Positions 1 through 64,000 of a DNA stretch of 64,000 nucleotides are shown piece after piece. The DNA is taken from NCBI RefSeq assembly GCF_041438805.1, contig NZ_CP109190.1, positions 9,486,001-9,550,000 of the forward strand, given 5' to 3'. Numbering within the stretch: position 1 is the first letter of the stretch; each line of letters starts with the position of its first letter. The position numbers were made by a program, and so were the translations under genes. This DNA is from Streptomyces sp. NBC_01707 (GTDB lineage Bacteria; Actinomycetota; Actinomycetes; Streptomycetales; Streptomycetaceae). Under the pieces are notes generated by a model. That model searched no databases, had not been told where the DNA came from, and worked only from the letters and a program-made list of their open reading frames with translations.

Positions 1-150
1 GGCCTCGCGCATCCGTTGCTCGACCCGCTTGCGGCCCGCCGCCACCCGTCGCGCTTGAGAGCAGCGTGCACCGCGAGGAGCCGTAGATCCCGACAGGCTC
101 GGCGTGGATCCGCCGGATCTGCACCGTACGCTCATCTAACTTCTGCGCGT
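1..150 (-). pseudogene. IS3-family transposase OrfB remnant, cut by window edge
   Basis: Reading the minus strand gives IS3 OrfB-like peptides in three successive frames: VQIRRIHAEPVGIYGSSR, then VHAALKRDGW, then VAAGRKRVEQRMREA. This is the stretch preceding the DDE core, where intact relatives read like IHAES-G-YGSPRVHAALKR and GRKRVERLMREA. At least two frameshifts make it non-functional, and it runs off the left edge. Family assignment is from remembered motif similarity. Nothing recognisable follows up to the nitroreductase stop at 415. Confidence 0.65.
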
Positions 151-414
151 ACTCTCGGCAGCCATGGCCAGAGGTCACCTCATTCGCCGTCTAATGCTCC
201 CCCCTTTGCTCCCCGACGAGGACAGCGATCTGAACGACCTGTCGCCGCTGCAGACCGTGCCCTACGCCGAACGCGCCCCCTCGGCGTCTTGCGCCTCGAA
301 CACAGCGGCCTGGCTGAGACCGGCACGATGGACACCGCTCCGGGGCGTCGATCGTGCCGGTCGGCGAGGAGGCACTGACGGAGAGTGGCCCGCCGGGCGG
401 CCATCACCCCTCGA

Positions 415-1005
415 TCAGACGGTACTGACCACTTGCTCGTACGCCAGACGGGGGGAGCGTGTGAACCACGCATTCTCGCCCGGCCTGCCGATGTTGACGA
501 CGGCGAGAACCGCGTGCTCGCCATCGCCGAAGAACTCCTTGTCGATGCCCTCGGCGTCGAAGCCGGTCATCGGGCCTGCGGCCAGGCCGGCGGCGCGGAC
601 GCCGATGATGAAGTAACCGACCTGGATGAGCGCGTTGAGTTTCGCGGACCGCTCACGGACCGCACGCTCGGCGAAGAGATCCTTGGCCTGTGGGAAGTGC
701 GGGAACTGGATGGGCAGTTCCTCGTGGAACTCATTGTCCGCGGCGAGGATGGCGACGAGCGGGGCGGCGGCGGTCTTTTTGCGGTTGGCCTCGGACATGT
801 GCTCGAGCAGGCGCTCGCGCGCCTCGGCGGAACGGACCAGAACGATACGCAGCGGCTGCTGGTTCATCGAGGTGGGGCCGTATTTGACCAGGTCGTAAAT
901 GGCCTCGATCTGGTCATCCGTCACTGGCTCGTCGGTGAAGGTGTTGGCGGTCCGTGCCTCCCGGAACAGAAGATCCTGGGCTGCGGGGTCGAGCACTGGA
1001 GACAT
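415..1005 (-). CDS. Nitroreductase family protein (RutE/HadB-like malonic semialdehyde reductase type)
   Basis: A 196-aa FMN-dependent nitroreductase-fold enzyme expected to reduce a small aldehyde or nitro substrate with NAD(P)H in the cytoplasm. The N-terminal LFREARTANTFTDEPV, the YGPTSMNQQPLR segment (FMN-binding NxQP type) and the GPMTGFDAEGIDKEFF segment match the RutE-like subgroup, and the length is the usual ~196 aa. The ATG at 1005 is preceded by GAGAGG at suitable spacing. The reading frame is open upstream for over 200 more codons that encode membrane helices, so a fused longer product cannot be excluded. It lies at the left end of the hydroxyquinol island, but no direct pathway role is evident. 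Confidence 0.85.
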   Translation of the reverse strand: MSPVLDPAAQDLLFREARTANTFTDEPVTDDQIEAIYDLVKYGPTSMNQQPLRIVLVRSAEARERLLEHMSEANRKKTAAAPLVAILAADNEFHEELPIQFPHFPQAKDLFAERAVRERSAKLNALIQVGYFIIGVRAAGLAAGPMTGFDAEGIDKEFFGDGEHAVLAVVNIGRPGENAWFTRSPRLAYEQVVSTV

Positions 1006-1512
1006 GGTGAACCTCTCAGGGGGAAGTGTCTGTGGCTTCTCGGTGACTCGGCGAACTGCAAAGCAGAGGAACTGGGCGCTGACACCCAGCAGGTAGACGG
1101 CGGTCGTAGTTGTCCCGACGAGCCCCCACAGCAGCGGCCCTGAACAACATCGTGCGAGTAACAGGCTGACCAGTGCGGCGAGAGCCGCCATGGGCAGATG
1201 GAAGGCGGCCCATGGCCGCGTGTTGGCGGCGGACCTGTCCGGTGCCATGGGGGCGCCGCTGTAGGCGAGGGCACTCAACGCGACGAAGGTGAGTGTCGCA
1301 CCGGTGAGGAACGCCAGGACTTCGGCCGCCCCGGGGGCACCCCGATCGGACGACGTCACCGCTGTGGCGGTCCACAGTGCCAGGGTGTATCCGTGCGGGG
1401 CCGCGCTCACGGCCACGGTGGCGCGGAGTTGGCCGCGGTATCGGTGTTCCGGGCCCGTGTGCGCACCGGGCCGGACCGTCATGGGCCGCTGTTGACTATC
1501 CGTCCGCGACAT
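1006..1512 (-). CDS. Small multi-pass membrane protein, frame open into the nitroreductase
   Basis: This reading frame encodes about 150 residues with three or four hydrophobic helices, including GAAEVLAFLTGATLTFVALS and AALAALVSLLLARCCSGPLL, after a short polar N-terminus. It resembles uncharacterised streptomycete membrane proteins that share the phrase HGYTLALWTA. No stop separates it from the nitroreductase at 1005, so either the original stop has been lost or the two are translated as one membrane-anchored protein. The start is uncertain (ATG at 1512 or 1482; no strong SD at either). Confidence 0.45.
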
Positions 1513-1739
1513 GGATGACGACCTGCCATGCCGGTGTTGCATCTCCCGCGCCACGTCCGCGGCGCGGGTCCGTGCGAGGGGAACGGCCCTGCCGGTCTCC
1601 GGGCTCAGCCGTCCGCTCGTGGTCAACTCGCTGATGGAGTCGAGTCTGTCGCGGGCAGGTTCGACGACGGAGAACACTACGGTTGTGGGGCGTGTTGCCG
1701 GGTCGCGCCGAGGTCGTTCGGTGCCGCGATGCTGACATG

Positions 1740-1906
1740 GACGTCACCTCGCCCGGCGAGGCGGCGAGCTGTACGGCGAACGAGAAGGCGATCCGTACCA
1801 TGCCGACGACATCGCCGGACCCTGGCTCAGGGCGCGGAGCGGCCTGGCGGATCAGCCGTTCAGGGCCTTTGTGTTGGTGTGCGCGTACTGCGCGCATGGT
1901 TCTCAT
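1740..1906 (-). pseudogene. 5' remnant of a zinc-less alcohol dehydrogenase / quinone oxidoreductase
   Basis: The minus strand from the ATG at 1897 reads MRAVRAHQHKGPERLIRQ followed by PRPEPGSGDVV. This is the characteristic N-terminus of MDR-family NADPH:quinone oxidoreductases (MRAVR-H-GGPE-L---E-P-P-PG-G-V). Similarity fades after about 45 residues and no Rossmann domain follows, so only the 5' end survives. The rest of the open frame towards 1496 is low-complexity Arg/Thr-rich translation with no recognisable domain. Confidence 0.5.
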
Positions 1907-2046
1907 GAGGCGGTCACTTCCTGATGAAGGACGGGTGCCGTGCCGGTGGCCACGCCGTCGCGACCAGCATCACCCGTACGGCCGGAGCCAGGCATCGCCC
2001 ATTCAAGGGATCCTTGCCGCCGTGCCCTGCCGGGTCGGGGCACCGC

Positions 2047-4923
2047 TCAGTCCGCCCTGTCGGCGATACCACCCCGTTCGATCGCCAGCCGGGTCAGTTC
2101 GACTCGTGTGTTGATACCGAGCTTGGTGAAGATGTGCTTCATGTGCGTGTTGACGGTGTGCACGGACACGTAGAGCCGGTCGGCGATGGCCCGGTTGGTG
2201 AGGCCTTCCACGACGAGCGGGATCAGTTTCCGCTCGGATCCGGTCAGGTTCCTCCACTCCGGGAGGCCGGTCGTGTGGTGACGTGGGGCGCTGGTGCGCA
2301 CGCCGAGCTGCCGAAGGCGCTGCCTGATCCGTTCGTGATCGCGCAGGGCTCCTGAGGCCGACGCCAGCTGACCCGCTTCTTCGAAGTACCGGATCGCTGG
2401 CGTCGTATCGGCCGATGTGGCCATGAGCTCGCCGAGGTCCTCGCAGGCCGCGGCCAGGACCAGCGGCCTGCCGGTATCCCGGTAACCGGTGATGGCGGAC
2501 GCCAGTGCACGGGGGTCGCTGTGGAGCAGGCCGTCCACGTGGGCGCGGACCGCACCGATGATCTGCTGGCTGTCGTCCTGCGCGGTCAGGCTGCGCAGTG
2601 CGCCGAATACTGCCTGCGCAACGGACGGGCCCTCGCCGCGCAGAGCGATGCGCACGATTCCGGGCCAGTGGGACGGCGGCAGTGCAAGCAGCCGCGTCGG
2701 CTCCTGCTCCCCGAAGCTGCCCGTGAGTGCCTCTGCCGCTGTGGCATGCCGGCCCTCCGCGTCCGCCAGGCAGGCCCGCGCGAGCGACACCCACAGGCCG
2801 TACCGTTGTGCGGTCGTGCCGGAACCGGCTTCGGCGGCGCGGAGATGGTCCCGGGCCTTGGCGAGGTCACCGCGTCTGATCTCCACCAGTGCCAGTATGG
2901 AGCGGGCCTGGGGATTCGGTTGAGTGAACTCGAGTTCGTCCGCCACCGTCAGACTGGCATCGGCCTCCACGGCCGCGTCGTCCAGCGCTCCTTGTTCGAG
3001 TAGTGCGCAGGCACGGGCTGCATGCCAATGGGGAAGTGACCAGCCAAGGCCCAGCGCCTCCGCTTCGCGCTGTCCCTCCCGCAGAATCCGCCCGGTGTCC
3101 GCGAGCCGGTCGGTGGCGGTCAGCACCGTGGCCAGCCACAGCGCCGGAATCCGCGGGGGGCGCAGGTAGAGCGCGGCGGACTCCGTGCCGGTGCGTCGGG
3201 TGGCCTCCTCGGCAAGTTCGAGGGCGCGGGCAAGGCGCCCGCGGTAGAAGAACGTCTGCGACTGGAAAACCTCGGCGCTGACGACGAGGGCCGGATCGCC
3301 GCTGCGGTAGGCGGCCTCGACCAGCCCGGTGTCGGTCTGCTCGGCAGCGGTGATGTCCCCGAGGTACACGTGGCCCGTCGCCTTGGTCTTCAGCAGCCGG
3401 ACGCGCAGGTAGGGCGGTAGCGCGGCGAGGTCCAGGGCCTGCTGGAGGTGGGTCATCGCGGCGTCGTCGTCGCCCGCGGCCTGATGAATCTCGGCGGCCA
3501 CCAGGCGCAGGCAAGCCTCCTGCAGCGGCTCAGGACCGTGCGACAGGGTGGCGGCGACCAGATCGAGCGCCTCGTGAACCCGGCGGGTTCGGCCGAGGTA
3601 CTCGGCTGCGTCGGTCAGCAGGGTGATTCGACGCCGGTCGTGCGGCGGCAGGAGGCCGGCGATCCGCTGAGCGAAGTCCGCAGCCGCGTCGGGGGCGGTC
3701 GACGACAGTTCCCGTACTGCGGTGTGCAGCGTGGTCACGGCCTCGTCGTCGACCGGGCCGCCCGACATGACGACGTGCCAGGCTATCTCCGCCGATCGTG
3801 CCCCGGTGCGGCGCAGACTGTCGGCCGCCTCCCGGTGCAGAGCGGTCCGTACGGCCAGAGGCAGGTTGTCGTGGACGGCCTGCCGAATGAGGTCGTGGCG
3901 GAAGGCGAGTCGAGGGCCGTCGGCCGAGAGCAGACCGGCGTTCAGGGCGGCCTCGACGCCCGACAGCAGGCTGCCGACCTGCCTGCCGAGCATTCGGGCG
4001 GCCGTGCCGAGGTCGAATTCGCGGCCGAGGACGGACCCGACCTGGAGCAGGCGCACGGCATCCTCCGGGAGCCGGTCCAGACGCGCGGCGACGCTCAGCC
4101 GAAAACCGACGGGGATGCCGTGCTGCCGAAGGTTCGCTACGCCCGCAGCCACTGTGATGGCATCCGTGTCGACGAATGCGCGCACCAGTTGAGTCGCCAG
4201 GAACGGATTGCCCGCGACGCCTCGCAGCAGTCCGGCCAGACCGGGTGACGGCCTCGCCCCGAGCAGATCGGCCGCGATGCGCTGCAGCTCCTGCTGCGGC
4301 AGGGGGCCGAGGGGCAACCATCGGGCTCCGAGGCGTTCGAGGTCCTCCCGCACCCTGGCCACGGTCGGCCGCTCGGTCTCCGACCGTACTGCCAGCACCC
4401 ACAGGATCCGCGAGGCGGCCAGTCGTCCGGGCAGGGTACGGAGCACGAAGAGCGTAGCCGGATCCGCCCACTGCGCGTCGTCCACGAGCACGGCCACCGG
4501 GGCGCGCTGGGCCCGGTTCTCCAGGGCATCCGTGATGTTGTCCAGCAGCCAGAGTCGCTGGTCGTCGGTGGCTGCGGCGGTTCGGTCGGAACCATCGGAG
4601 GACTGCAGGGCGGACTGCAGGGCGGCTCCTGCTGCGAACTGGTCGAGTTCGTCGGCCCGTACGGACACCACATCGAACCCGAACCGCCGCGCCATCTCGT
4701 CCATCTCCGCGAGCAGTCGGCTCTTGCCGACGCCGGGCGCGCCCTCCACCACGACGCAGGCGCCTCGTCCGCCATGCACCGTATCCAAGGCCTCGCGGAC
4801 AGCCACGATCTCGCGGCCTCGTCCCCGGAGGCGCAGCCGGGGCATGGCCTGGTTCTCGCGCCCCCGGGCCCGGCCGCCCGCGGGATCTGTGCCGCGCATG
4901 GGGCAAGCATGCCGCACGGTCAC
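2047..4923 (-). CDS. Large LuxR-family ATPase regulator (LAL type) 1
   Basis: A 958-aa STAND-type transcription regulator. Near residues 61-68 it has a Walker A motif (GAPGVGKS) and about 85 residues later a Walker B (AVLVDDAQWAD), followed by a long helical, TPR-like middle. It ends in a LuxR helix-turn-helix (LTGSERKLIPLVVEGLTNRA with SVHTVNTHMKHI). Such proteins usually act as ATP- and ligand-controlled activators. I chose the GTG at 4923 because GAGGG precedes it; ATGs at 4899 and 4845 are alternatives and the conserved domain starts only after 4845. It is divergent from the hydroxylase at 5057, with a 12-bp palindrome between them, so control of that gene is likely (inference). Confidence 0.88.
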   Translation of the reverse strand: MTVRHACPMRGTDPAGGRARGRENQAMPRLRLRGRGREIVAVREALDTVHGGRGACVVVEGAPGVGKSRLLAEMDEMARRFGFDVVSVRADELDQFAAGAALQSALQSSDGSDRTAAATDDQRLWLLDNITDALENRAQRAPVAVLVDDAQWADPATLFVLRTLPGRLAASRILWVLAVRSETERPTVARVREDLERLGARWLPLGPLPQQELQRIAADLLGARPSPGLAGLLRGVAGNPFLATQLVRAFVDTDAITVAAGVANLRQHGIPVGFRLSVAARLDRLPEDAVRLLQVGSVLGREFDLGTAARMLGRQVGSLLSGVEAALNAGLLSADGPRLAFRHDLIRQAVHDNLPLAVRTALHREAADSLRRTGARSAEIAWHVVMSGGPVDDEAVTTLHTAVRELSSTAPDAAADFAQRIAGLLPPHDRRRITLLTDAAEYLGRTRRVHEALDLVAATLSHGPEPLQEACLRLVAAEIHQAAGDDDAAMTHLQQALDLAALPPYLRVRLLKTKATGHVYLGDITAAEQTDTGLVEAAYRSGDPALVVSAEVFQSQTFFYRGRLARALELAEEATRRTGTESAALYLRPPRIPALWLATVLTATDRLADTGRILREGQREAEALGLGWSLPHWHAARACALLEQGALDDAAVEADASLTVADELEFTQPNPQARSILALVEIRRGDLAKARDHLRAAEAGSGTTAQRYGLWVSLARACLADAEGRHATAAEALTGSFGEQEPTRLLALPPSHWPGIVRIALRGEGPSVAQAVFGALRSLTAQDDSQQIIGAVRAHVDGLLHSDPRALASAITGYRDTGRPLVLAAACEDLGELMATSADTTPAIRYFEEAGQLASASGALRDHERIRQRLRQLGVRTSAPRHHTTGLPEWRNLTGSERKLIPLVVEGLTNRAIADRLYVSVHTVNTHMKHIFTKLGINTRVELTRLAIERGGIADRAD

Positions 4924-4960
4924 ACCGCCCTCAACGTCGGTTCCCCCGCGATCGGTGCTT

Positions 4961-4972
4961 TCACCCGGGTGA
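4961..4972. promoter_or_regulatory. Palindrome in divergent promoter (TCACCCGGGTGA)
   Basis: A perfect 12-bp palindrome lies in the 133-bp gap between the divergent regulator (start 4923) and hydroxylase (start 5057). Its position suggests an operator for one or both promoters. No match to a known operator is claimed. Confidence 0.4.
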
Positions 4973-5056
4973 TTGTCGGATCCGCGCCGATCTCTCACCC
5001 TGCCGCGACGCATGCTCCGAGCTGTCCAGATCTCTGGACCCGGAGAGGAGCACGAC

Positions 5057-6574
5057 GTGCGTACAGGCAAGGAATACCTGGCGGCGCTGAACGACGGCCG
5101 CAAGATGTGGGTGGGTGACGAGCTCGTCGAGAACGTGGCCACGCACCCCAAGACCCGGGCGTATGCCCGCAGGCTCGCGGACTTCTACGACCTGCACCAC
5201 CGCCCGGACCTCGAGGACGTCATGACGTTCGTGGACGAAGAGGGCGTCAGGCGGTCCATGACGTGGTTCCAGCACCGCACAAAGGAGGACCTGAAGCGCA
5301 AGCGCCGCTACATGGAGACGGTGCTACGGGAACTCGGCGGCGGGGCGACCCCCCGCACACCGGATGTCAACAACTACGTCCTGCTGACCTACGTCGACGA
5401 CCCGGAGCCCTGGAGCAGCCAGTCCGTGGGCGCCGACGGGAGGGACCTGACCGAGGGGATCATCGACTTCTGGAACGTGGTGCGGGAGGGCGACCTCAAC
5501 ACGACGCCGGCGTTCGTCGACCCGCAGACGGACCGCTCACGCGAGTCCGCGCAGGCCGATTCCCCGGCTCTGCAAGTGGTGAGCACCTCGGACGAGGGCA
5601 TCACCGTGCGGGGCGTGAAGGCGATCGGTACCGGCGCGGCCTTCGGGGACTGGATCCACATCGGCGTCTTCTACCGCCCCGGCATTCTGCCGGAACAGAT
5701 CATCTTCGGGGCGGTGAAGCCCAACACCCCCGGGGTCACCATCATCTGCCGGGAGAGCAACGTCCGGGACGGCGAGGACGTCGAGCACCCGCTCGCCTCC
5801 CAGGGTGACGAGCTGGACAGCGTCATCGTGTTCGAGGACGTGTTCATCCCCTGGAACCGGGTGTTCCACATCGGTAACCCCCAGCACGCGTCGTTGTACC
5901 CGCAGCGTGTCTTCGACTGGCTGCATTACCAGGCTCTGGTCCGGCAGATGGTGCGCGCCGAGCTGATGCTCGGTCTGATCCTGCTGATCACCGAGCACAT
6001 CGGCACCTACAAGCTGCCGCCGGTCCAGACCCGGATCGCGCGGTTCGCCGGCTTCCACCAGACACTCAAGGCGCATGTGATCGCTTCGGAGGACGAGGGG
6101 TTCACCACGCCCGGCGGCCTCTACAAGCCGAACGTCCTGATGTTCGACTTCGGGCGGGCCTATTACCTCGAGAACATCGCCGGCATGGTGAACGAGGTCA
6201 TCGACCTGGCCGGTCGTGCCTCGCTCATCTTCCCGACCGAGGGGCAGTGGAAGCGGCCCGAACTGCGGCCCTGGCTCGAGGCGTTGCAGACGGGACCGGT
6301 CGGGAGGCCGCACGACCGGCTGAAGATCAGTCGCGTGATCCGCGACCTGTTCCTGTCCGACTGGGGCAACCGCATCAGCACCTTCGAGAACTTCAACGGC
6401 ACGCCCCTGCTGGCCATCCGCACCCTCACCATGAAGCGCGCCGAGCTGTCCCCGAGCGGCAGCATGGCAGACCTCGCGCGCAAGGTCTGCGGCATCGAGA
6501 GCCTGGACGACGAGCAGCAGGACACCGCGTACACGGCTCAGGCGGACTACGCCCGACGTCAGGACGCCTCGTAG
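5057..6574 (+). CDS. FADH2-dependent phenol monooxygenase, HpaB / nitrophenol-chlorophenol hydroxylase family
   Basis: A 505-aa oxygenase component of a two-component flavin monooxygenase that hydroxylates a phenolic ring using FADH2 supplied by a separate reductase. The opening RTGKEYLAALNDGR, the central GTGAAFGDWIHIGVF, LASQGDELDS and VFIPWNRVFHIGNP segments are hallmarks of the HpaB/TftD/NphA1 family, and ~500 aa is the family length. The GTG at 5057 follows GGAGAGGAG with 6-nt spacing; the open frame extends further upstream without an SD. With the reductase (8943), hydroxyquinol dioxygenase (12623) and maleylacetate reductase (13564) in the same island, the product is most likely hydroxyquinol. 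The substrate (4-nitrophenol, a chlorophenol or resorcinol) cannot be decided from sequence. Confidence 0.88.
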   Translation: MRTGKEYLAALNDGRKMWVGDELVENVATHPKTRAYARRLADFYDLHHRPDLEDVMTFVDEEGVRRSMTWFQHRTKEDLKRKRRYMETVLRELGGGATPRTPDVNNYVLLTYVDDPEPWSSQSVGADGRDLTEGIIDFWNVVREGDLNTTPAFVDPQTDRSRESAQADSPALQVVSTSDEGITVRGVKAIGTGAAFGDWIHIGVFYRPGILPEQIIFGAVKPNTPGVTIICRESNVRDGEDVEHPLASQGDELDSVIVFEDVFIPWNRVFHIGNPQHASLYPQRVFDWLHYQALVRQMVRAELMLGLILLITEHIGTYKLPPVQTRIARFAGFHQTLKAHVIASEDEGFTTPGGLYKPNVLMFDFGRAYYLENIAGMVNEVIDLAGRASLIFPTEGQWKRPELRPWLEALQTGPVGRPHDRLKISRVIRDLFLSDWGNRISTFENFNGTPLLAIRTLTMKRAELSPSGSMADLARKVCGIESLDDEQQDTAYTAQADYARRQDAS

Positions 6575-6580
6575 CAGGAT

Positions 6581-6623
6581 GCAAGGGCCCGGGTCAGAGG
6601 ACGCCGCACTCCCGGGCCCTTGC
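6581..6623. terminator. Bidirectional hairpin terminator between convergent genes
   Basis: A perfect 13-bp stem (GCAAGGGCCCGGG, 6581-6593; complement at 6611-6623) with a 17-nt loop starts 7 nt after the hydroxylase stop. Its right arm lies inside the last codons of the convergent regulator (stop 6594-6596), so one hairpin serves both transcripts. There is no U-tract, as is common in streptomycetes. Confidence 0.75.
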
Positions 6624-8801
6624 GACTGCTCCGCTCCTGTTGTGCGCGTCGAGTTTGCGGAAGATCGCCCGTACCTGTGTCTTGACAGTGTTGTGGGACA
6701 CATAGAGCTCGGCGGCGATCTCACGCAGGGTCAGTGGGCCGCACAGGGCTCGGAGTACTCGGCGCTCGCCCAGCGACAGGTCCTGGGGGCCGGGAACGGC
6801 CGTGCCCTCGCCGACTCGTTCGAGCAGATCCGTCAGTACCCCTGGCGACTCGCACCGGGCCGCTGCCCGCTCGGCTGCTTCGCGGGCCTCCCGTGCCGCG
6901 TCCGCGTTGTGCCGCGCACTCTCCAGTCGAGCCCGCGTGAAGTGGCACAGGGCGCGAAGGTGGGGTTCGCCTCCGGTCCGGGGCGAGCCCGCCAGCGCCG
7001 CTTCCGCGCCGGCCAGAACCCGTTCAGCCTCCTCGACCTGTCCCTCTTCGAGGAGTAGGCCGGCCCGGCTGATGTAGACGGACAGGGCGACGAAGTGCCG
7101 GTCCAGACCGGCCGTCGCGACTGCCTGGAGGGCCTCGTCGCTCAGGATCCGCGCCTGATCGTGCCGTCCGGCCAGCAGCGCGCACACCGCCCGCAGACCC
7201 AGCGCGCGGACGAGCGCCAGACTGTGCCCGGCGGCATACGCGTCACGGGTCGCCTCGCCGAGCAGCGCCTCCGCCTCCTTGTACCGGCGGGTCCACAACA
7301 GTGCGGTACCGCGGGCCGTACAGGCCAGGGCACGCCAGGAAGTCAACGGAATGGTGCCCGCGAGGGCGGATTCGCCGAGACGGTCGGCAGTCAGGAGCTC
7401 GCCCATCAGGCAGCAGGCCACGGCTTGAGCGACCGCAGCCGCATCGGACACCGTGCTGCCTTCGCCGACCGTCTCCGGTCCCGTGTCTCTGAGCTGGGCC
7501 ACACCCAGCCAGCGCCGGGCCGTTTCCGGGGCGCCACCCGAGAGAGCCGCCATCGCCGCCACGACGCACAGTCTTGCGTCGGCGGCGACCGTGCGGGGCG
7601 GCAAGTGGCCCAGCCAGTGCGAGATCTCGGCACTACGGCCCGCCGAGATCGCCTTCTCCCAGCCGTCGAGAATCGACGCGACGGCTGCGGACTCATCGCC
7701 GCCCAGCACCCAGTGCCGTACGGCCGCAGTCGTCTCCCCTTGCCGGGAGTACCACTGAGCCGCCGTCCGGTGCAAGGACACGAGAGCGTCTGTCCCTTCG
7801 GACACCAAGGCGTCGGACAGCAGGGGAGACAGCGCTCGGTGATGCCGGTACGCCGACGGATCGGCGGCGACGGGCACCAGCAGTTGCACGGTCCGCGCGA
7901 GCTCGCGTAGCAGCACGCCTGCCCGGTCCCCGGCGAGGGCCTGGCACGGCCCGGCACTCAGCTCGTCGAGGACACTGGTACGCAGCAGGAACTCGCGCTG
8001 TTCGGTGGTGAGCCGGTGGAGCACCTCGGTGGCCAGATACTCGGCGACCCCTTGTCTGCCGCGGGCCAAGCTCCCTTCCATGTCGGCCCCGCTCGCCGAG
8101 CGGGCGAGTGCGCGCCCCATGATGCACAGACCCGCCGCCCATCCCTCGGTGGCCCCGTACAGCGCGCTCGACGTGTCCGCGGTCGGAGGGGACCCGAGCA
8201 GATCGGTGAGCACTGCCTGTGCTTCCTCAAGGGTGAAGGCCAGGTCGTGCCGGTCGAGTTCGGCGACCAGACCCCGGGCGCGCAGGGCTGGAAGCGGCCT
8301 TCCGGGCATGTGCCGGGTTGACAGGACGATGCGGAAAGCCTGGGGAAGCCTTGTCAGGAAGTCCATCAGGCTGCGGACCGCATCGACATCCGTGACGGTT
8401 TCCAGTCCGTCGAGGATCAGCGTGAGCGGTCCCTCTCCGCCCAGTCCGGTCAAAAGGCTTGGCAGAATCTCCTCGCGCCATGCGTCGAGCGTCCACTCGT
8501 CGCCCTCGATGCGTGCGGGCAACTCCGGTCGTACGTGGCGCAACGCCCGCAGGATGACGGCCCAGAGCCGGCCCGGGGCGTTGTCGTACGCGTCCAGGCT
8601 GAGCCAGGCGCACTCTCCGCGAGCCGCCAGGCCTCGCGACCACTCGGCCAGGAGCACCGTTTTTCCGGCACCGGCCGGCGCGGAGACCACCACCACGGGC
8701 TCGGACGCCGCGTCAAGCCGGCGCAGCAGACGCAGGCGTGTCAGGAGATGCGGGGGCTGGGCCGGAGGGTGCAACTTGAAGGTCGGCACGGAGTTGGTCA
8801 C
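6594..8801 (-). CDS. MalT-type LuxR-family ATPase regulator 2
   Basis: A 735-aa MalT-like regulator. An N-terminal STAND ATPase has Walker A SAPAGAGKT near residues 40-48 and Walker B LTLILDGLETV. A helical repeat region follows, and a C-terminal LuxR HTH (LSLGERRVLRALCGPLTLRE with SHNTVKTQVRAIFRKLDAHN). It starts at a GTG at 8801 with GGAAGG upstream. It is last in a minus-strand series running from the maleylacetate reductase through the dioxygenase, regulator 3 and the flavin reductase (141-bp gap to the reductase), so it may be co-transcribed with the pathway it controls. The ligand is unknown. Confidence 0.88.
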   Translation of the reverse strand: MTNSVPTFKLHPPAQPPHLLTRLRLLRRLDAASEPVVVVSAPAGAGKTVLLAEWSRGLAARGECAWLSLDAYDNAPGRLWAVILRALRHVRPELPARIEGDEWTLDAWREEILPSLLTGLGGEGPLTLILDGLETVTDVDAVRSLMDFLTRLPQAFRIVLSTRHMPGRPLPALRARGLVAELDRHDLAFTLEEAQAVLTDLLGSPPTADTSSALYGATEGWAAGLCIMGRALARSASGADMEGSLARGRQGVAEYLATEVLHRLTTEQREFLLRTSVLDELSAGPCQALAGDRAGVLLRELARTVQLLVPVAADPSAYRHHRALSPLLSDALVSEGTDALVSLHRTAAQWYSRQGETTAAVRHWVLGGDESAAVASILDGWEKAISAGRSAEISHWLGHLPPRTVAADARLCVVAAMAALSGGAPETARRWLGVAQLRDTGPETVGEGSTVSDAAAVAQAVACCLMGELLTADRLGESALAGTIPLTSWRALACTARGTALLWTRRYKEAEALLGEATRDAYAAGHSLALVRALGLRAVCALLAGRHDQARILSDEALQAVATAGLDRHFVALSVYISRAGLLLEEGQVEEAERVLAGAEAALAGSPRTGGEPHLRALCHFTRARLESARHNADAAREAREAAERAAARCESPGVLTDLLERVGEGTAVPGPQDLSLGERRVLRALCGPLTLREIAAELYVSHNTVKTQVRAIFRKLDAHNRSGAVARARECGVL

Positions 8802-8942
8802 GGCACCTTCCGTGGAGTCGTCGGGACGAGCGGAGCCCCCGATGGCCAGGGCTCGCCTCGCAAGAGCCGGAGCCGGACATCGGGGGAGTAGTGGGCCGGT
8901 CAGGTTCGCGCAGCGGTTTTCTCCGGACCGCTGCCACCAGGA

Positions 8943-9425
8943 CTAGGGCCTGAGCGAGCCGAAACCTCCCGCGAAGTAGAGCAGCGGTCGGACGTCCCCG
9001 CTGTGTGCGCAATAGCGGACATCACCCACGAAGATGGTGTGATCGCCGCCAGGGAGCGCCTCGGCGACGTCGCACACGACGGCCGCTATAGCGTCCTTCA
9101 ACACCGGCACACCGTGGTCGTCGCAGATCTCGACGCCCGCGAACTTGTCCGGTTTGGAAACGGCGAAGTTCCGCGCCAGGGGCTCGCTGTCCTCGCCGAG
9201 GATATTGACGGCGAAGCGACCGTGCTCCGCGATCGCGGTCCGCGTGTACAGGTGGTTGCCGATACACACGAGCAGCTGGAGCGGATCCAGAGACAGGGCG
9301 GACACGGCGCTCGCCGTCATGCCGATTGGCGTGCCTCCGGAGCGGGTGGTGATCACGCTGACACCCGTGGCGAGCCGGCTCATCGCGGCTCGGAAATCGA
9401 CTGTCATATCAACGGTTCCAATCAT
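8943..9425 (-). CDS. Flavin reductase component of a two-component monooxygenase
   Basis: A 160-aa flavin-reductase-like protein (HpaC/TftC-type fold). Conserved segments are MSRLATGVSVITT, GMTASAVSALSLDPLQLLVCI, FAVNILGEDSEPLA and a C-terminal PLLYFAGGFGSL. It should reduce FAD with NAD(P)H and pass FADH2 to the HpaB-type oxygenase at 5057. The ATG at 9425 is used because GGAGGT sits just upstream, inside a short palindrome; the longer frame upstream lacks conservation. It lies between two giant regulators on the minus strand, downstream of the dioxygenase genes. Confidence 0.88.
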   Translation of the reverse strand: MIGTVDMTVDFRAAMSRLATGVSVITTRSGGTPIGMTASAVSALSLDPLQLLVCIGNHLYTRTAIAEHGRFAVNILGEDSEPLARNFAVSKPDKFAGVEICDDHGVPVLKDAIAAVVCDVAEALPGGDHTIFVGDVRYCAHSGDVRPLLYFAGGFGSLRP

Positions 9426-9438
9426 CGGAGGACCTCCG
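9426..9438 (-). promoter_or_regulatory. Shine-Dalgarno buried in a palindrome (CGGAGGTCCTCCG)
   Basis: The ribosome-binding GGAGG of the flavin reductase lies in a 13-nt palindrome that abuts the ATG. In RNA it can form a 5-bp hairpin with a 3-nt loop that would hide the SD, allowing translational tuning. This is structural inference only. Confidence 0.4.
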
Positions 9439-9551
9439 TGAAATTGGGGCTGGGCCCTGGTGCCTGGGGTGAAGCGTGCAACTCCGGCTGTTAATGTGAG
9501 GGAAATCTTGTCCTGCACCGGACGGCGCTGGGCGTTCACACGGTCGTCAAC

Positions 9552-12500
9552 TCATCGACGCAGTCGGTCGACCAGGCGTCTCAGCTCCGCGGACGGCAGC
9601 ACTCCGAGCTCCTTCATGACGCGCAGGTAGCCTCGGTACAAGTCGAGCAGTTCATCGTCCGAGCCGGCCGCTTCCGCAGCGCACAGGGCGAGCCGCCAGG
9701 CCTGTTCCCGGTAGGGATCGCTGTCCAGCACGACACGTGCGAGCCGACGGGCCTCCCGGACGTGGCCGAGGTGGAGCGCCACGGTCGCCGCGTCCACGCG
9801 GGCCTGCAGGAGGGCGGCCTCGAGTTCGGCGCGCCTGGTGTCGAGCCAGTATGTCGAGAGGGAGTCGAAGTAGCAGCCGCGTTCGGCGATGGCCAGGGCG
9901 CACTGAAGTGTGTCCCACCGGCGCTCGCCGTCCTGCCGTGCGGCTTCCGCCAGCAGCCGCTGCAGGGTCCCTGACGCGCTCACCACCGCGGACGGCGGCG
10001 TCAGCGTGTACACGTCACCATCCTGAAGGAGCGCCAGCCCGTCGGGGAGCACCTCGCGCAGCCGGTAGACGGCCTGCCGAAGGTAGCTGCGCCCCGTGGC
10101 GTCGCTCCGTCCAGGGAAGAGTGCCTTCAGAAGGGCCTGACGCCTGGCGCTCGCCGCAGGCCGGGACAGCAGGTAGGCGAGCAACTCGACGCTCTTGGCC
10201 AGACGCGGGTGGACCTCCCGTCCGTCGACGACCAGCCGCACCGGGCCGAGGTCCTCGAGCGTCAGTCGGGGTACGGCGCACTCGGTCACCGGTCTCGCGG
10301 TCGAGAGCGCGGCCAAGAGCTCGTGCCAGCGTGAGGAGTGCGTGGGTTCCGCGTCGGCTCGGCGCGCGGCGACGGAGGGCACGTCCTCCAGAGCCTGCAA
10401 CAGCAGATTGCGGTGGCCCTGGGCTGTCGCGACCTCCAGAGCCAGGTCGGCAGCGGCATCCGCGCCGTCCTCATCGCCGGTGCGCCACAACGACTCGCTC
10501 AAGTACACGGCCACCGTGGGAAGTTCCAGACATCTACCGCTCGTACGCATTGCGGAGACCGCGGTGGTGAGGTGGGGCACGGCGTCATGGTCGCGACCGG
10601 CCAACAGCAACATCAGGCCTCGCCAGACGCCCGCCAGTTCCGAGGTGAACGCATAGCGCGCACATCCTCTGCGCTCCGCCTCGGCGAGGGCTCGAGCCGC
10701 CCGCTGCACGTCGCGATCCAGGCGAAGGGCCAGTTTTGCCTCAAGGAGCAGACTGAGGATCTCGTAGACGCAGGAACCGGTCGATGCGATCCTCTCCCGC
10801 CCGGCCAGCAGCGCGGCCCACGCCTCGTCCCGGCGTCCGAGTTCCGCCATCAGTTCCGCGGCCTCGATCGCCACCAGCAAGACCGGCCGTGCTCCGTCTC
10901 CGACCGCCGCGTACGCCTGCTCGGCCTGGGATATGCGTCCCTCGGCGCGGAGGGCGGCGACCGTCCATGACACGCCCGTTGCTCTTCGCCATGGGCCGAA
11001 GGAGCCGTCCTGCAGTTCCCGCAGCCTCCCAGCCCTGTATGCGAGGGGCATCACCACAGCCTCAAGAGGTCCCGGGACACGGTCGAGAAGGTCGGGGGCG
11101 AGCTGGGGTGTGCCGTTGTCCGCCAGAGCCAGTAGAGCCGCGGCGATGTCGCGATGGCGCCCGGGAGACATGACGCGCAGGATCTCGCGCGCCCCGTCGA
11201 TCCTCCCCACGTGCCAGAAGCACCACACCAGCAGGGCCAAGTCCTCTGCGCCGCCCGGTTGTTCGGCGACCGCGCTCCACCACGCACGACCGTGGTGGTC
11301 GGCCAACTGGACGCCTCGCCAGCACTGTTCGAGCCCGAAGGCGACTCGGAGCACCGCCGTGGCCAGGGTCGGTGTGAGCGGTCGGGGCGCCGGGCGCAGG
11401 CGGTCGAGCCAGCTCTCGGCGGTCGCCAGGTCGAGTCGGCCCAGTACATCGGGCAAGGCACGTTCTGCGGCGTGCCGGGCGGTGTCGGTGTCGCCACTCA
11501 TGAGCAGCTCGGCCACGGCGTCCTCGTGGCGCCCCCTGGCCTGGAGCAACGTGGCATACGCCCCACGCAACGTACGCAGGCTGTTGTCGTCCATGCGTCC
11601 GATCTCGCGCAGGAGGCAGAGGCGGAATCGCGGCAGGGCGACCATACGGTTGCCGTCGGGGGACCAGACGAGCGGCAGCCGTCGGCCGCGGAGGGCGGCC
11701 ATCGTCCGGTCCGGCGATGCCAGTCCGAGGGCATTCGCCCGCTCGGCTGTCACGCCGTCATCGAGCAGGCTCGTGCGGACGAGCAGCGACGCCTCCGCGG
11801 GAGTGAGCTGGGCCAGCAGTTCGGCCGCGAGGCGCTCGTGCTGTACGGCGGAGGCGGCGGGGTCGACGGCCCACCAGTCGTACAAGATGCCGGTGACCCA
11901 ACCGCCCATCGCATCGACCAGTTGGCACGGGTCGTCGTCTCGGCCGATGCCCCGCAGCGCCTCGGCGGCCTCCGCCGCGTCGAAGGCCAGGTCCCTGTCC
12001 TCGAGGAAGGCGACGTGATGGACATCGCCGAGACCTCCGAGGCCTTTGGGCAGATCCACCCGGGTGACCAGTACCAGCCGCGACCCTTCCGGCAGACGCC
12101 CGACCAGTGCGGCCAGCAGCCCCGCCGAACCGGCGTCCCCGCCGATCGTCTCCACGCGGTCGAGCACCAGCACCAGTTCCGTGCCGGCGAGCATCCTGGC
12201 GAGCAGGGCGCCGACCTCCGACGCCGGAAGCTCTCGCGCCAGTGCGTCGGTCAGCGCGGTCGCCGCGGCCGGCACATGGGGCTGTACGGCTGCCCCGAGA
12301 AGGCGCGCCAGCGTCGGCCAGTCGGTGCCGGAATCATCGGCACCGGGATCGACGTCACCGGTCATCCCGGTGAGCGATACCCAGGCGACGGGGCTGGGCA
12401 ACTCCTGAGCGGCCTGGACTACGGCGGTCGTCTTGCCCGACCCCGCCGAAGCCGCCACGACGAGCACCGGGTACTGGTCCAGCGACTGATGGATTCTGCG

Positions 12501-12581
12501 GACCAGTCTCGGTCGGGGTATGACATGGCTGGGCAACCAGGGCACGACACCACCCGTTTCACCGGGATCACTGCTCCTCAT
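9552..12581 (-). CDS. Large ATPase regulator 3 with C-terminal SARP-like DNA-binding and BTAD domains
   Basis: A 1009-aa protein with the opposite domain order to a classic SARP. An N-terminal STAND ATPase (Walker A ASAGSGKT near residue 45-52, Walker B LVLVLDRVETIG) is followed by a helical middle. The C-terminus holds a winged-helix segment (HPRLAKSVELLAYLLSRPA, LRQAVYRLREVLPDG) and a bacterial transcriptional activation domain (CYFDSLSTYWLDTRRAELE, LDSDPYREQAWRLAL). It has no LuxR HTH. The ATG at 12581 follows GGGAGG. It starts 41 bp downstream of the hydroxyquinol dioxygenase stop on the same strand, suggesting co-transcription, and is a plausible pathway activator. Confidence 0.85.
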   Translation of the reverse strand: MRSSDPGETGGVVPWLPSHVIPRPRLVRRIHQSLDQYPVLVVAASAGSGKTTAVVQAAQELPSPVAWVSLTGMTGDVDPGADDSGTDWPTLARLLGAAVQPHVPAAATALTDALARELPASEVGALLARMLAGTELVLVLDRVETIGGDAGSAGLLAALVGRLPEGSRLVLVTRVDLPKGLGGLGDVHHVAFLEDRDLAFDAAEAAEALRGIGRDDDPCQLVDAMGGWVTGILYDWWAVDPAASAVQHERLAAELLAQLTPAEASLLVRTSLLDDGVTAERANALGLASPDRTMAALRGRRLPLVWSPDGNRMVALPRFRLCLLREIGRMDDNSLRTLRGAYATLLQARGRHEDAVAELLMSGDTDTARHAAERALPDVLGRLDLATAESWLDRLRPAPRPLTPTLATAVLRVAFGLEQCWRGVQLADHHGRAWWSAVAEQPGGAEDLALLVWCFWHVGRIDGAREILRVMSPGRHRDIAAALLALADNGTPQLAPDLLDRVPGPLEAVVMPLAYRAGRLRELQDGSFGPWRRATGVSWTVAALRAEGRISQAEQAYAAVGDGARPVLLVAIEAAELMAELGRRDEAWAALLAGRERIASTGSCVYEILSLLLEAKLALRLDRDVQRAARALAEAERRGCARYAFTSELAGVWRGLMLLLAGRDHDAVPHLTTAVSAMRTSGRCLELPTVAVYLSESLWRTGDEDGADAAADLALEVATAQGHRNLLLQALEDVPSVAARRADAEPTHSSRWHELLAALSTARPVTECAVPRLTLEDLGPVRLVVDGREVHPRLAKSVELLAYLLSRPAASARRQALLKALFPGRSDATGRSYLRQAVYRLREVLPDGLALLQDGDVYTLTPPSAVVSASGTLQRLLAEAARQDGERRWDTLQCALAIAERGCYFDSLSTYWLDTRRAELEAALLQARVDAATVALHLGHVREARRLARVVLDSDPYREQAWRLALCAAEAAGSDDELLDLYRGYLRVMKELGVLPSAELRRLVDRLRR

Positions 12582-12622
12582 GGATGACCGCCTCCCGACG
12601 GTGTGTGCGCCGGCCGTCGAGT

Positions 12623-13492
12623 TCAGTCCGCGGGCCGGGGTTCGAGGACGAAGGTGTGACGCAGCACGGTGTACGGCTCGTCTGTCAGCCCACGGCGGGG
12701 CCCGGCGTCAGCCTCGAACGTTTCAAATGACTCGACGAGCGAATCCTTGACCCCGAACACCGGATCCGCGTCCAGGTGCGGGTCGTCCGACGGGAACAGC
12801 ATGGTGGTCACACGCTGGAATCCCGGAGCCTCGATCAGCAGGTGCACGTGGGCGGGACGCATGAGCGACCTGTTGGTAGCGCTCATGAGTTCGCCGACCG
12901 GGCCGTCACCGGGTATCGGGTAGCTGGACGGGCGAATGGAGCGGAAACTGAAGTTTCCCGTCTCGTCGGTCCAAAACAGCGCGCGCATGGCCGGGTCGAC
13001 CCGGTCGGGTACGTCCACGTCGTAATGGCCCTCCGCGTCACTGTGCCAGACGTCCACCGCCGCGCCGGCCACCGGCGCTCCCTCACGGTTCACGACCCGT
13101 CCCTCGAAGAACAGCGAGGTGCCGGGCAGACCACCGGAGATGTCGGCGCCATCGAGGTGCTGCGGCCTGTCGCCCCTGAAGAAGGGGCCCAGGACGCTGT
13201 TCTGCGTGGCTTCGGCGGGGCGTTGATTGCTCAGGGCATCGACCAGAATGGTGACGCCCAGCACGTCGGACAGCAGGATGAATTCCTGGCGCGTCGGCGT
13301 GCACGTCTGCCCGGTGCGAGTCAGGAAGTCCACTCCCCGGGCCCACTCCTCCTCCGTCAGTTGCACCTCACGGACGAATGCATGGACGTGCCGCACCAAC
13401 GATTCCGCGATCTCGGCGACGCGGGAGTCCTTGGTGTCCCGCATGGTCGAGATCACAGCCTCGGTGATGGTGTCGATGGTCAGATCACGCAT
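12623..13492 (-). CDS. Hydroxyquinol 1,2-dioxygenase (intradiol) 1
   Basis: A 289-aa non-heme Fe(III) intradiol dioxygenase that opens hydroxyquinol (1,2,4-benzenetriol) to maleylacetate (as 3-hydroxymuconate). The N-terminal helical domain (SLVRHVHAFVREVQLTEEEW) and NSVLGPFFRGD are family signatures. The four iron ligands are visible: Tyr in AEGHYDVD, Tyr in SSYPIPGDGPVG, and both His in RPAHVHLLIEAPG. The ATG at 13492 has AGGAG 6 nt upstream; the longer open frame is spurious. It is directly downstream of maleylacetate reductase (71-bp gap), the enzyme for the next step. Confidence 0.93.
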   Translation of the reverse strand: MRDLTIDTITEAVISTMRDTKDSRVAEIAESLVRHVHAFVREVQLTEEEWARGVDFLTRTGQTCTPTRQEFILLSDVLGVTILVDALSNQRPAEATQNSVLGPFFRGDRPQHLDGADISGGLPGTSLFFEGRVVNREGAPVAGAAVDVWHSDAEGHYDVDVPDRVDPAMRALFWTDETGNFSFRSIRPSSYPIPGDGPVGELMSATNRSLMRPAHVHLLIEAPGFQRVTTMLFPSDDPHLDADPVFGVKDSLVESFETFEADAGPRRGLTDEPYTVLRHTFVLEPRPAD

Positions 13493-13563
13493 GGTGCGCT
13501 CCTGTGGTGGTTGCGTGGTCGATGATGGAGTGGGAATGGGGATGTTCGTTGCCGCGTGAACAT

Positions 13564-14619
13564 CTATTGCGTTTCCCCGGCCCAGGCGCGGGTCAGGAGG
13601 GCGCGGACAGCGGTCCGATCCACTGGTCGCGGATTCCAGTAGCCGTCCCTCACGATGAGTTCGGCTGCCTGATCGATCCCCGATTCCGGCATGCCGAGGT
13701 CCCGCAGTGCCCTGGGCGCGCCGAGCCGCCCTGCGAAGTCGAAGAGACCGCTCGCGGCGTCGGCCCCCGGCAGCGCCTGCGCGATGCGTGCCATCGCCTC
13801 GGGGGCCGCCGGCCCGTTGTAGGCGACCACGTGCGGCAGGACGACCGCGTGGGTTTCGGCGTGCGGAAGGCCGAACGTGCCGCCCAGCACGTGGCACACC
13901 TTGTGGTGCAGGGCCATGCCCACCGTGCCGAGACACGTGCCCGCCAGCCACGCACCGTACAACGCATCCGCCCGCGCCTCGCCGTCGTCCGGACGCCGCG
14001 CGATGACCGGAAGGGACCGGGTGAGGGAATCGAGCGCCTCACCGGCCATCAGGAAGGCGACCGGGTCCCGGTCCTGTGCGTAGAGGGCCTCCACGGCGTG
14101 CGCCATCGCGTTGATGCCGCTGACCACCGATATCGCCGCCGGAAACGTGAGCGTCAGGTCGACGTCGTACACCACCGTCTTGAGCAGCACTTCGGGCAGC
14201 CGCCTGGTCGTCTTCCTGCGGCCTTCGGTCTCTCCGAGAATCGGCGTCATCTCCGAGCCGGCGTAGGTGGTGGGCAGCGCCAGCTGCGGAAGACCGGTCC
14301 GCACGGCGATCGCCTTGCCGAGGCCGATGGTCGATCCACCGCCGATGGCGAGTACGCAGTCCGCTCCCACGGATCTGGCGTACGCGAGCGCCTTCTGCGT
14401 GACGTCGACAGGGGTGTGCGGGGCCGCTTCGGCGAACGTTCCCACGGCTGCCGCACCCAGCAGGTCGCGCATCTTTGCTGCCTGGTCCGCTTGACCAGGT
14501 GTGCACAGGAGGAGCACTCGACGGCTTCCGAGAGCCTCGGCCTCTTCGGGGATACGGCTGCGCGTACCGCTGCCGAAGACCACCTTGGTGATCTGTCCCC
14601 GGTGCACGAATGTCTTCAT
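13564..14619 (-). CDS. Maleylacetate reductase
   Basis: A 351-aa member of the iron-containing alcohol dehydrogenase superfamily, maleylacetate reductase branch, which reduces maleylacetate to 3-oxoadipate with NAD(P)H. Recognisable segments are the N-terminal VHRGQITKVVFGSGT, the nucleotide-binding AIGGGSTIGLGKAIA, TYAGSEMTPILG and KVCHVLGGTFGLPHAETHAVVLPHV. The ATG at 14619 follows GAGGAAA. It is the first gene of the minus-strand catabolic series and is divergent from the 3-oxoadipate CoA-transferase genes, which use its product. Confidence 0.93.
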   Translation of the reverse strand: MKTFVHRGQITKVVFGSGTRSRIPEEAEALGSRRVLLLCTPGQADQAAKMRDLLGAAAVGTFAEAAPHTPVDVTQKALAYARSVGADCVLAIGGGSTIGLGKAIAVRTGLPQLALPTTYAGSEMTPILGETEGRRKTTRRLPEVLLKTVVYDVDLTLTFPAAISVVSGINAMAHAVEALYAQDRDPVAFLMAGEALDSLTRSLPVIARRPDDGEARADALYGAWLAGTCLGTVGMALHHKVCHVLGGTFGLPHAETHAVVLPHVVAYNGPAAPEAMARIAQALPGADAASGLFDFAGRLGAPRALRDLGMPESGIDQAAELIVRDGYWNPRPVDRTAVRALLTRAWAGETQ

Positions 14620-15003
14620 GAGAATTTCCTCGGTCCTGCAGCTCCTCTGTTCATGGAGGAAAGCGTCGGCACTCGAATGAGGTGCGTCAACAAAATCCGT
14701 GAGTGATAACGGGAATCGGCGTGGAAATACCTTGTCCGCGCGACGCGCACCGGCAGAGCGGCGTGAGGATCGCGTGCGATATCACTCATCTGCGGGATGC
14801 CGCCGGATGCCCAGGCGTTGGACCGTGGGGACAGGTATGCGTCAGGTGACAAGCGGATGAGGCGGGCATGTCGGCAGCGGAGCCGCTCCCGCAATTCCAG
14901 CAACGCCCACAAAAACATTGCGGAGTCAGGCCGAATTCTTGATATTGCGTCACGGAAACAGCGTCCGATGGGTCCGCATGGGTGAGAGGCAGAGTAAAGA
15001 GAG
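14620..15003. promoter_or_regulatory. Divergent promoter region with a spaced inverted repeat
   Basis: This 384-bp gap separates the maleylacetate reductase and CoA-transferase operons. It holds two related half-sites in opposite orientation: GAGTGATA at 14701-14708 and TATCACTC at 14780-14787. Extended, the pair reads GTGAGTGATAACG and ATGAGTGATATCG (second in reverse complement). They are candidate binding sites for one of the island's regulators; the pairing is inference. I see no gene here. Confidence 0.45.
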
Positions 15004-15786
15004 ATGGACAAAGTGGTCGCCACGGCCTTGGAGGCGGTGTCGGATGTGTCGGAGGGTGCGTCGTTGGCGGTGGGCGGGTTCGGGTTGAGTGGTGTGCCGA
15101 ACGTGTTGATCCAGGCGCTGTTCGAGCGGGGGGTGTCGGGGCTGTCGGTCGTCTCGAACAACTGCGGGGCGATGGAGTCGGGCCTGGCGGTGCTGCTTGC
15201 GGTGGGCCGGATCGGGCGGGTGACGGGCTCGTATGTCGGGGCGAACAAGGAGTTCGCGCGGCAGTATCTGGCCGGGGAGCTGGAGGTGGAGATGATCCCC
15301 CAGGGCACGCTGGCCGAGCGGCTGCGGGCCGGCGGTGCGGGTATTCCCGCCTTCTACACCCCGGCCGGGGTGGGCACGCAGGTCGCGGAAGGCGGGCTGC
15401 CTTGGCGGTATGACGGCTCGGGCGGGGTGGCGTTGGCCTCGCCGGCCAAGGAAGTGCGGACCTTCGACGGGGTCGCGTATGTGCTGGAGTACGCAATCCG
15501 GACCGACTTCGCGCTGGTAAGGGCGGCGAAGGGGGACCGGCACGGCAACTTGGTGTTCGGTAAGTCGGCCCGCAACTTCAACCCGTTGGCCGCGATGGCG
15601 GGAAGGGTGACGGTCGCTGAGGTGGAGGAGCTGGTGGAACCGGGCGCGATCGATCCGGATGCGGTGCATCTGCCGGGGATCTTCGTGCAGCGGGTGGTGG
15701 CCCTCACGCCGGAACAGGCGGCGGACAAGAAGATCGAGCAGCGCACGGTGTCCGTGCCTGCGGCGCGAGGACCGGTGAGCATCTGA
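15004..15786 (+). CDS. pcaI: 3-oxoadipate CoA-transferase, alpha subunit
   Basis: A 260-aa class I CoA-transferase subunit [44 protein letters not shown] and the [23 protein letters not shown] segment mark the family. With the beta subunit it transfers CoA from succinyl-CoA to 3-oxoadipate, the product of maleylacetate reductase. The 3-oxoadipate assignment rests on context; other 3-oxoacid CoA-transferases look alike. The ATG at 15004 has only AGAG nearby. Its stop overlaps the next start (TGATG). Confidence 0.88.
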
Positions 15787-16430
15787 TGGCCTGGAGTCGT
15801 GCAGAGATGGCCGCCCGGGCAGCGCGGGAGCTGGAGGACGGCCAGTACGTCAATCTCGGCATCGGGCTGCCGACACTGATCCCCAACCATCTGCCCGAGG
15901 ACGTGGAAGTGGTCCTGGAGTCGGAGAACGGGATCCTGGGCACCGGCCCGTATCCCACCGAGGATCAGGTCGACCCCGACCTGATCAACGCGGGTAAGGA
16001 GACCGTGACGGTGCTGCCCGGCGCCTCGTTCTTCGACTCGGCGCTTTCCTTCTCGATGATCCGCGGCGACCACATCGACGTGGCGGTGCTGGGTGCGATG
16101 CAGGTCTCCGAGCAGGGGGACCTGGCGAACTGGGCGATCCCCGGGAAGATGGTCACGGGGATCGGCGGTGCCATGGACCTGGTGCACGGCGCCCGTACGG
16201 TTATCGTCGTGATGACGCACACCGCCAAGGACGGCTCACCGAAGATCCTCACCGAGTGCTTGCTACCGCTGACCGGGAAGCGTTGCGTGAACCGGATCAT
16301 CACCGACCTCGGCGTCCTCGACATCACCGACGGGGGCCTGGTGCTGGTCGAGTGCGCACCGGGCGTCGGCGTCGAGGAGATCATCACCAAGACCGACGCC
16401 GGGCTGACCGTCGCAAAGGGCCTGAAGTGA
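15786..16430 (+). CDS. pcaJ: 3-oxoadipate CoA-transferase, beta subunit
   Basis: A 214-aa class I CoA-transferase subunit B. It contains the catalytic-glutamate motif ([10 protein letters not shown], near residue 45-50), the [14 protein letters not shown] opening and [16 protein letters not shown]. Its ATG overlaps the alpha-subunit stop by one base, so the two are translationally coupled and form one enzyme. A thiolase remnant begins at 16427, overlapping this gene's end, which shows that the operon once carried the next pathway enzyme as well. Confidence 0.9.
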
Positions 16431-16680
16431 CGAACGCGTACGTCGTCGGCGCCGTGCGCACGCCGATCGGGTGCCGCAACGGCGGCCCGGCCCCGGTACG
16501 CCCCGACGCCCCCGCCGCACACACCATCCGCGAACTCCGAGCCCGAAGCCCCGGTTGGACCCAGCACGCATCGCGGACGTGTACGTCAAGAGGGCCGACG
16601 GCGCCGGCGAGAAGAGCCGCAACGCCGGCCGCACGGCGGCGCCGCCGGCCGGTCTGCCCACCTCCGACCGGCAGCAGCTG
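16427..16680 (+). pseudogene. pcaF: Broken 3-oxoadipyl-CoA thiolase
   Basis: From the GTG at 16427 the frame reads [23 protein letters not shown] and AAHTIREL, the N-terminus of beta-ketoadipyl-CoA thiolase. After about 40 codons the reading must shift to see DPARIADVYV, GAGEKSRNAGR and AGLPTS. The active-site CxS region and everything after it are missing. The gene is therefore both frameshifted and truncated, and the last step of the pathway must be supplied by another locus if the pathway works. Confidence 0.85.
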
Positions 16681-16726
16681 AGCCCCAGCTACACAGGAGG
16701 GCTGGGCTGGGCGTCCGCCGCAACGC

Positions 16727-17035
16727 TTGGTGCGGCTCTCCCCTAGTGCGGCCCCGGTCTTCTGCAGCGGCCAGGGCGTCCTGTCGGCGCATGTTCATTT
16801 TTCCGCGCCGGACCGGCCCCGACGATCAGGGCTTGCGTCACGTCCACGACGCCGGGTGACGCTCGCCGTCGTAGCCGTCATTGCGCTGGTCGTGGCCGTC
16901 TACGTCGGCCTCGCCGGACTTCTGCTGGCCCGGTCCGTGGAAGCACCGGGTCATCGGAACGGGGACTCTCAGCCCTCACAGATCGGTACTTGGCGATCTC
17001 TCGTCAGCCGATCTCTCTCGTATAGGACGTCCTGA
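16727..17035 (+). CDS. Putative single-helix membrane protein, unassigned
   Basis: A 102-aa open frame with one convincing transmembrane helix (TLAVVAVIALVVAVYVGLAGLLLA) after a basic stretch RPRRR. I do not recognise a family. It lies between the broken thiolase and an IS5-type remnant and could itself be a fragment; the last residues run into the IS debris. No good SD precedes the start. Confidence 0.25.
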   Translation: MVRLSPSAAPVFCSGQGVLSAHVHFSAPDRPRRSGLASRPRRRVTLAVVAVIALVVAVYVGLAGLLLARSVEAPGHRNGDSQPSQIGTWRSLVSRSLSYRTS

Positions 17036-17074
17036 CACAGGCGTTGGACCGGATGTCCTGACACAGGCGTTGGA
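17029..17074 (+). repeat. 25-bp-period tandem duplication at IS remnant end
   Basis: The 21-mer beginning GTCCTGACACAGG occurs at 17029-17049 and again at 17054-17074. The duplicated unit covers the last codons (THRHVQRLC) and outer end of the adjacent transposase remnant, extending its frame past the normal stop. Confidence 0.7.
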
Positions 17075-17240
17075 CGTGTCGGTGGGTGATGAGGCGGGTG
17101 GCGAGGCCGAGGAACACCTGGCGGATGCGTCGCGTCGTCCCGTCGGACGCGGACGCGGACGCGGATGCGTCGGAATCGGTGGAACCGAGCGACGGCGCGC
17201 TCAACGACCCAGTGGTGAACCCGAGGTCGCATGCGTGCGG
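17060..17240 (-). mobile_element. IS5-family transposase C-terminal remnant
   Basis: The minus strand encodes WVVERAVARFHRFRRIR in one frame, then VFLGLATRLITHRHVQRLC in another. These match the end of an IS5-group DDE transposase (WVVERT-AWLH-FRRLR ... THRHVQRLC). The frame change coincides with a GGACGC hexanucleotide run (about 17147-17170) that replaced normal sequence. A better-preserved copy of the same C-terminus lies at 54836-54966 in the opposite orientation. Confidence 0.7.
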
Positions 17241-17292
17241 CACTCACGGCGGGCGATCACGGAAGTGCTGCAACTTCACATCGCGGCTCGGG

Positions 17293-18042
17293 CTACTTGG
17301 CGGAGGCTTCGAGCCAGGCAGCGAGGGTGATTTCGCCACGGGGGGAGTCCCCGTCGGGGATGAGGGATCGCTCGCTCACGTGGGCTCCGTAGTACGGAGC
17401 GGCCGGGTCTGCGACGACCTTTCGGTGGTCGTTGCGGCTCTGAAGGGCTCGGCCGATGATCTCGTCGAAGCGGCCGATCTCGGGTCCGGCGATGTCGACG
17501 ATGCCGTTCACAGGAGCGCCGACTGCCGCCCGTGCGACGGCGGCCGCGACGTCGTCGGCAGCGACCGGCTGGAACGACACGGGCGGGAGCGTGACGGTGT
17601 CTCCGTCGGTCGCGGTGTCGGCGATGCCACCGAGGAACTCGAAAAATTGCGTCGCATGGACAATGGAGTACGGAAGTCCCGAGTCCCGGATCAGCTGTTC
17701 CTGCGCGGCTTTGGCCTTGAAATAGCCTCCGTCCGAAGGGCGCTCGACACCGACGATGGAGAGGGCGACGTGATGGTTGACGCCCGTTTCCTTCTCCGCG
17801 GCGATCAGGTGCGCCGTCGATGTGGTGAAGAAGTCCATGACTGCCTGGTCTTCGTACGACGGTGAATTCGTCACGTCGACCACCACGTCCGCGCCGTGCA
17901 GCGCTTCGGACAGGCCTTCGCCGGTAATGGTGTTGACGCCGGTGTTCGGAGACGCGGCTACCGCATCGTGGCCGTGCGCTTTGAGCTTGACGATCACCTT
18001 CGAGCCGATGAGTCCGGTCCCGCCGATAACTACGATCTTCAT
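17293..18042 (-). CDS. NmrA-like NAD(P)-binding protein (atypical SDR)
   Basis: A 249-aa Rossmann-fold protein starting with the dinucleotide-binding motif IVVIGGTGLIGSKVI. HVALSIVGVERP and YSIVHATQFFEF follow, as in NmrA/SDR_a family proteins that act as redox-sensing or quinone-reducing enzymes. The ATG at 18042 begins exactly at the fold's first strand; upstream codons in the open frame are not conserved. It is convergent with the transposase remnant at 17240 and has no operon partner. Confidence 0.85.
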   Translation of the reverse strand: MKIVVIGGTGLIGSKVIVKLKAHGHDAVAASPNTGVNTITGEGLSEALHGADVVVDVTNSPSYEDQAVMDFFTTSTAHLIAAEKETGVNHHVALSIVGVERPSDGGYFKAKAAQEQLIRDSGLPYSIVHATQFFEFLGGIADTATDGDTVTLPPVSFQPVAADDVAAAVARAAVGAPVNGIVDIAGPEIGRFDEIIGRALQSRNDHRKVVADPAAPYYGAHVSERSLIPDGDSPRGEITLAAWLEASAK

Positions 18043-18585
18043 GATGTTCCATTCATTGCATGCCGGAGTCGTGCAGATCACTGATATCCCGAGTCGGCCT
18101 GTGCATGTGACGATGACCATCGCTCCGCCGGTTCTCCCGGATTCTGCCAAAGCCGAAGCGGTTTCACGGCGGGAACCCGCCGACGTCAAGGGCATTCCTG
18201 CAGGCAGGAAGGCCGGGAGCGGAGCGGATCTTGATTCGGGCCGTGGATGTCAACGCTTTTGGGACGCCTTCACGGGGATCGTGCAGATGGCGTCCGGAAC
18301 GCTGTGATCAGCGTACCAAAGCTCTTCTTCGTCACACACGCGCACGTCCGCTGGTGGACAGACGTTGGGTGACAGTGTCATTTCATCCGCTGACCACGGA
18401 TGCTGTTTACGACCGGTCGGTCCACCGCCTGCCGTAAATCGATCGCCGCGCACCCGGCAACCGGTAGGAAACGGGCGTCAGGCTGCGCGGCGCAGCGTGT
18501 GCGTGTGTGCTCCTGGCGCCGCCCGGTTGCCGGTAGCCCGTTGGCTGAGCGGGTGTCGCGAGTGCGGCGCTCCGCCGCTATGGCA
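18043..18585. other. Intergenic region with no recognised gene
   Basis: About 540 bp between divergent genes. No open frame here shows a recognisable domain. It contains a short palindrome TGACAGTGTCA at 18370-18380. The ECF41-like promoter of the next gene begins at 18586. Confidence 0.5.
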
Positions 18586-18612
18586 TGTCACACCGTCCTG
18601 CCACGCCCGGTC
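18586..18612 (+). promoter_or_regulatory. ECF41-type promoter candidate (TGTCACA-N16-GGTC)
   Basis: TGTCACA at 18586-18592 is followed after 16 nt by GGTC at 18609-18612, 33 nt before the flavoprotein start at 18645. It resembles the TGTCACA/CGTC promoters described for ECF41 sigma factors. The same arrangement occurs at 23807-23833, and a related one precedes the ECF41 gene at 21344. Confidence 0.6.
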
Positions 18613-18644
18613 TATGTGGTGTCGAACAACGAACAGAGGAAATC

Positions 18645-20036
18645 ATGCGTGAGATTGTGATTGTCGGTGGCGGCTACGCGGGTTTCTACACTGCATGGGG
18701 CCTTGAGAAGACGCTGCGTAGGGGCGAGGCGCGGGTCACGGTTGTCGACCCGCGTCCTTACATGACCTACCAGCCCTTCCTTCCGGAGGTGACGGCTGGA
18801 TCGGTCGAGGCACGTCACGCCGCTGTGTCGATGCGGCGGCACCTGCGCCGCACCAGGCTGATCGCGGGGAGGGTGACCGAGATCAGCAACGCGGGTCGGA
18901 CCGTGACCGTCCGACCCGTGAGCGGAGCCGACTACGAACTCCGTTACGACACTCTCGTAGTCACTGCCGGCGCCGTGACCCGCACCTTCCCCATACCTGG
19001 TCTGGCGCAGCAGGCGATCGGCCTGAAGCACGTGGAGGAGGCGGTGGCCATTCGTGACCGGCTGATGACCGCATTCGACCAGGCAACGTCGCTGCCGCCT
19101 GGTGCCGAGCGGCGAAAGCTGCTCACCGTCACGTTCGTGGGCGGCGGGTTCTCAGGCGTCGAGGGCTTCGGCGAGCTACTGTCGCTGGCGACTGCGATGC
19201 TCAAGTCCTACCCGGAACTGAGCTTCGGCGACCTGTCGTTCCACCTGGTTGAGGCCCGGGGCCGCATCCTGCCCGAGGTGGGAGACAAGCCCGGTGCCTG
19301 GGTGGTGCGCTCTTTGGAGCGCCGTGGTGCGCATATCCACCTGAACACGCAGCTCCTCTCTGCCGAGGACGGGCACGTTGTGCTCTCCAGCGGAGAGGAG
19401 TTCGATTCGGCGCTGATCGTCTGGACCGCCGGCAACGCCTCGAACCCTGTCGTGCACAACCACACGGATCTGCCGGTCGACGAGCGAGGCCTGCTCGTGG
19501 TCCGTCCCGATCTTCGCGTGGGCACCGACAGCGAGCCCGTACTGGGTGTGTGGGCGGCCGGAGACGATGCGGCCGTTCCCGACCTTGCTTCGTCCGTAAT
19601 GGGGGCGCACACGGTGCCGAATGCCCAGCACGCCGTACGGCAGGGCAAGCGCCTGGCAAAGAACATTGCAGCCGACCTGCACGGTGGCAGAATCCGAAAC
19701 TACCGCCACAGCAGTCTGGGAGTAGTGGCGACGCTGGGGCTGGGGCGGGGCATCTTCCAGTACAAGAGCATCGTCATCAGGGGACTTCCCGCCTGGCTGA
19801 TGCACCGGGGGTATCACGTCCTGGCCGTTCCCACCTGGGAGCGCAAAGTCCGCGTTCTCACCGTCTGGCTCACCGCTGCTCTGTTCGGCCGGGACCTCGT
19901 CTCGCTCGCCTCCGTTCAGCACCCACGGGACGCGTTCATCACGAGCGGTAATCCGCAGCGCTCAGGCGAGAGCCCGACAGCTACTGACGGGGAGGCACGT
20001 GCCGACGCGTGCGCTTGGAGCCACCCAACCCGATGA
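18645..20036 (+). CDS. NDH-2-like FAD-dependent pyridine nucleotide oxidoreductase
   Basis: A 463-aa flavoprotein of the type II NADH dehydrogenase family. FAD binding is shown by IVIVGGGYAGFYTAWGLEK at the N-terminus and VWAAGDDAAVP late in the sequence. NAD(P)H binding is shown by VTFVGGGFSGVEGFGEL near residue 160-180. A hydrophobic C-terminal region suggests membrane association. The start at 18645 follows AGAGGA and fits the fold; the open frame extends upstream without support. A candidate ECF41 promoter lies 33 nt upstream and the ECF41 gene is 1.3 kb downstream, a linkage known for ECF41 factors and oxidoreductases. Confidence 0.88.
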   Translation: MREIVIVGGGYAGFYTAWGLEKTLRRGEARVTVVDPRPYMTYQPFLPEVTAGSVEARHAAVSMRRHLRRTRLIAGRVTEISNAGRTVTVRPVSGADYELRYDTLVVTAGAVTRTFPIPGLAQQAIGLKHVEEAVAIRDRLMTAFDQATSLPPGAERRKLLTVTFVGGGFSGVEGFGELLSLATAMLKSYPELSFGDLSFHLVEARGRILPEVGDKPGAWVVRSLERRGAHIHLNTQLLSAEDGHVVLSSGEEFDSALIVWTAGNASNPVVHNHTDLPVDERGLLVVRPDLRVGTDSEPVLGVWAAGDDAAVPDLASSVMGAHTVPNAQHAVRQGKRLAKNIAADLHGGRIRNYRHSSLGVVATLGLGRGIFQYKSIVIRGLPAWLMHRGYHVLAVPTWERKVRVLTVWLTAALFGRDLVSLASVQHPRDAFITSGNPQRSGESPTATDGEARADACAWSHPTR

Positions 20037-20212
20037 TGAACGAGTGGGCAGAGATGACTTTTCTCTGCCGGGCAGGCCTGGGACAGGGAATCACCAGGAT
20101 GAGCGAAGACCACGTAGTCAGACGTGAAGAGACTGTCCGCACGGCTGCTACAGACGGCCGGGTTCTTGGCCGGCGGGGGAGTGGGCCCCTGCCGGTCCGC
20201 CGTATGCTCCCG

Positions 20213-20690
20213 GTGAGCGAGGACATGCCGCTGATCAAACGATGGAGCACACTCGATCGGCTCCACAGTCAGTTCGAGACCCGTGTCGAGCGACAGCGTC
20301 CGGGCCTGCAGGGCCGCGAGTTCTACGCCCTCGGTGCCCTCTAAGGGCTGTCCCGTAATCCCTGGTGGATCAGCGCGCGGCGTCAGATGCGGTGCATCGT
20401 AAGGCGGACGAACATCCTCATACTGGGTGTATTCGGGCGTTCCGACAACGCGGCGAGGTGCCGTAGCTGTCGTCGTGCGCCCGCCATGGATTACGGGACA
20501 GCCCTCAGGGAGAGGCATCCGTTTCTGCGCAGCTGCTCTATCTCAGCGACCTGGCCGGCAAGGCCGGACTGAGTCCCCCCACGACCTGGCTCGTGGCCCG
20601 TCTTTCGGGCCACGGCCTTGTCGCGACGTCTACCTCGACGCGGGCGACAGCTCCCGGAAGGCCGAGCGGTGGCCGCTCCGTTCCCTACGA
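20213..20690 (+). pseudogene. MarR-family regulator interrupted by a MITE-like insertion
   Basis: From the GTG at 20213 the frame encodes PLIKRWSTLDRLHSQFE and GREFYALGAL, an N-terminal MarR helix region, then meets a stop at 20342-20344 next to an inserted element. Beyond the insertion the sequence resumes as SVSAQLLYLSDLAGKAGLSP and LVARLSGHGLVATSTS, the MarR winged helix (sister of LSDLA--AGLS-STTSRLVARL). Later codons are out of register and the C-terminal helix is not recognisable. The gene is inactivated. It lay between the flavoprotein and ECF41 genes, so it may once have regulated them. Confidence 0.7.
20344..20505. mobile_element. MITE-like element, 162 bp with perfect 18-bp terminal inverted repeats
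   Basis: The ends are AGGGCTGTCCCGTAATCC (20344-20361) and its exact reverse complement (20488-20505). The interior carries no transposase frame. The element splits the MarR gene. Flanking bases (CTA on the left, CAG on the right) do not give a clear target duplication. The repeat type resembles ends of streptomycete IS5-like elements, so it was probably mobilised in trans (inference). Confidence 0.82.
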
Positions 20691-20699
20691 TCATCCGGC

Positions 20700-21101
20700 T
20701 CTGTGCCGTTCCCCCTTCCGGTGGACTGGAGGCCGCGGTCTGCTTGCACCGTGTCACCCGTATCCGTGTTGCGGTGACACGCATTGTTGTGATGCGTCCG
20801 CTCTCCGGGGGTGAGTGGCTGTCGGTGGCGGGAAGGCGTTGCCGCGGGGCTCATTCGGCCCGTGTTGGGACGCGGAGTGACCCCACCACTGATCAACATT
20901 GTGTCAATGCTTTAATGGCATTGTTGGGAGCGATTCCATGGTCTTGGGCTGGTGACTATGCGCGGCCTGCTACTCATATGAACCTTGTACTCAGAGATGT
21001 GATTTGATCCGTTGGTCGGGCCGTAAGCACACGAAAGCACTGTGTTGTGCCTGCTACCTGCCACCTTGACGACGACCGGCAGCACCCCGCTGCCCCGGTC
21101 C
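20700..21101. other. Gene-poor segment upstream of the ECF41 gene
   Basis: About 400 bp with no recognisable coding region and relatively A+T-rich DNA around 20890-21010. It includes an inverted repeat CAATGC-N7-GCATTG at 20905-20923, which could be an operator that has lost its gene. Confidence 0.4.
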
Positions 21102-21128
21102 TGTCACAGGAACGGGTCAATCCCGTTC
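21102..21128 (+). promoter_or_regulatory. ECF41-like promoter candidate of the sigma gene
   Basis: TGTCACA at 21102-21108 is followed after 15-16 nt by CGTTC (21124-21128). It lies about 215 nt before the sigma factor start and suggests autoregulation. The downstream box is weaker than at the other two sites. Confidence 0.45.
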
Positions 21129-21343
21129 GTGGGGCGGACTCGATCCGGGCAGCCCCATGACCATCAGTGATCACAGCTCCTGCCGCTCCGAAACAAGCCA
21201 AGCAGCGCCTAACACCCTGCGGTACCGCGGTCGCCAGGAGCGCGACCTGGGACACCAGTTGCCGGAGCGGTCCGCGACCACGCGGTCGCTGCGTGGTCAC
21301 ACTCCTGAACAGCCACAACCGGAGGAACGGATACCGCACGATC

Positions 21344-22447
21344 ATGCATTTCGAGCCATCCCCCACAACGAATTCCCTTGAAGAGGCTGTTGCTGTCTTT
21401 GTGCAGCACCGGACACGTCTCCTCGGAATCGCCTACCGCGTGCTCGGCAGCGCGGTCGAGGCTGAAGACGTCGTCCAGGAAGCGTGGCTGCGCTGGCAGA
21501 GGACCGACCGCTCCGTGGTGGTCAGTCCGGTGGCCTTCCTCGCGAGTACGACGACCCGCTTGGCCATCAACGTTGCGCAGTCTGCGCGGGTGCGTCGGGA
21601 AACCTATATAGGACCATGGCTGCCTGAGCCCATCGACACAAGCTCCGACCCCGAGGTGGGCGCGCAGCGTGCAGAAGCTCTGGAGCTGGCTCTGCTGCTG
21701 GTGTTGGAGAAGTTGAGTCCCACTGAACGTGCCGCATACGTACTGCGCGAGGCGTTCGATTACACCTATCCCGAGATCGCTGAAATCCTTCAACTCACCC
21801 TCGTCAACGTGCGGAAGATCGTGAGCCGCGCTCGCAAGCATCTGTCGGCCGAGCAGCGGGAGAGCGTGGACGCGGAAGAACACCGACACCTGCTGAACAC
21901 CTTCGTCTCAGCAGCTCAAACGGGGGACGTGGCCTCGTTGGAAGCCCTCCTCACCCCCGATGTAGTCAGTCTGTCCGACGGCAACGGTATCCGGGGGGTC
22001 GCTCGTATACCCGTGTTGGGCCGTGCATGCGTGGCCAACCTGGCGACCGCCTATCCGCGCTTCTGGCGGGGCGCGGACGCCAGGCCTGTCGACGCCAACG
22101 GACGTGCAGGCGTGATGATCTACCGCGATGGCGAGCCCACCACGTTCCTGACGATCGCCGCCTCGAAGGAAGGCATCCACAAGGTGATGTGGGTATTCAA
22201 CGCAAGCAAGATCGCCGCGTTCCTGGATTCGCGCTTCCGCTTCGCAGTGGCTCTCGGCTCTGCGCCGGGGGTCTGTGTCCCCGCCAGGGTGACGAGGGGG
22301 CCCGGCGGAGAACAACGAAGGCTCCCGACCCGACTGAGCCTGATGCCGGATCACACGGGAGGACACGTGATCGATGAGTCCACACGCGCCCTTCTGCGGC
22401 GTGGAGTGCCGGTAGGAACAGCTGCCGAGGGGCCACGACCGACCTGA
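21344..22447 (+). CDS. sigJ: ECF41-family RNA polymerase sigma factor (SigJ-like) with SnoaL-like C-terminal domain
   Basis: A 367-aa extracytoplasmic-function sigma factor. Region 2 is RTRLLGIAYRVLGSAVEAEDVVQEAWLR and region 4 is LSPTERAAYVLREAFDYTY with EIAEILQLTLVNVRKIVSRAR. Linker and regulatory-tail signatures of ECF41 are visible: GPWLPEPI, a DGNG variant of DGGGR, and FNASKIAAF at the NPDKL position. The SnoaL-like tail normally controls activity without a separate anti-sigma factor. The ATG at 21344 is 18 nt from the nearest GGAGG, which is long. The last ~60 residues exceed the family length and look non-homologous, perhaps after a 3' rearrangement next to IS debris. Confidence 0.88.
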   Translation: MHFEPSPTTNSLEEAVAVFVQHRTRLLGIAYRVLGSAVEAEDVVQEAWLRWQRTDRSVVVSPVAFLASTTTRLAINVAQSARVRRETYIGPWLPEPIDTSSDPEVGAQRAEALELALLLVLEKLSPTERAAYVLREAFDYTYPEIAEILQLTLVNVRKIVSRARKHLSAEQRESVDAEEHRHLLNTFVSAAQTGDVASLEALLTPDVVSLSDGNGIRGVARIPVLGRACVANLATAYPRFWRGADARPVDANGRAGVMIYRDGEPTTFLTIAASKEGIHKVMWVFNASKIAAFLDSRFRFAVALGSAPGVCVPARVTRGPGGEQRRLPTRLSLMPDHTGGHVIDESTRALLRRGVPVGTAAEGPRPT

Positions 22448-22485
22448 CGCTTGTTCCGCTTTGACGGACACGCTTGGTGTGGTGG

Positions 22486-22764
22486 TCAGGCTGCGAGTGC
22501 GGTCTCGTAGCCGGCGGGCCTGCGGTAGCCGAGGCTGCTGTGCAGTCGCTGCAAATGGATGCGGGGGGCTCCGTAGGTGCCGCGCGAGTGCTGGTGGACC
22601 GCGGCGAAATGGCCGGTCAGTTCGGCATCACGGACCGCCCGTGGACCGGGTTTTCCGGTTCGGCGGGCGTGGAAGGCGGTTCGGGAGACCTTCAGCAGTT
22701 CACACGCGCACTTGGCGTTGTGGCCGCTCTGCTTCTCCGCCTCGATGAACGGGTGCACCGTCAC
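22486..22764 (-). mobile_element. Internally deleted IS3-family OrfB (in-frame 92-aa remnant)
   Basis: The first ~70 residues (FIEAEKQSGHN, CELLKVSRTAFHARRTGKPG, SRGTYGAPRIH) are the N-terminus of an IS3 OrfB. They are joined in frame to its last residues (LQRLHSSLGYRRPAGYETAL). The whole DDE catalytic core is missing. The GTG start at 22764 keeps AAGGAG upstream, so a short peptide containing the HTH-like N-terminus could still be made. Confidence 0.8.
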
Positions 22765-22789
22765 CGGGTCTCCTTGATGCTCCTATGTC

Positions 22790-23340
22790 AAGCAGCCAAC
22801 TCGACTGGCTCTGTGGCACCCTCACCTGCTCCACGAACCTGCGTGACGACGACCGCGCAGCCGAGACAGCTTGTATCGGGCCTGCGCCCGCGCAACGAAA
22901 CCTTCGCCAACCATGGCCTTTCCGGGGCTCTGGCCGATGGACGACTGAGGGGATTTCCAACAGCTGCGCGAACAAGGCTTTGAAACCTGGTGAAGCGGGG
23001 AGTCGATTCGTCGGAGCGGTGAAACCGGGATACCCCACGCGGCCGATGTCGGTGTTGGAGCGGCCGCACCTCAGGCTGCGTGCCGGCCACCCCGGTGCGC
23101 GGCGCGGGAGCCGACCGGTGTCAGGACGGCCAGGCAGCACCACGCCAGGCAGCGACAAGGGTTTGGTGATCAGGAGCGCCGCGATGACTCCGGTGCTCAG
23201 CACGGGCACGGCCGTGCAGGTGGCGGCGAGTACTGCGAGGCCCGCAGCCAGGTGGACGATGTCGGCCGTGATGGAGGGAGGCGTGCCAGTGCAAGATCCA
23301 CACACCGCGCGATCCGCGGCCGCCGCCGGCCGTTCGCAGT
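22790..23340. other. IS-flanked segment with no assignable gene
   Basis: Both strands are open for long stretches, as usual at this G+C content, but no domain is recognisable. A hydrophobic minus-strand run (ADIVHLAAGLAVLAATC, about 23200-23270) might come from a membrane-protein fragment. It is enclosed by IS3 and IS30 remnants. Confidence 0.35.
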
Positions 23341-23343
23341 TCA

Positions 23344-23560
23344 TCACCTCGGGTGTGACGTGACCACCGGGACGTTGCCGCGTTCGAGCACGTGGGACGC
23401 GCAGCGCAGGCCCGGTTCGGAGGCAGGCGACCAGCTCACGCTTGAGCACGTCGCGCCCCTGGACGTAAAGCGCCTGGTGGATCGCCTCGTGCGAGATGCG
23501 CATGGACTCATCATCGGAAGTCCGGGGGCAACCGGTTCGTGATCTGCCGTGGGCTCCACG
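23344..23560 (-). mobile_element. IS30-family transposase fragment
   Basis: The minus strand reads DDESMRISHEAIHQALYVQG followed by LKRELVACLRTG and RVPRARTRQRPGGHV. This is the central part of an IS30 transposase, where relatives have MRISHEAIYQALYVQGRG-LKREL. Both ends are missing and the sequence then merges into unrelated DNA. Confidence 0.75.
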
Positions 23561-23639
23561 ACGACGCCTACTGCCGGTTCTGTCGACGGGGCTTGTTGCG
23601 GCCCTTCCGCTCCGGCGTTACCGGCCCGGCATCGGCTTC

Positions 23640-23775
23640 TCGTCCGGAGCCTGGATCACCCCGGCGCGCCTGTCCGGCACGCCCCTCGGCCCGGAGGCGT
23701 CCTCCAGCCGCCCAGCCGCCTGCGGCGGTCGGACTCCCCGCGCGAACATCTCGGTGGCCTCGCACCGATATGAAG
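23640..23775 (-). mobile_element. Possible IS630-type transposase N-terminal fragment
   Basis: The minus strand encodes ATEMFARGVRPPQAAGRLE, resembling the start of the HTH of IS630-type transposases (FARGV-P-EVA-RL-VS). Only about 20 residues are recognisable before similarity ends, so the identification is weak. Confidence 0.35.
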
Positions 23776-23806
23776 CTCAGCCAAATCCTCGGCTCAGGAC
23801 GGCTGC

Positions 23807-23833
23807 TGTCACAAACACCTCAGCTGTCGGGTC
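23807..23833 (+). promoter_or_regulatory. ECF41-type promoter candidate (TGTCACA-N16-GGTC)
   Basis: TGTCACA at 23807-23813 is followed after 16 nt by GGTC at 23830-23833, 60 nt before the zinc-ribbon gene at 23893. The boxes and spacing are identical to the site at 18586-18612. Confidence 0.6.
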
Positions 23834-23892
23834 TAGTGAACGTGACGGACCAGCCTCCGCACACCGCGCTCAACACACCCAGAGGAGCTCAC

Positions 23893-24165
23893 ATGAGCGA
23901 GATAGCAGGGATCCGCATCGCACACGAGGCCTATGCCTTTGCCTGTATGCGCTGCGGATACGGCTGGGAGCAGGCCTACGAGATTGAGCACCACACGGAC
24001 GCCGCAGGACACGACTTCATCATCTACAAGGCCGACGGGGTGCACGTTCCGTCGCCGCTGTCCCGGCTGACGTGCCGGAACTGCGGCGAGCACAAGGTGC
24101 GCATCATGCGGGCGGGCCAGGTTTCGTCGGTGAGCACGAACCGTTCCGAGAAAGGATCTCAATGA
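23893..24165 (+). CDS. Small zinc-ribbon protein of unknown function
   Basis: A 90-aa protein with two CxxC knuckles (FACMRCGYGW near residue 17-26 and LTCRNCGEHK near 65-74), which should bind one zinc ion. It has no membrane segment or signal peptide. The ATG at 23893 has AGGAG 6 nt upstream; the longer open frame crosses IS debris and is not used. I know similar proteins only as conserved actinobacterial hypotheticals. A TGTCACA/GGTC promoter candidate 60 nt upstream places it in the predicted ECF41 regulon. Confidence 0.8.
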   Translation: MSEIAGIRIAHEAYAFACMRCGYGWEQAYEIEHHTDAAGHDFIIYKADGVHVPSPLSRLTCRNCGEHKVRIMRAGQVSSVSTNRSEKGSQ

Positions 24166-24579
24166 CCAACTCTCAAAGAGCGTTTTGTCCTGGCAAGGGC
24201 GTTTGGTAACTCGCGGGAGGTCAGAGGGCCGGTGGCCGCGGACACAGGCGTGTGAGGATCCGTTCGTGGACTGTGTGTGGACCGCGACGTGGCGATGGCC
24301 GGTGCCGCGGACTGCGTGGGAAGAGGAGATCTGGTCCTGTTCCTGTTCCTGGTGCCGTGCCGCCGCGCATGTGGGTGGCGAGTGGTTCGAGCTCGCGCGG
24401 CCGCCGAACCCGAGGGAGAGGCACTGGGAGGGGGCCGTCGCAGACGGCCTTTCTGACGACGTTTCCCGTGCCTTCGGCATCTTTCGCAGGACTCTATGCG
24501 GGATCCAGGAAGCCGGCATGCCGCCGTCTGGCTATGGGTGGCTGCCCAGAACCGGAGAGCGCCTGCGGCGCCTGCCGGG
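24166..24579. other. Region with no recognised gene
   Basis: About 410 bp after the zinc-ribbon gene. The plus and minus frames are open but compositionally biased and match nothing I recognise. It ends at the stop codon of the ABC-F remnant on the minus strand. Confidence 0.4.
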
Positions 24580-24970
24580 TCAGCGGGTTTTGATGTCGCT
24601 CGTCAGCCGGTCGGGCCCGGGGGCGAGTCGAACCTCGCGGCCCTGCCACCGTCGGCGCAGCCAGCGGTCGTGGCTGACGATCACGATGGCACCTGGTCCG
24701 GTGCCGAGTGCCTCCTCCAGTTCGTCACACAAGCGGGGGGGGAGAGAGGTGGTTCGTGGGCTCGTCGAGCAGCAGCAGCAGCAGGTGGGGCGGGCGGGCC
24801 ACCAACAGGGGCAGCGCCAGCCGACGGCGCTGCCCCACCGACCGTTCCCCGACCGGTCTGTCCAGGTCGGCCCCGTGCATCAGGCCGAGTGAGCCGAGCG
24901 GCACCTTCGCCGCCCGAATGAGCTGCGTGGGGAGGATGAGCGTGGTGTGGGCGGCGACGTCGCCGGAGTC
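24580..24970 (-). pseudogene. 3' fragment of an ABC-F ATPase (antibiotic-resistance/ribosome-protection type)
   Basis: One uninterrupted minus-strand frame reads, in order, an ABC signature (SVGQRRRLALPLLVARP), Walker B (LLLLLLDEPTNHLS) and H-loop (AIVIVSHDRWLRRRWQG), ending in a stop at 24580-24582. This is the C-terminal half of the second ABC domain of an ABC-F protein. The Walker A, first ABC domain and linker are absent, so the gene is 5'-truncated. Upstream sequence (to about 24970) has no start with an SD. Confidence 0.75.
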
Positions 24971-25036
24971 GGGACTGTTCCATCCGGTTGAGAGACGTTC
25001 AGAGGTGAAGGATCTGTCAGACCACTTCGACAGCGA

Positions 25037-25573
25037 TCAGGCCACTGTGCCGCCGTCCCTCTGCGCTGTGGTCCTCCGCCCCTCGCGCAGCACTCGAGCG
25101 CGGGAAGCGAGGGGAATGGCCGAGGCCAGCAGCCCGAGGGCAAGCGCGGTCGACCCCCAGGCATGGCCGGACAGCCGGTTCAGACCGAGAGCGGCGTCGA
25201 GCGACCAGGGGCCCGGTCCGGTGAATCCGAGCACCGTGGCTACGGCGCCGTACCAGAACGGAAGCTCGCAGCCACCTCGCTGTGCCCAGAAGCCGTTGCC
25301 CGCTGTCGCGACGGTGGCCACCGTCATCGTGCCGACGACGACCGCGCAGCCGCCGGGCGTCAGCAGCCCGGCGGCGATCAGAAGCGCGCCCGCGAGCTCC
25401 GCCAGGCCGGCTGCCAGCGCCATCCGCGGGCCGGGGCGGAACCCCCACTGCTCGAAGACGGCGCCGGTGCCGGAAAGACCCGCTCCTCCGAACCAGCCGA
25501 GCAGCTTCTGTGTCGCGTGGCCGAACAGCAGAGCGGCGAGCAACACCCGCAGCAGCAGAAGTCCCACGCTCAT
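25037..25573 (-). CDS. DoxX-family membrane protein
   Basis: A 178-aa integral membrane protein with about four helices, including SVGLLLLRVLLAALLFGHAT, the typical DoxX opening with GHATQKLLGWFGG. GFRPGPRMALAAGLAELAGALLIAAGLLTP follows. DoxX proteins are thought to help redox or sulfur-stress functions at the membrane. The ATG at 25573 has AAGGT upstream and begins at the first helix. It is downstream of the amidohydrolase on the same strand (127-bp gap), so co-transcription is possible. Confidence 0.85.
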   Translation of the reverse strand: MSVGLLLLRVLLAALLFGHATQKLLGWFGGAGLSGTGAVFEQWGFRPGPRMALAAGLAELAGALLIAAGLLTPGGCAVVVGTMTVATVATAGNGFWAQRGGCELPFWYGAVATVLGFTGPGPWSLDAALGLNRLSGHAWGSTALALGLLASAIPLASRARVLREGRRTTAQRDGGTVA

Positions 25574-25700
25574 CGGAGTGACCTTCCATGTCGACAACAG
25601 CCCGAGCTGTACGGGGATGTGCGGTCTTCCCACTTCACGGCGTCCTCGGAGTCCCTGCCGCCGAAGTACGCCTGGACGTCACCCGTTCCTGGGCTCGGTC

Positions 25701-27149
25701 TCACCCGCTGTGTGTCGCGGTGCTGCGGTAGTCGGTATAGGTGTAAGGGTTGTCGAGGATCTTCGACGCGGGGACGTCCGGATTCATGCCCTTGCGCCAC
25801 TCCTCCTCGCCCATGGTCGACCGCAGGTGTTCGACGGTCTGCTCGACCTCGCGCCGTACCGCGGCCAGGTCGACGCCGAGCAGGCGATGCTCGTGCTTGA
25901 CCACCCGTCCGTTGACCACCACGGTGTGCACGTCGCCGCGCTGTGCCTGGAACGCCACGTGGCCGTACGGGTTGAGCACCGGGAACGAGACCGGCGAGTG
26001 GTCATTCTTGAGCAGGACGAGGTCGGCCTTCTTGCCCGCCTCGATGCTGCCCAGGTCGTGCTCGCGGCCGAGTGCCTTGGCGCCACCGAGCGTGGCCCAT
26101 TCCACCACCTGATCGGCGCGCAGGGCGCAGTGCGTGACGGTCTCGCCCTTGGTGTGGGCCTCCAGATGCTCGCGCGCCCGGTCGGCACCCAGCGTGGTGC
26201 GCATGGCGGAGAACAGGTCCCCGCTCCACCAGACGTTGGTGTCCATCGAGAGTGAGACGGGGATGTCGTGGGACCGGAGCGCCCAGGTCGTCGGGTAGCC
26301 CTGCCCGGCGCTCTGCTCGCTCTCCGTGGACACCGAGATCGAACCACCTGTCGCCGCGATGCGGTGGTAGGAGTCGGCGGACAGCGTGGAGGCGTGCACG
26401 TAGACCGTCTCCGGTGTCATGAAACCGTGCTCGTGCATCAGCCGGATGCCGTCGTCGTTGGTGGCGCCCCAGACCCCGGCGTGCGTGGTGACGGCGACGC
26501 CCAGTTCGCGCGCCACCTCGAAGGCGGGCTTTTCGGGGAACGCCGGGTCGCCCGTGACGTCGAAGGCGATCTGGAAGCCGAGCATGTCGTCGCCGGTGAT
26601 GCGGCGCCGCACGAAATCGCGGAACTCCGGTGCCGCGGTCCACTCCGACGGAGCCTGTTGGATATTGCCGTAGGCGAGGACGAACCGTCCGGGCACAGAC
26701 TGCAGCGCGTCGACCGCGGCGTCCGCGTGATCGACGGTCTGGAGCCCGTGCGACCAGTCGACGACGGTGGTCACCCCGGCGTCGAGTGCCTCCACGGCGG
26801 CCAGGAGGTTCCCGGCGTGCACGTCCGCCGGCCGGAAAGCCCTGCCATGCTCGAGGTAGTACCAGACGAAGTACTGGGTGAGTGTCCAGTCGGCGCCGTA
26901 GCCGCGCATCGCCGTCTGCCACATGTGGCGGTGCGTGTCGATCATGCCAGGCATCACGATGCCCTCGGAGGCGTCGATCGCGACCGTCCCGTCCGGAACC
27001 GCGAGCTGCGGACCGACTGCGGCGATCCGGTCGTCGACCACGAGGACATCCGTGTCGGTGAGCACCCGACGCACACGGTCCATGGGCAGCACCGTGCCGT
27101 TGCGGAAGACGATGGACCGTCCCGGCGGGAATTCGGTGGATCGACTCAT
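25701..27149 (-). CDS. Amidohydrolase (cytosine deaminase / atrazine chlorohydrolase-like)
   Basis: A 482-aa metal-dependent hydrolase of the amidohydrolase superfamily, expected to deaminate or dechlorinate an N-heterocycle or related ring. The metal site is intact: HxH in MIDTHRHMW, His in VTTHAGVWG, a later His region VHASTLSADSYH and Asp in SLSMDTNVWW. The C-terminal KADLVLLKND closing strand is typical. The ATG at 27149 has AAGGAG 7 nt upstream. It is divergent from the IclR gene at 27679 across a 530-bp region rich in GTCCG/CGGAC repeats, so IclR control is likely. Confidence 0.85.
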   Translation of the reverse strand: MSRSTEFPPGRSIVFRNGTVLPMDRVRRVLTDTDVLVVDDRIAAVGPQLAVPDGTVAIDASEGIVMPGMIDTHRHMWQTAMRGYGADWTLTQYFVWYYLEHGRAFRPADVHAGNLLAAVEALDAGVTTVVDWSHGLQTVDHADAAVDALQSVPGRFVLAYGNIQQAPSEWTAAPEFRDFVRRRITGDDMLGFQIAFDVTGDPAFPEKPAFEVARELGVAVTTHAGVWGATNDDGIRLMHEHGFMTPETVYVHASTLSADSYHRIAATGGSISVSTESEQSAGQGYPTTWALRSHDIPVSLSMDTNVWWSGDLFSAMRTTLGADRAREHLEAHTKGETVTHCALRADQVVEWATLGGAKALGREHDLGSIEAGKKADLVLLKNDHSPVSFPVLNPYGHVAFQAQRGDVHTVVVNGRVVKHEHRLLGVDLAAVRREVEQTVEHLRSTMGEEEWRKGMNPDVPASKILDNPYTYTDYRSTATHSG

Positions 27150-27678
27150 CACTGATCTCCTTCGTGCTGTCGGTTCGGGGCGGCGAGAGGCCGGCGGAGC
27201 CGGATCACGGGGTGGAGCGTGATCCCTTGCTGTTCGCCGCGTCGGCCCGGATGAGGTGCCTGCTGCGGAGCCGGTAGGAATCGCCGTTCTGCGCCATGCC
27301 TAAGGGACGACGCCGTCAGCCGATCCGGCACTCGGGAACCGGCGTGTGCGGATTCCCGATGTGCTGGAGGGGCCGGGCGACGATTACGTTGCAGGAGTCC
27401 ATCCACATTTTCGGACCGACGTCCGTATGACGGTCAATCGCTGCCGAGTGATGATGAATTAGCCAAATCAGGATGTCAATACCCTGATCTCGATCCGGGC
27501 ATGGCGAGATCTGGTTCGAGATGTCCGCACCACGGTCGGGGTAGGCCGCCGATCGGCGGGCTCCTGCGTGCCAGGACGCAATCTGCTGCGTAAAGTGCCA
27601 CCCTCAGGCTGTCCGCAGAACGGACGATCGTTGCCACTTCCTGGTCATCACGACCACAGCACACCAAGAGGAGACCCC
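27150..27678. promoter_or_regulatory. Divergent control region between amidohydrolase and IclR genes
   Basis: No gene is visible in these 529 bp. Besides the operator at 27611-27625 it holds a degenerate relative TGTCCG-N5-CGGTCG at 27522-27538. A repeat with reversed arms, CGGAC-N4-GTCCG, lies at 27412-27425. The clustering of the same half-site suggests a shared regulator. Confidence 0.45.
27611..27625. promoter_or_regulatory. Candidate IclR operator GTCCG-N5-CGGAC
   Basis: This inverted repeat lies 54 bp before the IclR start. It matches the core of the perfect site at 28543-28559 with the same 5-nt spacer, which fits autoregulation by the IclR protein. Confidence 0.55.
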
Positions 27679-28500
27679 ATGCCCCGCGAAGGAACAGGGC
27701 CCGATTTCATCGAGGCGCTGGCCCGAGGACTGGAGGTGATCACCGCGTTCCAGCCCCGGCAGCCGGTGATGTCGCTGACCGACATGTCGAACGCGACGGG
27801 GCTGGCCAGGCCGACCGCCCGCCGGATCCTGCTCACCCTGGCCGAGCTGGGATACGTACGGCAGCAGGCCGGTGGGTTTGCGCTCACCCCCCGGGTGCTC
27901 GACCTCGGCGTCGCCTACGTCCGCTCGATGGGGCTGTGGGACGTGGCGCGGCCGCACCTGGAGTGGCTGGTCGAGCGTACGAATGAGTCCTGTTCGATCG
28001 CGCAGCTCGACGGCTCGGACATCGTTTACGTTTCCCGGGTGTCCGTGCCGAAGATCGTCGCGCTCGCTGTGCAGATCGGGACCAGATTCCCGGCGCTCCA
28101 GACGTCTTTGGGCAAGGTCCTGCTGGCTGCGCTGCCGTCGGACGAGGTGGCCCGGATCCTGGCCGAGCCGAGCCGCTCGGGCCTGGCCCCGGTGTGGCAG
28201 CCGGACCGTGCGGAATGGGAGGCGGGGCTGCGGGAGGTCCGCGCGCGGGGCTGGGCGATGACCGACGAGCAGCTCGCGAGGGGTATCCGATCGGTGGCCG
28301 CGCCACTGCGCGACGGATCCGGGCGCGTCATCGCGAGTGTCAATGTGAACGCGCATGCTGCCGAGACCTCGGTGGAGGTCCTGCTCAACGACTATCTGCC
28401 GCTTCTCCTGCAGGCCGCGGGCGAAATCAGCGTGGACTTCGCACGGCTCGAGTCCGCGCCGCACGTGATCCGGCCGACGGGCGCGGTCCGGAAACCTTGA
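27679..28500 (+). CDS. IclR-family transcriptional regulator
   Basis: A 273-aa regulator with an N-terminal winged HTH (VMSLTDMSNATGLARPTARR, LAELGYVRQ) and a C-terminal IclR ligand-binding domain (SCSIAQLDGSDIVYVSRV, FPALQTSLGKVLLAALP, RGIRSVAAPLRDGSGRVIASVN). The family often controls aromatic catabolism (PcaR, PobR, CatR types). The ATG at 27679 follows AGAGGAG. Candidate operators lie upstream of this gene and between it and the CoA-transferase gene that starts 75 bp after its stop. Confidence 0.9.
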   Translation: MPREGTGPDFIEALARGLEVITAFQPRQPVMSLTDMSNATGLARPTARRILLTLAELGYVRQQAGGFALTPRVLDLGVAYVRSMGLWDVARPHLEWLVERTNESCSIAQLDGSDIVYVSRVSVPKIVALAVQIGTRFPALQTSLGKVLLAALPSDEVARILAEPSRSGLAPVWQPDRAEWEAGLREVRARGWAMTDEQLARGIRSVAAPLRDGSGRVIASVNVNAHAAETSVEVLLNDYLPLLLQAAGEISVDFARLESAPHVIRPTGAVRKP

Positions 28501-28534
28501 CGTCCACGCTGTCCGCGACTCAGAATCACATCAG

Positions 28535-28559
28535 CGGACACTTGTCCGTTGATCGGACA
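28535..28559. promoter_or_regulatory. Overlapping palindromes, candidate IclR operator
   Basis: Two perfect inverted repeats overlap here: CGGACA-CT-TGTCCG (28535-28548) and TGTCCG-N5-CGGACA (28543-28559). They lie 17 nt before the CoA-transferase start, where a bound regulator would block or recruit polymerase. Confidence 0.6.
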
Positions 28560-28575
28560 GAAAGAGGCAAGGTCG

Positions 28576-29766
28576 ATGTCAGAGAGCGTCACTTCCGCTC
28601 GCTCGGGTGTCGCGGGGCCACTGTCCGGAGTGCTGGTGGCGGATTTCTCGCGGATCCTTGCCGGGCCGTACGCCACCATGCTGCTGGCGGACCTGGGGGC
28701 CGACGTCGTCAAGGTCGAGGGGCGCCACGGTGACGACACCCGGACCTGGATGCCTCCTGTACGGGGTGAGGTCTCGACCTACTACCTCGGGATCAACCGT
28801 GGGAAGCGCTCGATCGCACTGGACCTCCGTGACGAGGCCGACGCCGCCATCGCGCGTGAACTGGCGCGCCGCGCGGACGTGGTGATCGAGAACTTCAAAC
28901 CCGGCGGGCTGGCGAAGTACGGGCTGGACTTCGAGGCGGTCCACCGCGACAACCCTGGCGTGATCTACACGTCGATCACGGGGTTCGGCTCAGGTTCGGG
29001 TCGCCACGTGCCCGGTTACGACCTCATGGTGCAGGCCATCTCGGGCTTGATGAGCCTGACGGGCGATCCGGACGGGCCGCCCTTCCGGGCCGGGATCTCC
29101 GTGTTCGACGTGATGGCCGGCAACCACGCCACGATCGGCATCCTGGCAGCGCTGCGCCACCGCGACGCGACCGGCGACGGCCAGCTCGTCGAGGTGAACC
29201 TGCTGTCCTCGGCGCTCACCGGACTGGTAAACCACAGCTCGGCCTTCGTCGCAGGCGGAACCGTGCCGTACCGGATGGGCAACGCCCACCCCAGCGTGTT
29301 CCCGTACGAACCACTGCCCACCGCGGACAACGACCTCATCGTGACCGCCGCCAACGACGGGCAGTTCCGCAAGCTGTGCGAGGTACTCGGCATCCCCGAG
29401 GTCGCCGACGACTCGCGCTTCGCCCGCAATGCGGACCGCACGGCCAACCGCGAGCAGCTCCGGCCGCTCCTGGTCGAACAGCTGGCCGCACGCGGTGCCA
29501 ACGAATGGTTCGAGCTGCTGGTCGACGCCGGCGTGCCGAGCGGGCCGATCAACACCATCGACGGTGGGTTCGCCATGGCCGAGCGGTTCGAGCTGGAACC
29601 GATCGTCACCGTCGGAGAGGGGGAGCGCGCGGTACCCACGACACGTCACCCGATCCGCTTCTCCGCCACGCCGGCCACCTATCGGCTGCCGCCGCCGGAG
29701 CTCGACGAACACGGCGACGCGCTCCGCAAGTGGTTGTCCGAGCCCGAGGAGGCAAACCGTGACTGA
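28576..29766 (+). CDS. Class III CoA-transferase (CaiB/BaiF family)
   Basis: A 396-aa family III CoA-transferase. The N-terminal LVADFSRILAGPYATMLLADLGADVVKVEG is the standard opening, followed by NRGKRSIALDL, GLSYxxQA-like GYDLMVQAISGLMSLTG and the presumed nucleophile Asp in GISVFDVMAG. It should move CoA between carboxylic acids; the substrate is unknown. The ATG at 28576 is preferred over the TTG at 28549 because AGAGG/AAGG lie just upstream. Its stop overlaps the GTG of the citryl-CoA-lyase-like gene, so the two are coupled. Confidence 0.87.
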   Translation: MSESVTSARSGVAGPLSGVLVADFSRILAGPYATMLLADLGADVVKVEGRHGDDTRTWMPPVRGEVSTYYLGINRGKRSIALDLRDEADAAIARELARRADVVIENFKPGGLAKYGLDFEAVHRDNPGVIYTSITGFGSGSGRHVPGYDLMVQAISGLMSLTGDPDGPPFRAGISVFDVMAGNHATIGILAALRHRDATGDGQLVEVNLLSSALTGLVNHSSAFVAGGTVPYRMGNAHPSVFPYEPLPTADNDLIVTAANDGQFRKLCEVLGIPEVADDSRFARNADRTANREQLRPLLVEQLAARGANEWFELLVDAGVPSGPINTIDGGFAMAERFELEPIVTVGEGERAVPTTRHPIRFSATPATYRLPPPELDEHGDALRKWLSEPEEANRD

Positions 29767-30598
29767 GCCGCACACCCGCCCCGTGTATCGCACTGCCCTG
29801 GGCGCGTCCGACCTGAAGACCATCACCCTGCTCGGTCATGACCTGGCCGAGGACATCATGGGTTCGGTGGGCTTCGGTGAACTGGCGTTCTGGCTGGCCA
29901 CGCAGCGGCGGCCGAGCCCCGGAGAGACACGGGTCTTCGAGGCGGTGCTCGCCGCGCTGGCCGACCACGGGTTCACCCCCACTGCCATCGTCACCCGGCT
30001 GACGTACCTGTCCGCGCCGGACTCCATCCAGGGCGCCCTCGCCGCCGGCCTGCTCGGCGGCGGCTCGCGATTCCTCGGCGTCACCGAGGACACCGGCCGA
30101 TTCCTGCACGACGTGCTGGAGTCGCTCCGCGGCGCTGTGCCGTCCGACGAAGCGGGCTGGGACGAGGTGGCATTGCGCACGGTGCAGGAGCAGCGCGCAG
30201 CCGCGAAATTCGTGCCCGGGCTGGGACACCACGTCCACAAGGCGGGCGATCCCCGGACGCCGAGACTGATGCAGATCGCGACGGAGGAGGGTCTGTTCGG
30301 TCCGCACCTGTCGCTGTTCGCCGCCATCGGCCGGGTCCATCCGGACGTGCTGGGCAAGACGCTGCCGCTCAACGGGGCGGGCGTCTGCGGCGCCGCGCTC
30401 GCCGATCTCGGCCTGCCACTGCCGCTGCTTCGCGGGTTCGCGCTGCTGGCCCGCGCCGCCGGACTGATCGGGCAGCTCGCCGAGGAACTTCGCCACCCGG
30501 TCGCGCGTGACGTCTTCCTCTCGGTCGACCTCAACAACACCTCCGTTGCGCCGGACCCCTTCACCCTCGATCCGTTGGGAGAAGGCCGCACCGGCTGA
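29759..30598 (+). CDS. Citryl-CoA lyase-like protein (citrate synthase family)
   Basis: A 279-aa short member of the citrate synthase superfamily of the type annotated as citryl-CoA lyase. It shows the first active-site His region (ALADHGFTPTAIVTRLTYLSAP) and the second (VPGLGHHVHKAGDPRTP, equivalent to GxGHRVYKxxDPR). At the third catalytic position, where synthases have NVDFYSG, it reads LNGAGVCGAAL without the Asp. Cleavage of a CoA thioester made by the preceding CoA-transferase is a reasonable inference. The GTG at 29759 overlaps the upstream stop by eight bases and has GAGGAGG upstream. Confidence 0.8.
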   Translation: MTEPHTRPVYRTALGASDLKTITLLGHDLAEDIMGSVGFGELAFWLATQRRPSPGETRVFEAVLAALADHGFTPTAIVTRLTYLSAPDSIQGALAAGLLGGGSRFLGVTEDTGRFLHDVLESLRGAVPSDEAGWDEVALRTVQEQRAAAKFVPGLGHHVHKAGDPRTPRLMQIATEEGLFGPHLSLFAAIGRVHPDVLGKTLPLNGAGVCGAALADLGLPLPLLRGFALLARAAGLIGQLAEELRHPVARDVFLSVDLNNTSVAPDPFTLDPLGEGRTG

Positions 30599-30911
30599 CG
30601 CCGCCTCCATCCGGCAGCAGGCCGAGAGCGTGCCCCCGCACCGCGCACGACACGGCATCGACGTCCGGCCGTCGGAGGGTCAGGCCGAGGAAGAGGCGGT
30701 GCTCGGCCGTGAGGCCGACCCCGGCCCGCCTCAGCCGCGCGGGCCCGTTGCCCGGCGCTCGCTGATCAGCGTTGCGACCACGGGTCGGACCCGATCGACG
30801 ACGAGGGCGCGCGCATGGAGCTCGGCCGCCGGGTACGCCCACCAGCCGCCCGGCGGCAACCGGCAGCACAACGGTCGTCACCACATCCGCAAGGCATACC
30901 GAGGAGCAACC
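30599..30911. other. Intergenic region with no recognised gene
   Basis: 313 bp between the lyase-like and dioxygenase genes. Open frames exist but show no family motif, and no hairpin stands out, so read-through from the CoA-transferase operon into the dioxygenase is possible. Confidence 0.4.
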
Positions 30912-31769
30912 ATGTTTGTCGACGAGGACAACATCACCGACCTTGCCGTTCAGCGCTGGGCCACCGCCCACTCGCCGCGTCTGGCGGAGTTGATGACCGC
31001 GTTGGTCCGGCACCTGCACGCGTTTGCCCGGGACGTGCAGCTGACCGAAGACGAATGGATGGCCGCGATCGAATGGCTGACCGCGGCCGGCCGGATAAGC
31101 AGTGAGAAGCGTCAGGAACTCATTCTTACCTCCGACGTGCTCGGACTGAGCATGCTCGTGGTGCAGCTGAACAACAGGTACTCGCCGCAGGCGACCCCCG
31201 CCACCGTGCTGGGGCCGTTCCACATCGACGGGTCGCCCGCAGCGTCGTACGGCTTCGACATGTCGGACGGCATTCCGGGAACACCGCTGTTCTTCACCGG
31301 CAAGGTCACCGACATTGAGGGCGAACCCGTTGCTCACGCCGTACTCGACGCATGGCAGGCCGATGCCGACGGCACCTACGAGTCCCAGATGCCCGACATC
31401 GACGAAGCCCGCCTGCGGGCGAAGTACCGGACCCGGGAGGACGGCACCTACTGCATCCGCACCATCGCGCCACGCGGGTACGCCATCCCGATGGACGGCC
31501 CAGTGGGTGACCTGATGCGCAGGACCGACATCAGCTACTTCCGTCCCGCTCACGTCCATTTCCTCATCGAGGAGCCGGGGTACCAGCGGCTGATCACCCA
31601 CCTGTTCCAGGAGGGCAGCGAGTATCTCGACAGCGACGTGGTCTTCGGTACGAAGGACGCGCTGGTCGTGCGGTTCACCGAGCGACCGGCAGGAGTCGCA
31701 CCCGACGGAAGCACTCTCGAAGAGCCCTACCTACACGCCGAGTACGACTTCGTCCTGCAACCCGACTGA
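30912..31769 (+). CDS. Hydroxyquinol 1,2-dioxygenase-like intradiol dioxygenase 2
   Basis: A 285-aa intradiol dioxygenase clearly related to the one at 12623 but divergent. The helical N-domain (LVRHLHAFARDVQLTEDEW) and ATVLGPFHIDGSP are present. All four iron ligands are kept: Tyr in DADGTYESQ, Tyr in PRGYAIPMDGPVG and His-x-His in RPAHVHFLIEEPGY. The ATG at 30912 follows GAGGAG. Unlike copy 1 it has no maleylacetate reductase nearby and instead follows CoA-transferase and lyase-like genes, so its substrate may differ from hydroxyquinol. A strong terminator follows. Confidence 0.9.
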   Translation: MFVDEDNITDLAVQRWATAHSPRLAELMTALVRHLHAFARDVQLTEDEWMAAIEWLTAAGRISSEKRQELILTSDVLGLSMLVVQLNNRYSPQATPATVLGPFHIDGSPAASYGFDMSDGIPGTPLFFTGKVTDIEGEPVAHAVLDAWQADADGTYESQMPDIDEARLRAKYRTREDGTYCIRTIAPRGYAIPMDGPVGDLMRRTDISYFRPAHVHFLIEEPGYQRLITHLFQEGSEYLDSDVVFGTKDALVVRFTERPAGVAPDGSTLEEPYLHAEYDFVLQPD

Positions 31770-31831
31770 CGCGGCACCGGCCGCGCATGCGGTGAACGTT
31801 CAACGACTGCGGGGGGTGGATCCGTCGAAGT

Positions 31832-31874
31832 CGCGAATGCTGCGCCGAAGCCCGCTGCGGGCGCAGCATTCGCG
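31832..31874. terminator. Hairpin terminator, perfect 15-bp stem
   Basis: CGCGAATGCTGCGCC (31832-31846) pairs exactly with 31860-31874 across a 13-nt loop. It lies 63 nt after the dioxygenase stop and just before the end of the convergent SDR remnant, so it can serve both directions. There is no U-tract. Confidence 0.8.
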
Positions 31875-31879
31875 GACAG

Positions 31880-32050
31880 TCAGAGCCGGAAGGCCTCGGT
31901 GGCGTACTCCCAGAGCCGGTCCGCCGACTCCGGATCGAGCGCGTGGGTCGCGAAGCCTCCGGACGGCGCCTCGTCGCCCTGGACGGCCCGTGCCTCCTGG
32001 TTGTCCTCGAAGTAGCGGCCGGTCACACCGTCCACCAACGGCGGGTGCTC
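31880..32050 (-). pseudogene. C-terminal remnant of a short-chain dehydrogenase
   Basis: The minus strand reads LVDGVTGRYFEDNQEARAVQ and FATHALDPESADRLWEYATE before a stop at 31880-31882. This is the last ~55 residues of retinol-dehydrogenase-like SDRs (GRYFEDC-EA ... YALDPE-A-RLWE). The Rossmann and catalytic parts are missing. The remnant begins immediately at the stop of the hydrolase gene at 32051, marking a deletion junction. Confidence 0.7.
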
Positions 32051-32764
32051 TCACTCCACGGCAGCATTGAGGAGAATCTGCGCCAGCGCGCGCGGCTGGG
32101 AGAACATCGGCCAATGGCCGGTGTCCATCTTGACCAGCCGCCAGCGCTTGCTGTTCAGCAGCTCGGTCACATCTTCGTCGGGCTCGGCGTCGTCAGGCTC
32201 GGTCCCCGGCATCACGCACAGGATGTATGTCGCCGGAAGTTCACCGAGCGGCCCCGCCAGCACAGCGGGCTCGGTCAGCGTGGCACCTGGGTGAGGCGTC
32301 GAGCCACGCACGAGGCGTGCGATCTGCTCATGGGTGAGACCTTCGCCGTCGTAATGAGCGGCTGGTGCGAGCGGCCAAAACCCTCCGTTCTCGGCGATCG
32401 ATGCCTCCACTGCCGCCCCGCCGTCCGGCCAGGCGGAGACAAACGACTCGCCGTCAGTTGGAACACTTGAGTCGACGAATACCACGCGGGCCAGTCGGTC
32501 ACCGATCCGCTCCGCGGCCTGACCCACCGGGATGCCCGAGTAGCTGTGACCCACCAGGACTACGTCACGCAGACCCTGGCGTTCTACCTCGGCAACGATG
32601 TCCTGGACGTGCGTCGCTTGCCCCGCCGGTACACCCTGCTTGTCAGCAAGACCGGACAGCGTCAACGGATAGACGCCGTGGCCAGCCGCGCGCAGATGCG
32701 GCACCACCTCGCCCCACGCCCACGCCCCGAGCCGTGCACCTGCAACCAGCACGAAATTCACCAT
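32051..32764 (-). CDS. Alpha/beta-fold hydrolase (EstC/salicylate-esterase type)
   Basis: A 237-aa serine hydrolase. The N-terminal FVLVAGARLGAWAWGEVVPHLR matches the oxyanion region (usually GGWHGAWxW). The nucleophile elbow is GHSYSG (near residue 70-75), and DTGHWPMFSQP near the C-terminus holds the catalytic His. The ATG at 32764 fits the first beta strand. It probably cleaves an ester; the natural substrate is unknown. It is flanked by remnants of an SDR and a TetR regulator, so it is a survivor of a larger unit. Confidence 0.85.
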   Translation of the reverse strand: MVNFVLVAGARLGAWAWGEVVPHLRAAGHGVYPLTLSGLADKQGVPAGQATHVQDIVAEVERQGLRDVVLVGHSYSGIPVGQAAERIGDRLARVVFVDSSVPTDGESFVSAWPDGGAAVEASIAENGGFWPLAPAAHYDGEGLTHEQIARLVRGSTPHPGATLTEPAVLAGPLGELPATYILCVMPGTEPDDAEPDEDVTELLNSKRWRLVKMDTGHWPMFSQPRALAQILLNAAVE

Positions 32765-32797
32765 GCCCGCACCGTAGCCGGGCAGCCTGACGATCTC

Positions 32798-33113
32798 CTA
32801 GAAAATACTTTCGATACACGCCATAGGGGCTGGCGGAATCGGGTGGCCGGTGTGCAGGATCTCGTCGGAGAGTTCGGGCTGGACGTGGCATACGGCGCGG
32901 GCGAGCATCAGCGCGCCGACCATTTCGCTGAGCAGGCGGATGGCCTTGTGGCGGGCCTCGGCCGGGTCGAACTCGTGGCCCTTCTCCTCGGCTTCGCGCA
33001 GGAACTCGGCGGCGAAGCCGGTGAGGTAACCCTCGACGCCTTCGGCGTACGCGCTCTGCATGGCTTCGCTGTGCCGTCCGGCGTCGGCGACCAGGGAGGC
33101 GGAGGGACAGCCT
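32798..33113 (-). pseudogene. TetR-family regulator, C-terminal ligand-domain fragment
   Basis: The minus strand encodes GCPSASLVADAGRHSEAM, YLTGFAAEFLREAEEKGH and LLSEMVGALMLARAV with a stop at 32798. This is the ligand-binding C-terminal domain of TetR regulators that commonly control nearby oxidoreductases. The HTH half is gone: at about 33113 the sequence switches to the plus-strand F420-reductase remnant. It ends 33 bp upstream of the hydrolase start, so it probably once regulated that gene. Confidence 0.75.
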
Positions 33114-33439
33114 TCGCCTCCCCGCCCCCGCACACGAAGATCGCCGACCTGGGCGAGCTGACCGGGAGCGAACACGTCGCCTCACTGCTGCCCGGAGCTC
33201 GCGTCGTCAAGGCGTTCAACACCCTCTACGGCCAGTACATCGCAGCCGACCCGCGCCACCAGGCCGGACGCCAGGTGCTGTTCCTCGCCGGTGACGACGC
33301 CGACGCCAAGACCACCGTCAAGGGCCTCACCGCCGCCTTCGGCTTCGCCCCCGTCGACCTCGGCTCCTTGCGCGAGGGCGGACGCCTCATGCAGCTCGGC
33401 GGCCCACTCTCCGGCCTCCACGCCCTCGAACAGGACTGA
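33114..33439 (+). pseudogene. 3' fragment of an F420/NADP-dependent reductase (FNO-like)
   Basis: The plus frame reads PGARVVKAFNTLYGQYIAAD, QVLFLAGDDADAKTTVKGL and FGFAPVDLGSLREGGRLMQL, ending in a stop at 33439. This is the C-terminal half of NADP oxidoreductase coenzyme-F420-dependent family proteins. The N-terminal GxGxxG nucleotide fold is missing and the frame begins inside the inverted TetR fragment. Without a start or fold it should be inactive. Confidence 0.75.
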
Positions 33440-33504
33440 GCCGGGCCCTCGCCCATTCCTCGCTCTCCTCCTCATCCACCCCCCTCAGCACAAGGAAGTT
33501 GCTC

Positions 33505-34611
33505 ATGACCACCACCCAGCCCCTGCTGCAGCCCGTCCGTCTCGGCGCGCTGGAGCTCCCCAACAGCGTCGTCATGGCTCCCATGACCCGCGCCCGCGCC
33601 CAGAACGCCGAGCTGGCCCCCACCGACCTGCACGCGACCTACTACGCACAGCGCGCCGGCGCCGGCCTGATCGTCACCGAGGGAACCTGGGTCAACGCCG
33701 ACGCGATCGGTTTCATCCACGCGCCCGGCATCTACAGCGACACGCAGACCGCCGGCTGGGTGAAGGTCACCGAAGCCGTCCACGAGGCCGGCGGGCGGAT
33801 CGTCTCCCAGTTCGGCCATCTCGGCGCGGCCTAGCACCCCGACCACCTCGGCGGCCGCCTGCCCGCCGGACCCTCGGCCATCAACCCCGGCGAGAAGTCC
33901 TTCACCCCCTCCGGCCCGAAGGACACCGTCACCCCGCGCGCCTACGCCGCCGCTGAGATCGCGGCCACCATCGCCGACTACCGTCAGGCGGCCGAGAACG
34001 CCCGCCGCGCCGGCTTCGACGGCGTGGAAATCCACGCCCATCAGTCCCACTTGATCCCGCAGTTCCTCAACCCACGTCTCAACCAGCGCACCGACGCCTA
34101 CGGAGGCAGCAGCGAGAAGCGGGCCCAGTTCCTCCTCGACATCCTTGACGTCGTCGGTGACGTGTGGGGCAGCGACCGCATCAGCGTGAAGATGTCCCCG
34201 GGCTGGGCCAACGGAACCACGTTCACCGCGGACGAGGAGACACTCGCCGACTACGACCAGCTGCTCAAGAAGCTCAACGACAGCAACCTGGCCTACCTGC
34301 ACCTCCTGGGCACCCCCGGCACCATCGAGGAGCGCATCGCCCTCTTCTCCCGGTACCGCGCCCACTACCAGGGCAACATCGTCGCCAACCTCGGCTTCAC
34401 CCAGGCCCTCGGCAACGAGATCCTCGACCACGGGATCGTCAACGCGGTCTCCTTCGGCGCCCCCTTCATCGCCAACCCCGACCTGGTCGAGCGCTTCGCG
34501 CAGGGCCACCCGCTGGCCGACGGCGACCGGGACACCTACTACGCCGGTCACACCGAGGGCTACACCGACTACCCGCCTTCACCGGCAACTGAGCAAGGAA
34601 GGTCTCCGTGA
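33505..34611 (+). pseudogene. nemA: Old yellow enzyme (NemA-type alkene reductase) with internal amber stop
   Basis: The gene starts at ATG 33505 (AAGGAAG upstream) with PVRLGALELPNSVVMAPMTRARA and continues in the same frame to 34611. A TAG at 33832-33834 interrupts it, where relatives read QLWHVGR-SHPD and this gene reads QFGHLGAA, stop, HPDHLGG. Beyond the stop the FMN/substrate region is intact (GFDGVEIHAHQSHLIPQFL with NQRTDAYGGSS, VSFGAPFIANPDLVERF). Note that the usual catalytic HxxN motif is HQSH here. Without suppression only a 109-aa fragment is made. Confidence 0.82.
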
Positions 34612-34952
34612 GCAGCAACATCCGAGCAATGATCGCAAACGTGGAAGTAGAGAACCTCGAAGACGCGGTCCCTCTCCACCAGGACCTGCCCGGGGCCGCG
34701 GAAGTCCGCCGATTCCCCTACCGCGAACGGAGTTGGCACTGGTAGGCCCCTTCCTGCTCCACTCCGGCCCGCTGGAGAAGTACGTCTCGCAGAACGCGAC
34801 CGTCATCGTCGAATCCCTGACCCCCGTTCTCGACACCCTCGCCAGCCGGCGCCGAGATCCTCGAAGCACCCAACGAAGTACCCAACGGCACCAGGACCGT
34901 CGCCCGCCACCCGGACGGCTCTGTCTTCGAGTACATGCAGCCCCGCGCTTGA
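34608..34952 (+). pseudogene. VOC-family (glyoxalase-like) protein with two frameshifts
   Basis: The GTG at 34608 overlaps the old-yellow-enzyme stop. The protein can be read only by changing frame twice: NVEVENLEDAVPLHQDLPGAAEVRRF, then LALVGPFLLHSGPLEKYVSQ with VIVESLTPVLDTLA, then AGAEILEAPNEVPNGT and HPDGSVFEYMQPRA. Together these cover a complete ~115-aa VOC domain. The arrangement shows an ancestral two-gene operon in which both genes have decayed. Confidence 0.78.
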
Positions 34953-34984
34953 GCCCCGAGCGCCGCAGCACCACTCCACTGCTC

Positions 34985-35149
34985 GTGAGGCCAGCATCGG
35001 GCCGACATCACGAGCACTGTCAACACCCGCGGATGGGACGAACTCGTTGCTCCGGCTGGTGCTCCCCAAGCCGCCGCGAAGCGCCATCGCTCCAGGCGCT
35101 GGCGACGCCGTCGCGGCTGTACATCCTCGCTCGCCTTCGCCAGCTGTAG
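34985..35149 (+). pseudogene. ArsR-type regulator N-terminal remnant
   Basis: The plus strand ends in SLQALATPSRLYILARLRQL and a stop at 35147-35149, matching the first HTH helices of ArsR proteins (LQALA-P-RL-IL--L). The preceding codons appear in other frames (ADGT, AAP-AA). The DNA-recognition helix and wing are missing. Length and frame damage make it non-functional. Confidence 0.5.
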
Positions 35150-35241
35150 ACCACGTCTTCGGATTCTCGAGTAGCTCAGCGCGACCGTGGACAGGAGGGG
35201 AGGAGCTGGACCTTGGGCCAGTGGCACAGGCAAACGGCAGT

Positions 35242-36126
35242 TCAACACGCAGAACTTGACAGGGAACAGGAGCGGTCGGTGTAGAGCTTGGTGGTGAGTT
35301 GGTGTCCGCAGCCGCCCAGCCACCCCCCGGACGAGTAGCTCTGGCCGGAATGGCGCTCCCGGAAGCTGTCGAGTTCTGTCGCTTCCCTCGGCAGAACGAC
35401 GGGGTCCTCAGACTCGGCGTGGCCAATCACGGCTGTCTGCACGCGGCGTCTGTCCGGGGCCATGCAAACCGGATCGTCGGAGAACGCGGTGTTCACTGCC
35501 TCGCAGACGGTCTCCTCGTCGTTCGCTACGAGCGCCTGCCACCAGTGTTCCGCCTCGGCGCACAGCGATGCGTGCGCGGCATGCAGACGTGCCTGTTCGG
35601 CGGACAGGAAGGAGGGCGCCTCCAGAGCCGCACGGGACTTGGCCGCGCTGCGTTCGGCGCGGGCGAAACGGCCCACTTGCTGCAGATGGAACGCCTGAGC
35701 CTCAGCTTGCGCCCAGGGCAGGCCCAGCGGGGGAGGCCCAAGCACGACGGGCTGGCGCGCCATCGGGAAGGACTGCAGATGCACGCTGGTCATCTGCCGG
35801 CGAAGCTCCGTCAACTGGGCAATAGCTGCATCCCGCTGAGCATCCTGCTGTGCCCGGTCCGCCTGCCGACGTTCCCGGTCGAGCTGCGCCGCCGAAGGCG
35901 CCACGGCCCTGGGGCGCGAGGCCGTGCGGCGGGTACTCGTACCGCGTCGGCTGCCTGCGCCGCGCAGCGAGCTGGAGGCGTAGAAGGGGCCGAGGCCGGA
36001 CGAGACGCGGGTACCGCCGCAGCCGACGCTGATGCGTGCCGCGCGGGGACCGACCGACGTACGTACACCTGGTGTCGAGACCCGCACACTCATTCCCGGC
36101 ACACCGACCCGGAAGCCGAACCCCAT
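35242..36126 (-). CDS. DUF4236-like N-terminal domain protein, probably 3'-damaged
   Basis: A 294-aa protein beginning GFGFRVGVPGMSVRVSTPGV with TSVGPRAARISVGCGGTRVSSGLGPFY, the DUF4236-type beta-rich motif. A helical, Gln/Ala/Arg-rich middle follows (QLDRERRQADRAQQDAQRD). The ATG at 36126 has AAGGAG 5 nt upstream. The last ~40 residues (GGWLGGCGHQLTTKLY onward) look unrelated to the family and may result from a 3' frameshift or rearrangement. No function is known to me for this domain. Confidence 0.6.
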   Translation of the reverse strand: MGFGFRVGVPGMSVRVSTPGVRTSVGPRAARISVGCGGTRVSSGLGPFYASSSLRGAGSRRGTSTRRTASRPRAVAPSAAQLDRERRQADRAQQDAQRDAAIAQLTELRRQMTSVHLQSFPMARQPVVLGPPPLGLPWAQAEAQAFHLQQVGRFARAERSAAKSRAALEAPSFLSAEQARLHAAHASLCAEAEHWWQALVANDEETVCEAVNTAFSDDPVCMAPDRRRVQTAVIGHAESEDPVVLPREATELDSFRERHSGQSYSSGGWLGGCGHQLTTKLYTDRSCSLSSSAC

Positions 36127-36219
36127 GGCAACTCCTTCTTTCCTCAAGGAGTCTGCCACCGAACCCGCCCGCACCGACTGGGGGACGCCGCAGGGCCAGC
36201 CTCGACGACTCGCGGAGAG

Positions 36220-36792
36220 TTACGCAGCGTCATGCCAGGGCTCGTTCGCGGCCCAGTGCCGGACCCAGCCGGCAAAGCCAGGTTCAGCGGTGGTGTACCC
36301 GAACTGCTCGCCGAAGGGGGCAGCGCCGACGTCAGTGATCAGCCAGATGTGTCCTCGGTGAGGTCCGGTCACGATGAGATGCCAGTTCATCGCGCATCCG
36401 TCGGTGCCGAGCACGATCGAGCCGTGGTTGTAGACCTGCTCAAGGATCTCGTCGGCATCCTCGAACTGGTCCGAGTCTTCCTCCCACATCCATGATGCCG
36501 CCAGCGGGAACGGGTTGCTCAGGTCGCGTTCCTGCTCGTCATCGGCCCAGTCGTTGGGCAAATCGGCAACCGGCAGCAGTCCGTATTCGGGCGGCCCGGA
36601 GTACGAACCGTCCGTTATCTCAGCGACGAAGGTCCGATACGGCTCGGGCAGCACGACTTTGTGTTCTGCCTCGAAGGCATGGACTGCCTCCCAGCCAAGA
36701 GCCGACTCCTCTCCGCCATCGACGTCGAACGCCACCCGGAGCGCCGCCAGTTCGGCAGGGTCATCTTGGCGGTGTGCCCGCATTCGGGACAC
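36220..36792 (-). CDS. SMI1/KNR4-family protein
   Basis: A 190-aa SMI1/KNR4 (SUKH-type) protein. The core has ALGWEAVHAFEAEHKVVLPE, the typical start of the fold with YRTFVAEITDG, then IVLGTDGCAMNWHLIV and GHIWLITDVGAAPFGE. Members often act as immunity proteins against polymorphic toxins or as cell-wall regulators, but no toxin is adjacent here. The first ~10 residues lie at a junction with a TnpB fragment, so the native start may have been replaced. Confidence 0.8.
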   Translation of the reverse strand: MSRMRAHRQDDPAELAALRVAFDVDGGEESALGWEAVHAFEAEHKVVLPEPYRTFVAEITDGSYSGPPEYGLLPVADLPNDWADDEQERDLSNPFPLAASWMWEEDSDQFEDADEILEQVYNHGSIVLGTDGCAMNWHLIVTGPHRGHIWLITDVGAAPFGEQFGYTTAEPGFAGWVRHWAANEPWHDAA

Positions 36793-36930
36793 CGCCGGGA
36801 GGTGTTGCAGGGGTCCACGGCCATCACTTCCCGTCCGGCACTCTCAGCCTTGTCGTTCAGGATCGCGAGGAACACCCCCCACCCGGCATCAGCGATAGAA
36901 CGGTTCAGCCCGGCCTTGTCAGCAGGCCGT
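36765..36930 (-). mobile_element. IS200/IS605-family TnpB C-terminal fragment
   Basis: The minus strand encodes LNRSIADAGWGVFLAILNDK, AESAGREVMAVDP and NTSRRCPECGHTAK, the end of the TnpB RuvC-like domain and its zinc ribbon. It is cut off after the first CxxC. It overlaps the last codons of the TetR gene (stop at 36905) on one side and the SMI1 start on the other. Confidence 0.8.
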
Positions 36931-37567
36931 GAAGAACAAGACCGGAGAGCGCGTCGGCCATGCTGCTTCTGTCCTGCTCCGCCGTCGGTGAGGCGGCGGG
37001 GTTCAGCCGGTCGGCGATCGGGTCCTGTGCCAGGGCCAGCGCGGGACCGGTGACGGCGAAGTACAGGATGTGCGCCGGTACACGTGGAATGCGTCCGGCC
37101 GCCATGAGGCTGTTGACAGTCGGCTCGATGCTGTCCCAGAACGGCTTGACGAACCGTTGGTGGAGATAGTCCAAGCGGCTGGAGTCGCGAGTTGACTCAT
37201 CCGACATCAACCGATTCAATCCCGAGGCGTTCGCGGCCAGACGATAGAGCTGAACGACTACCTTCCTCAGCCGTTCGTCATCGTCGTGGCACTCCGCCAG
37301 CAACTGGTTGAGCGCGGGCTGGGCGTCCCGCAGCGCGAAGTCCACCGCAGCGCGCCAGAAGTTCTCCTTCGACCCGTAGCGATCGTTGATGAAGTTGTGA
37401 CTGGCGTCGAGCCGCCGCGCCAGCTCCCTCACCGTCGTTGCGGCATAACCGAGTTCGGCGAAGGTGTCGAGACCCCGCCGAAGAATCTCGCTCTCGTCCA
37501 GTTGCACGGGGGCGTACTTCCCGCGCGCCGGCGAGGTTCCCGCCTCTGCCTGTGTTCCGTCGGTCAC
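36905..37567 (-). CDS. TetR-family transcriptional regulator A
   Basis: A 220-aa TetR regulator. The HTH reads ILRRGLDTFAELGYAATTVRE, LARRLDASHNFINDRYGSKENF near residues 30-75, and an all-helical ligand domain follows. I chose the GTG at 37567 with GGAG upstream; the open frame extends further. The 3' end abuts a TnpB fragment, so the last residues may not be original. It is divergent from the secreted SnoaL-like gene at 37883. The palindrome CTTGAC-N2-GTCAAG between them recurs before the DoxX gene at 39943. Confidence 0.82.
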   Translation of the reverse strand: MTDGTQAEAGTSPARGKYAPVQLDESEILRRGLDTFAELGYAATTVRELARRLDASHNFINDRYGSKENFWRAAVDFALRDAQPALNQLLAECHDDDERLRKVVVQLYRLAANASGLNRLMSDESTRDSSRLDYLHQRFVKPFWDSIEPTVNSLMAAGRIPRVPAHILYFAVTGPALALAQDPIADRLNPAASPTAEQDRSSMADALSGLVLHGLLTRPG

Positions 37568-37821
37568 TCCGGCGTCGCTCCGTTCGGCCTCAGTCGCCCT
37601 GGTCTTGATCGTTTGCGCTCTCTGTCGAGCTCGCCGCCTCTGCCGTACCGGCGCATGGACTGGTGAGCCGATCCGGGCACCCAGGGTCTTCGCTCGCCGC
37701 CACACGGCCTGCCGCTCGGCGACGTGTCACGAACCCGAAGTCTGTCATGCCGGACACGACTGCAGGTGGCTGCGCGGAACCGATCATGAAGCGCTTGACG
37801 CCTGTCAGGCTCGGATGCATG

Positions 37822-37835
37822 CTTGACGAGTCAAG
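37822..37835. promoter_or_regulatory. Candidate TetR-A operator CTTGAC-GA-GTCAAG
   Basis: A perfect 6-2-6 inverted repeat lies 48 bp before the SnoaL-like gene start. The same arms occur at 39878-39891. Confidence 0.65.
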
Positions 37836-37882
37836 GAAATTCCGGTCGGAAGTCACCGACCGCGTTCGACAGGAGTTGCCCC

Positions 37883-38488
37883 ATGATCTCCAAGAAGGCC
37901 CGCGAGGCCGCGGCCGTCCTCACCCCGGGCTCCGCGCCTGTACGGCGCAAGAGGGTGAACGGCGCCATGACCGGCCTTGCCGTCGCCGCCACCCTGGCCG
38001 CTGCGGCCGTCCCGGCCGCGGCGCAGGGTCAGGGATCGCACGGTGCGGCGTCCGGACACTCGTCCTCGCAGCACCACTACCTGTCGCCGTTGCAGGTCAC
38101 CTCGGCGTACTACAACAGCTACAACGGGGACCTGGCCGCTGCCTTCGATCGGTACATCTCGAAGGACCTGGTGCTCCACGGGTTCAACGGCCCGGAGAGC
38201 CGCGAGGACTGGATCAAGGGAGACCTCGAGATCAAGGCTGGGCTCAACGGATTCAAGATGACTGTGCTGGACCAGATCGTCGAAGGCGACAAGGTCGTCA
38301 CGCGTTGGAGCTTCGGAGGCGTTCACACAGGGACGATCTTCGGGATCCCCGCGTCAGGCCGGGAGGTCCACCTCAGCGGAATCTCCATCGACCGCGTGGT
38401 GCAGGGACAGTCCGTCGAGCACTGGTCGGAAGGGAACTTCGGTGTGTTCCTGGATGAGCTCCGTGGCGAGACCCCCAGCCTCGAGTAG
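37883..38488 (+). CDS. Secreted SnoaL-like (NTF2-fold) protein 1
   Basis: A 201-aa protein with an N-terminal export signal: a basic stretch (RRKRVNG) and a hydrophobic core (AMTGLAVAATLAAAAVPAAAQ). A SnoaL/ester-cyclase-like NTF2 domain follows (VTSAYYNSYNGDLAAAFDRYI, VTRWSFGGVHTGTIFGIPASGREV, DRVVQGQSVEHWSEGNFGVF). Related cytoplasmic domains bind small hydrophobic ligands or catalyse cyclisation. The ATG at 37883 has AGGAG 7 nt upstream. It is divergent from TetR-A with an operator-like palindrome in front. A second secreted SnoaL-like protein next to another TetR gene lies at 49296. Confidence 0.85.
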   Translation: MISKKAREAAAVLTPGSAPVRRKRVNGAMTGLAVAATLAAAAVPAAAQGQGSHGAASGHSSSQHHYLSPLQVTSAYYNSYNGDLAAAFDRYISKDLVLHGFNGPESREDWIKGDLEIKAGLNGFKMTVLDQIVEGDKVVTRWSFGGVHTGTIFGIPASGREVHLSGISIDRVVQGQSVEHWSEGNFGVFLDELRGETPSLE

Positions 38489-38649
38489 CGCTGCCCGGCG
38501 ACTCACTCGGGGCCTTGGCGGGAGGCTCTGGTCTAGGCCTCGGTGGTCGACTGGTCCTCCGGGCACACCGCGCACAGGGTGCGCCCGGAGAACCGCCCGC
38601 GGATTGCAATGACAGAGCCACCGGAGAATTCACTGATAGGAGAATTTCC

Positions 38650-39414
38650 ATGGGAACGCTCGAACAGAAAGTAGTGCTGATCACTGGCACCGGAGGAGGT
38701 ATGGGCCGTGTCGCCTCGCTGATTTTTGCGAGAGAAGGCGCAAAGGTCGTCGGGTGCGACATCCAGGTCGATGCCAACGAGGAGACTGTCGAACTCGTCC
38801 GTCGCGCAGGTGGTGAGATGACGGGCATCGCGCCGATCGACCTCACCGACCCGCAACAGGCGCAGCGGCTCGTCGAAGGCGCCGTGGCGGCCTATGGCGG
38901 GCTCGATGTGGTCTACAATAACGCGGCCTCGCTGCGCTTCGGCTCGATGCCCGATTTCCCTGTCGACGACTGGCGGGCGACCGTGGCCGGCGAACTGGAC
39001 ATACCCTTCTTCGTGTCGAAGTTCGCATGGCCGCACCTGGCCCGGCGCGGTGGCGGCGTCATCATCAACGTCGCGTCCATGGCCGGCATGATCGCAGGCG
39101 AGAACCCCCCGATGGTCGGGCACACTGCGGCCAACGCCGGCGTCATCGGCATGACGCGACAGCTCGCGCTGGAAGGCGCGCCCCATGGGATCCGTGCGGT
39201 GGCGATCAGCCCCGGGCCCGTCCTGACCCCGGCCAGCGACCGCGACCTCGGCGACAACCAGGCGGCCCGGGAGGCGATCACCCGCAAGACGCTCCTCAAG
39301 CGCTTCGCCCAGCCCGAGGAGATCGTCGAACTGGCGGCCTTCCTCGCTTCTGACCGGGCGGCATACATCACTGGCGCCAACTATGCGGTCGACGGCGGCG
39401 CGAGCGCCTGGTAG
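38650..39414 (+). CDS. Short-chain dehydrogenase/reductase with degenerate active site
   Basis: A 254-aa classical SDR by fold: LITGTGGGMGRVASLIFAREGAKV (cofactor motif), YNNAASLRFG (NNAG region), INVASMAGM (catalytic Ser region) and ISPGPVLTPASD. However, the YxxxK segment reads GHTAANAGVIGM, so His replaces Tyr and Asn replaces Lys. This argues against normal dehydrogenase chemistry. The ATG at 38650 has AGGAG 7 nt upstream. It follows the SnoaL-like gene by 160 bp on the same strand and may be under the same TetR. Confidence 0.85.
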   Translation: MGTLEQKVVLITGTGGGMGRVASLIFAREGAKVVGCDIQVDANEETVELVRRAGGEMTGIAPIDLTDPQQAQRLVEGAVAAYGGLDVVYNNAASLRFGSMPDFPVDDWRATVAGELDIPFFVSKFAWPHLARRGGGVIINVASMAGMIAGENPPMVGHTAANAGVIGMTRQLALEGAPHGIRAVAISPGPVLTPASDRDLGDNQAAREAITRKTLLKRFAQPEEIVELAAFLASDRAAYITGANYAVDGGASAW

Positions 39415-39559
39415 CGCCACCCGCAGCTCGCACATTCAGGGCCGAAGCGGTCAACCGGGCCGCCTGGGGTCGGGCTGGGCGCCCGTTCCGGCGGCGGCCC
39501 GCGCGCCCCGATGTTCCGACCACAAGGCCCCTGCGGTAGCAGATGAGGCTCCCAGCGCC

Positions 39560-39850
39560 GCCGGTGAACGGCAGGCAGTGGCTGGCTTCGCGCTTATTCC
39601 GCGTCGGTTCGCAGGCGGCCCGCACGGGGCGTCAGGGGAGAATCTGAAGCGGGCGATGCCCAGAACGCTGCACCGCCGGTTCACGCTGAGGCGGTGCTGG
39701 TGATCAGCGACGAACTGGGAGCGATTTATCAGCGCGTCTCCCGACGAAGTGCTTCGCCGCCCTCCGCAGGACCTTGGGTTCCTCCTCGAGCTCGCGGACC
39801 TTCTTCCGCGGGGCCGCGAGCAGGAATAGCTCGACTGCTTGGTCGACGAC
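39560..39850 (-). mobile_element. IS3-family remnant (OrfA end and OrfB start)
   Basis: The minus strand shows PRKKVRELEEEPKVLRRAAKHFV, the OrfA leucine-zipper end. In an overlapping frame it shows LINRSQFVADHQHRLSVNRR followed by CSVLGIARFRF, the start of OrfB. The overlap mirrors the programmed-frameshift layout of intact IS3 elements. The catalytic core is missing and later codons are scrambled. Confidence 0.7.
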
Positions 39851-39877
39851 GCATCCGATGTCTTTCCAATTACTCCC

Positions 39878-39891
39878 CTTGACAGGTCAAG
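39878..39891. promoter_or_regulatory. Candidate TetR-A operator CTTGAC-AG-GTCAAG
   Basis: A perfect 6-2-6 inverted repeat 52 bp before the DoxX gene at 39943. Its arms are identical to those of the repeat at 37822-37835. Confidence 0.65.
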
Positions 39892-39942
39892 CATTATCAG
39901 GACCACGCCATCCCGACGTGGCCGCAAGAAAGGAACCACCCC

Positions 39943-40314
39943 ATGTACGTCACCGCTGCCATCCTCAGCGTGCTCCTGGCCCTCGTGACTCTGGCTGCGG
40001 GTGCGCCCAAGACGGTCCTCAAAGGCGACGTCTCCGCCGGGTTGCAGTCGCACATGGGGCTGAGCGCCGGCCTCGTCCGCTTCATTGGATTCGCTGAGAT
40101 CTCCGCCACGGTAGGTCTGGTCGTGGGACTCTTCTGGCAGCCCCTGGGCATCGCGGCCGCCATCGGCATGGCCCTCATGATGACCGGTGCAGTGGGATAC
40201 CACATTCAGGTGGGCGACTACGCCAACCCCGAGACACGGGGGAATGCCCTGGCCGCCGTCGTTCTTATCCCATTCTTTGCGGCCACCGCCGTGGCGCTCG
40301 TACTCGCCATCTGA
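39943..40314 (+). CDS. DoxX-like small membrane protein
   Basis: A 123-aa protein with four hydrophobic helices: AAILSVLLALVTLAAG, a second after VRFIGFAEISATVGLVVG, a third IAAAIGMALMMTGAVGYH and a last AAVVLIPFFAATAVALVLA. This is the DoxX-like pattern, including the HIQVGD segment between helices. The ATG at 39943 follows AAGGAACC. The TetR-A-type operator 52 bp upstream implies co-regulation with the SnoaL-like gene at 37883. Confidence 0.85.
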   Translation: MYVTAAILSVLLALVTLAAGAPKTVLKGDVSAGLQSHMGLSAGLVRFIGFAEISATVGLVVGLFWQPLGIAAAIGMALMMTGAVGYHIQVGDYANPETRGNALAAVVLIPFFAATAVALVLAI

Positions 40315-40389
40315 CTCCACCCCGGGGCCGACAGCGGCCGTGCCCAGCAGCGGCCGGTATGGCCCACACCCAGCGGACGCCCTGCACCC

Positions 40390-40557
40390 GAACGGCACAT
40401 CAGCGTTCGCTGCTGTTCCGCTTGGCGCTGGAGAAGGGGCCAGCTGGCAAATGCTGGCACGCGGTTGGGGACGGGGGCATCCCGTTCCGCGAGATCGCCG
40501 AGGCCATTGGCGACAGGATCGTGAGACGACGCCCCTTGTCCCCGACTGAGACGGTGT
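40390..40557 (+). pseudogene. C-terminal fragment of an NAD(P)-dependent epimerase/SDR
   Basis: The frame reads LLFRLALEKGPAGKCWHAVG then DGGIPFREIAEAIGDRI and soon stops. It matches the segment LFRLALE-APAGS-WHAV-EEG-PFREIAE-IG of extended SDR proteins. Nothing before or after belongs to the family. Confidence 0.6.
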
Positions 40558-40576
40558 AAGGACGCCCAGGCCACTG

Positions 40577-40599
40577 ATTCGGAATAGGACATTCCGAAT
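40577..40599. promoter_or_regulatory. Orphan palindrome ATTCGGAAT-N5-ATTCCGAAT
   Basis: A perfect inverted repeat with 9-bp arms and a 5-nt spacer between the epimerase and relaxase remnants. It looks like an operator whose regulator and target are no longer intact nearby. Confidence 0.5.
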
Positions 40600-40619
40600 T
40601 GGAACCTACAGTTCTGTAC

Positions 40620-41735
40620 ACACAGAGGCTCTGTACGAGAACACCGTCGCCGCGTTCGCGCTCCACAACGAGGTCGAGGCCCTGGGTTTGGCCTCTGAGC
40701 CGCGCTCGGTCACGCCGGGACGCCGACCGGGCATGGAGATGTACCGCACGAGCTGATCGGTTGGACCCGCGGCGCGGCGGGCGGATCGCCGCCTGCCTCA
40801 CGGAGCTGGAGGCCGAGTACGTCACCGCCGTCGACGACCACGGCGAGCCGAAGTTCCTGCCCGTCGTCTCCGAGCGGGCCCGCACCATGCTGAACCGGAT
40901 CGCCGCCCGCAAGACCTGCCCGCCCGAGCAGCGCGCCCGGCCGCCTGCCCAGCTGCGCGCCTGGTGGAAGGCGAGCGCCATCCTCAACTCTGGGGTGGAC
41001 TCAACGTCATCGAGTCTCTGCTCGAGCGCGCCCGCGCTGCGGCCGCCGCGATCCGGGCCCGCGTCGCCGCGGTGGTCGGCGTCGCCCTGGCGGCCGTTGA
41101 CGTCACGGCGCGCGTGTTCGTGATGAACGGCGGTGGCTGGTTCCACGGTCGGCACCTGCTTGCCGAAGTCCGCTGCCACCTCGGCCTCGTCCTGCACGGC
41201 CGCCCCCGCGAGCCGGGCCTGGACGAGCAAATCGTGGACGCCGTGCGCGCCGCGCACTGCACCGACATCACCGACGCGAGGACGTCGCGCGGAGGCCCGG
41301 AGTGCCGCCTCTACACCGCGCGCTGGGCCCTGCCCGGCGCCGCTTTCGCCCGGCGCCCGCCGACCGATGTTCCCGAGCCGGACCGCAATCCCCCGGGCGG
41401 CCCCGGCGACCCGGCCGCGCCCCGACTTCCGCTCGAAGCGGGGCAGTGGGACATACCCTGGGTGCCGCTGCGCTACGACCGCGGTGTCATCGCCGGCGCA
41501 GTGCTGACGGCGCAGCTGCGTACAGCCTGCCGCGCTGGCCGGGATCCGTACGACGTGGCGTTCCACCGGCAGGCTCCGCGGCCTGCCCCGGCGGGTGGCG
41601 TCGACCCCTCGCGACGCAGCGCCGTCACCAGTTTCATGAACTGGCGCGGGCTCAGCCCGGAGAACGGGACTGTCCAAGACGGCTCCGAGGCCGTGATCAC
41701 ACCAGCCACATCAAGATCATTCCACTGCGGCTGAT
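40620..41735 (+). pseudogene. Degraded C-terminal part of a MobF/TrwC-type relaxase
   Basis: Recognisable blocks appear in at least three frames: ALHNEVEALGLASEP and TPGRRPGMEM, then HELIGWT, then RIAACLTELEAEYVTAVDDH with FLPVVSERARTMLNRIAARK, then IESLLERARAAAAAIRARVA, HCTDITDARTSR and RLYTARWALPG. They match the non-catalytic part of actinobacterial conjugative relaxases. The catalytic N-terminus is absent. The fragment suggests that a plasmid or integrative element once inserted here. Confidence 0.55.
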
Positions 41736-42373
41736 CCCTCCAGCCCGTGAAGGCGGGGTCCGGACACGAAAGCAAGGACGTCGCGGACCGCTTCGCGCAG
41801 GCTGCCGAAGTGACGATGCACGCCGTCCACCGCCGCAGGGGCGTTGACTCCCCACACCGTCATCCCGGCACGCAGCCCGGACTCCACCCCGGAAGGGGCG
41901 TCCTCGATGACCAGACAGTCCTCCGGTTTGGCACCAAGTCGCGCGGCTGCCTGCAGATACGGCACAGGCGACGGCTTGCCTTCCTCTACGGCGGCCGCAT
42001 CCACGAGGACCTCCGGGACCGGCAAGCCCGTCCGTGCGAAACGTCCACGCACCCGGTGCTCGTAGTTCGAAGTCACCAGCGCCCAGGACCCGGGATGCAG
42101 AGTACTCAGCAGCTCCGAGGCGCCGCCGAAGGCCGTATAGGCGCCGGAGCGGACGTCCTCGTCCTCCAGCTCGTGCAATGCGGCAAGGCACTCCCCGGGG
42201 TCCTGGTCCGGAGCAACCTGCGCGAAGGTCTCCATCGGCCTCGTCCGCAGCGCCACTCGATGGACCTCATCGGGGTCCAGTCCGTATCGCTCTGCCCACG
42301 TTCGCCAAACCAGGCGCTGATTGTCCACGGCGTCGATCAACGTGCCATCGACATCAAACAGGACATATCTCAT
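41717..42373 (-). CDS. HAD-superfamily hydrolase (phosphoglycolate-phosphatase-like)
   Basis: A 218-aa haloacid-dehalogenase-type phosphatase. Motif I is FDVDGTLID at the N-terminus, motif II is ALVTSNYEH, motif III Lys is in EEGKPSPVPYLQAA and motif IV is CLVIEDAPSGVESG. It has an alpha-helical cap of subclass I. The substrate is probably a small phosphorylated metabolite. The ATG at 42373 starts exactly at the fold; a GTG at 42403 is possible. It sits between a relaxase remnant and an IS5 fragment. Confidence 0.85.
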   Translation of the reverse strand: MRYVLFDVDGTLIDAVDNQRLVWRTWAERYGLDPDEVHRVALRTRPMETFAQVAPDQDPGECLAALHELEDEDVRSGAYTAFGGASELLSTLHPGSWALVTSNYEHRVRGRFARTGLPVPEVLVDAAAVEEGKPSPVPYLQAAARLGAKPEDCLVIEDAPSGVESGLRAGMTVWGVNAPAAVDGVHRHFGSLREAVRDVLAFVSGPRLHGLEGSAAVE

Positions 42374-42464
42374 CGCGCCGGACTGGCCGGGTTCACTGAT
42401 CACGCTTCGATCATGCCATCACGCCCTGAGCAGGCAGTTTGCGGGACAAGTCTTACTGATCGTT

Positions 42465-42757
42465 TCAGAATGAGGTTTTGAGGCGTCGCAAGCAGATGAT
42501 GATGCAGGCGAGTTGGAGCAGTCCGAGGTGGAGGTCGGCGCGTATCTCGTAGTGGATGCGGAGCCGTTTGAACTGATGCAACCAGGCGAAGGTGCGCTCG
42601 ACGACCCACCGGGTCTTGCCCAGCCCTGAGCCGTGCGGGGTGCCACGGCGGGCGATCTTGGGTGCGATCCCGCGAGCCCGGATGAAGCGCCGGTACTTGT
42701 CGAAGTCGTAGCCGCGGTCGGCGAACAGCCGCCGGGGCCGGTGCCGTGGCCGGCCGC
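42465..42757 (-). mobile_element. IS5-family transposase, 3' part
   Basis: The minus frame reads RGRPRHRPRRLFADRGYDFD, GTPHGSGLGKTRWVVERTFA and WLHQFKRLRIHYEIRADLHL, ending LRRLKTSF and stop at 42465. These are the later DDE segments of an IS5-type transposase (ADRGYD and VVERTF with the catalytic Glu). The 5' half is lost at about 42757, where the LLM oxidoreductase frame begins in the opposite direction. Confidence 0.85.
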
Positions 42758-43657
42758 GCAGGCCACTACGGACGTCCACTCTCCTTCGGAGTGAGCCTCG
42801 ACCCGTCCGCCGGGGCCTGGGCGCAGACCCGGCGCCTCGCGCGGATGGCGGAGGACTCGGGCCTGGACTACCTCGCCGTCCAGGACCACCCCTACCAGCC
42901 CGGCCACCTCGACGCCTGGACCCTGATCACGCATCTGTCCGCGGCCACCGGTCGCATCTCCTTCCTCACCGACGTCGCCGACCTGCAGTTGCGTCCGCCG
43001 GTGATGCTCGCCAAGGCCGCCGCGTCGCTGAGCGTGCTCACCGATGGACGGATCCAACTCGGTGTCGGCGGGGGCGGCATTCCCGATGCCATCGCCTCGA
43101 TGGGCGGACCGGCGCGACGCGGACAGGACATGGTGGCATTCGCCGAGGAGTCCCTGGGGCTCCTGCGGACGGCCCTGTCCGGGGGCGTCGTACGACTGCA
43201 CAGCCAGTACCACGCCGTCGGCGGTTACCGCGCCGGACCGGTGTCCCCGAAGCCCGTCGAGCTCTGGCTCGGCGCCCAGAAGCCGAGGATGCTCGCCGTT
43301 GCCGGCCGGTTGGCCGACGGCTGGATCTCTCCGCTGAACATCTACGTCCCGCCGCAGGAGGTGCCCTCGCGTCAGCGGATCATCGACGAGGCGGTCGCCG
43401 ACGCAGGCCGCGACCCGAGGACGCTCCGGCGTGTCTACAACGTGATCGGCGTGATCGGCGACCATGGGGACGGACCCGGGCTCGTCGGCGATGTGCGGCG
43501 GTGGGCAGACAGCCTCGCCGAGTGGGCTGTGGAACTCGGCTTCGACACCTTCGTCTTCTGGCCCGCCACTGACCCCGAGCAGCAGCTCGCGCTCTTCGCC
43601 GCCGAGGTCGTGCCCGCGGTGCGCGAGCGCGTCGGCGCCCTCCGGAGCGGGCGATGA
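42746..43657 (+). CDS. LLM-class (luciferase-like) flavin-dependent oxidoreductase, 5' end rebuilt at an IS junction
   Basis: A 303-aa bacterial-luciferase-like protein using FMN or F420. Typical segments are FGVSLDPSAGAWAQTRRLARMAE, DYLAVQDHPYQPGHLDAW, LGVGGGGIPDAIASMG and KPVELWLGAQKPRMLAVAGR. The only in-frame early starts are the GTG at 42746, which lies inside the IS5 fragment, and a GTG at 42791. The original start was therefore probably lost and translation may now begin in IS sequence. Its stop overlaps the next gene's ATG (ATGA), so the two are coupled. Confidence 0.82.
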   Translation: MAGRAGHYGRPLSFGVSLDPSAGAWAQTRRLARMAEDSGLDYLAVQDHPYQPGHLDAWTLITHLSAATGRISFLTDVADLQLRPPVMLAKAAASLSVLTDGRIQLGVGGGGIPDAIASMGGPARRGQDMVAFAEESLGLLRTALSGGVVRLHSQYHAVGGYRAGPVSPKPVELWLGAQKPRMLAVAGRLADGWISPLNIYVPPQEVPSRQRIIDEAVADAGRDPRTLRRVYNVIGVIGDHGDGPGLVGDVRRWADSLAEWAVELGFDTFVFWPATDPEQQLALFAAEVVPAVRERVGALRSGR

Positions 43658-44964
43658 ACGGCACCTTCTCCACCGTGCCGGCCGAGCTGGCCGGCAAGCT
43701 GGTCATGCCCGACGACCGCCGCTACCGGCTGCTCCGCTCCACCTACACCACTGTGGGCCACCCGGCCGCTGTCGTCCTGCCCGAGTCCGCGGGCGATGTC
43801 GCGGCGGCGCTGCGGCTCGCGCGGGAGACAGGGCTTCGGGTGGCCGTTCGCAGCGGCGGGCACGGCCTGTCCGGCAGCGGGACCAACAACGGCGGGCTCG
43901 TCATCGACCTGAGCGCGCTGCACCGAGTCGACGTCCTCGACCGCGGTTCTCGTCTGGTCCGTGTCGAGGCAGGCGCCCGCTGGGCCCAGGTCGCCCAGGC
44001 GCTCGCCCCGCACGGGCTCGCGATCAGTTCGGGCGACCACGGCAATGTCGGGGTCGGAGGCATCGCCACCGGGGGCGGCGTCGGATGGCTCGTACGGCAG
44101 TACGGGCTCACCGTCGACCACATCCGCGCCGTCGAGGTCGTCCTGCCCGACGGATCGGCCGTGCGCGCCGATGCCGAGGCCGAGCCCGACCTGCTGTGGG
44201 TGATGCGCGGGGCCGGCGCGGGTGCCGGGATTGCGGTGGCCTTCGAGATCGAGGCCATGGAGCTTCGTGACGTCGGTTATGCGCAGCTGGTCGCGGCGGT
44301 GGACCCGGCCGGGGAGACGCTGCGGCGCTGGGAGGCCGTCATGGCGCGGGCGCCGCGCGAGCTGTCGACGGCGGTGATGCTGTCCTCACAGGGCGCCGCC
44401 ACCGCCGCGTTCATCACCGCTGTCGTGGCCTCGGACAGCCCGTCCGTCATCCGCGACGCCATCGAACCGCTGCTCGGCATCGGTGACGTAATGGCCCAGC
44501 AGGCCCATGTCGTCTCCTATACAGATCTGGTCCCACCGGTCCACCTGCACCCCAACACCGGGCAGATGCCCTCCAGCTCGACCAACGGGCTGCTCACCGA
44601 CATGACTTCGGATGCCGCCCGCGTCCTGGTCGCGGCGTCGGCCGCCCCCGACCCGGTCCTGGTCCAGCTGCGTTCGCTCGGCGGCGCAGCCCACGACCCG
44701 GCCCCCTCTGCCATGGCGTTCACACACCGCCATCAGAACACCCTCGTCATCGCCTCGGCGTTCCCGCCGGACGACCGCGCCACGCTGGCCGCCGCCTGGG
44801 CGCCGCTCGCCCCACACACCGACGGCGCCTACGTGAACTTCGAGAGCAATCCCGACAAGACGACGTTCACACGTGCCTACCCCGGACCGACCGGTACCCG
44901 CGTCACCGACCTGTGGAAGCGCTACGACCCCGACGGCGTCCTGCGCCCCCGGCCGCCGGCCTGA
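43654..44964 (+). CDS. FAD-linked oxidase (berberine-bridge/PCMH family)
   Basis: A 436-aa oxidoreductase with an N-terminal PCMH FAD-binding domain (VAVRSGGHGLSGSG, whose His is the usual covalent FAD attachment site; VGVGGIATGGGVGWL) and a C-terminal BBE segment (YVNFESNPDKTTFTRAYP, RVTDLWKRYDPDGVLRP). The second covalent anchor, a Cys before VGVGG, is not visible here. It starts at ATG 43654, overlapping the LLM gene by four bases. The pair probably oxidises the same small molecule; the substrate is unknown. Confidence 0.87.
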   Translation: MNGTFSTVPAELAGKLVMPDDRRYRLLRSTYTTVGHPAAVVLPESAGDVAAALRLARETGLRVAVRSGGHGLSGSGTNNGGLVIDLSALHRVDVLDRGSRLVRVEAGARWAQVAQALAPHGLAISSGDHGNVGVGGIATGGGVGWLVRQYGLTVDHIRAVEVVLPDGSAVRADAEAEPDLLWVMRGAGAGAGIAVAFEIEAMELRDVGYAQLVAAVDPAGETLRRWEAVMARAPRELSTAVMLSSQGAATAAFITAVVASDSPSVIRDAIEPLLGIGDVMAQQAHVVSYTDLVPPVHLHPNTGQMPSSSTNGLLTDMTSDAARVLVAASAAPDPVLVQLRSLGGAAHDPAPSAMAFTHRHQNTLVIASAFPPDDRATLAAAWAPLAPHTDGAYVNFESNPDKTTFTRAYPGPTGTRVTDLWKRYDPDGVLRPRPPA

Positions 44965-45049
44965 CCGCCGGCCCCATCGACTCACCGACCACGAGCCCCA
45001 CGGCACCCGCCGCAGGCGCCCGCCCTGTCACCCCTACTGGAGATAATCC

Positions 45050-45700
45050 ATGGCCACGTTGCTGCACATCGACTCCTCCGTGTTCGCGGGCGGCGCCTCC
45101 GCCTCCCGCGCCGTCACGGAGACCTTCCGCAAGACCTGGGAAGAGCAACACCCGGAGAGCACGGTGATCTACCGCGACCTCTCCGTCGCCCCTGTCCCGC
45201 AGATCACCGCCGCCGCACACACCGCGGGCTTCACCGACCCGAACGCCCACTCGCCCGAGCAGGCCGCCGCCTTCGCTGAACGCCTCCAGCTGATCGAGGA
45301 ACTGGAACAGGCAGACGCGGTGCTGATCGGCGCGCCGATGTACAACTACTCGATCCCGTCGACCCTCAAGGCATGGCTGGACAACGTGATCCTCCACGGC
45401 CGCACCTCGGGCGAGAACCCCTCTGCCAAGGGCACCCCGGTCACCGTCGTCGCCAGCCGTGGCGGCTCCTACGCGCCCGGCACCCCGAAGGAGCCCTACG
45501 AGTACGTGCAGAACTACCTGACGGCGACTCTCGCCGACATGCTCGCCCTCGACCTCGACTTCATCGTTCCGGAACTCACCATGGCCCCGCACAACCCGGC
45601 CATGGCCGAACTGGTGCCGCTCTGCGAAACCTCCCGCGACCGCGCCCTGCAGGACGCGACCACCAAGGCCAAGGCCCTCGTCGAACGCCTCGCCGCGTAA
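45050..45700 (+). CDS. azoR: FMN-dependent NADH-azoreductase
   Basis: A 216-aa flavodoxin-fold reductase of the AzoR family, reducing azo bonds and quinones with NADH via FMN. LLHIDSSVFAGGASASRAVTETF (phosphate-binding loop), LIGAPMYNYSIPSTLKAWLDNVI and VVASRGGSYAPGTPKE are family signatures. The ATG at 45050 follows GGAGATAA. It lies 85 bp after the FAD oxidase on the same strand, so the three flavoenzyme genes probably form one operon, closed by a hairpin at 45710-45747. Confidence 0.9.
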   Translation: MATLLHIDSSVFAGGASASRAVTETFRKTWEEQHPESTVIYRDLSVAPVPQITAAAHTAGFTDPNAHSPEQAAAFAERLQLIEELEQADAVLIGAPMYNYSIPSTLKAWLDNVILHGRTSGENPSAKGTPVTVVASRGGSYAPGTPKEPYEYVQNYLTATLADMLALDLDFIVPELTMAPHNPAMAELVPLCETSRDRALQDATTKAKALVERLAA

Positions 45701-45709
45701 ACATGGGAG

Positions 45710-45747
45710 CGCCGTGCGCGTCCCTGCCGTCAGGGCATCGCACGGCG
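45710..45747 (+). terminator. Hairpin terminator after the flavoenzyme operon
   Basis: CGCCGTGCG (45710-45718) pairs with CGCACGGCG (45739-45747). The loop contains a further CCCTG/CAGGG stem. It begins 10 nt after the azoreductase stop. No U-tract follows. Confidence 0.7.
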
Positions 45748-46039
45748 TCCTCGATTCGCCCCAACAGCGTCCACGGGAGTGAAGGTCGTCTCGACGCCGA
45801 CGCCCGGCTCATCGTCGCCGCCGCGCGGCCGGCGGCGGGCAACCACAACGACTGCAAAGTGGGAGCAGGCAGGCCAAGCATGCCATCGGCCGGGCTACAG
45901 CCATCGCGGACGGGCGGCTGCCGGAGCACCGGTCTGGTCATCCCGCACGCGAGCGCGCCGGGCCGAACTCCCGGCCAGTTCGGGCTGCCGGCGCAGGCAC
46001 GTGGTGCGTCCGATGGGCGTTCACACATCCGGTCCCTGA

Positions 46040-46195
46040 CGGCTCAGTCCGGCCTTGCCGGCGATGACCAGGTCGTTGGCGTACGGGTGCAGGCCTCTTG
46101 ATCAGGAGCCGGCCGTGTTGATGAAGTTCACGCCCAAGTCGACCGCGCGGCGCAGTACGCGGACGGCCTCATCGGGGTCCTTGGGGTCGCCCCAT
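46040..46195 (-). pseudogene. Aldo/keto reductase remnant
   Basis: The minus strand encodes [20 protein letters not shown] and VNFINTAGS before a stop, then LHPYANDLVIAGKAGLS in another frame. This is the N-terminal barrel region of aldo/keto reductases ([28 protein letters not shown]). About 20 codons are deleted between the blocks and the catalytic Tyr is lost. The 45750-46035 stretch before it shows nothing recognisable. Confidence 0.7.
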
Positions 46196-46225
46196 CGTCA
46201 GAACGACCGTTCGAGCGTTCTGACG
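46196..46225. promoter_or_regulatory. Orphan palindrome CGTCAGAACG-N10-CGTTCTGACG
   Basis: A perfect inverted repeat with 10-bp arms and a 10-nt spacer, lying between two gene remnants (aldo/keto reductase and DUF4331). It has the size of a TetR-type operator, but no intact regulator is adjacent. Confidence 0.55.
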
Positions 46226-46258
46226 GTTTTCGACAGGCGAGCAATGGAAGAGCCTGAC

Positions 46259-46426
46259 ATGTCCAACCACTTCACCGGCCTCAGCCTCGGGCTGTCACTC
46301 GGCGACCAGCGCCTCGATCTGTGCGACCTCTACGCCTTCCGGGCGCCTGGTGCTCCGAGCGGGACCGTTCTTATCCTCAACGCCAATGCCAACGCAGATG
46401 CCATGCACCCCGACGTCGTCGCCTGA
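46259..46426 (+). pseudogene. DUF4331 protein, N-terminal fragment
   Basis: From the ATG at 46259: SNHFTGLSLGLSLGDQRLDL, CDLYAFRAPG and VLILNANANADAMHPD, then a stop at 46424-46426. It matches the start of DUF4331 proteins (SNHFTGLSLGPPLGDQRLDLCDLYAF). The remaining ~85% of the domain is missing; the stop falls where relatives continue with YRLNID. Confidence 0.7.
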
Positions 46427-46437
46427 ACCCGGAACGG

Positions 46438-47457
46438 TCACTCCGCGACGTCGATGATGATCTTGCCTGCGGCGGATCCGCTCTCCACTGCCTTGTGGGC
46501 CTCGGCGGCCGTATGGAGGGTGAAATGCCGGGGATCGACCATGGGCATGAGCGCCCCGGCGTCAACAAGGGCGGCCGTCTCCTGCAGAATCTCCCCGTGG
46601 TGCTCCCGGCCCCGTCCGGTCAGCATCGGCAGCAGCGTGAAGACGCCCGAGTACGTGGCCCCGCGGAACGACAAGGGTGCAATGCTGTGGGTGCCCCAAC
46701 CCAGGGCGCTGACCACATGCCCGGTGTAGGTGCGTACCGCGGTGAAGGAGGCGTCGAGCGTTTCGCCGCCGACGGTGTCGAAGACGATGTCGAAGCCCTC
46801 ACCACCGGTGTGCCGGGCGACGTAGTCCTCGACCGGGGTGGTGGTGTAGTCGATCGGCGTCGCTCCAAGGCGGGCGATGGTCTCCAGGCTGCGGGCCGAT
46901 CCGGTCGCAAAGACCTCGGCTCCCCTCGCCCGGGCGATCTGAATGGCCACATGCCCGATGCCGCCGGCTCCGCCGTGGACGAGGACCCGCTGACCGGTCT
47001 TCACCTGCGCCCGGTCCACCAGACCCTCCCACGCCGTGATGACGATCAGCGGGAGTGCCGCCGCCTCCCGCGGGCTCAAGGAGACGGGCTTGTGCGCAAG
47101 CAGCCGGGCGTCGACGGCCGCGTACTCGGCCAGCGAGCCTTGCAGGTCGCCGACGCCGCCGGTGAGCCCGTACACCTCGTCGCCCGGGGCGAAGCCGGTG
47201 ACCTCGGGGCCGACGGCCTCGACCACGCCGGCCAGGTCCACTCCGAGGATGGCGGGCAGCCTGCTGCGAGCGTGGGCCGCCTTACCGGCCCGGATCTTGG
47301 TGTCCAGCGGGTTCACGCCGCTGGCCGCTACTCGCACCAGCACCTGGCCCGCCCCTGCGGCAGGCGTCGTGAGTTCGCTCTGGGTCAGCGGGCCGCCGAA
47401 CTGCTCCAGCACAACCGCGCGCATGGACGCGGCCGCCGCAGGGCGGGACGTGGTCAT
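46438..47457 (-). CDS. Zinc-independent NADP-dependent oxidoreductase (quinone oxidoreductase, MDR family)
   Basis: A 339-aa medium-chain reductase. It starts MTTSRPAAAASMRAVVLEQF with GVNPLDTKIRAGKA (no catalytic Zn ligands), ILGVDLAGVVEAVGPEV and the NADPH motif VHGGAGGIGHVAIQIARARGAEV near residue 160. It probably reduces quinones or activated alkenes. The ATG at 47457 has AAAGGAA upstream. A palindrome (47472-47485) directly before the SD is repeated upstream of the TetR-B gene that precedes it on the same strand, indicating TetR-B repression. Confidence 0.88.
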   Translation of the reverse strand: MTTSRPAAAASMRAVVLEQFGGPLTQSELTTPAAGAGQVLVRVAASGVNPLDTKIRAGKAAHARSRLPAILGVDLAGVVEAVGPEVTGFAPGDEVYGLTGGVGDLQGSLAEYAAVDARLLAHKPVSLSPREAAALPLIVITAWEGLVDRAQVKTGQRVLVHGGAGGIGHVAIQIARARGAEVFATGSARSLETIARLGATPIDYTTTPVEDYVARHTGGEGFDIVFDTVGGETLDASFTAVRTYTGHVVSALGWGTHSIAPLSFRGATYSGVFTLLPMLTGRGREHHGEILQETAALVDAGALMPMVDPRHFTLHTAAEAHKAVESGSAAGKIIIDVAE

Positions 47458-47471
47458 AGTATTCCTTTCGA

Positions 47472-47485
47472 ACAGACAGGTCTGT
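47472..47485. promoter_or_regulatory. Candidate TetR-B operator ACAGAC-AG-GTCTGT
   Basis: A 6-2-6 inverted repeat 15 bp before the oxidoreductase start, so a bound repressor would block initiation. An identical 14-mer lies at 48187-48200. Confidence 0.7.
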
Positions 47486-47545
47486 TTTCTTTCGATCCGA
47501 AAATCTCTCAGATGCCCCGAGAGGGTGCATGAGGGCCTGGAGGGG

Positions 47546-48133
47546 TCAGGTGGTAGGAGACGGGCAGGAGTATTCGACCGCGAACCGTGCCGCCTCCTTG
47601 GCGGCGGCAGGCATGGCCGGGTCCTGCTCGAGCTTGCCCGCCGCCAGCGCACCGTCGACCAGCAGGGTGAGCTGCAGGGCCAGCTGGGCGGGGTCGGCAG
47701 CTCCGGCCGCCTCGGCCAGGTCGCGCACCCATGCCCGCACCGCTCGCTTGTGTTCGACGGTCACGGTGTGCGGGAGGCTCCCCGGCTCGCTCTCGGCGGC
47801 GGCGTTGATGAACGGGCAGCCGTGAAATCCGTGCCGTTCGTAGGAGGCGGTGACCGCGTCGAACAGACCCACCAGTTGATCGCGGGGACTGTCACCGGCC
47901 GCCAGCGCAGCGGCCCGCAGTTTGCCGCGCCAGGAGTCGTCGGTCCGCCGCAGATAGGCGGCGGCCAGTTCGTCCTTGGACGGGAAGTGCACATACAGGG
48001 TGGACTTGGCGACGCCCGAGTCGGCGATGATGCGGTCGACGCCCACTCCGCGCAGCCCATGGGCGGAGAACAGCTCTTCCGCCGTCGTAAGGATGCGCTC
48101 GCGCGCCGGGAGGCGCTTGGCCGTGGCAGGCAT
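47546..48133 (-). CDS. TetR-family transcriptional regulator B
   Basis: A 195-aa TetR repressor. The HTH is RERILTTAEELFSAHGLRGVGVDRIIADSG with VAKSTLYVHFPSKDEL (residues ~11-55). The ligand domain contains GFHGCPFINAAAESEPGS, the Cys-bearing segment found in AcuR/LmrA-type members. The ATG at 48133 begins MPATAKRLPARERIL. It is just upstream of the oxidoreductase at 47457 (88-bp gap, same strand), and identical operators precede both genes. Confidence 0.9.
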   Translation of the reverse strand: MPATAKRLPARERILTTAEELFSAHGLRGVGVDRIIADSGVAKSTLYVHFPSKDELAAAYLRRTDDSWRGKLRAAALAAGDSPRDQLVGLFDAVTASYERHGFHGCPFINAAAESEPGSLPHTVTVEHKRAVRAWVRDLAEAAGAADPAQLALQLTLLVDGALAAGKLEQDPAMPAAAKEAARFAVEYSCPSPTT

Positions 48134-48186
48134 GGCAGTTACTCGACCCTCTCCGGGGACCCTTAGGATTCGTCACCTGAAGACTA

Positions 48187-48200
48187 ACAGACAGGTCTGT
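48187..48200. promoter_or_regulatory. Candidate TetR-B operator ACAGAC-AG-GTCTGT
   Basis: The identical 14-mer to 47472-47485, lying 54 bp before the TetR-B start, consistent with autoregulation. The 270 bp beyond it (to 48473) show no gene. Confidence 0.7.
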
Positions 48201-48473
48201 CCGATCAAGCGGTCGGACGGCGTGCCTGGCTGGCGATCGAGGACCTCGCAGATACGGGGGCGCAGTGATGAGGCGGATCGCGCGAGCGCGGTCGTTCTTC
48301 AGGATGGAAAGGTTCGTTGGCCACGCCGACCCGGGAGGCGTCGGGCGCCATCGTGCCGTCCCTTCCAGATCCTCCCTCTGCGACCAGGCGGTCGAGGCAG
48401 TCACCACCTGCGGCCCGCGGTGCTTCGCTGAAGACGCCCTGGCGCGATGCGTCGTGGATCAAGCGGCGCCCGT

Positions 48474-49055
48474 TCAGTCAAGGGCGCCCAGGGCCACTTC
48501 GACGACCCCCATCAGCGAGGGCCGGTCCGGATCGATGGCACCCATCACCTTCAGCCCCTGCATGGTCACCAGAAGGAATCGGGCCAGGTCGCGGGGACTG
48601 CGGGCGGCGGGCAGCTCCCCACTTGCCTGCGCTTCCGCGATGAGCTCGCAGAGCGCGTCCTCCAGTGAGGCGGTCGTCGAGCGCACGTGCGCTGCGGCCT
48701 TGGGGTCGTGTGCGATGCGCTCCGTCGTGGCGCCTACGATCAGGCAGGCCTGCCGGCTGCCGTCGCGCACGATCGCGTCCACTGTCCCGACCAGGACCTC
48801 GCGCAGCAGTTCGCGAGCCGGGGCTCCGCCGCGCAGGAGCTCGACCAGAGGTAGCGCATACCGTTCGCGGTACCTGTCCATGGCCGCCAGGTACAGCCCC
48901 TCCTTGCTGCCGAACGCGGCATACAGCGATCCGCGCCCCACGCCGGTGGCGCTCACCAGGTCCTGAATCGACGTTCCCTCGTAGCCCCTGCGGCGAAAGG
49001 CGTTCATCGCCGCCTCCACCGCCGCCTCCGTGTCGAATTCCCTGATACGCGCCAT
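48474..49055 (-). CDS. TetR-family transcriptional regulator C
   Basis: A 193-aa TetR regulator. The HTH is AAVEAAMNAFRRRGYEGTSIQDLVSATGVGRGSLYAAFGSKEGLY-like (residues ~10-55), followed by a ligand domain with RQACLIVGATTERIAHDPKA. The ATG at 49055 starts MARIREFDTEAAV; upstream codons in the frame are not conserved. It is divergent from the SnoaL-like/Gfo-Idh/MDR/MFS series beginning at 49296, with a perfect 15-bp palindrome between them, and is the likely repressor of that series. Confidence 0.9.
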   Translation of the reverse strand: MARIREFDTEAAVEAAMNAFRRRGYEGTSIQDLVSATGVGRGSLYAAFGSKEGLYLAAMDRYRERYALPLVELLRGGAPARELLREVLVGTVDAIVRDGSRQACLIVGATTERIAHDPKAAAHVRSTTASLEDALCELIAEAQASGELPAARSPRDLARFLLVTMQGLKVMGAIDPDRPSLMGVVEVALGALD

Positions 49056-49098
49056 GCCCCGGAGTCTATCAGGAACGAGCAGTACAAATTTTACTTGC

Positions 49099-49113
49099 CC
49101 ATATGACATATGG
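49099..49113. promoter_or_regulatory. Candidate TetR-C operator CCATATG-A-CATATGG
   Basis: A perfect 7-1-7 palindrome in a rare A+T-rich patch, 44 bp before the TetR-C start and 183 bp before the divergent SnoaL-like gene. The position suits control of both promoters. Confidence 0.65.
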
Positions 49114-49295
49114 ACAGAAGTTTTTTTTGACTCTTCGTTCCACATAAGCTTCACTGCAAGGACGGCGCAACGATCGCCCTCCCGGCAGCGGCGCTCCTTG
49201 GATCAGCGTCCGCGCTCACAACGCCGGCCTGAACTCAAGGCCGGACAAGACCTGCCGCGCCCGCCCACGAGGCGCGGAGCCGAAAGGAAGACATC

Positions 49296-49907
49296 ATGGA
49301 CGAACAGGAATCCCGTAAGCCGTCCGCGTGGCGCTCTCGCGTGGCCGCCGCGGCTGCGGCGGCCACGCTGCTGGTCGGCGGCGGCGCGGGAGCGGCGGCC
49401 TGGGCCTCCCAGCCCGCGTCGGCCGAGCACGGCCCGGCACGCTCCCGTACCGCGTCGGACACGGCCACTGTGCAGCGGCTGGTCGACATCGAGGACATCC
49501 GGCAGTTGAAGGCGCGTTACTTCCGGTCCATCGACAGCAAGCAGTGGTCGAAGCTGGCCACGCTCTTCACCGCCCACCCCACGATCGACGTCGGCGCCAA
49601 GTACAGCAGCGGCAAGGAGCTCGCCGAGAAGACGGCGGCGCTGCTCGGCGACGCCCCCAGCGCCCACCAGGGCTTCCTCCCGGAGATCAAGGTCAATGGC
49701 AACCGCGCCTCGGCAATCTGGGCGATGGAGGACTACGTGAGCTTCCCGGCCGGCTCCAGCTACAAGAGCGGCTTCCACGGCTACGGCGAGTACCACGACA
49801 CGTACAAGCGGATCAACGGCCACTGGTACATCGACAGCACCGTGCTGTCCCGGTTCCGGGTGGACAACGTCCCCAACTGGACGCCGCCCTCCGCGCCGAA
49901 GAAGTAA
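49296..49907 (+). CDS. Secreted SnoaL-like (NTF2-fold) protein 2
   Basis: A 203-aa protein with an N-terminal export signal (WRSRVAAAAAAATLLVGGGAGAAAWAS) and a SnoaL_4-like NTF2 domain (LVDIEDIRQLKARYFRSIDSKQW with LATLFTAHPTIDVG, YHDTYKRINGHWYIDSTVLSRF). Such domains are found in dehydratase-, cyclase- or ligand-binding proteins; the export signal is less usual. The ATG at 49296 follows AAAGGAAG. It opens a run of four genes on the plus strand opposite TetR-C. It is similar in layout but not closely in sequence to the protein at 37883. Confidence 0.87.
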   Translation: MDEQESRKPSAWRSRVAAAAAAATLLVGGGAGAAAWASQPASAEHGPARSRTASDTATVQRLVDIEDIRQLKARYFRSIDSKQWSKLATLFTAHPTIDVGAKYSSGKELAEKTAALLGDAPSAHQGFLPEIKVNGNRASAIWAMEDYVSFPAGSSYKSGFHGYGEYHDTYKRINGHWYIDSTVLSRFRVDNVPNWTPPSAPKK

Positions 49908-49970
49908 CAACAAGTCAAGACAGACACACCCCCATGGGCCCGTCTGGGCCCCTATTCGCAGGAGTGAAAC

Positions 49971-51071
49971 ATGAGCACCATCGGTGTCGGCATCATCGGC
50001 GGCAGCCAGGGAGGCTGGGCCTCCATCAGCCACATACCCGCCCTGAAGGCACTGCCGGACTTCGAACTGCGCGCCGTCAGTACCTCGCGCCAGGAATCCG
50101 CGAACGCTGCCGGGAAGGAGTTCGGGGTCGAGGCCGCCTTCGACAACCACGCGGACCTCCTCGCCCATCCCGGGGTCGACGTCGTCGTGGTCGCGGTCAA
50201 GGTCCCCCACCACCGGGAGCTGATCTCGGCGGCGATCGACGCCGGCAAGACGGTCTACGCCGAATGGCCACTCGCCCTGAACCTGGCCGAGGCCACCGAG
50301 CTGACCCGGCGCGCCGAGGCTGCGGGGGTTCGCACCGCGATCGGCCTGCAGGGCCGTTACCACCCCGAACTCCGCTTCGCGCGCCGCCTGGTCGAGGACG
50401 GCCGGATCGGCCGAGTCCTGGGCACCAGCATGGTGGCCTCCGGCATGGTCTGGGGCGGGGAGACCACCCGGGCCCATGCGTACTGGTACGACCGGACGCA
50501 GGGCGCCACTCCGCTGACCGGCGCCGCCCTCCACGCCATCGACGCGCTCAACGTCACTCTCGGCCAGTTCGGTCACCTGTCGGCCAACCTCGTCCTGGGC
50601 CGCACGCAGGTCACCGTGACCGACGACGGCAACACCGTCGTCCCGGTGACCGCCCCGGACCAGATCTCCCTCACCGGCACCCTCGACAGCGGCGCCGCGG
50701 TGTCCGTCTTCTACCGCGGCGGCACCTCCCGCGGTGACAATTTCCGCTGGGAGATCAACGGCACCGATGGCGACATCGTCCTGACCGCTCCGTGGGGCAA
50801 CATCCAGGTCACCGACCTCACGCTCCAGGCCGGCTTCGGTACGGACACGGCGGTCTCCCCGCTCGAGGTGCCCGCCGAGTACTCCGTCGGCATCCCCGCG
50901 GGCCTCGTCGGCCCGGCCAGGAACGTTGCCGCGCTCTACACCGACCTGGGGCGGGACTTGCGCGAAGGAACCCGCACGGTCCCCGACTTCGCCTACGCCC
51001 ACACGCGCCACCAGCTCCTGGACGCCATCGACCGCTCATCCGCCGAAGGCGCCGCACAGACCCTGGCCTGA
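49971..51071 (+). CDS. Gfo/Idh/MocA-family oxidoreductase
   Basis: A 366-aa NAD(P)-dependent oxidoreductase. The N-terminal Rossmann motif is GVGIIGGSQGGWASISHIPALK, followed by HPGVDVVVVAVKVPHHRELISAAI. The usual EKP motif is YAEWPLALNLAEA here, replacing the lysine with tryptophan. The C-terminal domain has GTSMVASGMVWGG and GAALHAIDALNVTL. Substrates are typically sugars or cyclitols. The ATG at 49971 has AGGAG upstream and follows the SnoaL-like gene by 63 bp, so they are likely co-transcribed. Confidence 0.87.
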   Translation: MSTIGVGIIGGSQGGWASISHIPALKALPDFELRAVSTSRQESANAAGKEFGVEAAFDNHADLLAHPGVDVVVVAVKVPHHRELISAAIDAGKTVYAEWPLALNLAEATELTRRAEAAGVRTAIGLQGRYHPELRFARRLVEDGRIGRVLGTSMVASGMVWGGETTRAHAYWYDRTQGATPLTGAALHAIDALNVTLGQFGHLSANLVLGRTQVTVTDDGNTVVPVTAPDQISLTGTLDSGAAVSVFYRGGTSRGDNFRWEINGTDGDIVLTAPWGNIQVTDLTLQAGFGTDTAVSPLEVPAEYSVGIPAGLVGPARNVAALYTDLGRDLREGTRTVPDFAYAHTRHQLLDAIDRSSAEGAAQTLA

Positions 51072-51169
51072 CCTGCCCGACCCGACCCGACGCCGGTGAG
51101 GACAGCCGTGTGCACCCGGCCACCCCCATGCCCCGAATCTGTAACGAACGGTCAAAATTGCGAGGGATC

Positions 51170-52129
51170 ATGAAGACAGTAGGCGTAACCCGATTCGGGG
51201 GGCCTGAAGCCCTGCGGGTCTTCGAGGTGCCCGAGCCCCACGCCGGTCCCGGTCAGGTGCGCGTCCGGGTGCACGCCGCATCGGTGAATCCCGGCGACAG
51301 GTATCTGCGCAACGGTTCACTCGGCCTCATCTCCCCTGCACCCCCGTACGTCCCGGGCATGGAAGCCGCCGGAGTGTTGGATGAGATCGGGGCGGGCGCG
51401 GTCACCGATCTGCGCATCGGGGACCGGGTGATGGCGATGACCATGCCGACCGAGCCCGGCGGCGGCGCCTATGCGCAGTACCTGACCCTGCCCGCGCAAC
51501 GGGTGACCCGCGCACCCGAGGGAACCAGCCATGCCGAGGCTGCGACGCTGCCTATGAACGGACTGACCGCCCGGCGGGCCCTTGACCTGCTCGGCCTGTC
51601 CGCCGGGCAGAGCGTCGCGGTCACCGGTGGTGCGGGAGTGGTCGGCGGACTCGTGATCCAGATGGCCAGGGCCGAGGGGATCACAGTGGTGGCGGACGCG
51701 TCGCCGGCGGACGAGGAACTCGTGCGTTCGCTGGGGGCCGACCTCGTAGTACTGCGTGGACCCGGTGTGGCCCGGCGCATTCTCGACGCCGTACCGGAGG
51801 GCGTCGACGGACTGGTGGACACGGCCGTCATCGGCTCCTCGGCGGTAGCCGGGGCCGTCCACGACGGCGGCGTCATCGTCACGCTCCTCGGCGAGGGCCC
51901 CCGCGCTCTTCGCCCCACGGAGCTGCGACGCCGATCCCTGCGCACCTACATGGTGTTCGTTCCGGACTACCTCGACGACCGCGCCCGGCTGGACCGCCTG
52001 CGCGCGCAGGCCGAAGCAGGCGAACTCACCTTGCGTATCGCCCGCGTCCTGCCGGCGGAACAGGCCGCCGAAGCCCACCGTCTCCTCGAGGCAGGCGGTG
52101 TCCGCGGCCGACTCGTCCTGGAGTTCTGA
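51170..52129 (+). CDS. NADP-dependent quinone oxidoreductase-like MDR protein
   Basis: A 319-aa zinc-less medium-chain reductase. The segments are VTRFGGPEALRVFEVPEPHAGPGQ, ASVNPGDRYLRNG, YVPGMEAAGVLDEIG and the nucleotide motif VTGGAGVVGGLVIQMARAEG. It should reduce a quinone or enone with NADPH. The ATG at 51170 follows GAGGG closely. It is the third gene of the TetR-C-associated series and lies 57 bp before the MFS transporter gene. Confidence 0.87.
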   Translation: MKTVGVTRFGGPEALRVFEVPEPHAGPGQVRVRVHAASVNPGDRYLRNGSLGLISPAPPYVPGMEAAGVLDEIGAGAVTDLRIGDRVMAMTMPTEPGGGAYAQYLTLPAQRVTRAPEGTSHAEAATLPMNGLTARRALDLLGLSAGQSVAVTGGAGVVGGLVIQMARAEGITVVADASPADEELVRSLGADLVVLRGPGVARRILDAVPEGVDGLVDTAVIGSSAVAGAVHDGGVIVTLLGEGPRALRPTELRRRSLRTYMVFVPDYLDDRARLDRLRAQAEAGELTLRIARVLPAEQAAEAHRLLEAGGVRGRLVLEF

Positions 52130-52186
52130 CCCTCCCAGCACCAGTACCAGCACCACATCAACCAACTGCTGAGGACCTCTTCCTTC

Positions 52187-53656
52187 ATGTCTGCGACATC
52201 CGCACATCCGCATCCGCGCCGCTGGGCTGCACTGCTGTTCATATCCATCGCCCAGCTGATGGTCTTCCTGGACAGCGCGGTCATGAACATCGCGCTGCCC
52301 TCCGCCCAGGACGCCCTGCACTTCTCCGACGGCGGCCGCCAGTGGGTCATCACCGCCTACGGCCTGGCCTTCGGCGGACTGCTCATCCTCGGCGGGCGCC
52401 TGAGCGACCTCCTGGGCCGCAAGCGGACCTTCACCATCGGCCTGGTCGGCTTCGCCCTGGCCTCCGCACTGGGCGGAGCCGCCACGAACCTGGGCATTCT
52501 CCTGACCGCGCGCGCCGGGCAGGGCGTCTTCGGTGCCCTGCTGGCGCCCTCCGCCCTGGCCCTGATCTCGCTGACCTTCACCAACCCCAAGGAACGCGCC
52601 AAGGCCTTCGGTATCTTCGGCGCCATCGCCACCGCCGGCGGCGCCCTCGGCCTGCTGCTCGGCGGGGTGCTCACCCAGTACCTGAACTGGCGCTGGTCGA
52701 TGCTGGTCAACATCCCGATTGCCGTCATCGGCATCATCGGCGCGATCACCGTCATCCAGGACATCCCCACCGACGGCAAGCGCACCCGCCTGGACATACC
52801 CGGCGCGATCCTCGCGACTTTGGGCCTGGTCGCCCTGGTCTTCGGCTTCGCCGAGGCAGAGAGCCGCGGCTGGGACTCCGGTCTCACCATCACGATGCTC
52901 ATCGCAAGCGTGATCCTCCTGCTGGCCTTCGCCATCCTGGAGGGCAAGCTCACGTCGCCGCTGCTGCCACTGCACATCCTGACGGAACGCAACCGGGCCG
53001 GCGCCTACCTCTCAGTGGCCCTCGCCGTGATCAGCATGTTCGGCATGTTCCTGTTCCTCAGCTACTACCTGCAGCTCGTCAAGGGCTACTCCCCGATCGA
53101 AACCGGTGTGGCGTTCCTGCCGCTGGCTGCCGCCCAGGCCTTCGGCTCCATGGTCATCGGCACGCGACTCACCGGCAGGATGCGCCCCGGCCTGCTGATG
53201 AGCGGCGGCTACCTCGTCACCGCCATCGGTGTGCTCCTGCTGGTCCTACTGCGGGAAGACAGCTCCTACAGCCTGCTTGCCGTCGCCGAGATCATCACCG
53301 GCCTCGGCATCGGCACCGCCTTCATGCCCTCCATGAGCCTGGGAACCCACGGAGTCGGACCCGAGCACGCCGGTGTCGCCTCCGCGATGGTCGGCGCCTC
53401 CCAGCAGGTCGGCGGTTCGGTCGGCACCGCGCTGCTGAACACCATCGCGGCCAGCTCCACCGCCACCTACCTGCTCTCCCACGTACACGGCAAGGCCAAC
53501 ACCAACGCCGCGCTGGTGCACGGATTCTCCACGGCCTATTGGTGGGCGGTCGGCTTCCTCGTCCTGTCCGCGCTGATCTCCCTCCTCGCGGTCAACGCAC
53601 CCCATCCCAGCCACCACACCCCTGAATCATCCAAGGTCCCCGAGATGGCGATCTGA
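52187..53656 (+). CDS. MFS drug/H+ antiporter, DHA2 (EmrB/QacA) family, 14 helices
   Basis: A 489-aa inner-membrane exporter. It opens with LLFISIAQLMVFLDSAVMNIALPSAQ, contains the family motif A region GGRLSDLLGRKRTF and motif C-like AIATAGGALGLLLGGVL, and shows about 14 hydrophobic segments, with EHAGVASAMVGASQQVGGSVGTA near the C-terminus. DHA2 members export drugs or dyes by proton antiport. The ATG at 52187 has GAGGA upstream at longish spacing. It ends the TetR-C-associated series, suggesting a detoxification unit combining reduction and efflux. Confidence 0.9.
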   Translation: MSATSAHPHPRRWAALLFISIAQLMVFLDSAVMNIALPSAQDALHFSDGGRQWVITAYGLAFGGLLILGGRLSDLLGRKRTFTIGLVGFALASALGGAATNLGILLTARAGQGVFGALLAPSALALISLTFTNPKERAKAFGIFGAIATAGGALGLLLGGVLTQYLNWRWSMLVNIPIAVIGIIGAITVIQDIPTDGKRTRLDIPGAILATLGLVALVFGFAEAESRGWDSGLTITMLIASVILLLAFAILEGKLTSPLLPLHILTERNRAGAYLSVALAVISMFGMFLFLSYYLQLVKGYSPIETGVAFLPLAAAQAFGSMVIGTRLTGRMRPGLLMSGGYLVTAIGVLLLVLLREDSSYSLLAVAEIITGLGIGTAFMPSMSLGTHGVGPEHAGVASAMVGASQQVGGSVGTALLNTIAASSTATYLLSHVHGKANTNAALVHGFSTAYWWAVGFLVLSALISLLAVNAPHPSHHTPESSKVPEMAI

Positions 53657-54076
53657 CCACTGAACCCCTCTGCAAGCCAGACCTTTGAGCCTCCCCAAGA
53701 TCGAGTACTGGCGGACCAGGTGCTGGCGCAAAGACCGAGGCCAGCAATCCTGCTGCCCACACCGACGATGCTTACGTCACCTCGAGGGCGCTGAGAAGGC
53801 CTTGCCGGTGCCTACCTGGCTTCGTCCACGAGCACGGGTTCTGGCATACATTCCGTAGCGATCTCGAGTCCGGCTTCGGCGGAGCGTGATTATGCGTGAT
53901 CCGCGCAGGTCACGTGACGCGCGAGTCCTGTTGGCGCCGAGCTAGCGAGATCTTTCACGGAATCAGAAGTTGAGCCAGAGGCATTTCTCGTGAACATCCG
54001 CGGGACTGCGGGACCGCTGATCACCAACCGCTGTTGAAACTCGAGGGTCTGGTGCTCGATCGGGTGACAGTTTCGG
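53657..54076. other. Region with no recognised gene
   Basis: 420 bp after the transporter gene without a recognisable open frame or clear hairpin. It ends at the stop of an IS3 remnant on the minus strand. Confidence 0.4.
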
Positions 54077-54235
54077 TCACGCGGCCTGGAGGGCCGGTGT
54101 GGTCATGACGGTCTCGAATTCGATGGGGTCAGCCGACCGAGCGAGGCCTGTCTGCGGCGGCGGTGGTAGGTCCTCTCGATCCAGGTCACGATCGCGATCC
54201 GCAGTTCCTCGCGACCCGCACGACGTCCTGGCGGA
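54077..54235 (-). mobile_element. IS3-type OrfB C-terminal remnant with frameshift
   Basis: The minus strand reads EELRIAIVTWIERTYHRRRR then QASLGRLTP, and after a one-base shift PIEFETVMTTPALQAA with a stop at 54077. This is the end of an IS3-group integrase (W-E--Y-RRR-QASLGRLTPVEFE). No catalytic residues remain. Confidence 0.75.
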
Positions 54236-54334
54236 ACTCTTCCGGGTATGGCTTGGGCACAGCGACATCCTTCCCACCCGCCCCACAGGGCAAGCCAGTT
54301 CAGATGTCACCCGATCGTGCGTCAGACCCCAGGA

Positions 54335-54835
54335 CACCAACCCCGTGGTTGAGGAAATCCTCCTCAACCAGCGTAGCCACGCCCAGTTGGTGATGGTCGG
54401 CGACTCCGCACAAGCCATCTACCAATGGCGTGGCGCACGCGACGTGATGACCACCTTCCAGGCCGCACAACTGGCACTGTCAAGATCCTTCCGCTTCGGC
54501 CCCCATCTGGCGGCCGAAGCCAACCGGTGGCTCACCATCGCTGACGCACCCCTGCGCCTCCAGGGGACCGAGGCAATCTGCACCGAGGTCGGTCCCTTGG
54601 ATCGGCCGGATGCCATCTTGTGCCGCACCAACGTGGGCGCCATGAACGAAGTCATGCAACAGCTGGCAGCAGGGCAACGTGTAGCTCTGGTCGGGGGAGG
54701 GGACACGCTGCGTGCACTGGCCCGCTCGGCCAACGACCTCAAAGAAGGCCGCCGTACCTCCCACCCCGAGCTCGTTCTGTTTGCCACGTGGGGGGACTTG
54801 CAGGACTACGCCGGACACGACCCGGCCGGCCGTGA
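54335..54835 (+). pseudogene. UvrD/Rep-type DNA helicase internal fragment
   Basis: The frame reads QDTNPVVEEILLNQRSHAQL, VMVGDSAQAIYQWRGARDVM, LSRSFRFGPHLAAEANRWL and VALVGGGDTLRALARSANDL. This is the region after the DEAQD box of superfamily 1 helicases (motif III GDSAQAIYQWRGA and motif IV SFRFG). The DEA of motif II is lost at the left breakpoint and the second half is cut at 54835 by transposase sequence. The gene cannot encode an active helicase. Confidence 0.8.
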
Positions 54836-54966
54836 CCACCATCGCCTGGCTCCACGGCTTCCGCCGCCTCCGCATCCGATGGGAACGACGCGACGACATC
54901 CACGAAGCCTTCCTCGGCCTCGCCACCTGCATCATCACCCACCGACACGTCCAACGCCTTTGTTAG
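54836..54966 (+). mobile_element. IS5-family transposase C-terminal fragment
   Basis: The frame encodes TIAWLHGFRRLRIRWERRDD, IHEAFLGLATCIITHRHVQR, then LC and stop at 54964-54966. It is the last ~43 residues of an IS5-group transposase, joined to the helicase fragment at 54835. The same C-terminus, more decayed and inverted, is at 17060-17240. Confidence 0.8.
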
Positions 54967-55331
54967 GACCTCTTAGCGGGCGACTTTGAGACATGCGGGG
55001 GAGACCTGTGCGTGTCCGTCGGCGGTCCGGACGTCTCAGCGACCGGACCGTACGGCATCTATCAGCCAGTCACACCACCAACGACTGCTTGCATCTGACG
55101 GCAGGACAGATCCGCACGCGACGGCTCCGTACCGCACGCCAGTACATCGTAAATCTTTCATTTGCCTGTTATTCATTTCGTGCCACATGGTCGTTCATTT
55201 CATTCGGCGGATTTTCGGTTTCCTAAATCGGTGCTTCTCCTCTGTTGGGGGTCCAAAACTCTAGAGTGTGATCTGGATCACTGTTGACTTGTGCGATTGC
55301 CCGGTTACGGTCAGCGTCATATTCGTGATGT
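54967..55331 (+). promoter_or_regulatory. Upstream region of the LamG gene with a promoter candidate
   Basis: About 365 bp without a recognised gene, with relatively A+T-rich DNA from 55140. TTGACT at 55284-55289 and TACGGT at 55306-55311, 16 nt apart, form a plausible housekeeping-type promoter just before the LamG gene. Confidence 0.4.
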
Positions 55332-55355
55332 ATGTGTGACGCATGGGGTGGGGCT

Positions 55356-58300
55356 GTGAATTCACACAAGGGGGGCCGGGTTTCGCGTAGGCGAAACCCG
55401 GTGGCACGTCATGCTTTTGTAAAATTTTTGGCGTGGGTGTTGTTCGTCGGCGGTGCGTGCGTGGTGAATTCGCCGGTGGTTCACGCTGCTACGGCATCGG
55501 CGCAGACGCCGTCCGAGGAGGCTGCGGCGTCGGGTGAGCCGGTCGAGGTCACATCCGAGCGGACGGAGTATTCGCAGACGTTCGCGAATCCGGACGGGAC
55601 GTACAGCCTGAAGCAGGCGACGTCGCCGCAGCGGGCGAAGGACGCCTCGGGCCAGTGGCATGACATCGACACGGCGCTCGTGCGCCGGGCCGACGGCACG
55701 ATCGGTCCGCGGTCTGCGGCTGTGGCCGAGTCGTTCTCGGCCGGCGGCAGCCAGACGATGGTCCGTCTGGAACGCGATGTGCAGGCGCTGTCGGTGAGCT
55801 GGCCGGGTTCTCTCCCGGAGCCTTCGCTGGACGGCGCGACTGCGACCTACGCGGAGGTCTTGCCCGGGGTGGATCTGCAGCTGACTGCGATGCCGGACGG
55901 GTACCGGGAGGTGCTGCAGGTCAAGTCCGCGCAGGCTGCGCAGAACGAGGCCCTGGAGCAGTTGCGGTTCACCATCGCGGGCAAGGGCCTGGCCCTGGTT
56001 ACGGGAGCCGGTGGCGGGCTGCGGGCGATCGATGCGGACAGCAACGCGGTGTTCACGGGTCCGGCAGGACAGATGTGGGACTCCGCCGGAGACGACACCG
56101 GCGTCCAGCCTCAGACGCTCCGGGCGGCAGGCCCCGAGACGGCGCCTTCCTCGGGGGCGTCCGGCAGCACCGTTGACGGCGGCGGTGTGCCCGCGCAGCC
56201 GGGCGACGGCGACGTAACCGCCACCCTGCCTGTGCAGGTCGACGCCGACAGCATCGCTGTCGCCCCCGACCTGAACCTGCTGCGCGGCGACGACACCGTC
56301 TACCCGGTCTTCATCGACCCGTCGGTGGGGCTCTCGCGCGCGGAGCGCACCGTGCTGTCCTCCGACGGCGACAAGTTCTACCAGTTCTCCGGCGAATACG
56401 GTGTGGGGCGCTGTTCGAGCGCGGACGGCTACTACTGCGGTGAAAATTACGTAAACCGCATGTATTTCGAGTTCAGCCCCAGTGCTCTGGCCGGTAAGCA
56501 TGTTTTGCATGCCACTTTCCGGGCGCACGAGACGTGGTCGTTCAACTGCGACCCCTATACGGTCAATCTGGAGCGCACCGGGAATATCTCCGAGGGTACG
56601 CGGTGGCCCGGGCCGGCCATCGGAAATCTCATGGACTCCCGGAAGGTCTCGGCGGGCCGGGGCGACAACTGCAGCCCCTCCCAGCCCGATTCCTGGGTCG
56701 AGTTCAACGGCAGCCTGACGAAGAACGTGCAGGATTTCGCAGACGGCAAGTTCTCCCGGCTCACGCTGATGCTGCGCGCCGGCGACGAGAGCGAACCGCG
56801 CGCCTGGAAGCGCTTTGACGACAACGCCGAGATCACCGTGGACTACGTGCCGGATCCCGGTGTCCCGATCAATGTCGGCGTCATCCCGGGTGTGGCCGGG
56901 GCGAACGCGCACGGCTACTGCCAGCCGGCGAGCGACCCGCTGGCCGTCACGGTGGACCAGCCCACGGTCCGCGCCCGGGTCGAGACGGAGGTCGCACCGG
57001 GAACCAACGACAGCAAGGGCCAGCTGAAGGCCAACTACCGCATCGCGCGCAAACTCGATACCGGCGCGTGGGAGGAAATCTGGGCGGAGGACAGCCTCGA
57101 CAGCGGCTACGTCCTGGACGGCACGCTGCTGGACAAGCAGACGTCCAAGCGCACGGACGGCACCCAGTACCGTTACCGTGCCCGCACACAGTCCCACTGG
57201 TCCTACAACGGTGACAGCGGCGATCTGTACTCCTCGTTCTCACCCTGGTGCTACTTCACCATCGACTCCACCGCCCCCAAGGCCCCGCAGATTCAGCCCA
57301 AGGACCCCGCCAACGGTTCGCCCTACGTGGAGTGCACCACGGACGCGTGCCCGGCCAAGGGCGGCCGGGGCGTTGCCGGCAGCTTCGTGTTCAAGCCCAA
57401 CAGTGCCGATCCGGACATCAGCAAATACCAGTGGACGCTGACCGGCCCGAGCGGGAAGGTCGGGGACCCCCACACCATCACGGCGAAGTCCGATCACACG
57501 GCCGAGGCGAGCGACGTCATACCGAGCATGGGCGGCACCCACCATCTGACGGTGTGGGCCATGGACGTCCGGGCGCGCACCGGTACACCCGAGACCTTCG
57601 ACTTCCAGGTCACTCTTCCCCCCGGGCCGGTCGGACGCTGGCACTTCAACGACGCCGCCCCCGGTTCCGGTGTGACCACGGCCAAGGACAGCGCCGCGGA
57701 CGACCTTCAGCACGACCCGTCCGCCGCCACCCATGACCTGACGATGCACGACGGTGCCGGCTTCTCCTCCATGGCCAGGCGCGGTGATGAGGACACCTCG
57801 CTGTGGCTGGACAGCAGCAACCCCGACCTGCAGAAGGCGTACGCCGACTCGTCCGCCCCGGTGGTGAACACCGCGCACTCGTTCACCGTCTCGGCCTGGG
57901 TGTACCTCACCGACGCCTCGTCCAGCCACATGATCCTGACCGCACCCGGTACGCAGGCTCAGGCATTCGCGCTGTACTACTCCTCGTCCACGAAGTCGTA
58001 CGTGTTCCACTACTCGGCCACGGACTCCGCGACGCCGGTCTTCGTCAAGTCCCAGGCGGCGGCGACCGATCCACCGCTGCGGGTATGGACGCATCTGGCA
58101 GGGGTCTACACCGCGGCCACCGACACGAACGGCAACCGCACGCCGCACGACGACACCATCCAGCTCTACGTCAACGGCCGCGCCCAGGGCGACCCGGTCA
58201 ACCTGTACGCCGCCGCACCCGGCTACGTTCCGTGGGAAGCAGGAAAAGGCCTGCAGGTGGGCCAGTCGATCGTGCGGGGGGCAACCGGGCAGTACTTCCG

Positions 58301-59069
58301 CGGCCGGATCGACGAAGTCGCCGCCTGGCAGAGCGCCCTGTCCGCTGACGAGGTCGCCAAGGAAGCTCAGGCAAGCGAGAAGAACGCACCGACCGTCGAG
58401 CTGATGGCCGACTGGAACGCGGAGAACTCGTCGGGCACCACGGTCAGCGAGTTTTCGCCCTACCCGATCGGCGCCATGGCCCTGTCGTCAGGGGCGAGCC
58501 TGGACGACGAGTCCAGCACGCTACTTCTGAACGGCAGCGGCGGCTACGCGTCAATGACCGGTCCGGTGGTCGACGAGACAGGCTCGTTCACTGTCTCCGC
58601 CCAGGCCCAGCTCGACCCCGACGTCCTTAACACCAAACCCGACGGCTATCAGGCCCAGATCGCCGGCCAGGCCGGCAGCGGGGGAGCCTCGTGGGCCCTG
58701 GCCGTGCAGAAGCTGGGCACGGACTCCTACGTGTGGAAGTTCCTTCGCACCACGTCCTCCGGGACCACCGTGGCCACGGCTGATGTGACCGACCTGTCCG
58801 AACTGGCCGACACCGGCTCCCCGGTGACGCTGACCGGTGTCTACGACGCACAGGACCAAGGCGGCCGCATGCACCTGTACGTCGGTGCCGAGCAGGTGGA
58901 GGACGGCACCAACAACGCCGTCACCACCCCCCAGCAGGGCACCGGAAGCCTGTCCATGGGCGGCACCTCTGACAGCAGCTACTTCGCCGGACGGCTGAGC
59001 CGACTGCGGATCTGGGCCGGCGCCATGACGCGCGACGACATCCGCTCCCGCGTCATCTCCACTGACTGA
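55356..59069 (+). CDS. Secreted LamG-domain (concanavalin A-like) protein
   Basis: A ~1237-aa exported protein. Its basic n-region (RRRNPVARHAF) and hydrophobic core (FLAWVLFVGGACVVNSPVVHA) form a signal peptide. A long beta-rich region follows (YSQTFANPDGTYSLKQATSP, YPVFIDPSVG, several Cys). Near the C-terminus are two LamG-like jelly-roll domains (about residues 750-930, FTVSAWVYLTDASSSHMILT ... GRIDEVAAWQSAL, and 970-1235, SFTVSAQAQLDPD ... GRLSRLRIWAGAM). I chose the GTG at 55356; an ATG at 55332 is also in frame and neither has a convincing SD. It precedes a giant RHS-repeat gene, a common streptomycete pairing. Carbohydrate or surface binding is inferred. Confidence 0.87.
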   Translation: MNSHKGGRVSRRRNPVARHAFVKFLAWVLFVGGACVVNSPVVHAATASAQTPSEEAAASGEPVEVTSERTEYSQTFANPDGTYSLKQATSPQRAKDASGQWHDIDTALVRRADGTIGPRSAAVAESFSAGGSQTMVRLERDVQALSVSWPGSLPEPSLDGATATYAEVLPGVDLQLTAMPDGYREVLQVKSAQAAQNEALEQLRFTIAGKGLALVTGAGGGLRAIDADSNAVFTGPAGQMWDSAGDDTGVQPQTLRAAGPETAPSSGASGSTVDGGGVPAQPGDGDVTATLPVQVDADSIAVAPDLNLLRGDDTVYPVFIDPSVGLSRAERTVLSSDGDKFYQFSGEYGVGRCSSADGYYCGENYVNRMYFEFSPSALAGKHVLHATFRAHETWSFNCDPYTVNLERTGNISEGTRWPGPAIGNLMDSRKVSAGRGDNCSPSQPDSWVEFNGSLTKNVQDFADGKFSRLTLMLRAGDESEPRAWKRFDDNAEITVDYVPDPGVPINVGVIPGVAGANAHGYCQPASDPLAVTVDQPTVRARVETEVAPGTNDSKGQLKANYRIARKLDTGAWEEIWAEDSLDSGYVLDGTLLDKQTSKRTDGTQYRYRARTQSHWSYNGDSGDLYSSFSPWCYFTIDSTAPKAPQIQPKDPANGSPYVECTTDACPAKGGRGVAGSFVFKPNSADPDISKYQWTLTGPSGKVGDPHTITAKSDHTAEASDVIPSMGGTHHLTVWAMDVRARTGTPETFDFQVTLPPGPVGRWHFNDAAPGSGVTTAKDSAADDLQHDPSAATHDLTMHDGAGFSSMARRGDEDTSLWLDSSNPDLQKAYADSSAPVVNTAHSFTVSAWVYLTDASSSHMILTAPGTQAQAFALYYSSSTKSYVFHYSATDSATPVFVKSQAAATDPPLRVWTHLAGVYTAATDTNGNRTPHDDTIQLYVNGRAQGDPVNLYAAAPGYVPWEAGKGLQVGQSIVRGATGQYFRGRIDEVAAWQSALSADEVAKEAQASEKNAPTVELMADWNAENSSGTTVSEFSPYPIGAMALSSGASLDDESSTLLLNGSGGYASMTGPVVDETGSFTVSAQAQLDPDVLNTKPDGYQAQIAGQAGSGGASWALAVQKLGTDSYVWKFLRTTSSGTTVATADVTDLSELADTGSPVTLTGVYDAQDQGGRMHLYVGAEQVEDGTNNAVTTPQQGTGSLSMGGTSDSSYFAGRLSRLRIWAGAMTRDDIRSRVISTD
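55376..55401 (+). promoter_or_regulatory. Strong hairpin in the first codons of the LamG gene
   Basis: CCGGGTTTCGC (55376-55386) pairs perfectly with GCGAAACCCGG (55391-55401) around a 4-nt GTAG loop. It lies within the signal-peptide codons just after the start and next to another palindrome, GTGAATTCAC, at the start codon (55356-55365). It could slow or regulate initiation or early elongation. Confidence 0.55.
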
Positions 59070-59075
59070 TCCGAT

Positions 59076-59116
59076 CCCGGCGGGCGGAGACGCCTCATTG
59101 TCCTCCGTCCGCCGGG
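59076..59116 (+). terminator. Hairpin terminator between LamG and RHS genes
   Basis: CCCGGCGGGCGGAG (59076-59089) pairs with CTCCGTCCGCCGGG (59103-59116), 14 bp including one G-U pair, 6 nt after the LamG stop. It suggests that the RHS gene has its own promoter or receives only part of the LamG transcript. Confidence 0.7.
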
Positions 59117-59231
59117 CCGACGCGCACGAACAGCGGTTCAGGCTGCTGCGTCCCCTTGATCCTGCCCCCGCCGTGCACGAGTACGGTCTGCCACCTGATG
59201 CCCCTGCGGGGGCCGTTCATGGAGCTTCGAC

Positions 59232-62200
59232 GTGAGACCCATGCCGCTGTTTGGCCGCCGCACCGCCACTAAGACCGCCACCCGCTGGCACACCCGGATA
59301 GCCGTCACCGTCGCCTTCGTCCTCCTGCCCGGCGTGCTCACGCCGTTGACCGCGACGGCCCAGGAATCGCATCCGCTGGGCCGGCCCGATCAACCCAAGC
59401 CGGTCTCGGCCAAAATGCTCCCGCTGAAGCCGAAGCAGACGGCAACCGGACGCCTCATAGCCCGCCAGGCAGCAGCCAACAAGAAGGCGGCGGACCGGGC
59501 ACTGCGCGACCAGGACACCACCGTGGTCTGGCCGAAGGCTACGACCGCCACGCTGACCACGCCTACCACTGGAGCGACCAAGGTCACGGCAGGATCCCTG
59601 CCCGTTGCCCTGTCCGCCCCCACCGGCAAACAGGCCCGCGCCAAGAAGGCGGCGCAGACGGTCAAGGTGTCCGTGCTCAGCCACTCGCGGACCACGGCGC
59701 TCGGCGTCAAGGGCGTCGCTCTGACCGTCACGGCCCCGCGCAGCGGCGGAACGGCCGATCTCGCTGTCGACTACTCTGCCTTCGCCGACGCCTACGGCGG
59801 CGACTGGGCCGGACGCCTCCAGGTCCTGCGCCTGCCCGACTGTGCCCTGGCTCATCCCGGCAAGGCATCGTGCCGCAGTACGACGCCTGTGACCTTCACC
59901 AACGACCGCCGCGGTCAGAAGCTCCGCACTCACCTCGCCTTCAGCACCACCGACCCCGCATCCGCGACAACTGGGTCCGGCACGTCGCCCGCCGCGAAGT
60001 CGCAGGTGACCGATGGGCAGACCATGGTGCTCGCGCTCGCGGCGGGAACCAAGTCCGGCGGTGGAGACTACAAGGCCACCCCGCTGTCGGCGTCCTCGAC
60101 CTGGCAGGCTGGCGGCTCCTCGGGGACCTTTACCTGGAACTACCCGCTCAAGGCGCCGCCGGTCGCCGCCGGCCCCAGTCCCGACCTGGCCATCTCCTAC
60201 GACTCCGGAAGTGTGGACGGTCGTACCGCCAGTACCAACAACCAGGGCAGCCAGATCGGCGAAGGCTTCGACCTGACCTCCTCCTACGTCGAGCGCAAGT
60301 ACGGGTCCTGCGACGACGATGGCCAGGACGGCAAGTACGACCTGTGCTGGAAGTACGACAATGCCTCGCTGGTCCTCAATGGCAAGGCCACCGAGCTGGT
60401 CAAGGACGACAGCACCGGCAAGTGGCGCCTCAAGGATGACGACGCCTCGATCGTCACCCACTCCACCGGCGCCGACAACGGCGATGACGTCACTAGTGGC
60501 AAGGGGGACGGAAAGGGCGAGTACTGGACCGTCACCACTGGCGGTGGCAACAAGTACGTCTTCGGCCTGAACAAGCTCGACGGCGCAGGAAGCGAACGCA
60601 CCAACAGCGTCTGGACCGTGCCGGTCTTCGGCGACGACGACAGCGAGCCCGGCTACTCCGACGGCGCCTCCTTCAGCGCACGTGCCAAGACCCAGGCCTG
60701 GCGATGGAACCTCGACTACGTCGAGGACACCCACGGCAACGCCATGAGCTACTGGTACACCGCCGAAACCAACAACTACGACAAGCTCGGCGACGACACC
60801 ACCGGCACCCCGTACACCCGCGGCGGATACCTCAGCAAAATCCTCTACGGCCAGCGGGCCGGCAACCTGTTCTCCGCCACCCCGGCCGCCTCCGGCAAGG
60901 TCACCTTCACCTACAACGAGCGCTGCATCCGCGACGACGACGGATGCGACTCCCTGACCGCCTCCACCAGCGCCCACTGGCCCGACGTCCCCTACGACGC
61001 CATCTGCAAGGACGGCGACAAATGCACCGGCAACGCCGGCCCCACCTTCTTCACCCGCAAACGCCTGACCGGCATCACCACCTACGCCTGGAACGCTGCC
61101 CTCACCCCGACCGCCGACTTCCAGGCCGTCGACTCGTGGAAGCTGACGCAGGATTACCGGGACCCCGGTGAGACCGGGGACTCCGCCGACCAGTCCCTGT
61201 GGCTGAAGTCCATCCAGCACACCGGTGAACACGGCACACCGCTGTCCACGGACCCGGTCAGCTTCACCAGCGAATTCCTCACCAACCGCGTCGACGGCAG
61301 CGCCGACGACATCCTGCCGCTGGCCAAGCCGCGCCTGACCGGCATCACGACGGAGACCGGCGCCAAGACCGCCGTCACCTACGCGGCTCCCGACTGCGTT
61401 GCCGGCGAGACCATGCCGCGCCCCGACCAGAACACCCGTACCTGCTACCCCGTCTACTGGGCACCCAACGGCGGCGAGCCTGTACTGGACTGGTTCCAGA
61501 AGTACCCCGTCACCGCCGTCGCGACCAGCGACGAGACGGGCGCCTCCGGCACCATCAGCGACACCTACCAGTACACCGGCGGCGGGGCCTGGCACTACAA
61601 CGACGACCCCATGACCCCGCAGAAGGAGCGCACCTGGTCCCTCTGGCGCGGCTTCGCGAAGGTCACCCACCTCACCGGTCCGAGCAACGGCACCCAGAGC
61701 AAGACCGTCAACGTCTACATGCGCGGCATGAACGGTGACCGTCTCCTGGAGGCGGACGGCAAGACCCTGGACCCGGACGCCCGCAGAACAGCCCAGAGCG
61801 CTGGCATCACGGCCGCCGCCCTCACCGATGCGGACCAGTACGCCGGCTTCACCCGGGAGTCCGTTACCTACGACGGTGCCAGTGAAGTCGCTGGCACGGT
61901 AAATGACCCCTGGTCCCACAAGACCGCGACCCAGCACAAGTCGTACGCCGACACCGAGGCGTACTACGTCCGCACCGGCGCCAGCCACACCCGCACCCGC
62001 ATCACCAGCAGCCCGTCCGCGGACCGCACCCGCACGACCGCCACCACCTACGACGACTACGGCATGCCACAGACCGTGGAAGACAACGGTGACGACGCCG
62101 TTACCGGGGACGAGACCTGCACCCGCACCTGGTACGCCCGCAACACCTCCGCCGGCCTGACCTCACTGCCTTCCCGCAGTCGTACGACCGCCAAGCCGTG

Positions 62201-64000
62201 CGACACCGCCGACAGCGCACTGAACCTGCCGACCGACTCCACCACCGCCGGCGACGTCATCTCCGACACCGCCACCACCTACGACGCGACCACCGCCTGG
62301 ACCGCCGACCAGAGCCCCACGCGAGGCGAGCCCCAATGGACCGGCCGTGCCAGCGGCTACGACAGCAGCGATCAGCCGAGCTGGCAGAAGCTCAGCACCA
62401 CGACGTTCGACACACTGGGCAGACCCCTGGTCGTTCGGGACACTGCTGACACGCAGCTGAGCAAGACCACCTACACTCCGGTCGCCGCCGGTCCCCTGAC
62501 CGCCGTGGCCGTTGCTGACGCGAAGTTCACGACCAACACCGTCGTCGACTTCGCCACCGGCGCGCCCACCAAAGTCACCGACCCCAACTCAAAGATCACC
62601 GAGACCACCTACGACAGCCTCGGACGCACCACCCAGGTCTGGCTGCCCAACCGACTCCGCATCGCGAACGCCACACCCAACTACACCTACGCCTACCACC
62701 CGTCCCAGGACACCGCGTCCTGGGTCTCCACCAACTCCCTCACACCGACAGCCTCGGGCTACACCACCACCTACACCATCTACGACTCCCTGCTACGCGC
62801 CCGGGAAACCCAGTCCCCCTCCCCGTCGGGCGGCCGCATCGTCAACCTGACCCAGTACGACACCCGCGGTCTGACCACCTCCACCCTGTCCGACATCTGG
62901 GACGCGCACAACGCACCGTCGGGCACCCCGGCCACCGTCGAGGGCGGCCAGGCACCCCTGCAGGTGGACACCACCTACGACGGCGCCGCCCGCCCCGTCA
63001 CCAGCGAGACCAAGGTGCAAGGCGCCCATCGCTGGACCACCACCACCGACTACCAGGGCGACCGCGTCATCCAGACGGCCCCCGCCGACGGTCAGGCGAC
63101 CGCGACATTGACCAACGCCCTGGGCCAGACCACCGAGAGCCGGGAGTACGCCGCACCGGACGCCACCGGGTCCTACAACCACACCCGCTACACCTACACA
63201 CCCGCCGGGCAGCAGAAGACCATCACCGCCCACGACAACAGCGTCTTCTCCTACACCTACGACCTCTTCGGCCGCCAGATAAGCGCCACCGATCCCGACA
63301 AGGGCAGCAGCTCCACCCACTACAACAACCTCGACCAGGTCGACTGGACCCAGGACGCGGAAAACCGCAAGCTCCTCTACCAGTACGACGTACTCGGCCG
63401 TAAGACCGACCTGTGGCAGACCGACACCACCGCCGCCAACAAGCTCGCCCACTGGGACTACGACCAAGCCACCAATGGCAAGGGCCAGCAGGACACCGCC
63501 ACCCGATACGTCGGCGGCAGCAGCGGGCAGGCCTACATCCAGAAGATCACCAAGTTCGACGGCTTCTACAACGCCACCAACACCTCGCTCACCCTCCCGG
63601 CCAACGACCCGCTCGTCTCCGCAGGTGTCCCGCAGACACTGAACTTCGATGCCTTCTACAACGCCACCAATCAGCTGTCCGGCATCGACGACCCTGCCGT
63701 CGCCGGCCTGGCCCTGGAAGGCATCACCAACGTCTACGACAACCTCGGCAGCCTGAAAACCGTCAACGGCACCACCGGATACCTGCTTGGCGCCGCCTAC
63801 TCCGAACTCGGCGACCTCACCACCCTCACGCTGGGCATGGACGACACCAGTTCGGCGAGGAAGGCGTACCTCAATTACGGCTACGAGAACGGCACCCGCC
63901 GCCTGACCCGGTCCTACGTCACCGACGACGTCCACGGCTACATGCCGCAGGACCTCAACTTCAAGCAGGACGACGCGGGCAACGTCACCTCCATCAGCGA
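59232..64000 (+). CDS. Giant secreted RHS/YD-repeat protein, 3' end outside the window
   Basis: At least 1589 codons, open to the right edge. The GTG at 59232 has GGAG 7 nt upstream; an ATG at 59241 is in frame. A basic N-terminus (FGRRTATKTATRWHTR) and hydrophobic core (IAVTVAFVLLPGVLTPLTATA) make a signal peptide. The beta-rich N-terminal part is followed by many YD repeats (TYDSLGRTTQVW, YDLFGRQISATDPDKG, YDVLGRKTDLWQTD) that should form the RHS shell. Such proteins usually end in a conserved core (DPxGL) and a variable C-terminal toxin or enzyme domain with an adjacent immunity gene; neither can be seen here. Confidence 0.9.
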   Translation, partial: MRPMPLFGRRTATKTATRWHTRIAVTVAFVLLPGVLTPLTATAQESHPLGRPDQPKPVSAKMLPLKPKQTATGRLIARQAAANKKAADRALRDQDTTVVWPKATTATLTTPTTGATKVTAGSLPVALSAPTGKQARAKKAAQTVKVSVLSHSRTTALGVKGVALTVTAPRSGGTADLAVDYSAFADAYGGDWAGRLQVLRLPDCALAHPGKASCRSTTPVTFTNDRRGQKLRTHLAFSTTDPASATTGSGTSPAAKSQVTDGQTMVLALAAGTKSGGGDYKATPLSASSTWQAGGSSGTFTWNYPLKAPPVAAGPSPDLAISYDSGSVDGRTASTNNQGSQIGEGFDLTSSYVERKYGSCDDDGQDGKYDLCWKYDNASLVLNGKATELVKDDSTGKWRLKDDDASIVTHSTGADNGDDVTSGKGDGKGEYWTVTTGGGNKYVFGLNKLDGAGSERTNSVWTVPVFGDDDSEPGYSDGASFSARAKTQAWRWNLDYVEDTHGNAMSYWYTAETNNYDKLGDDTTGTPYTRGGYLSKILYGQRAGNLFSATPAASGKVTFTYNERCIRDDDGCDSLTASTSAHWPDVPYDAICKDGDKCTGNAGPTFFTRKRLTGITTYAWNAALTPTADFQAVDSWKLTQDYRDPGETGDSADQSLWLKSIQHTGEHGTPLSTDPVSFTSEFLTNRVDGSADDILPLAKPRLTGITTETGAKTAVTYAAPDCVAGETMPRPDQNTRTCYPVYWAPNGGEPVLDWFQKYPVTAVATSDETGASGTISDTYQYTGGGAWHYNDDPMTPQKERTWSLWRGFAKVTHLTGPSNGTQSKTVNVYMRGMNGDRLLEADGKTLDPDARRTAQSAGITAAALTDADQYAGFTRESVTYDGASEVAGTVNDPWSHKTATQHKSYADTEAYYVRTGASHTRTRITSSPSADRTRTTATTYDDYGMPQTVEDNGDDAVTGDETCTRTWYARNTSAGLTSLPSRSRTTAKPCDTADSALNLPTDSTTAGDVISDTATTYDATTAWTADQSPTRGEPQWTGRASGYDSSDQPSWQKLSTTTFDTLGRPLVVRDTADTQLSKTTYTPVAAGPLTAVAVADAKFTTNTVVDFATGAPTKVTDPNSKITETTYDSLGRTTQVWLPNRLRIANATPNYTYAYHPSQDTASWVSTNSLTPTASGYTTTYTIYDSLLRARETQSPSPSGGRIVNLTQYDTRGLTTSTLSDIWDAHNAPSGTPATVEGGQAPLQVDTTYDGAARPVTSETKVQGAHRWTTTTDYQGDRVIQTAPADGQATATLTNALGQTTESREYAAPDATGSYNHTRYTYTPAGQQKTITAHDNSVFSYTYDLFGRQISATDPDKGSSSTHYNNLDQVDWTQDAENRKLLYQYDVLGRKTDLWQTDTTAANKLAHWDYDQATNGKGQQDTATRYVGGSSGQAYIQKITKFDGFYNATNTSLTLPANDPLVSAGVPQTLNFDAFYNATNQLSGIDDPAVAGLALEGITNVYDNLGSLKTVNGTTGYLLGAAYSELGDLTTLTLGMDDTSSARKAYLNYGYENGTRRLTRSYVTDDVHGYMPQDLNFKQDDAGNVTSIS

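Follow-up and report, generated by a model that had tools for sequence, protein, structure and literature searches.

Gene content and layout of the locus

The window analysed here, a stretch of 64,000 nucleotides of Streptomyces sp. NBC_01707, carries genes for an amidohydrolase (AMH), an IclR-family regulator, a class III CoA-transferase (CaiB), a citryl-CoA-lyase-like protein and an intradiol dioxygenase of the hydroxyquinol 1,2-dioxygenase (HQDO) family (Table 1). An earlier note on this DNA, made without database searches, had placed these five reading frames between 25701 and 31769, and all of them are present there. The CaiB and lyase genes overlap by 8 bases, so the translational coupling that the note had claimed for these two is plausible; the dioxygenase gene, which starts 313 bases past the lyase stop, is not coupled. 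The DoxX-family gene adjoins the AMH gene here and in 7 further loci, and its product is possibly an accessory part of the module. The host genome has a second copy, beyond the window's own.

Table 1. Genes and predicted operators of the module, in window coordinates
Feature	Position	Strand	Remarks
DoxX-family membrane protein	25037..25573	-	adjoins AMH
Amidohydrolase (AMH)	25701..27152	-	PRK08204-like, AtzA/TrzN fold
Predicted three-box operator 1	27412..27435	+	exact CGGAC-N4-GTCCG-N5-CGGNC, AMH/IclR gap
IclR-family regulator	27679..28500	+	near PcaR/PcaU/PobR subfamily
Predicted three-box operator 2	28535..28558	+	exact match, IclR/CaiB gap
Class III (CaiB/BaiF) CoA-transferase (CaiB)	28576..29766	+	CoA_transf_3
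Citryl-CoA-lyase-like protein, citrate-synthase family	29759..30598	+	PRK06224.1-5; Ala207 at the presumed catalytic Asp position
Intradiol dioxygenase, HQDO family	30912..31769	+	module-specific clade

Distribution and regulation

Across 79 related actinobacterial loci (80 less the 3.2 kb locus L041, which was left out of the count) the lyase is found in 79, CaiB in 78, the AMH in 76, a LigB-type dioxygenase in 45 and the HQDO in 31, with one locus having both dioxygenases. These counts rest on tblastn because our own codon-usage gene caller overlooked a number of genes, such as the MFS gene in L004. In an even sample of the phylum, comprising 149 genomes, 4 other genomes have an AMH at E<=1e-90 and in all 4 the lyase lies within 3.1 kb of it. 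The earlier note had read these genes as one catabolic system; they do travel together in other actinomycetes, with a chance neighbourhood ruled out by the synteny and the even sample. Counting against the explanation favoured below, the AMH is missing from the Aminobacter and R. rhodochrous versions of the module, and LeuC and LeuD are not found in the window, LeuD being included in two Rhodococcus operons and both lying beside a distant lyase in Cupriavidus.

The regulator matches IclR_C and the PcaR/PcaU/PobR model TIGR02431 (266 bits, below the curated cut-off of 284.75). It has this subfamily model and a predicted three-box operator in common with the PcaU/PobR regulators, and differs from them in the operon that it is predicted to control as well as in its score. 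Sets of either dioxygenase type carry the operator, 74 of 79 in all, where random stretches gave a mean of 2.7 of 79; this count was made on the same loci from which the pattern was derived. The whole-genome search, which is a more independent test, found an HpaX-like transporter gene with a putative operator. Operator 2 holds a PobR-like TGTCCG-N5-CGGACA pair, and the PobR motif is given as TTGTCCGATSATCGGACAR in PMC8222616. One predicted operator links the gene set, which points to its co-regulation.

The enzymes of the module

The dioxygenase in the window has the Dioxygenase_N and Dioxygenase_C domains and its best solved relatives are PnpC (3n9t) and hydroxyquinol 1,2-dioxygenase (1tmx). 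It had been noted to keep all of its iron ligands, and Tyr156, Tyr190, His214 and His216, which we take to be these ligands, are indeed invariant in 48 aligned HQDOs. At the ten positions that presumably contact the substrate in 1tmx (72, 75, 99, 101-103, 192, 193, 211 and 244) the module enzymes are the same as those linked to maleylacetate reductase (MAR), apart from a single Met at 72. Differences do occur at three positions close to the pocket, and the substrate may therefore be something other than plain hydroxyquinol: position 191 is never Pro in 34 module HQDOs and is Pro in 13 of 13 MAR-linked or other HQDOs, position 194 is Met in 33 of the 34 module enzymes, and position 243 is Val in 34 of 34 versus 1 of 13. 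The module HQDOs form their own clade. Whilst the tree puts the intradiol enzyme of G075 (L110) outside it, independent recruitment of that enzyme is not claimed because a single clade is not rejected (p-AU 0.448).

CaiB matches CoA_transf_3 at E 1e-114 over nearly its full length (residues 16-379 of 396). The lyase-like protein scores 267 bits against the citryl-CoA lyase model PRK06224.1-5, above the cut-off of 193, and belongs to the sequence family of citryl-CoA lyase and the C-terminal module of ATP-citrate lyase (6hxp, 6hxn), with which it shares both of what we take to be the catalytic His motifs, DHG and GHxxxKxxDPR. It differs at Ala207 (in LPLNGAG), presumably where the citrate synthase fold has its catalytic Asp; the residue is Ala in at least 99% of 82 aligned lyases, Asp in 6hxp and L005, and Ser or Thr in relatives. 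The module lyase thus appears to be without the catalytic Asp of citryl-CoA lyases, a loss read from the sequence alignment, the AlphaFold model being unusable at pLDDT 39.6. Its partners also set it apart, being CaiB and a ring-cleaving dioxygenase.

The AMH matches Amidohydro_1 and falls just below the cut-off of PRK08204 in a profile search (378 bits against 391). Both its best solved sequence relative and its best fold match are the atrazine chlorohydrolase AtzA, and it has in common with the AtzA/TrzN triazine hydrolases and the COG0402 deaminases the fold and the HxH, H, H, D pattern, with H74, H76, H224, H253 and D304, which by analogy we take to be the metal ligands, invariant. Unlike those enzymes it has no HxxE but carries a Glu at the position of CPSSN. 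Glu279 is nearly invariant, and the model is of moderate quality overall (pLDDT 70.1) and too poor at residues 277-286 (below 50) for Glu279 to be placed. The HxxE catalytic motif is the defining mark of the deaminase branch of COG0402, and in the alignment neither the AMH nor its module relatives, which cover both subfamilies, have it.

Maleylacetate reductase and the exchange of the ring-opening enzyme

The lack of a MAR partner, which had been remarked for this one dioxygenase, turns out to be the rule for this group of HQDOs. MAR is found in 0 of 79 related loci within the stretch fetched, and within the window a MAR was found just once, adjoining the other HQDO (12623-14619). MAR adjoins 0 of 30 module HQDOs against 13 of 15 other HQDOs (Fisher 1.4e-9, on rows from 30 HQDO-form genomes that are not independent), and 18 of these 30 genomes, of unstated completeness, have no MAR match at E<=1e-40; L083 was left out of these genome searches. 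Counting against the explanation favoured below, MAR occurs elsewhere in 12 of the 30 genomes and in the window's own, where two genes match MAR at E<=1e-50, and HQDOs without an adjoining MAR also exist outside the module (2 of 15, plus L117, L138 and L139).

Related AMHs adjoin an HQDO and MAR in Bosea, Paraburkholderia and Skermanella, and CaiB and the lyase can therefore be said to hold the place of MAR; as a further point against the favoured explanation, other related AMHs, in Serratia, Burkholderia anthina, Pseudooceanicola and Variovorax, have no HQDO alongside. With the resorcinol/hydroxyquinol pathway of HQDO and MAR the window set has in common the family of its dioxygenase, all of the presumed iron ligands and the majority of the pocket residues, and in some Proteobacteria related AMHs adjoin the genes of that pathway. 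It differs in having CaiB and the lyase instead of an adjoining MAR, and in a dioxygenase that has a clade of its own and gives way to a LigB-type enzyme in sister loci.

Two unrelated types of ring-opening enzyme have been exchanged repeatedly in this operon. On the tree of CaiB and lyase, which omits L022 and L041 where no CaiB lies beside the lyase, there are at least 16 changes of dioxygenase type, 9 of them forced by well-supported (starred) branches; the 16 leave out 4 unlabelled rows and the one row with both dioxygenases, and become 17 if the latter is counted as a third state. R. opacus G13, with an HQDO, and Rhodococcus NBC_00297, with LigB and LigA-like proteins, otherwise have the same operon as far as LeuD. 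The alternative dioxygenase of the sister loci, which is absent from the window, resembles LigB and comes with a small LigA-like protein, in which it is like gallate dioxygenase and protocatechuate 4,5-dioxygenase LigAB. Its best solved relative is gallate dioxygenase at 69 bits, followed by protocatechuate 4,5-dioxygenase at 68. It differs from these at the position of a Glu that we take to be a ligand in LigB, where Gly is aligned in the module-type enzyme, and the His beside it is conserved in the five module-type rows.

Proposed function and alternatives

The best explanation, to which we give a probability of about one half, is an IclR-controlled catabolic operon for a ring of the hydroxyquinol type, in which CaiB and the lyase replace MAR. 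The AMH, with other enzymes encoded elsewhere, would prepare a ring compound to give a trihydroxylated ring, hydroxyquinol (1,2,4-triol) or a substituted form of it. The intradiol dioxygenase would open this ring between two hydroxylated carbons, yielding maleylacetate or a substituted form of it; in relatives the opening would fall to the LigB/LigA-type enzyme. MAR, 3-oxoadipate CoA-transferase and thiolase, the usual next enzymes, would be bypassed. CaiB would instead transfer CoA to the keto-diacid formed by ring opening, and the thioester would be cleaved by the citrate-synthase-family protein in a hydrolytic retro-Claisen reaction. The products would be acetyl-CoA and a dicarboxylate of the maleate type, and aconitase-family (LeuCD-type) enzymes could hydrate the latter. 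The complete reductase-free lower pathway, with activation by CaiB, an Asp-less retro-Claisen lyase that splits maleylacetyl-CoA into maleate and acetyl-CoA, and two unrelated dioxygenase folds that give the same ring-opened product, is more tentative, being possible rather than probable. Two considerations from outside the data count against the hydroxyquinol explanation: the citrate synthase family is not known to us to include a retro-Claisen hydrolase, and LigB-type extradiol cleavage of hydroxyquinol normally proceeds without maleylacetate, so that a hydroquinone-type cleavage would be needed.

If true, this would be a widespread and apparently undescribed route from an aromatic ring to central metabolism without the NADH cost on maleylacetate, used by soil actinomycetes and some rhizobia, and it would provide a function for proteins annotated as citryl-CoA lyase yet without the residue required for that activity. 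No description of the gene set was found in the accessible text of the literature searched, mostly outside subscription journals and including PMC8222616, PMC8460812 and PMC13118837. Aminobacter MSH1 was considered as a pointer to some known pathway and dropped, its module being on pUSP2 rather than on either dichlorobenzamide plasmid, pBAM1 or pBAM2.

If the proposed route is real, the repeated swapping of these unrelated ring-opening folds within a single operon would offer a direct test of the substrate for which both are equivalent. The ring may instead be a vicinal triol (of the gallate, 3-O-methylgallate or pyrogallol type), in which intradiol and extradiol cleavage would break the same bond to the same product (oxalomesaconate or 2-hydroxymuconate) and the two enzymes would therefore be exchangeable. 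The AMH would then hydrate or hydrolyse the product, with CaiB and the lyase cleaving the thioester of a citryl-CoA-like tertiary alcohol. Besides the exchange itself, the narrow lead of gallate dioxygenase among the relatives of the LigB-type enzyme, lignin-type neighbours (a VanA-like oxygenase in L024 and, close to a related R. johnstonii dioxygenase, a P450 and a VirA-like kinase) and the HpaX-like transporter gene with its putative operator, which fits a carboxylated ring, are consistent with such a substrate. The lignin-type neighbours come from single loci, however, and the pairing with MAR, both of most HQDO-family enzymes outside the module and of related AMHs, indicates hydroxyquinol, which leaves the vicinal triol an unlikely reading, if the least unlikely of the alternatives. 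Slightly less likely again is that the lyase is an ordinary retro-aldol lyase of the citryl-CoA/citramalyl-CoA type, acting on a 3-hydroxy-3-carboxyacyl-CoA after hydration by the AMH or a LeuCD-type enzyme, as would suit its family membership, the Cupriavidus lyase with CaiB, LeuC and LeuD, and the two Rhodococcus operons with LeuD; the replacement of the catalytic Asp argues against this, and no hydratase was recognised in the window set, unless it is the AMH.

Returning to the hydroxyquinol explanation, it retains most of the chemistry that the earlier note had proposed, as ring cleavage, CoA activation and carbon-carbon cleavage fit best, but not the deamination or dechlorination of a substituted ring by the AMH ahead of cleavage. 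The likeness to AtzA speaks for that step, yet deamination is unsupported because the AMH is without HxxE, and no other nitrogen or chlorine sign, such as would point to an aminated or chlorinated ring, was noticed in the loci, making it the least probable of the readings. Scarcely less improbable is that the dioxygenase supplies maleylacetate to the MAR at 13564 whilst CaiB and the lyase serve an unrelated acid; the two MAR genes of the window's genome would allow for it, but the separation of module HQDOs from MAR, both in adjacency and in the 18 genomes with no match, speaks against it, as do the common operator and the synteny.

Gene set and distribution

The five genes reported in an earlier note, encoding an amidohydrolase (AMH), an IclR regulator, a class III CoA-transferase (CaiB), a citryl-CoA-lyase-like protein and an intradiol dioxygenase of the hydroxyquinol 1,2-dioxygenase (HQDO) family, are all present where it placed them, with an 8-base overlap between the CaiB and lyase genes, and the dioxygenase does keep its iron ligands. 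The genome comprises 9.9 Mb in 3 contigs.

Genes of the module, the neighbouring DoxX gene and exact copies of the putative operator in the window
Feature	Position	Direction	Remark
DoxX gene	25037-25573		behind AMH, an arrangement found in 7 other loci too
AMH	25701-27152	leftwards (-)	ORF
Operator, reduced pattern CGGAC-N4-GTCCG-N5-CGGNC	27412-27435		exact copy
IclR	27679-28500	rightwards (+)	ORF
Operator, same pattern	28535-28558		exact copy
CaiB	28576-29766	rightwards (+)	ORF
Lyase-like	29759-30598	rightwards (+)	ORF
Dioxygenase (HQDO)	30912-31769	rightwards (+)	ORF

The lyase as query against the genome collection gave at least 493 relatives in 594 stretches, and the best 80 of these were kept, all actinobacterial judged by title. 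When 79 of these 80 loci were scanned by tblastn with the window proteins (with flanks of at most 10 kb, on contigs that were often shorter), AMH was found in 76/79, CaiB in 78/79 and the lyase in 79/79, together with an HQDO in 31/79 or an alternative LigB-type dioxygenase in 45/79, a single locus (L062) having both. Neither type was found in 4 of the 79 scanned loci, three of which lie on contigs that end just past the lyase. As the loci were picked on lyase similarity, 149 genomes sampled evenly across the phylum were searched in addition. AMH was present at E<=1e-90 in five, the own genome and four others, and in all four others a lyase gene lies at most 3.1 kb away, with a LigB-type gene also in three and an HQDO-family gene in one (G075). 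The lyase family is wider than the module (10/149 genomes at E<=1e-40, some without the remaining genes). Synteny across actinomycetes thus upholds the earlier grouping, the genes travelling together in both samples, and no description of this gene set was found in the literature searched.

A divergent form, comprising lyase, CaiB and a LigB-type enzyme with its small partner, occurs on alphaproteobacterial plasmids of Aminobacter, Sinorhizobium and Martelella, with AMH in the latter two and absent from the first. Proteins with a MetE-like cobalamin-independent methionine synthase domain repeatedly lie near the module (for example L040, L055, L062 and L106), at 12 loci and one in Aminobacter.

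Absence of maleylacetate reductase from the module

The dioxygenase had been said to lack a maleylacetate reductase (MAR) partner, and the missing reductase is the rule for the module: MAR stands beside the module HQDO in 0/30 genomes (31 HQDO-type loci) versus 13/15 other HQDOs (Fisher 1.4e-9, a p-value that is too small because the genomes are related), and tblastn found it in 0/79 scanned loci within the same flanks of up to 10 kb or shorter contigs. At E<=1e-40 there was no MAR match in 18 of the 30 module-HQDO genomes, which are of unstated completeness, and G075, which is 98% complete and carries the HQDO form, gave none at E<=1e-50. Among six HQDO loci picked from plasmid matches, the five from Bosea, Variovorax, Burkholderia multivorans, Paraburkholderia and Skermanella lie close to an annotated MAR, and the sixth, from Cupriavidus basilensis, to a MAR fragment. 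Within the phylum, MAR adjoins the HQDOs of L136, L137, L140 and the canonical window pair at 12623-14619, 11 kb from the module; none was found beside the HQDO in L117, L138 (9 kb of a 16.8-kb contig) or L139 (8.8-kb contig), the genomes of which have MAR elsewhere. Another HQDO and MAR pair lies in the own genome at C1:8620454-8622379.

In AMH the HxH, H, H, D pattern is intact and Glu279 is nearly invariant, the HxxE motif of the deaminase branch being absent. In Bosea vestrisii, Paraburkholderia D15 and Skermanella, AMHs belonging to this broad group adjoin HQDO and MAR; those of Bosea and Paraburkholderia, when aligned, likewise lack HxxE and keep the Glu. Among the five closest plasmid relatives of the Paraburkholderia AMH (itself counted, at least 58%), four are near an HQDO; none was found near the fifth, from Variovorax VAI-C, or near the more distant AMHs of L125, L133 and L134. 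With MAR missing from the module and related AMHs beside HQDO and MAR, it is concluded that AMH acts at an upstream step, with CaiB and the lyase occupying the place held elsewhere by MAR. A further AMH copy (70%) at L118:5897-7296 (G000:C1:285854-287259) is split between two reading frames that overlap, as a frameshift would leave it.

Exchange of the dioxygenase and a possible pathway

The alternative dioxygenase is a LigB-family protein with a small LigA-like partner (weak Pfam match, E 0.028, below the cut-off); where LigB enzymes usually have a Glu ligand the alignment shows Gly, next to a conserved His. One operon, made up of IclR, FAD hydroxylase, alpha/beta hydrolase, AMH, CaiB, lyase, dioxygenase and LeuD, is shared by two Rhodococcus plasmids, the first having HQDO as its dioxygenase and the second LigB plus the LigA-like protein, and two strains of Blastococcus saxobsidens differ in the same way. 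On a quick CaiB and lyase tree of 88 rows (50 LigB, 33 HQDO, 1 both, 4 unlabelled) the type changes at least 16 times (shuffled mean 26), and well-supported branches force 9 of these changes. This exchange suggests that both types probably yield the same product.

The most economical account is that a hydroxyquinol-type ring would be opened to a maleylacetate-type acid, to which CoA would be transferred, with cleavage then giving acetyl-CoA and a dicarboxylate without a reduction step. The Rhodococcus hydrolase, related to 2,6-dihydroxypseudooxynicotine hydrolase (109 bits), and the MhpA-type FAD hydroxylase could produce the polyhydroxylated ring, and LeuD might take part in hydrating the dicarboxylate. 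The main rival is that the ring is a vicinal triol such as gallate or pyrogallol, which the exchange of HQDO with LigB-type enzymes fits too.

LigB-type dioxygenases with partner also occur on rhizobial plasmids (L120:2602-5653, L121:7864-28828) near P450 and alpha/beta hydrolase genes, L121 additionally having FAH and a VirA-like kinase; neither CaiB nor lyase was found in these stretches.

The 34 module HQDO rows form one clade, which keeps ten pocket positions and differs at 191, 194 and 243. The His motifs are retained in the module lyases, which have Ala at the position of the catalytic Asp of citryl-CoA lyase 6hxp; this residue is Asp in the own-genome homologue L005 as well, and Ser or Thr in relatives. 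The L005 lyase belongs to a separate triad with CaiB and IclR (L005:4927-7806, G000:C1 about 1071000), in which stretch HQDO and LigB were not found. Distant citryl-CoA lyases with Thr at this position (L100:9983-14025 and L101-L105) neighbour CaiB and LeuC/LeuD (L100) or acyl-CoA dehydrogenases, and perhaps represent other pathways with the same altered lyase.

A putative operator and a second copy

A three-box site (CGGACANNTGTCCGNNNNNCGGACA, up to 4 mismatches, either strand) lies 5' of CaiB in 74/79 sets including that of the window; when random stretches of these loci were drawn 30 times, the mean was 2.7 and the maximum 5. The reduced pattern with up to 2 mismatches gave 12 sites in the window against 5.6 expected, so only exact sites were used. 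At one mismatch the whole genome has 67 sites versus 37 for the reversed control, near matches therefore being largely noise. Both Rhodococcus operons also have the putative operator, between the IclR and FAD hydroxylase genes, and it is present in L110-L113; at up to 1 mismatch none turned up among six alphaproteobacterial loci and six HQDO loci (MAR-type or other). Three-box sites are given for PcaU, PobR and HmgR in PMC8222616, the PobR motif being TTGTCCGATSATCGGACAR, and a TGTCCG-N5-CGGACA pair is common to this motif and the second site of the window.

Exact copies number five in the whole genome, against about 1.4 expected by chance (a hand estimate from base composition). Beyond the window pair, two overlap at C1:253559-253592, between the IclR and HQDO genes of a second module copy, and the fifth, at C1:261814-261837, falls in the 5'-terminal part of the longest ORF for a nearby HpaX-like MFS gene; as the family match begins only at about residue 115 of this ORF, the true MFS start probably lies downstream of the site. 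The second copy (L004, G000:C1:253559-262000) has HQDO (72%), CaiB (81%), lyase (81%) and its own IclR (65%), with AMH reduced to a short remnant.
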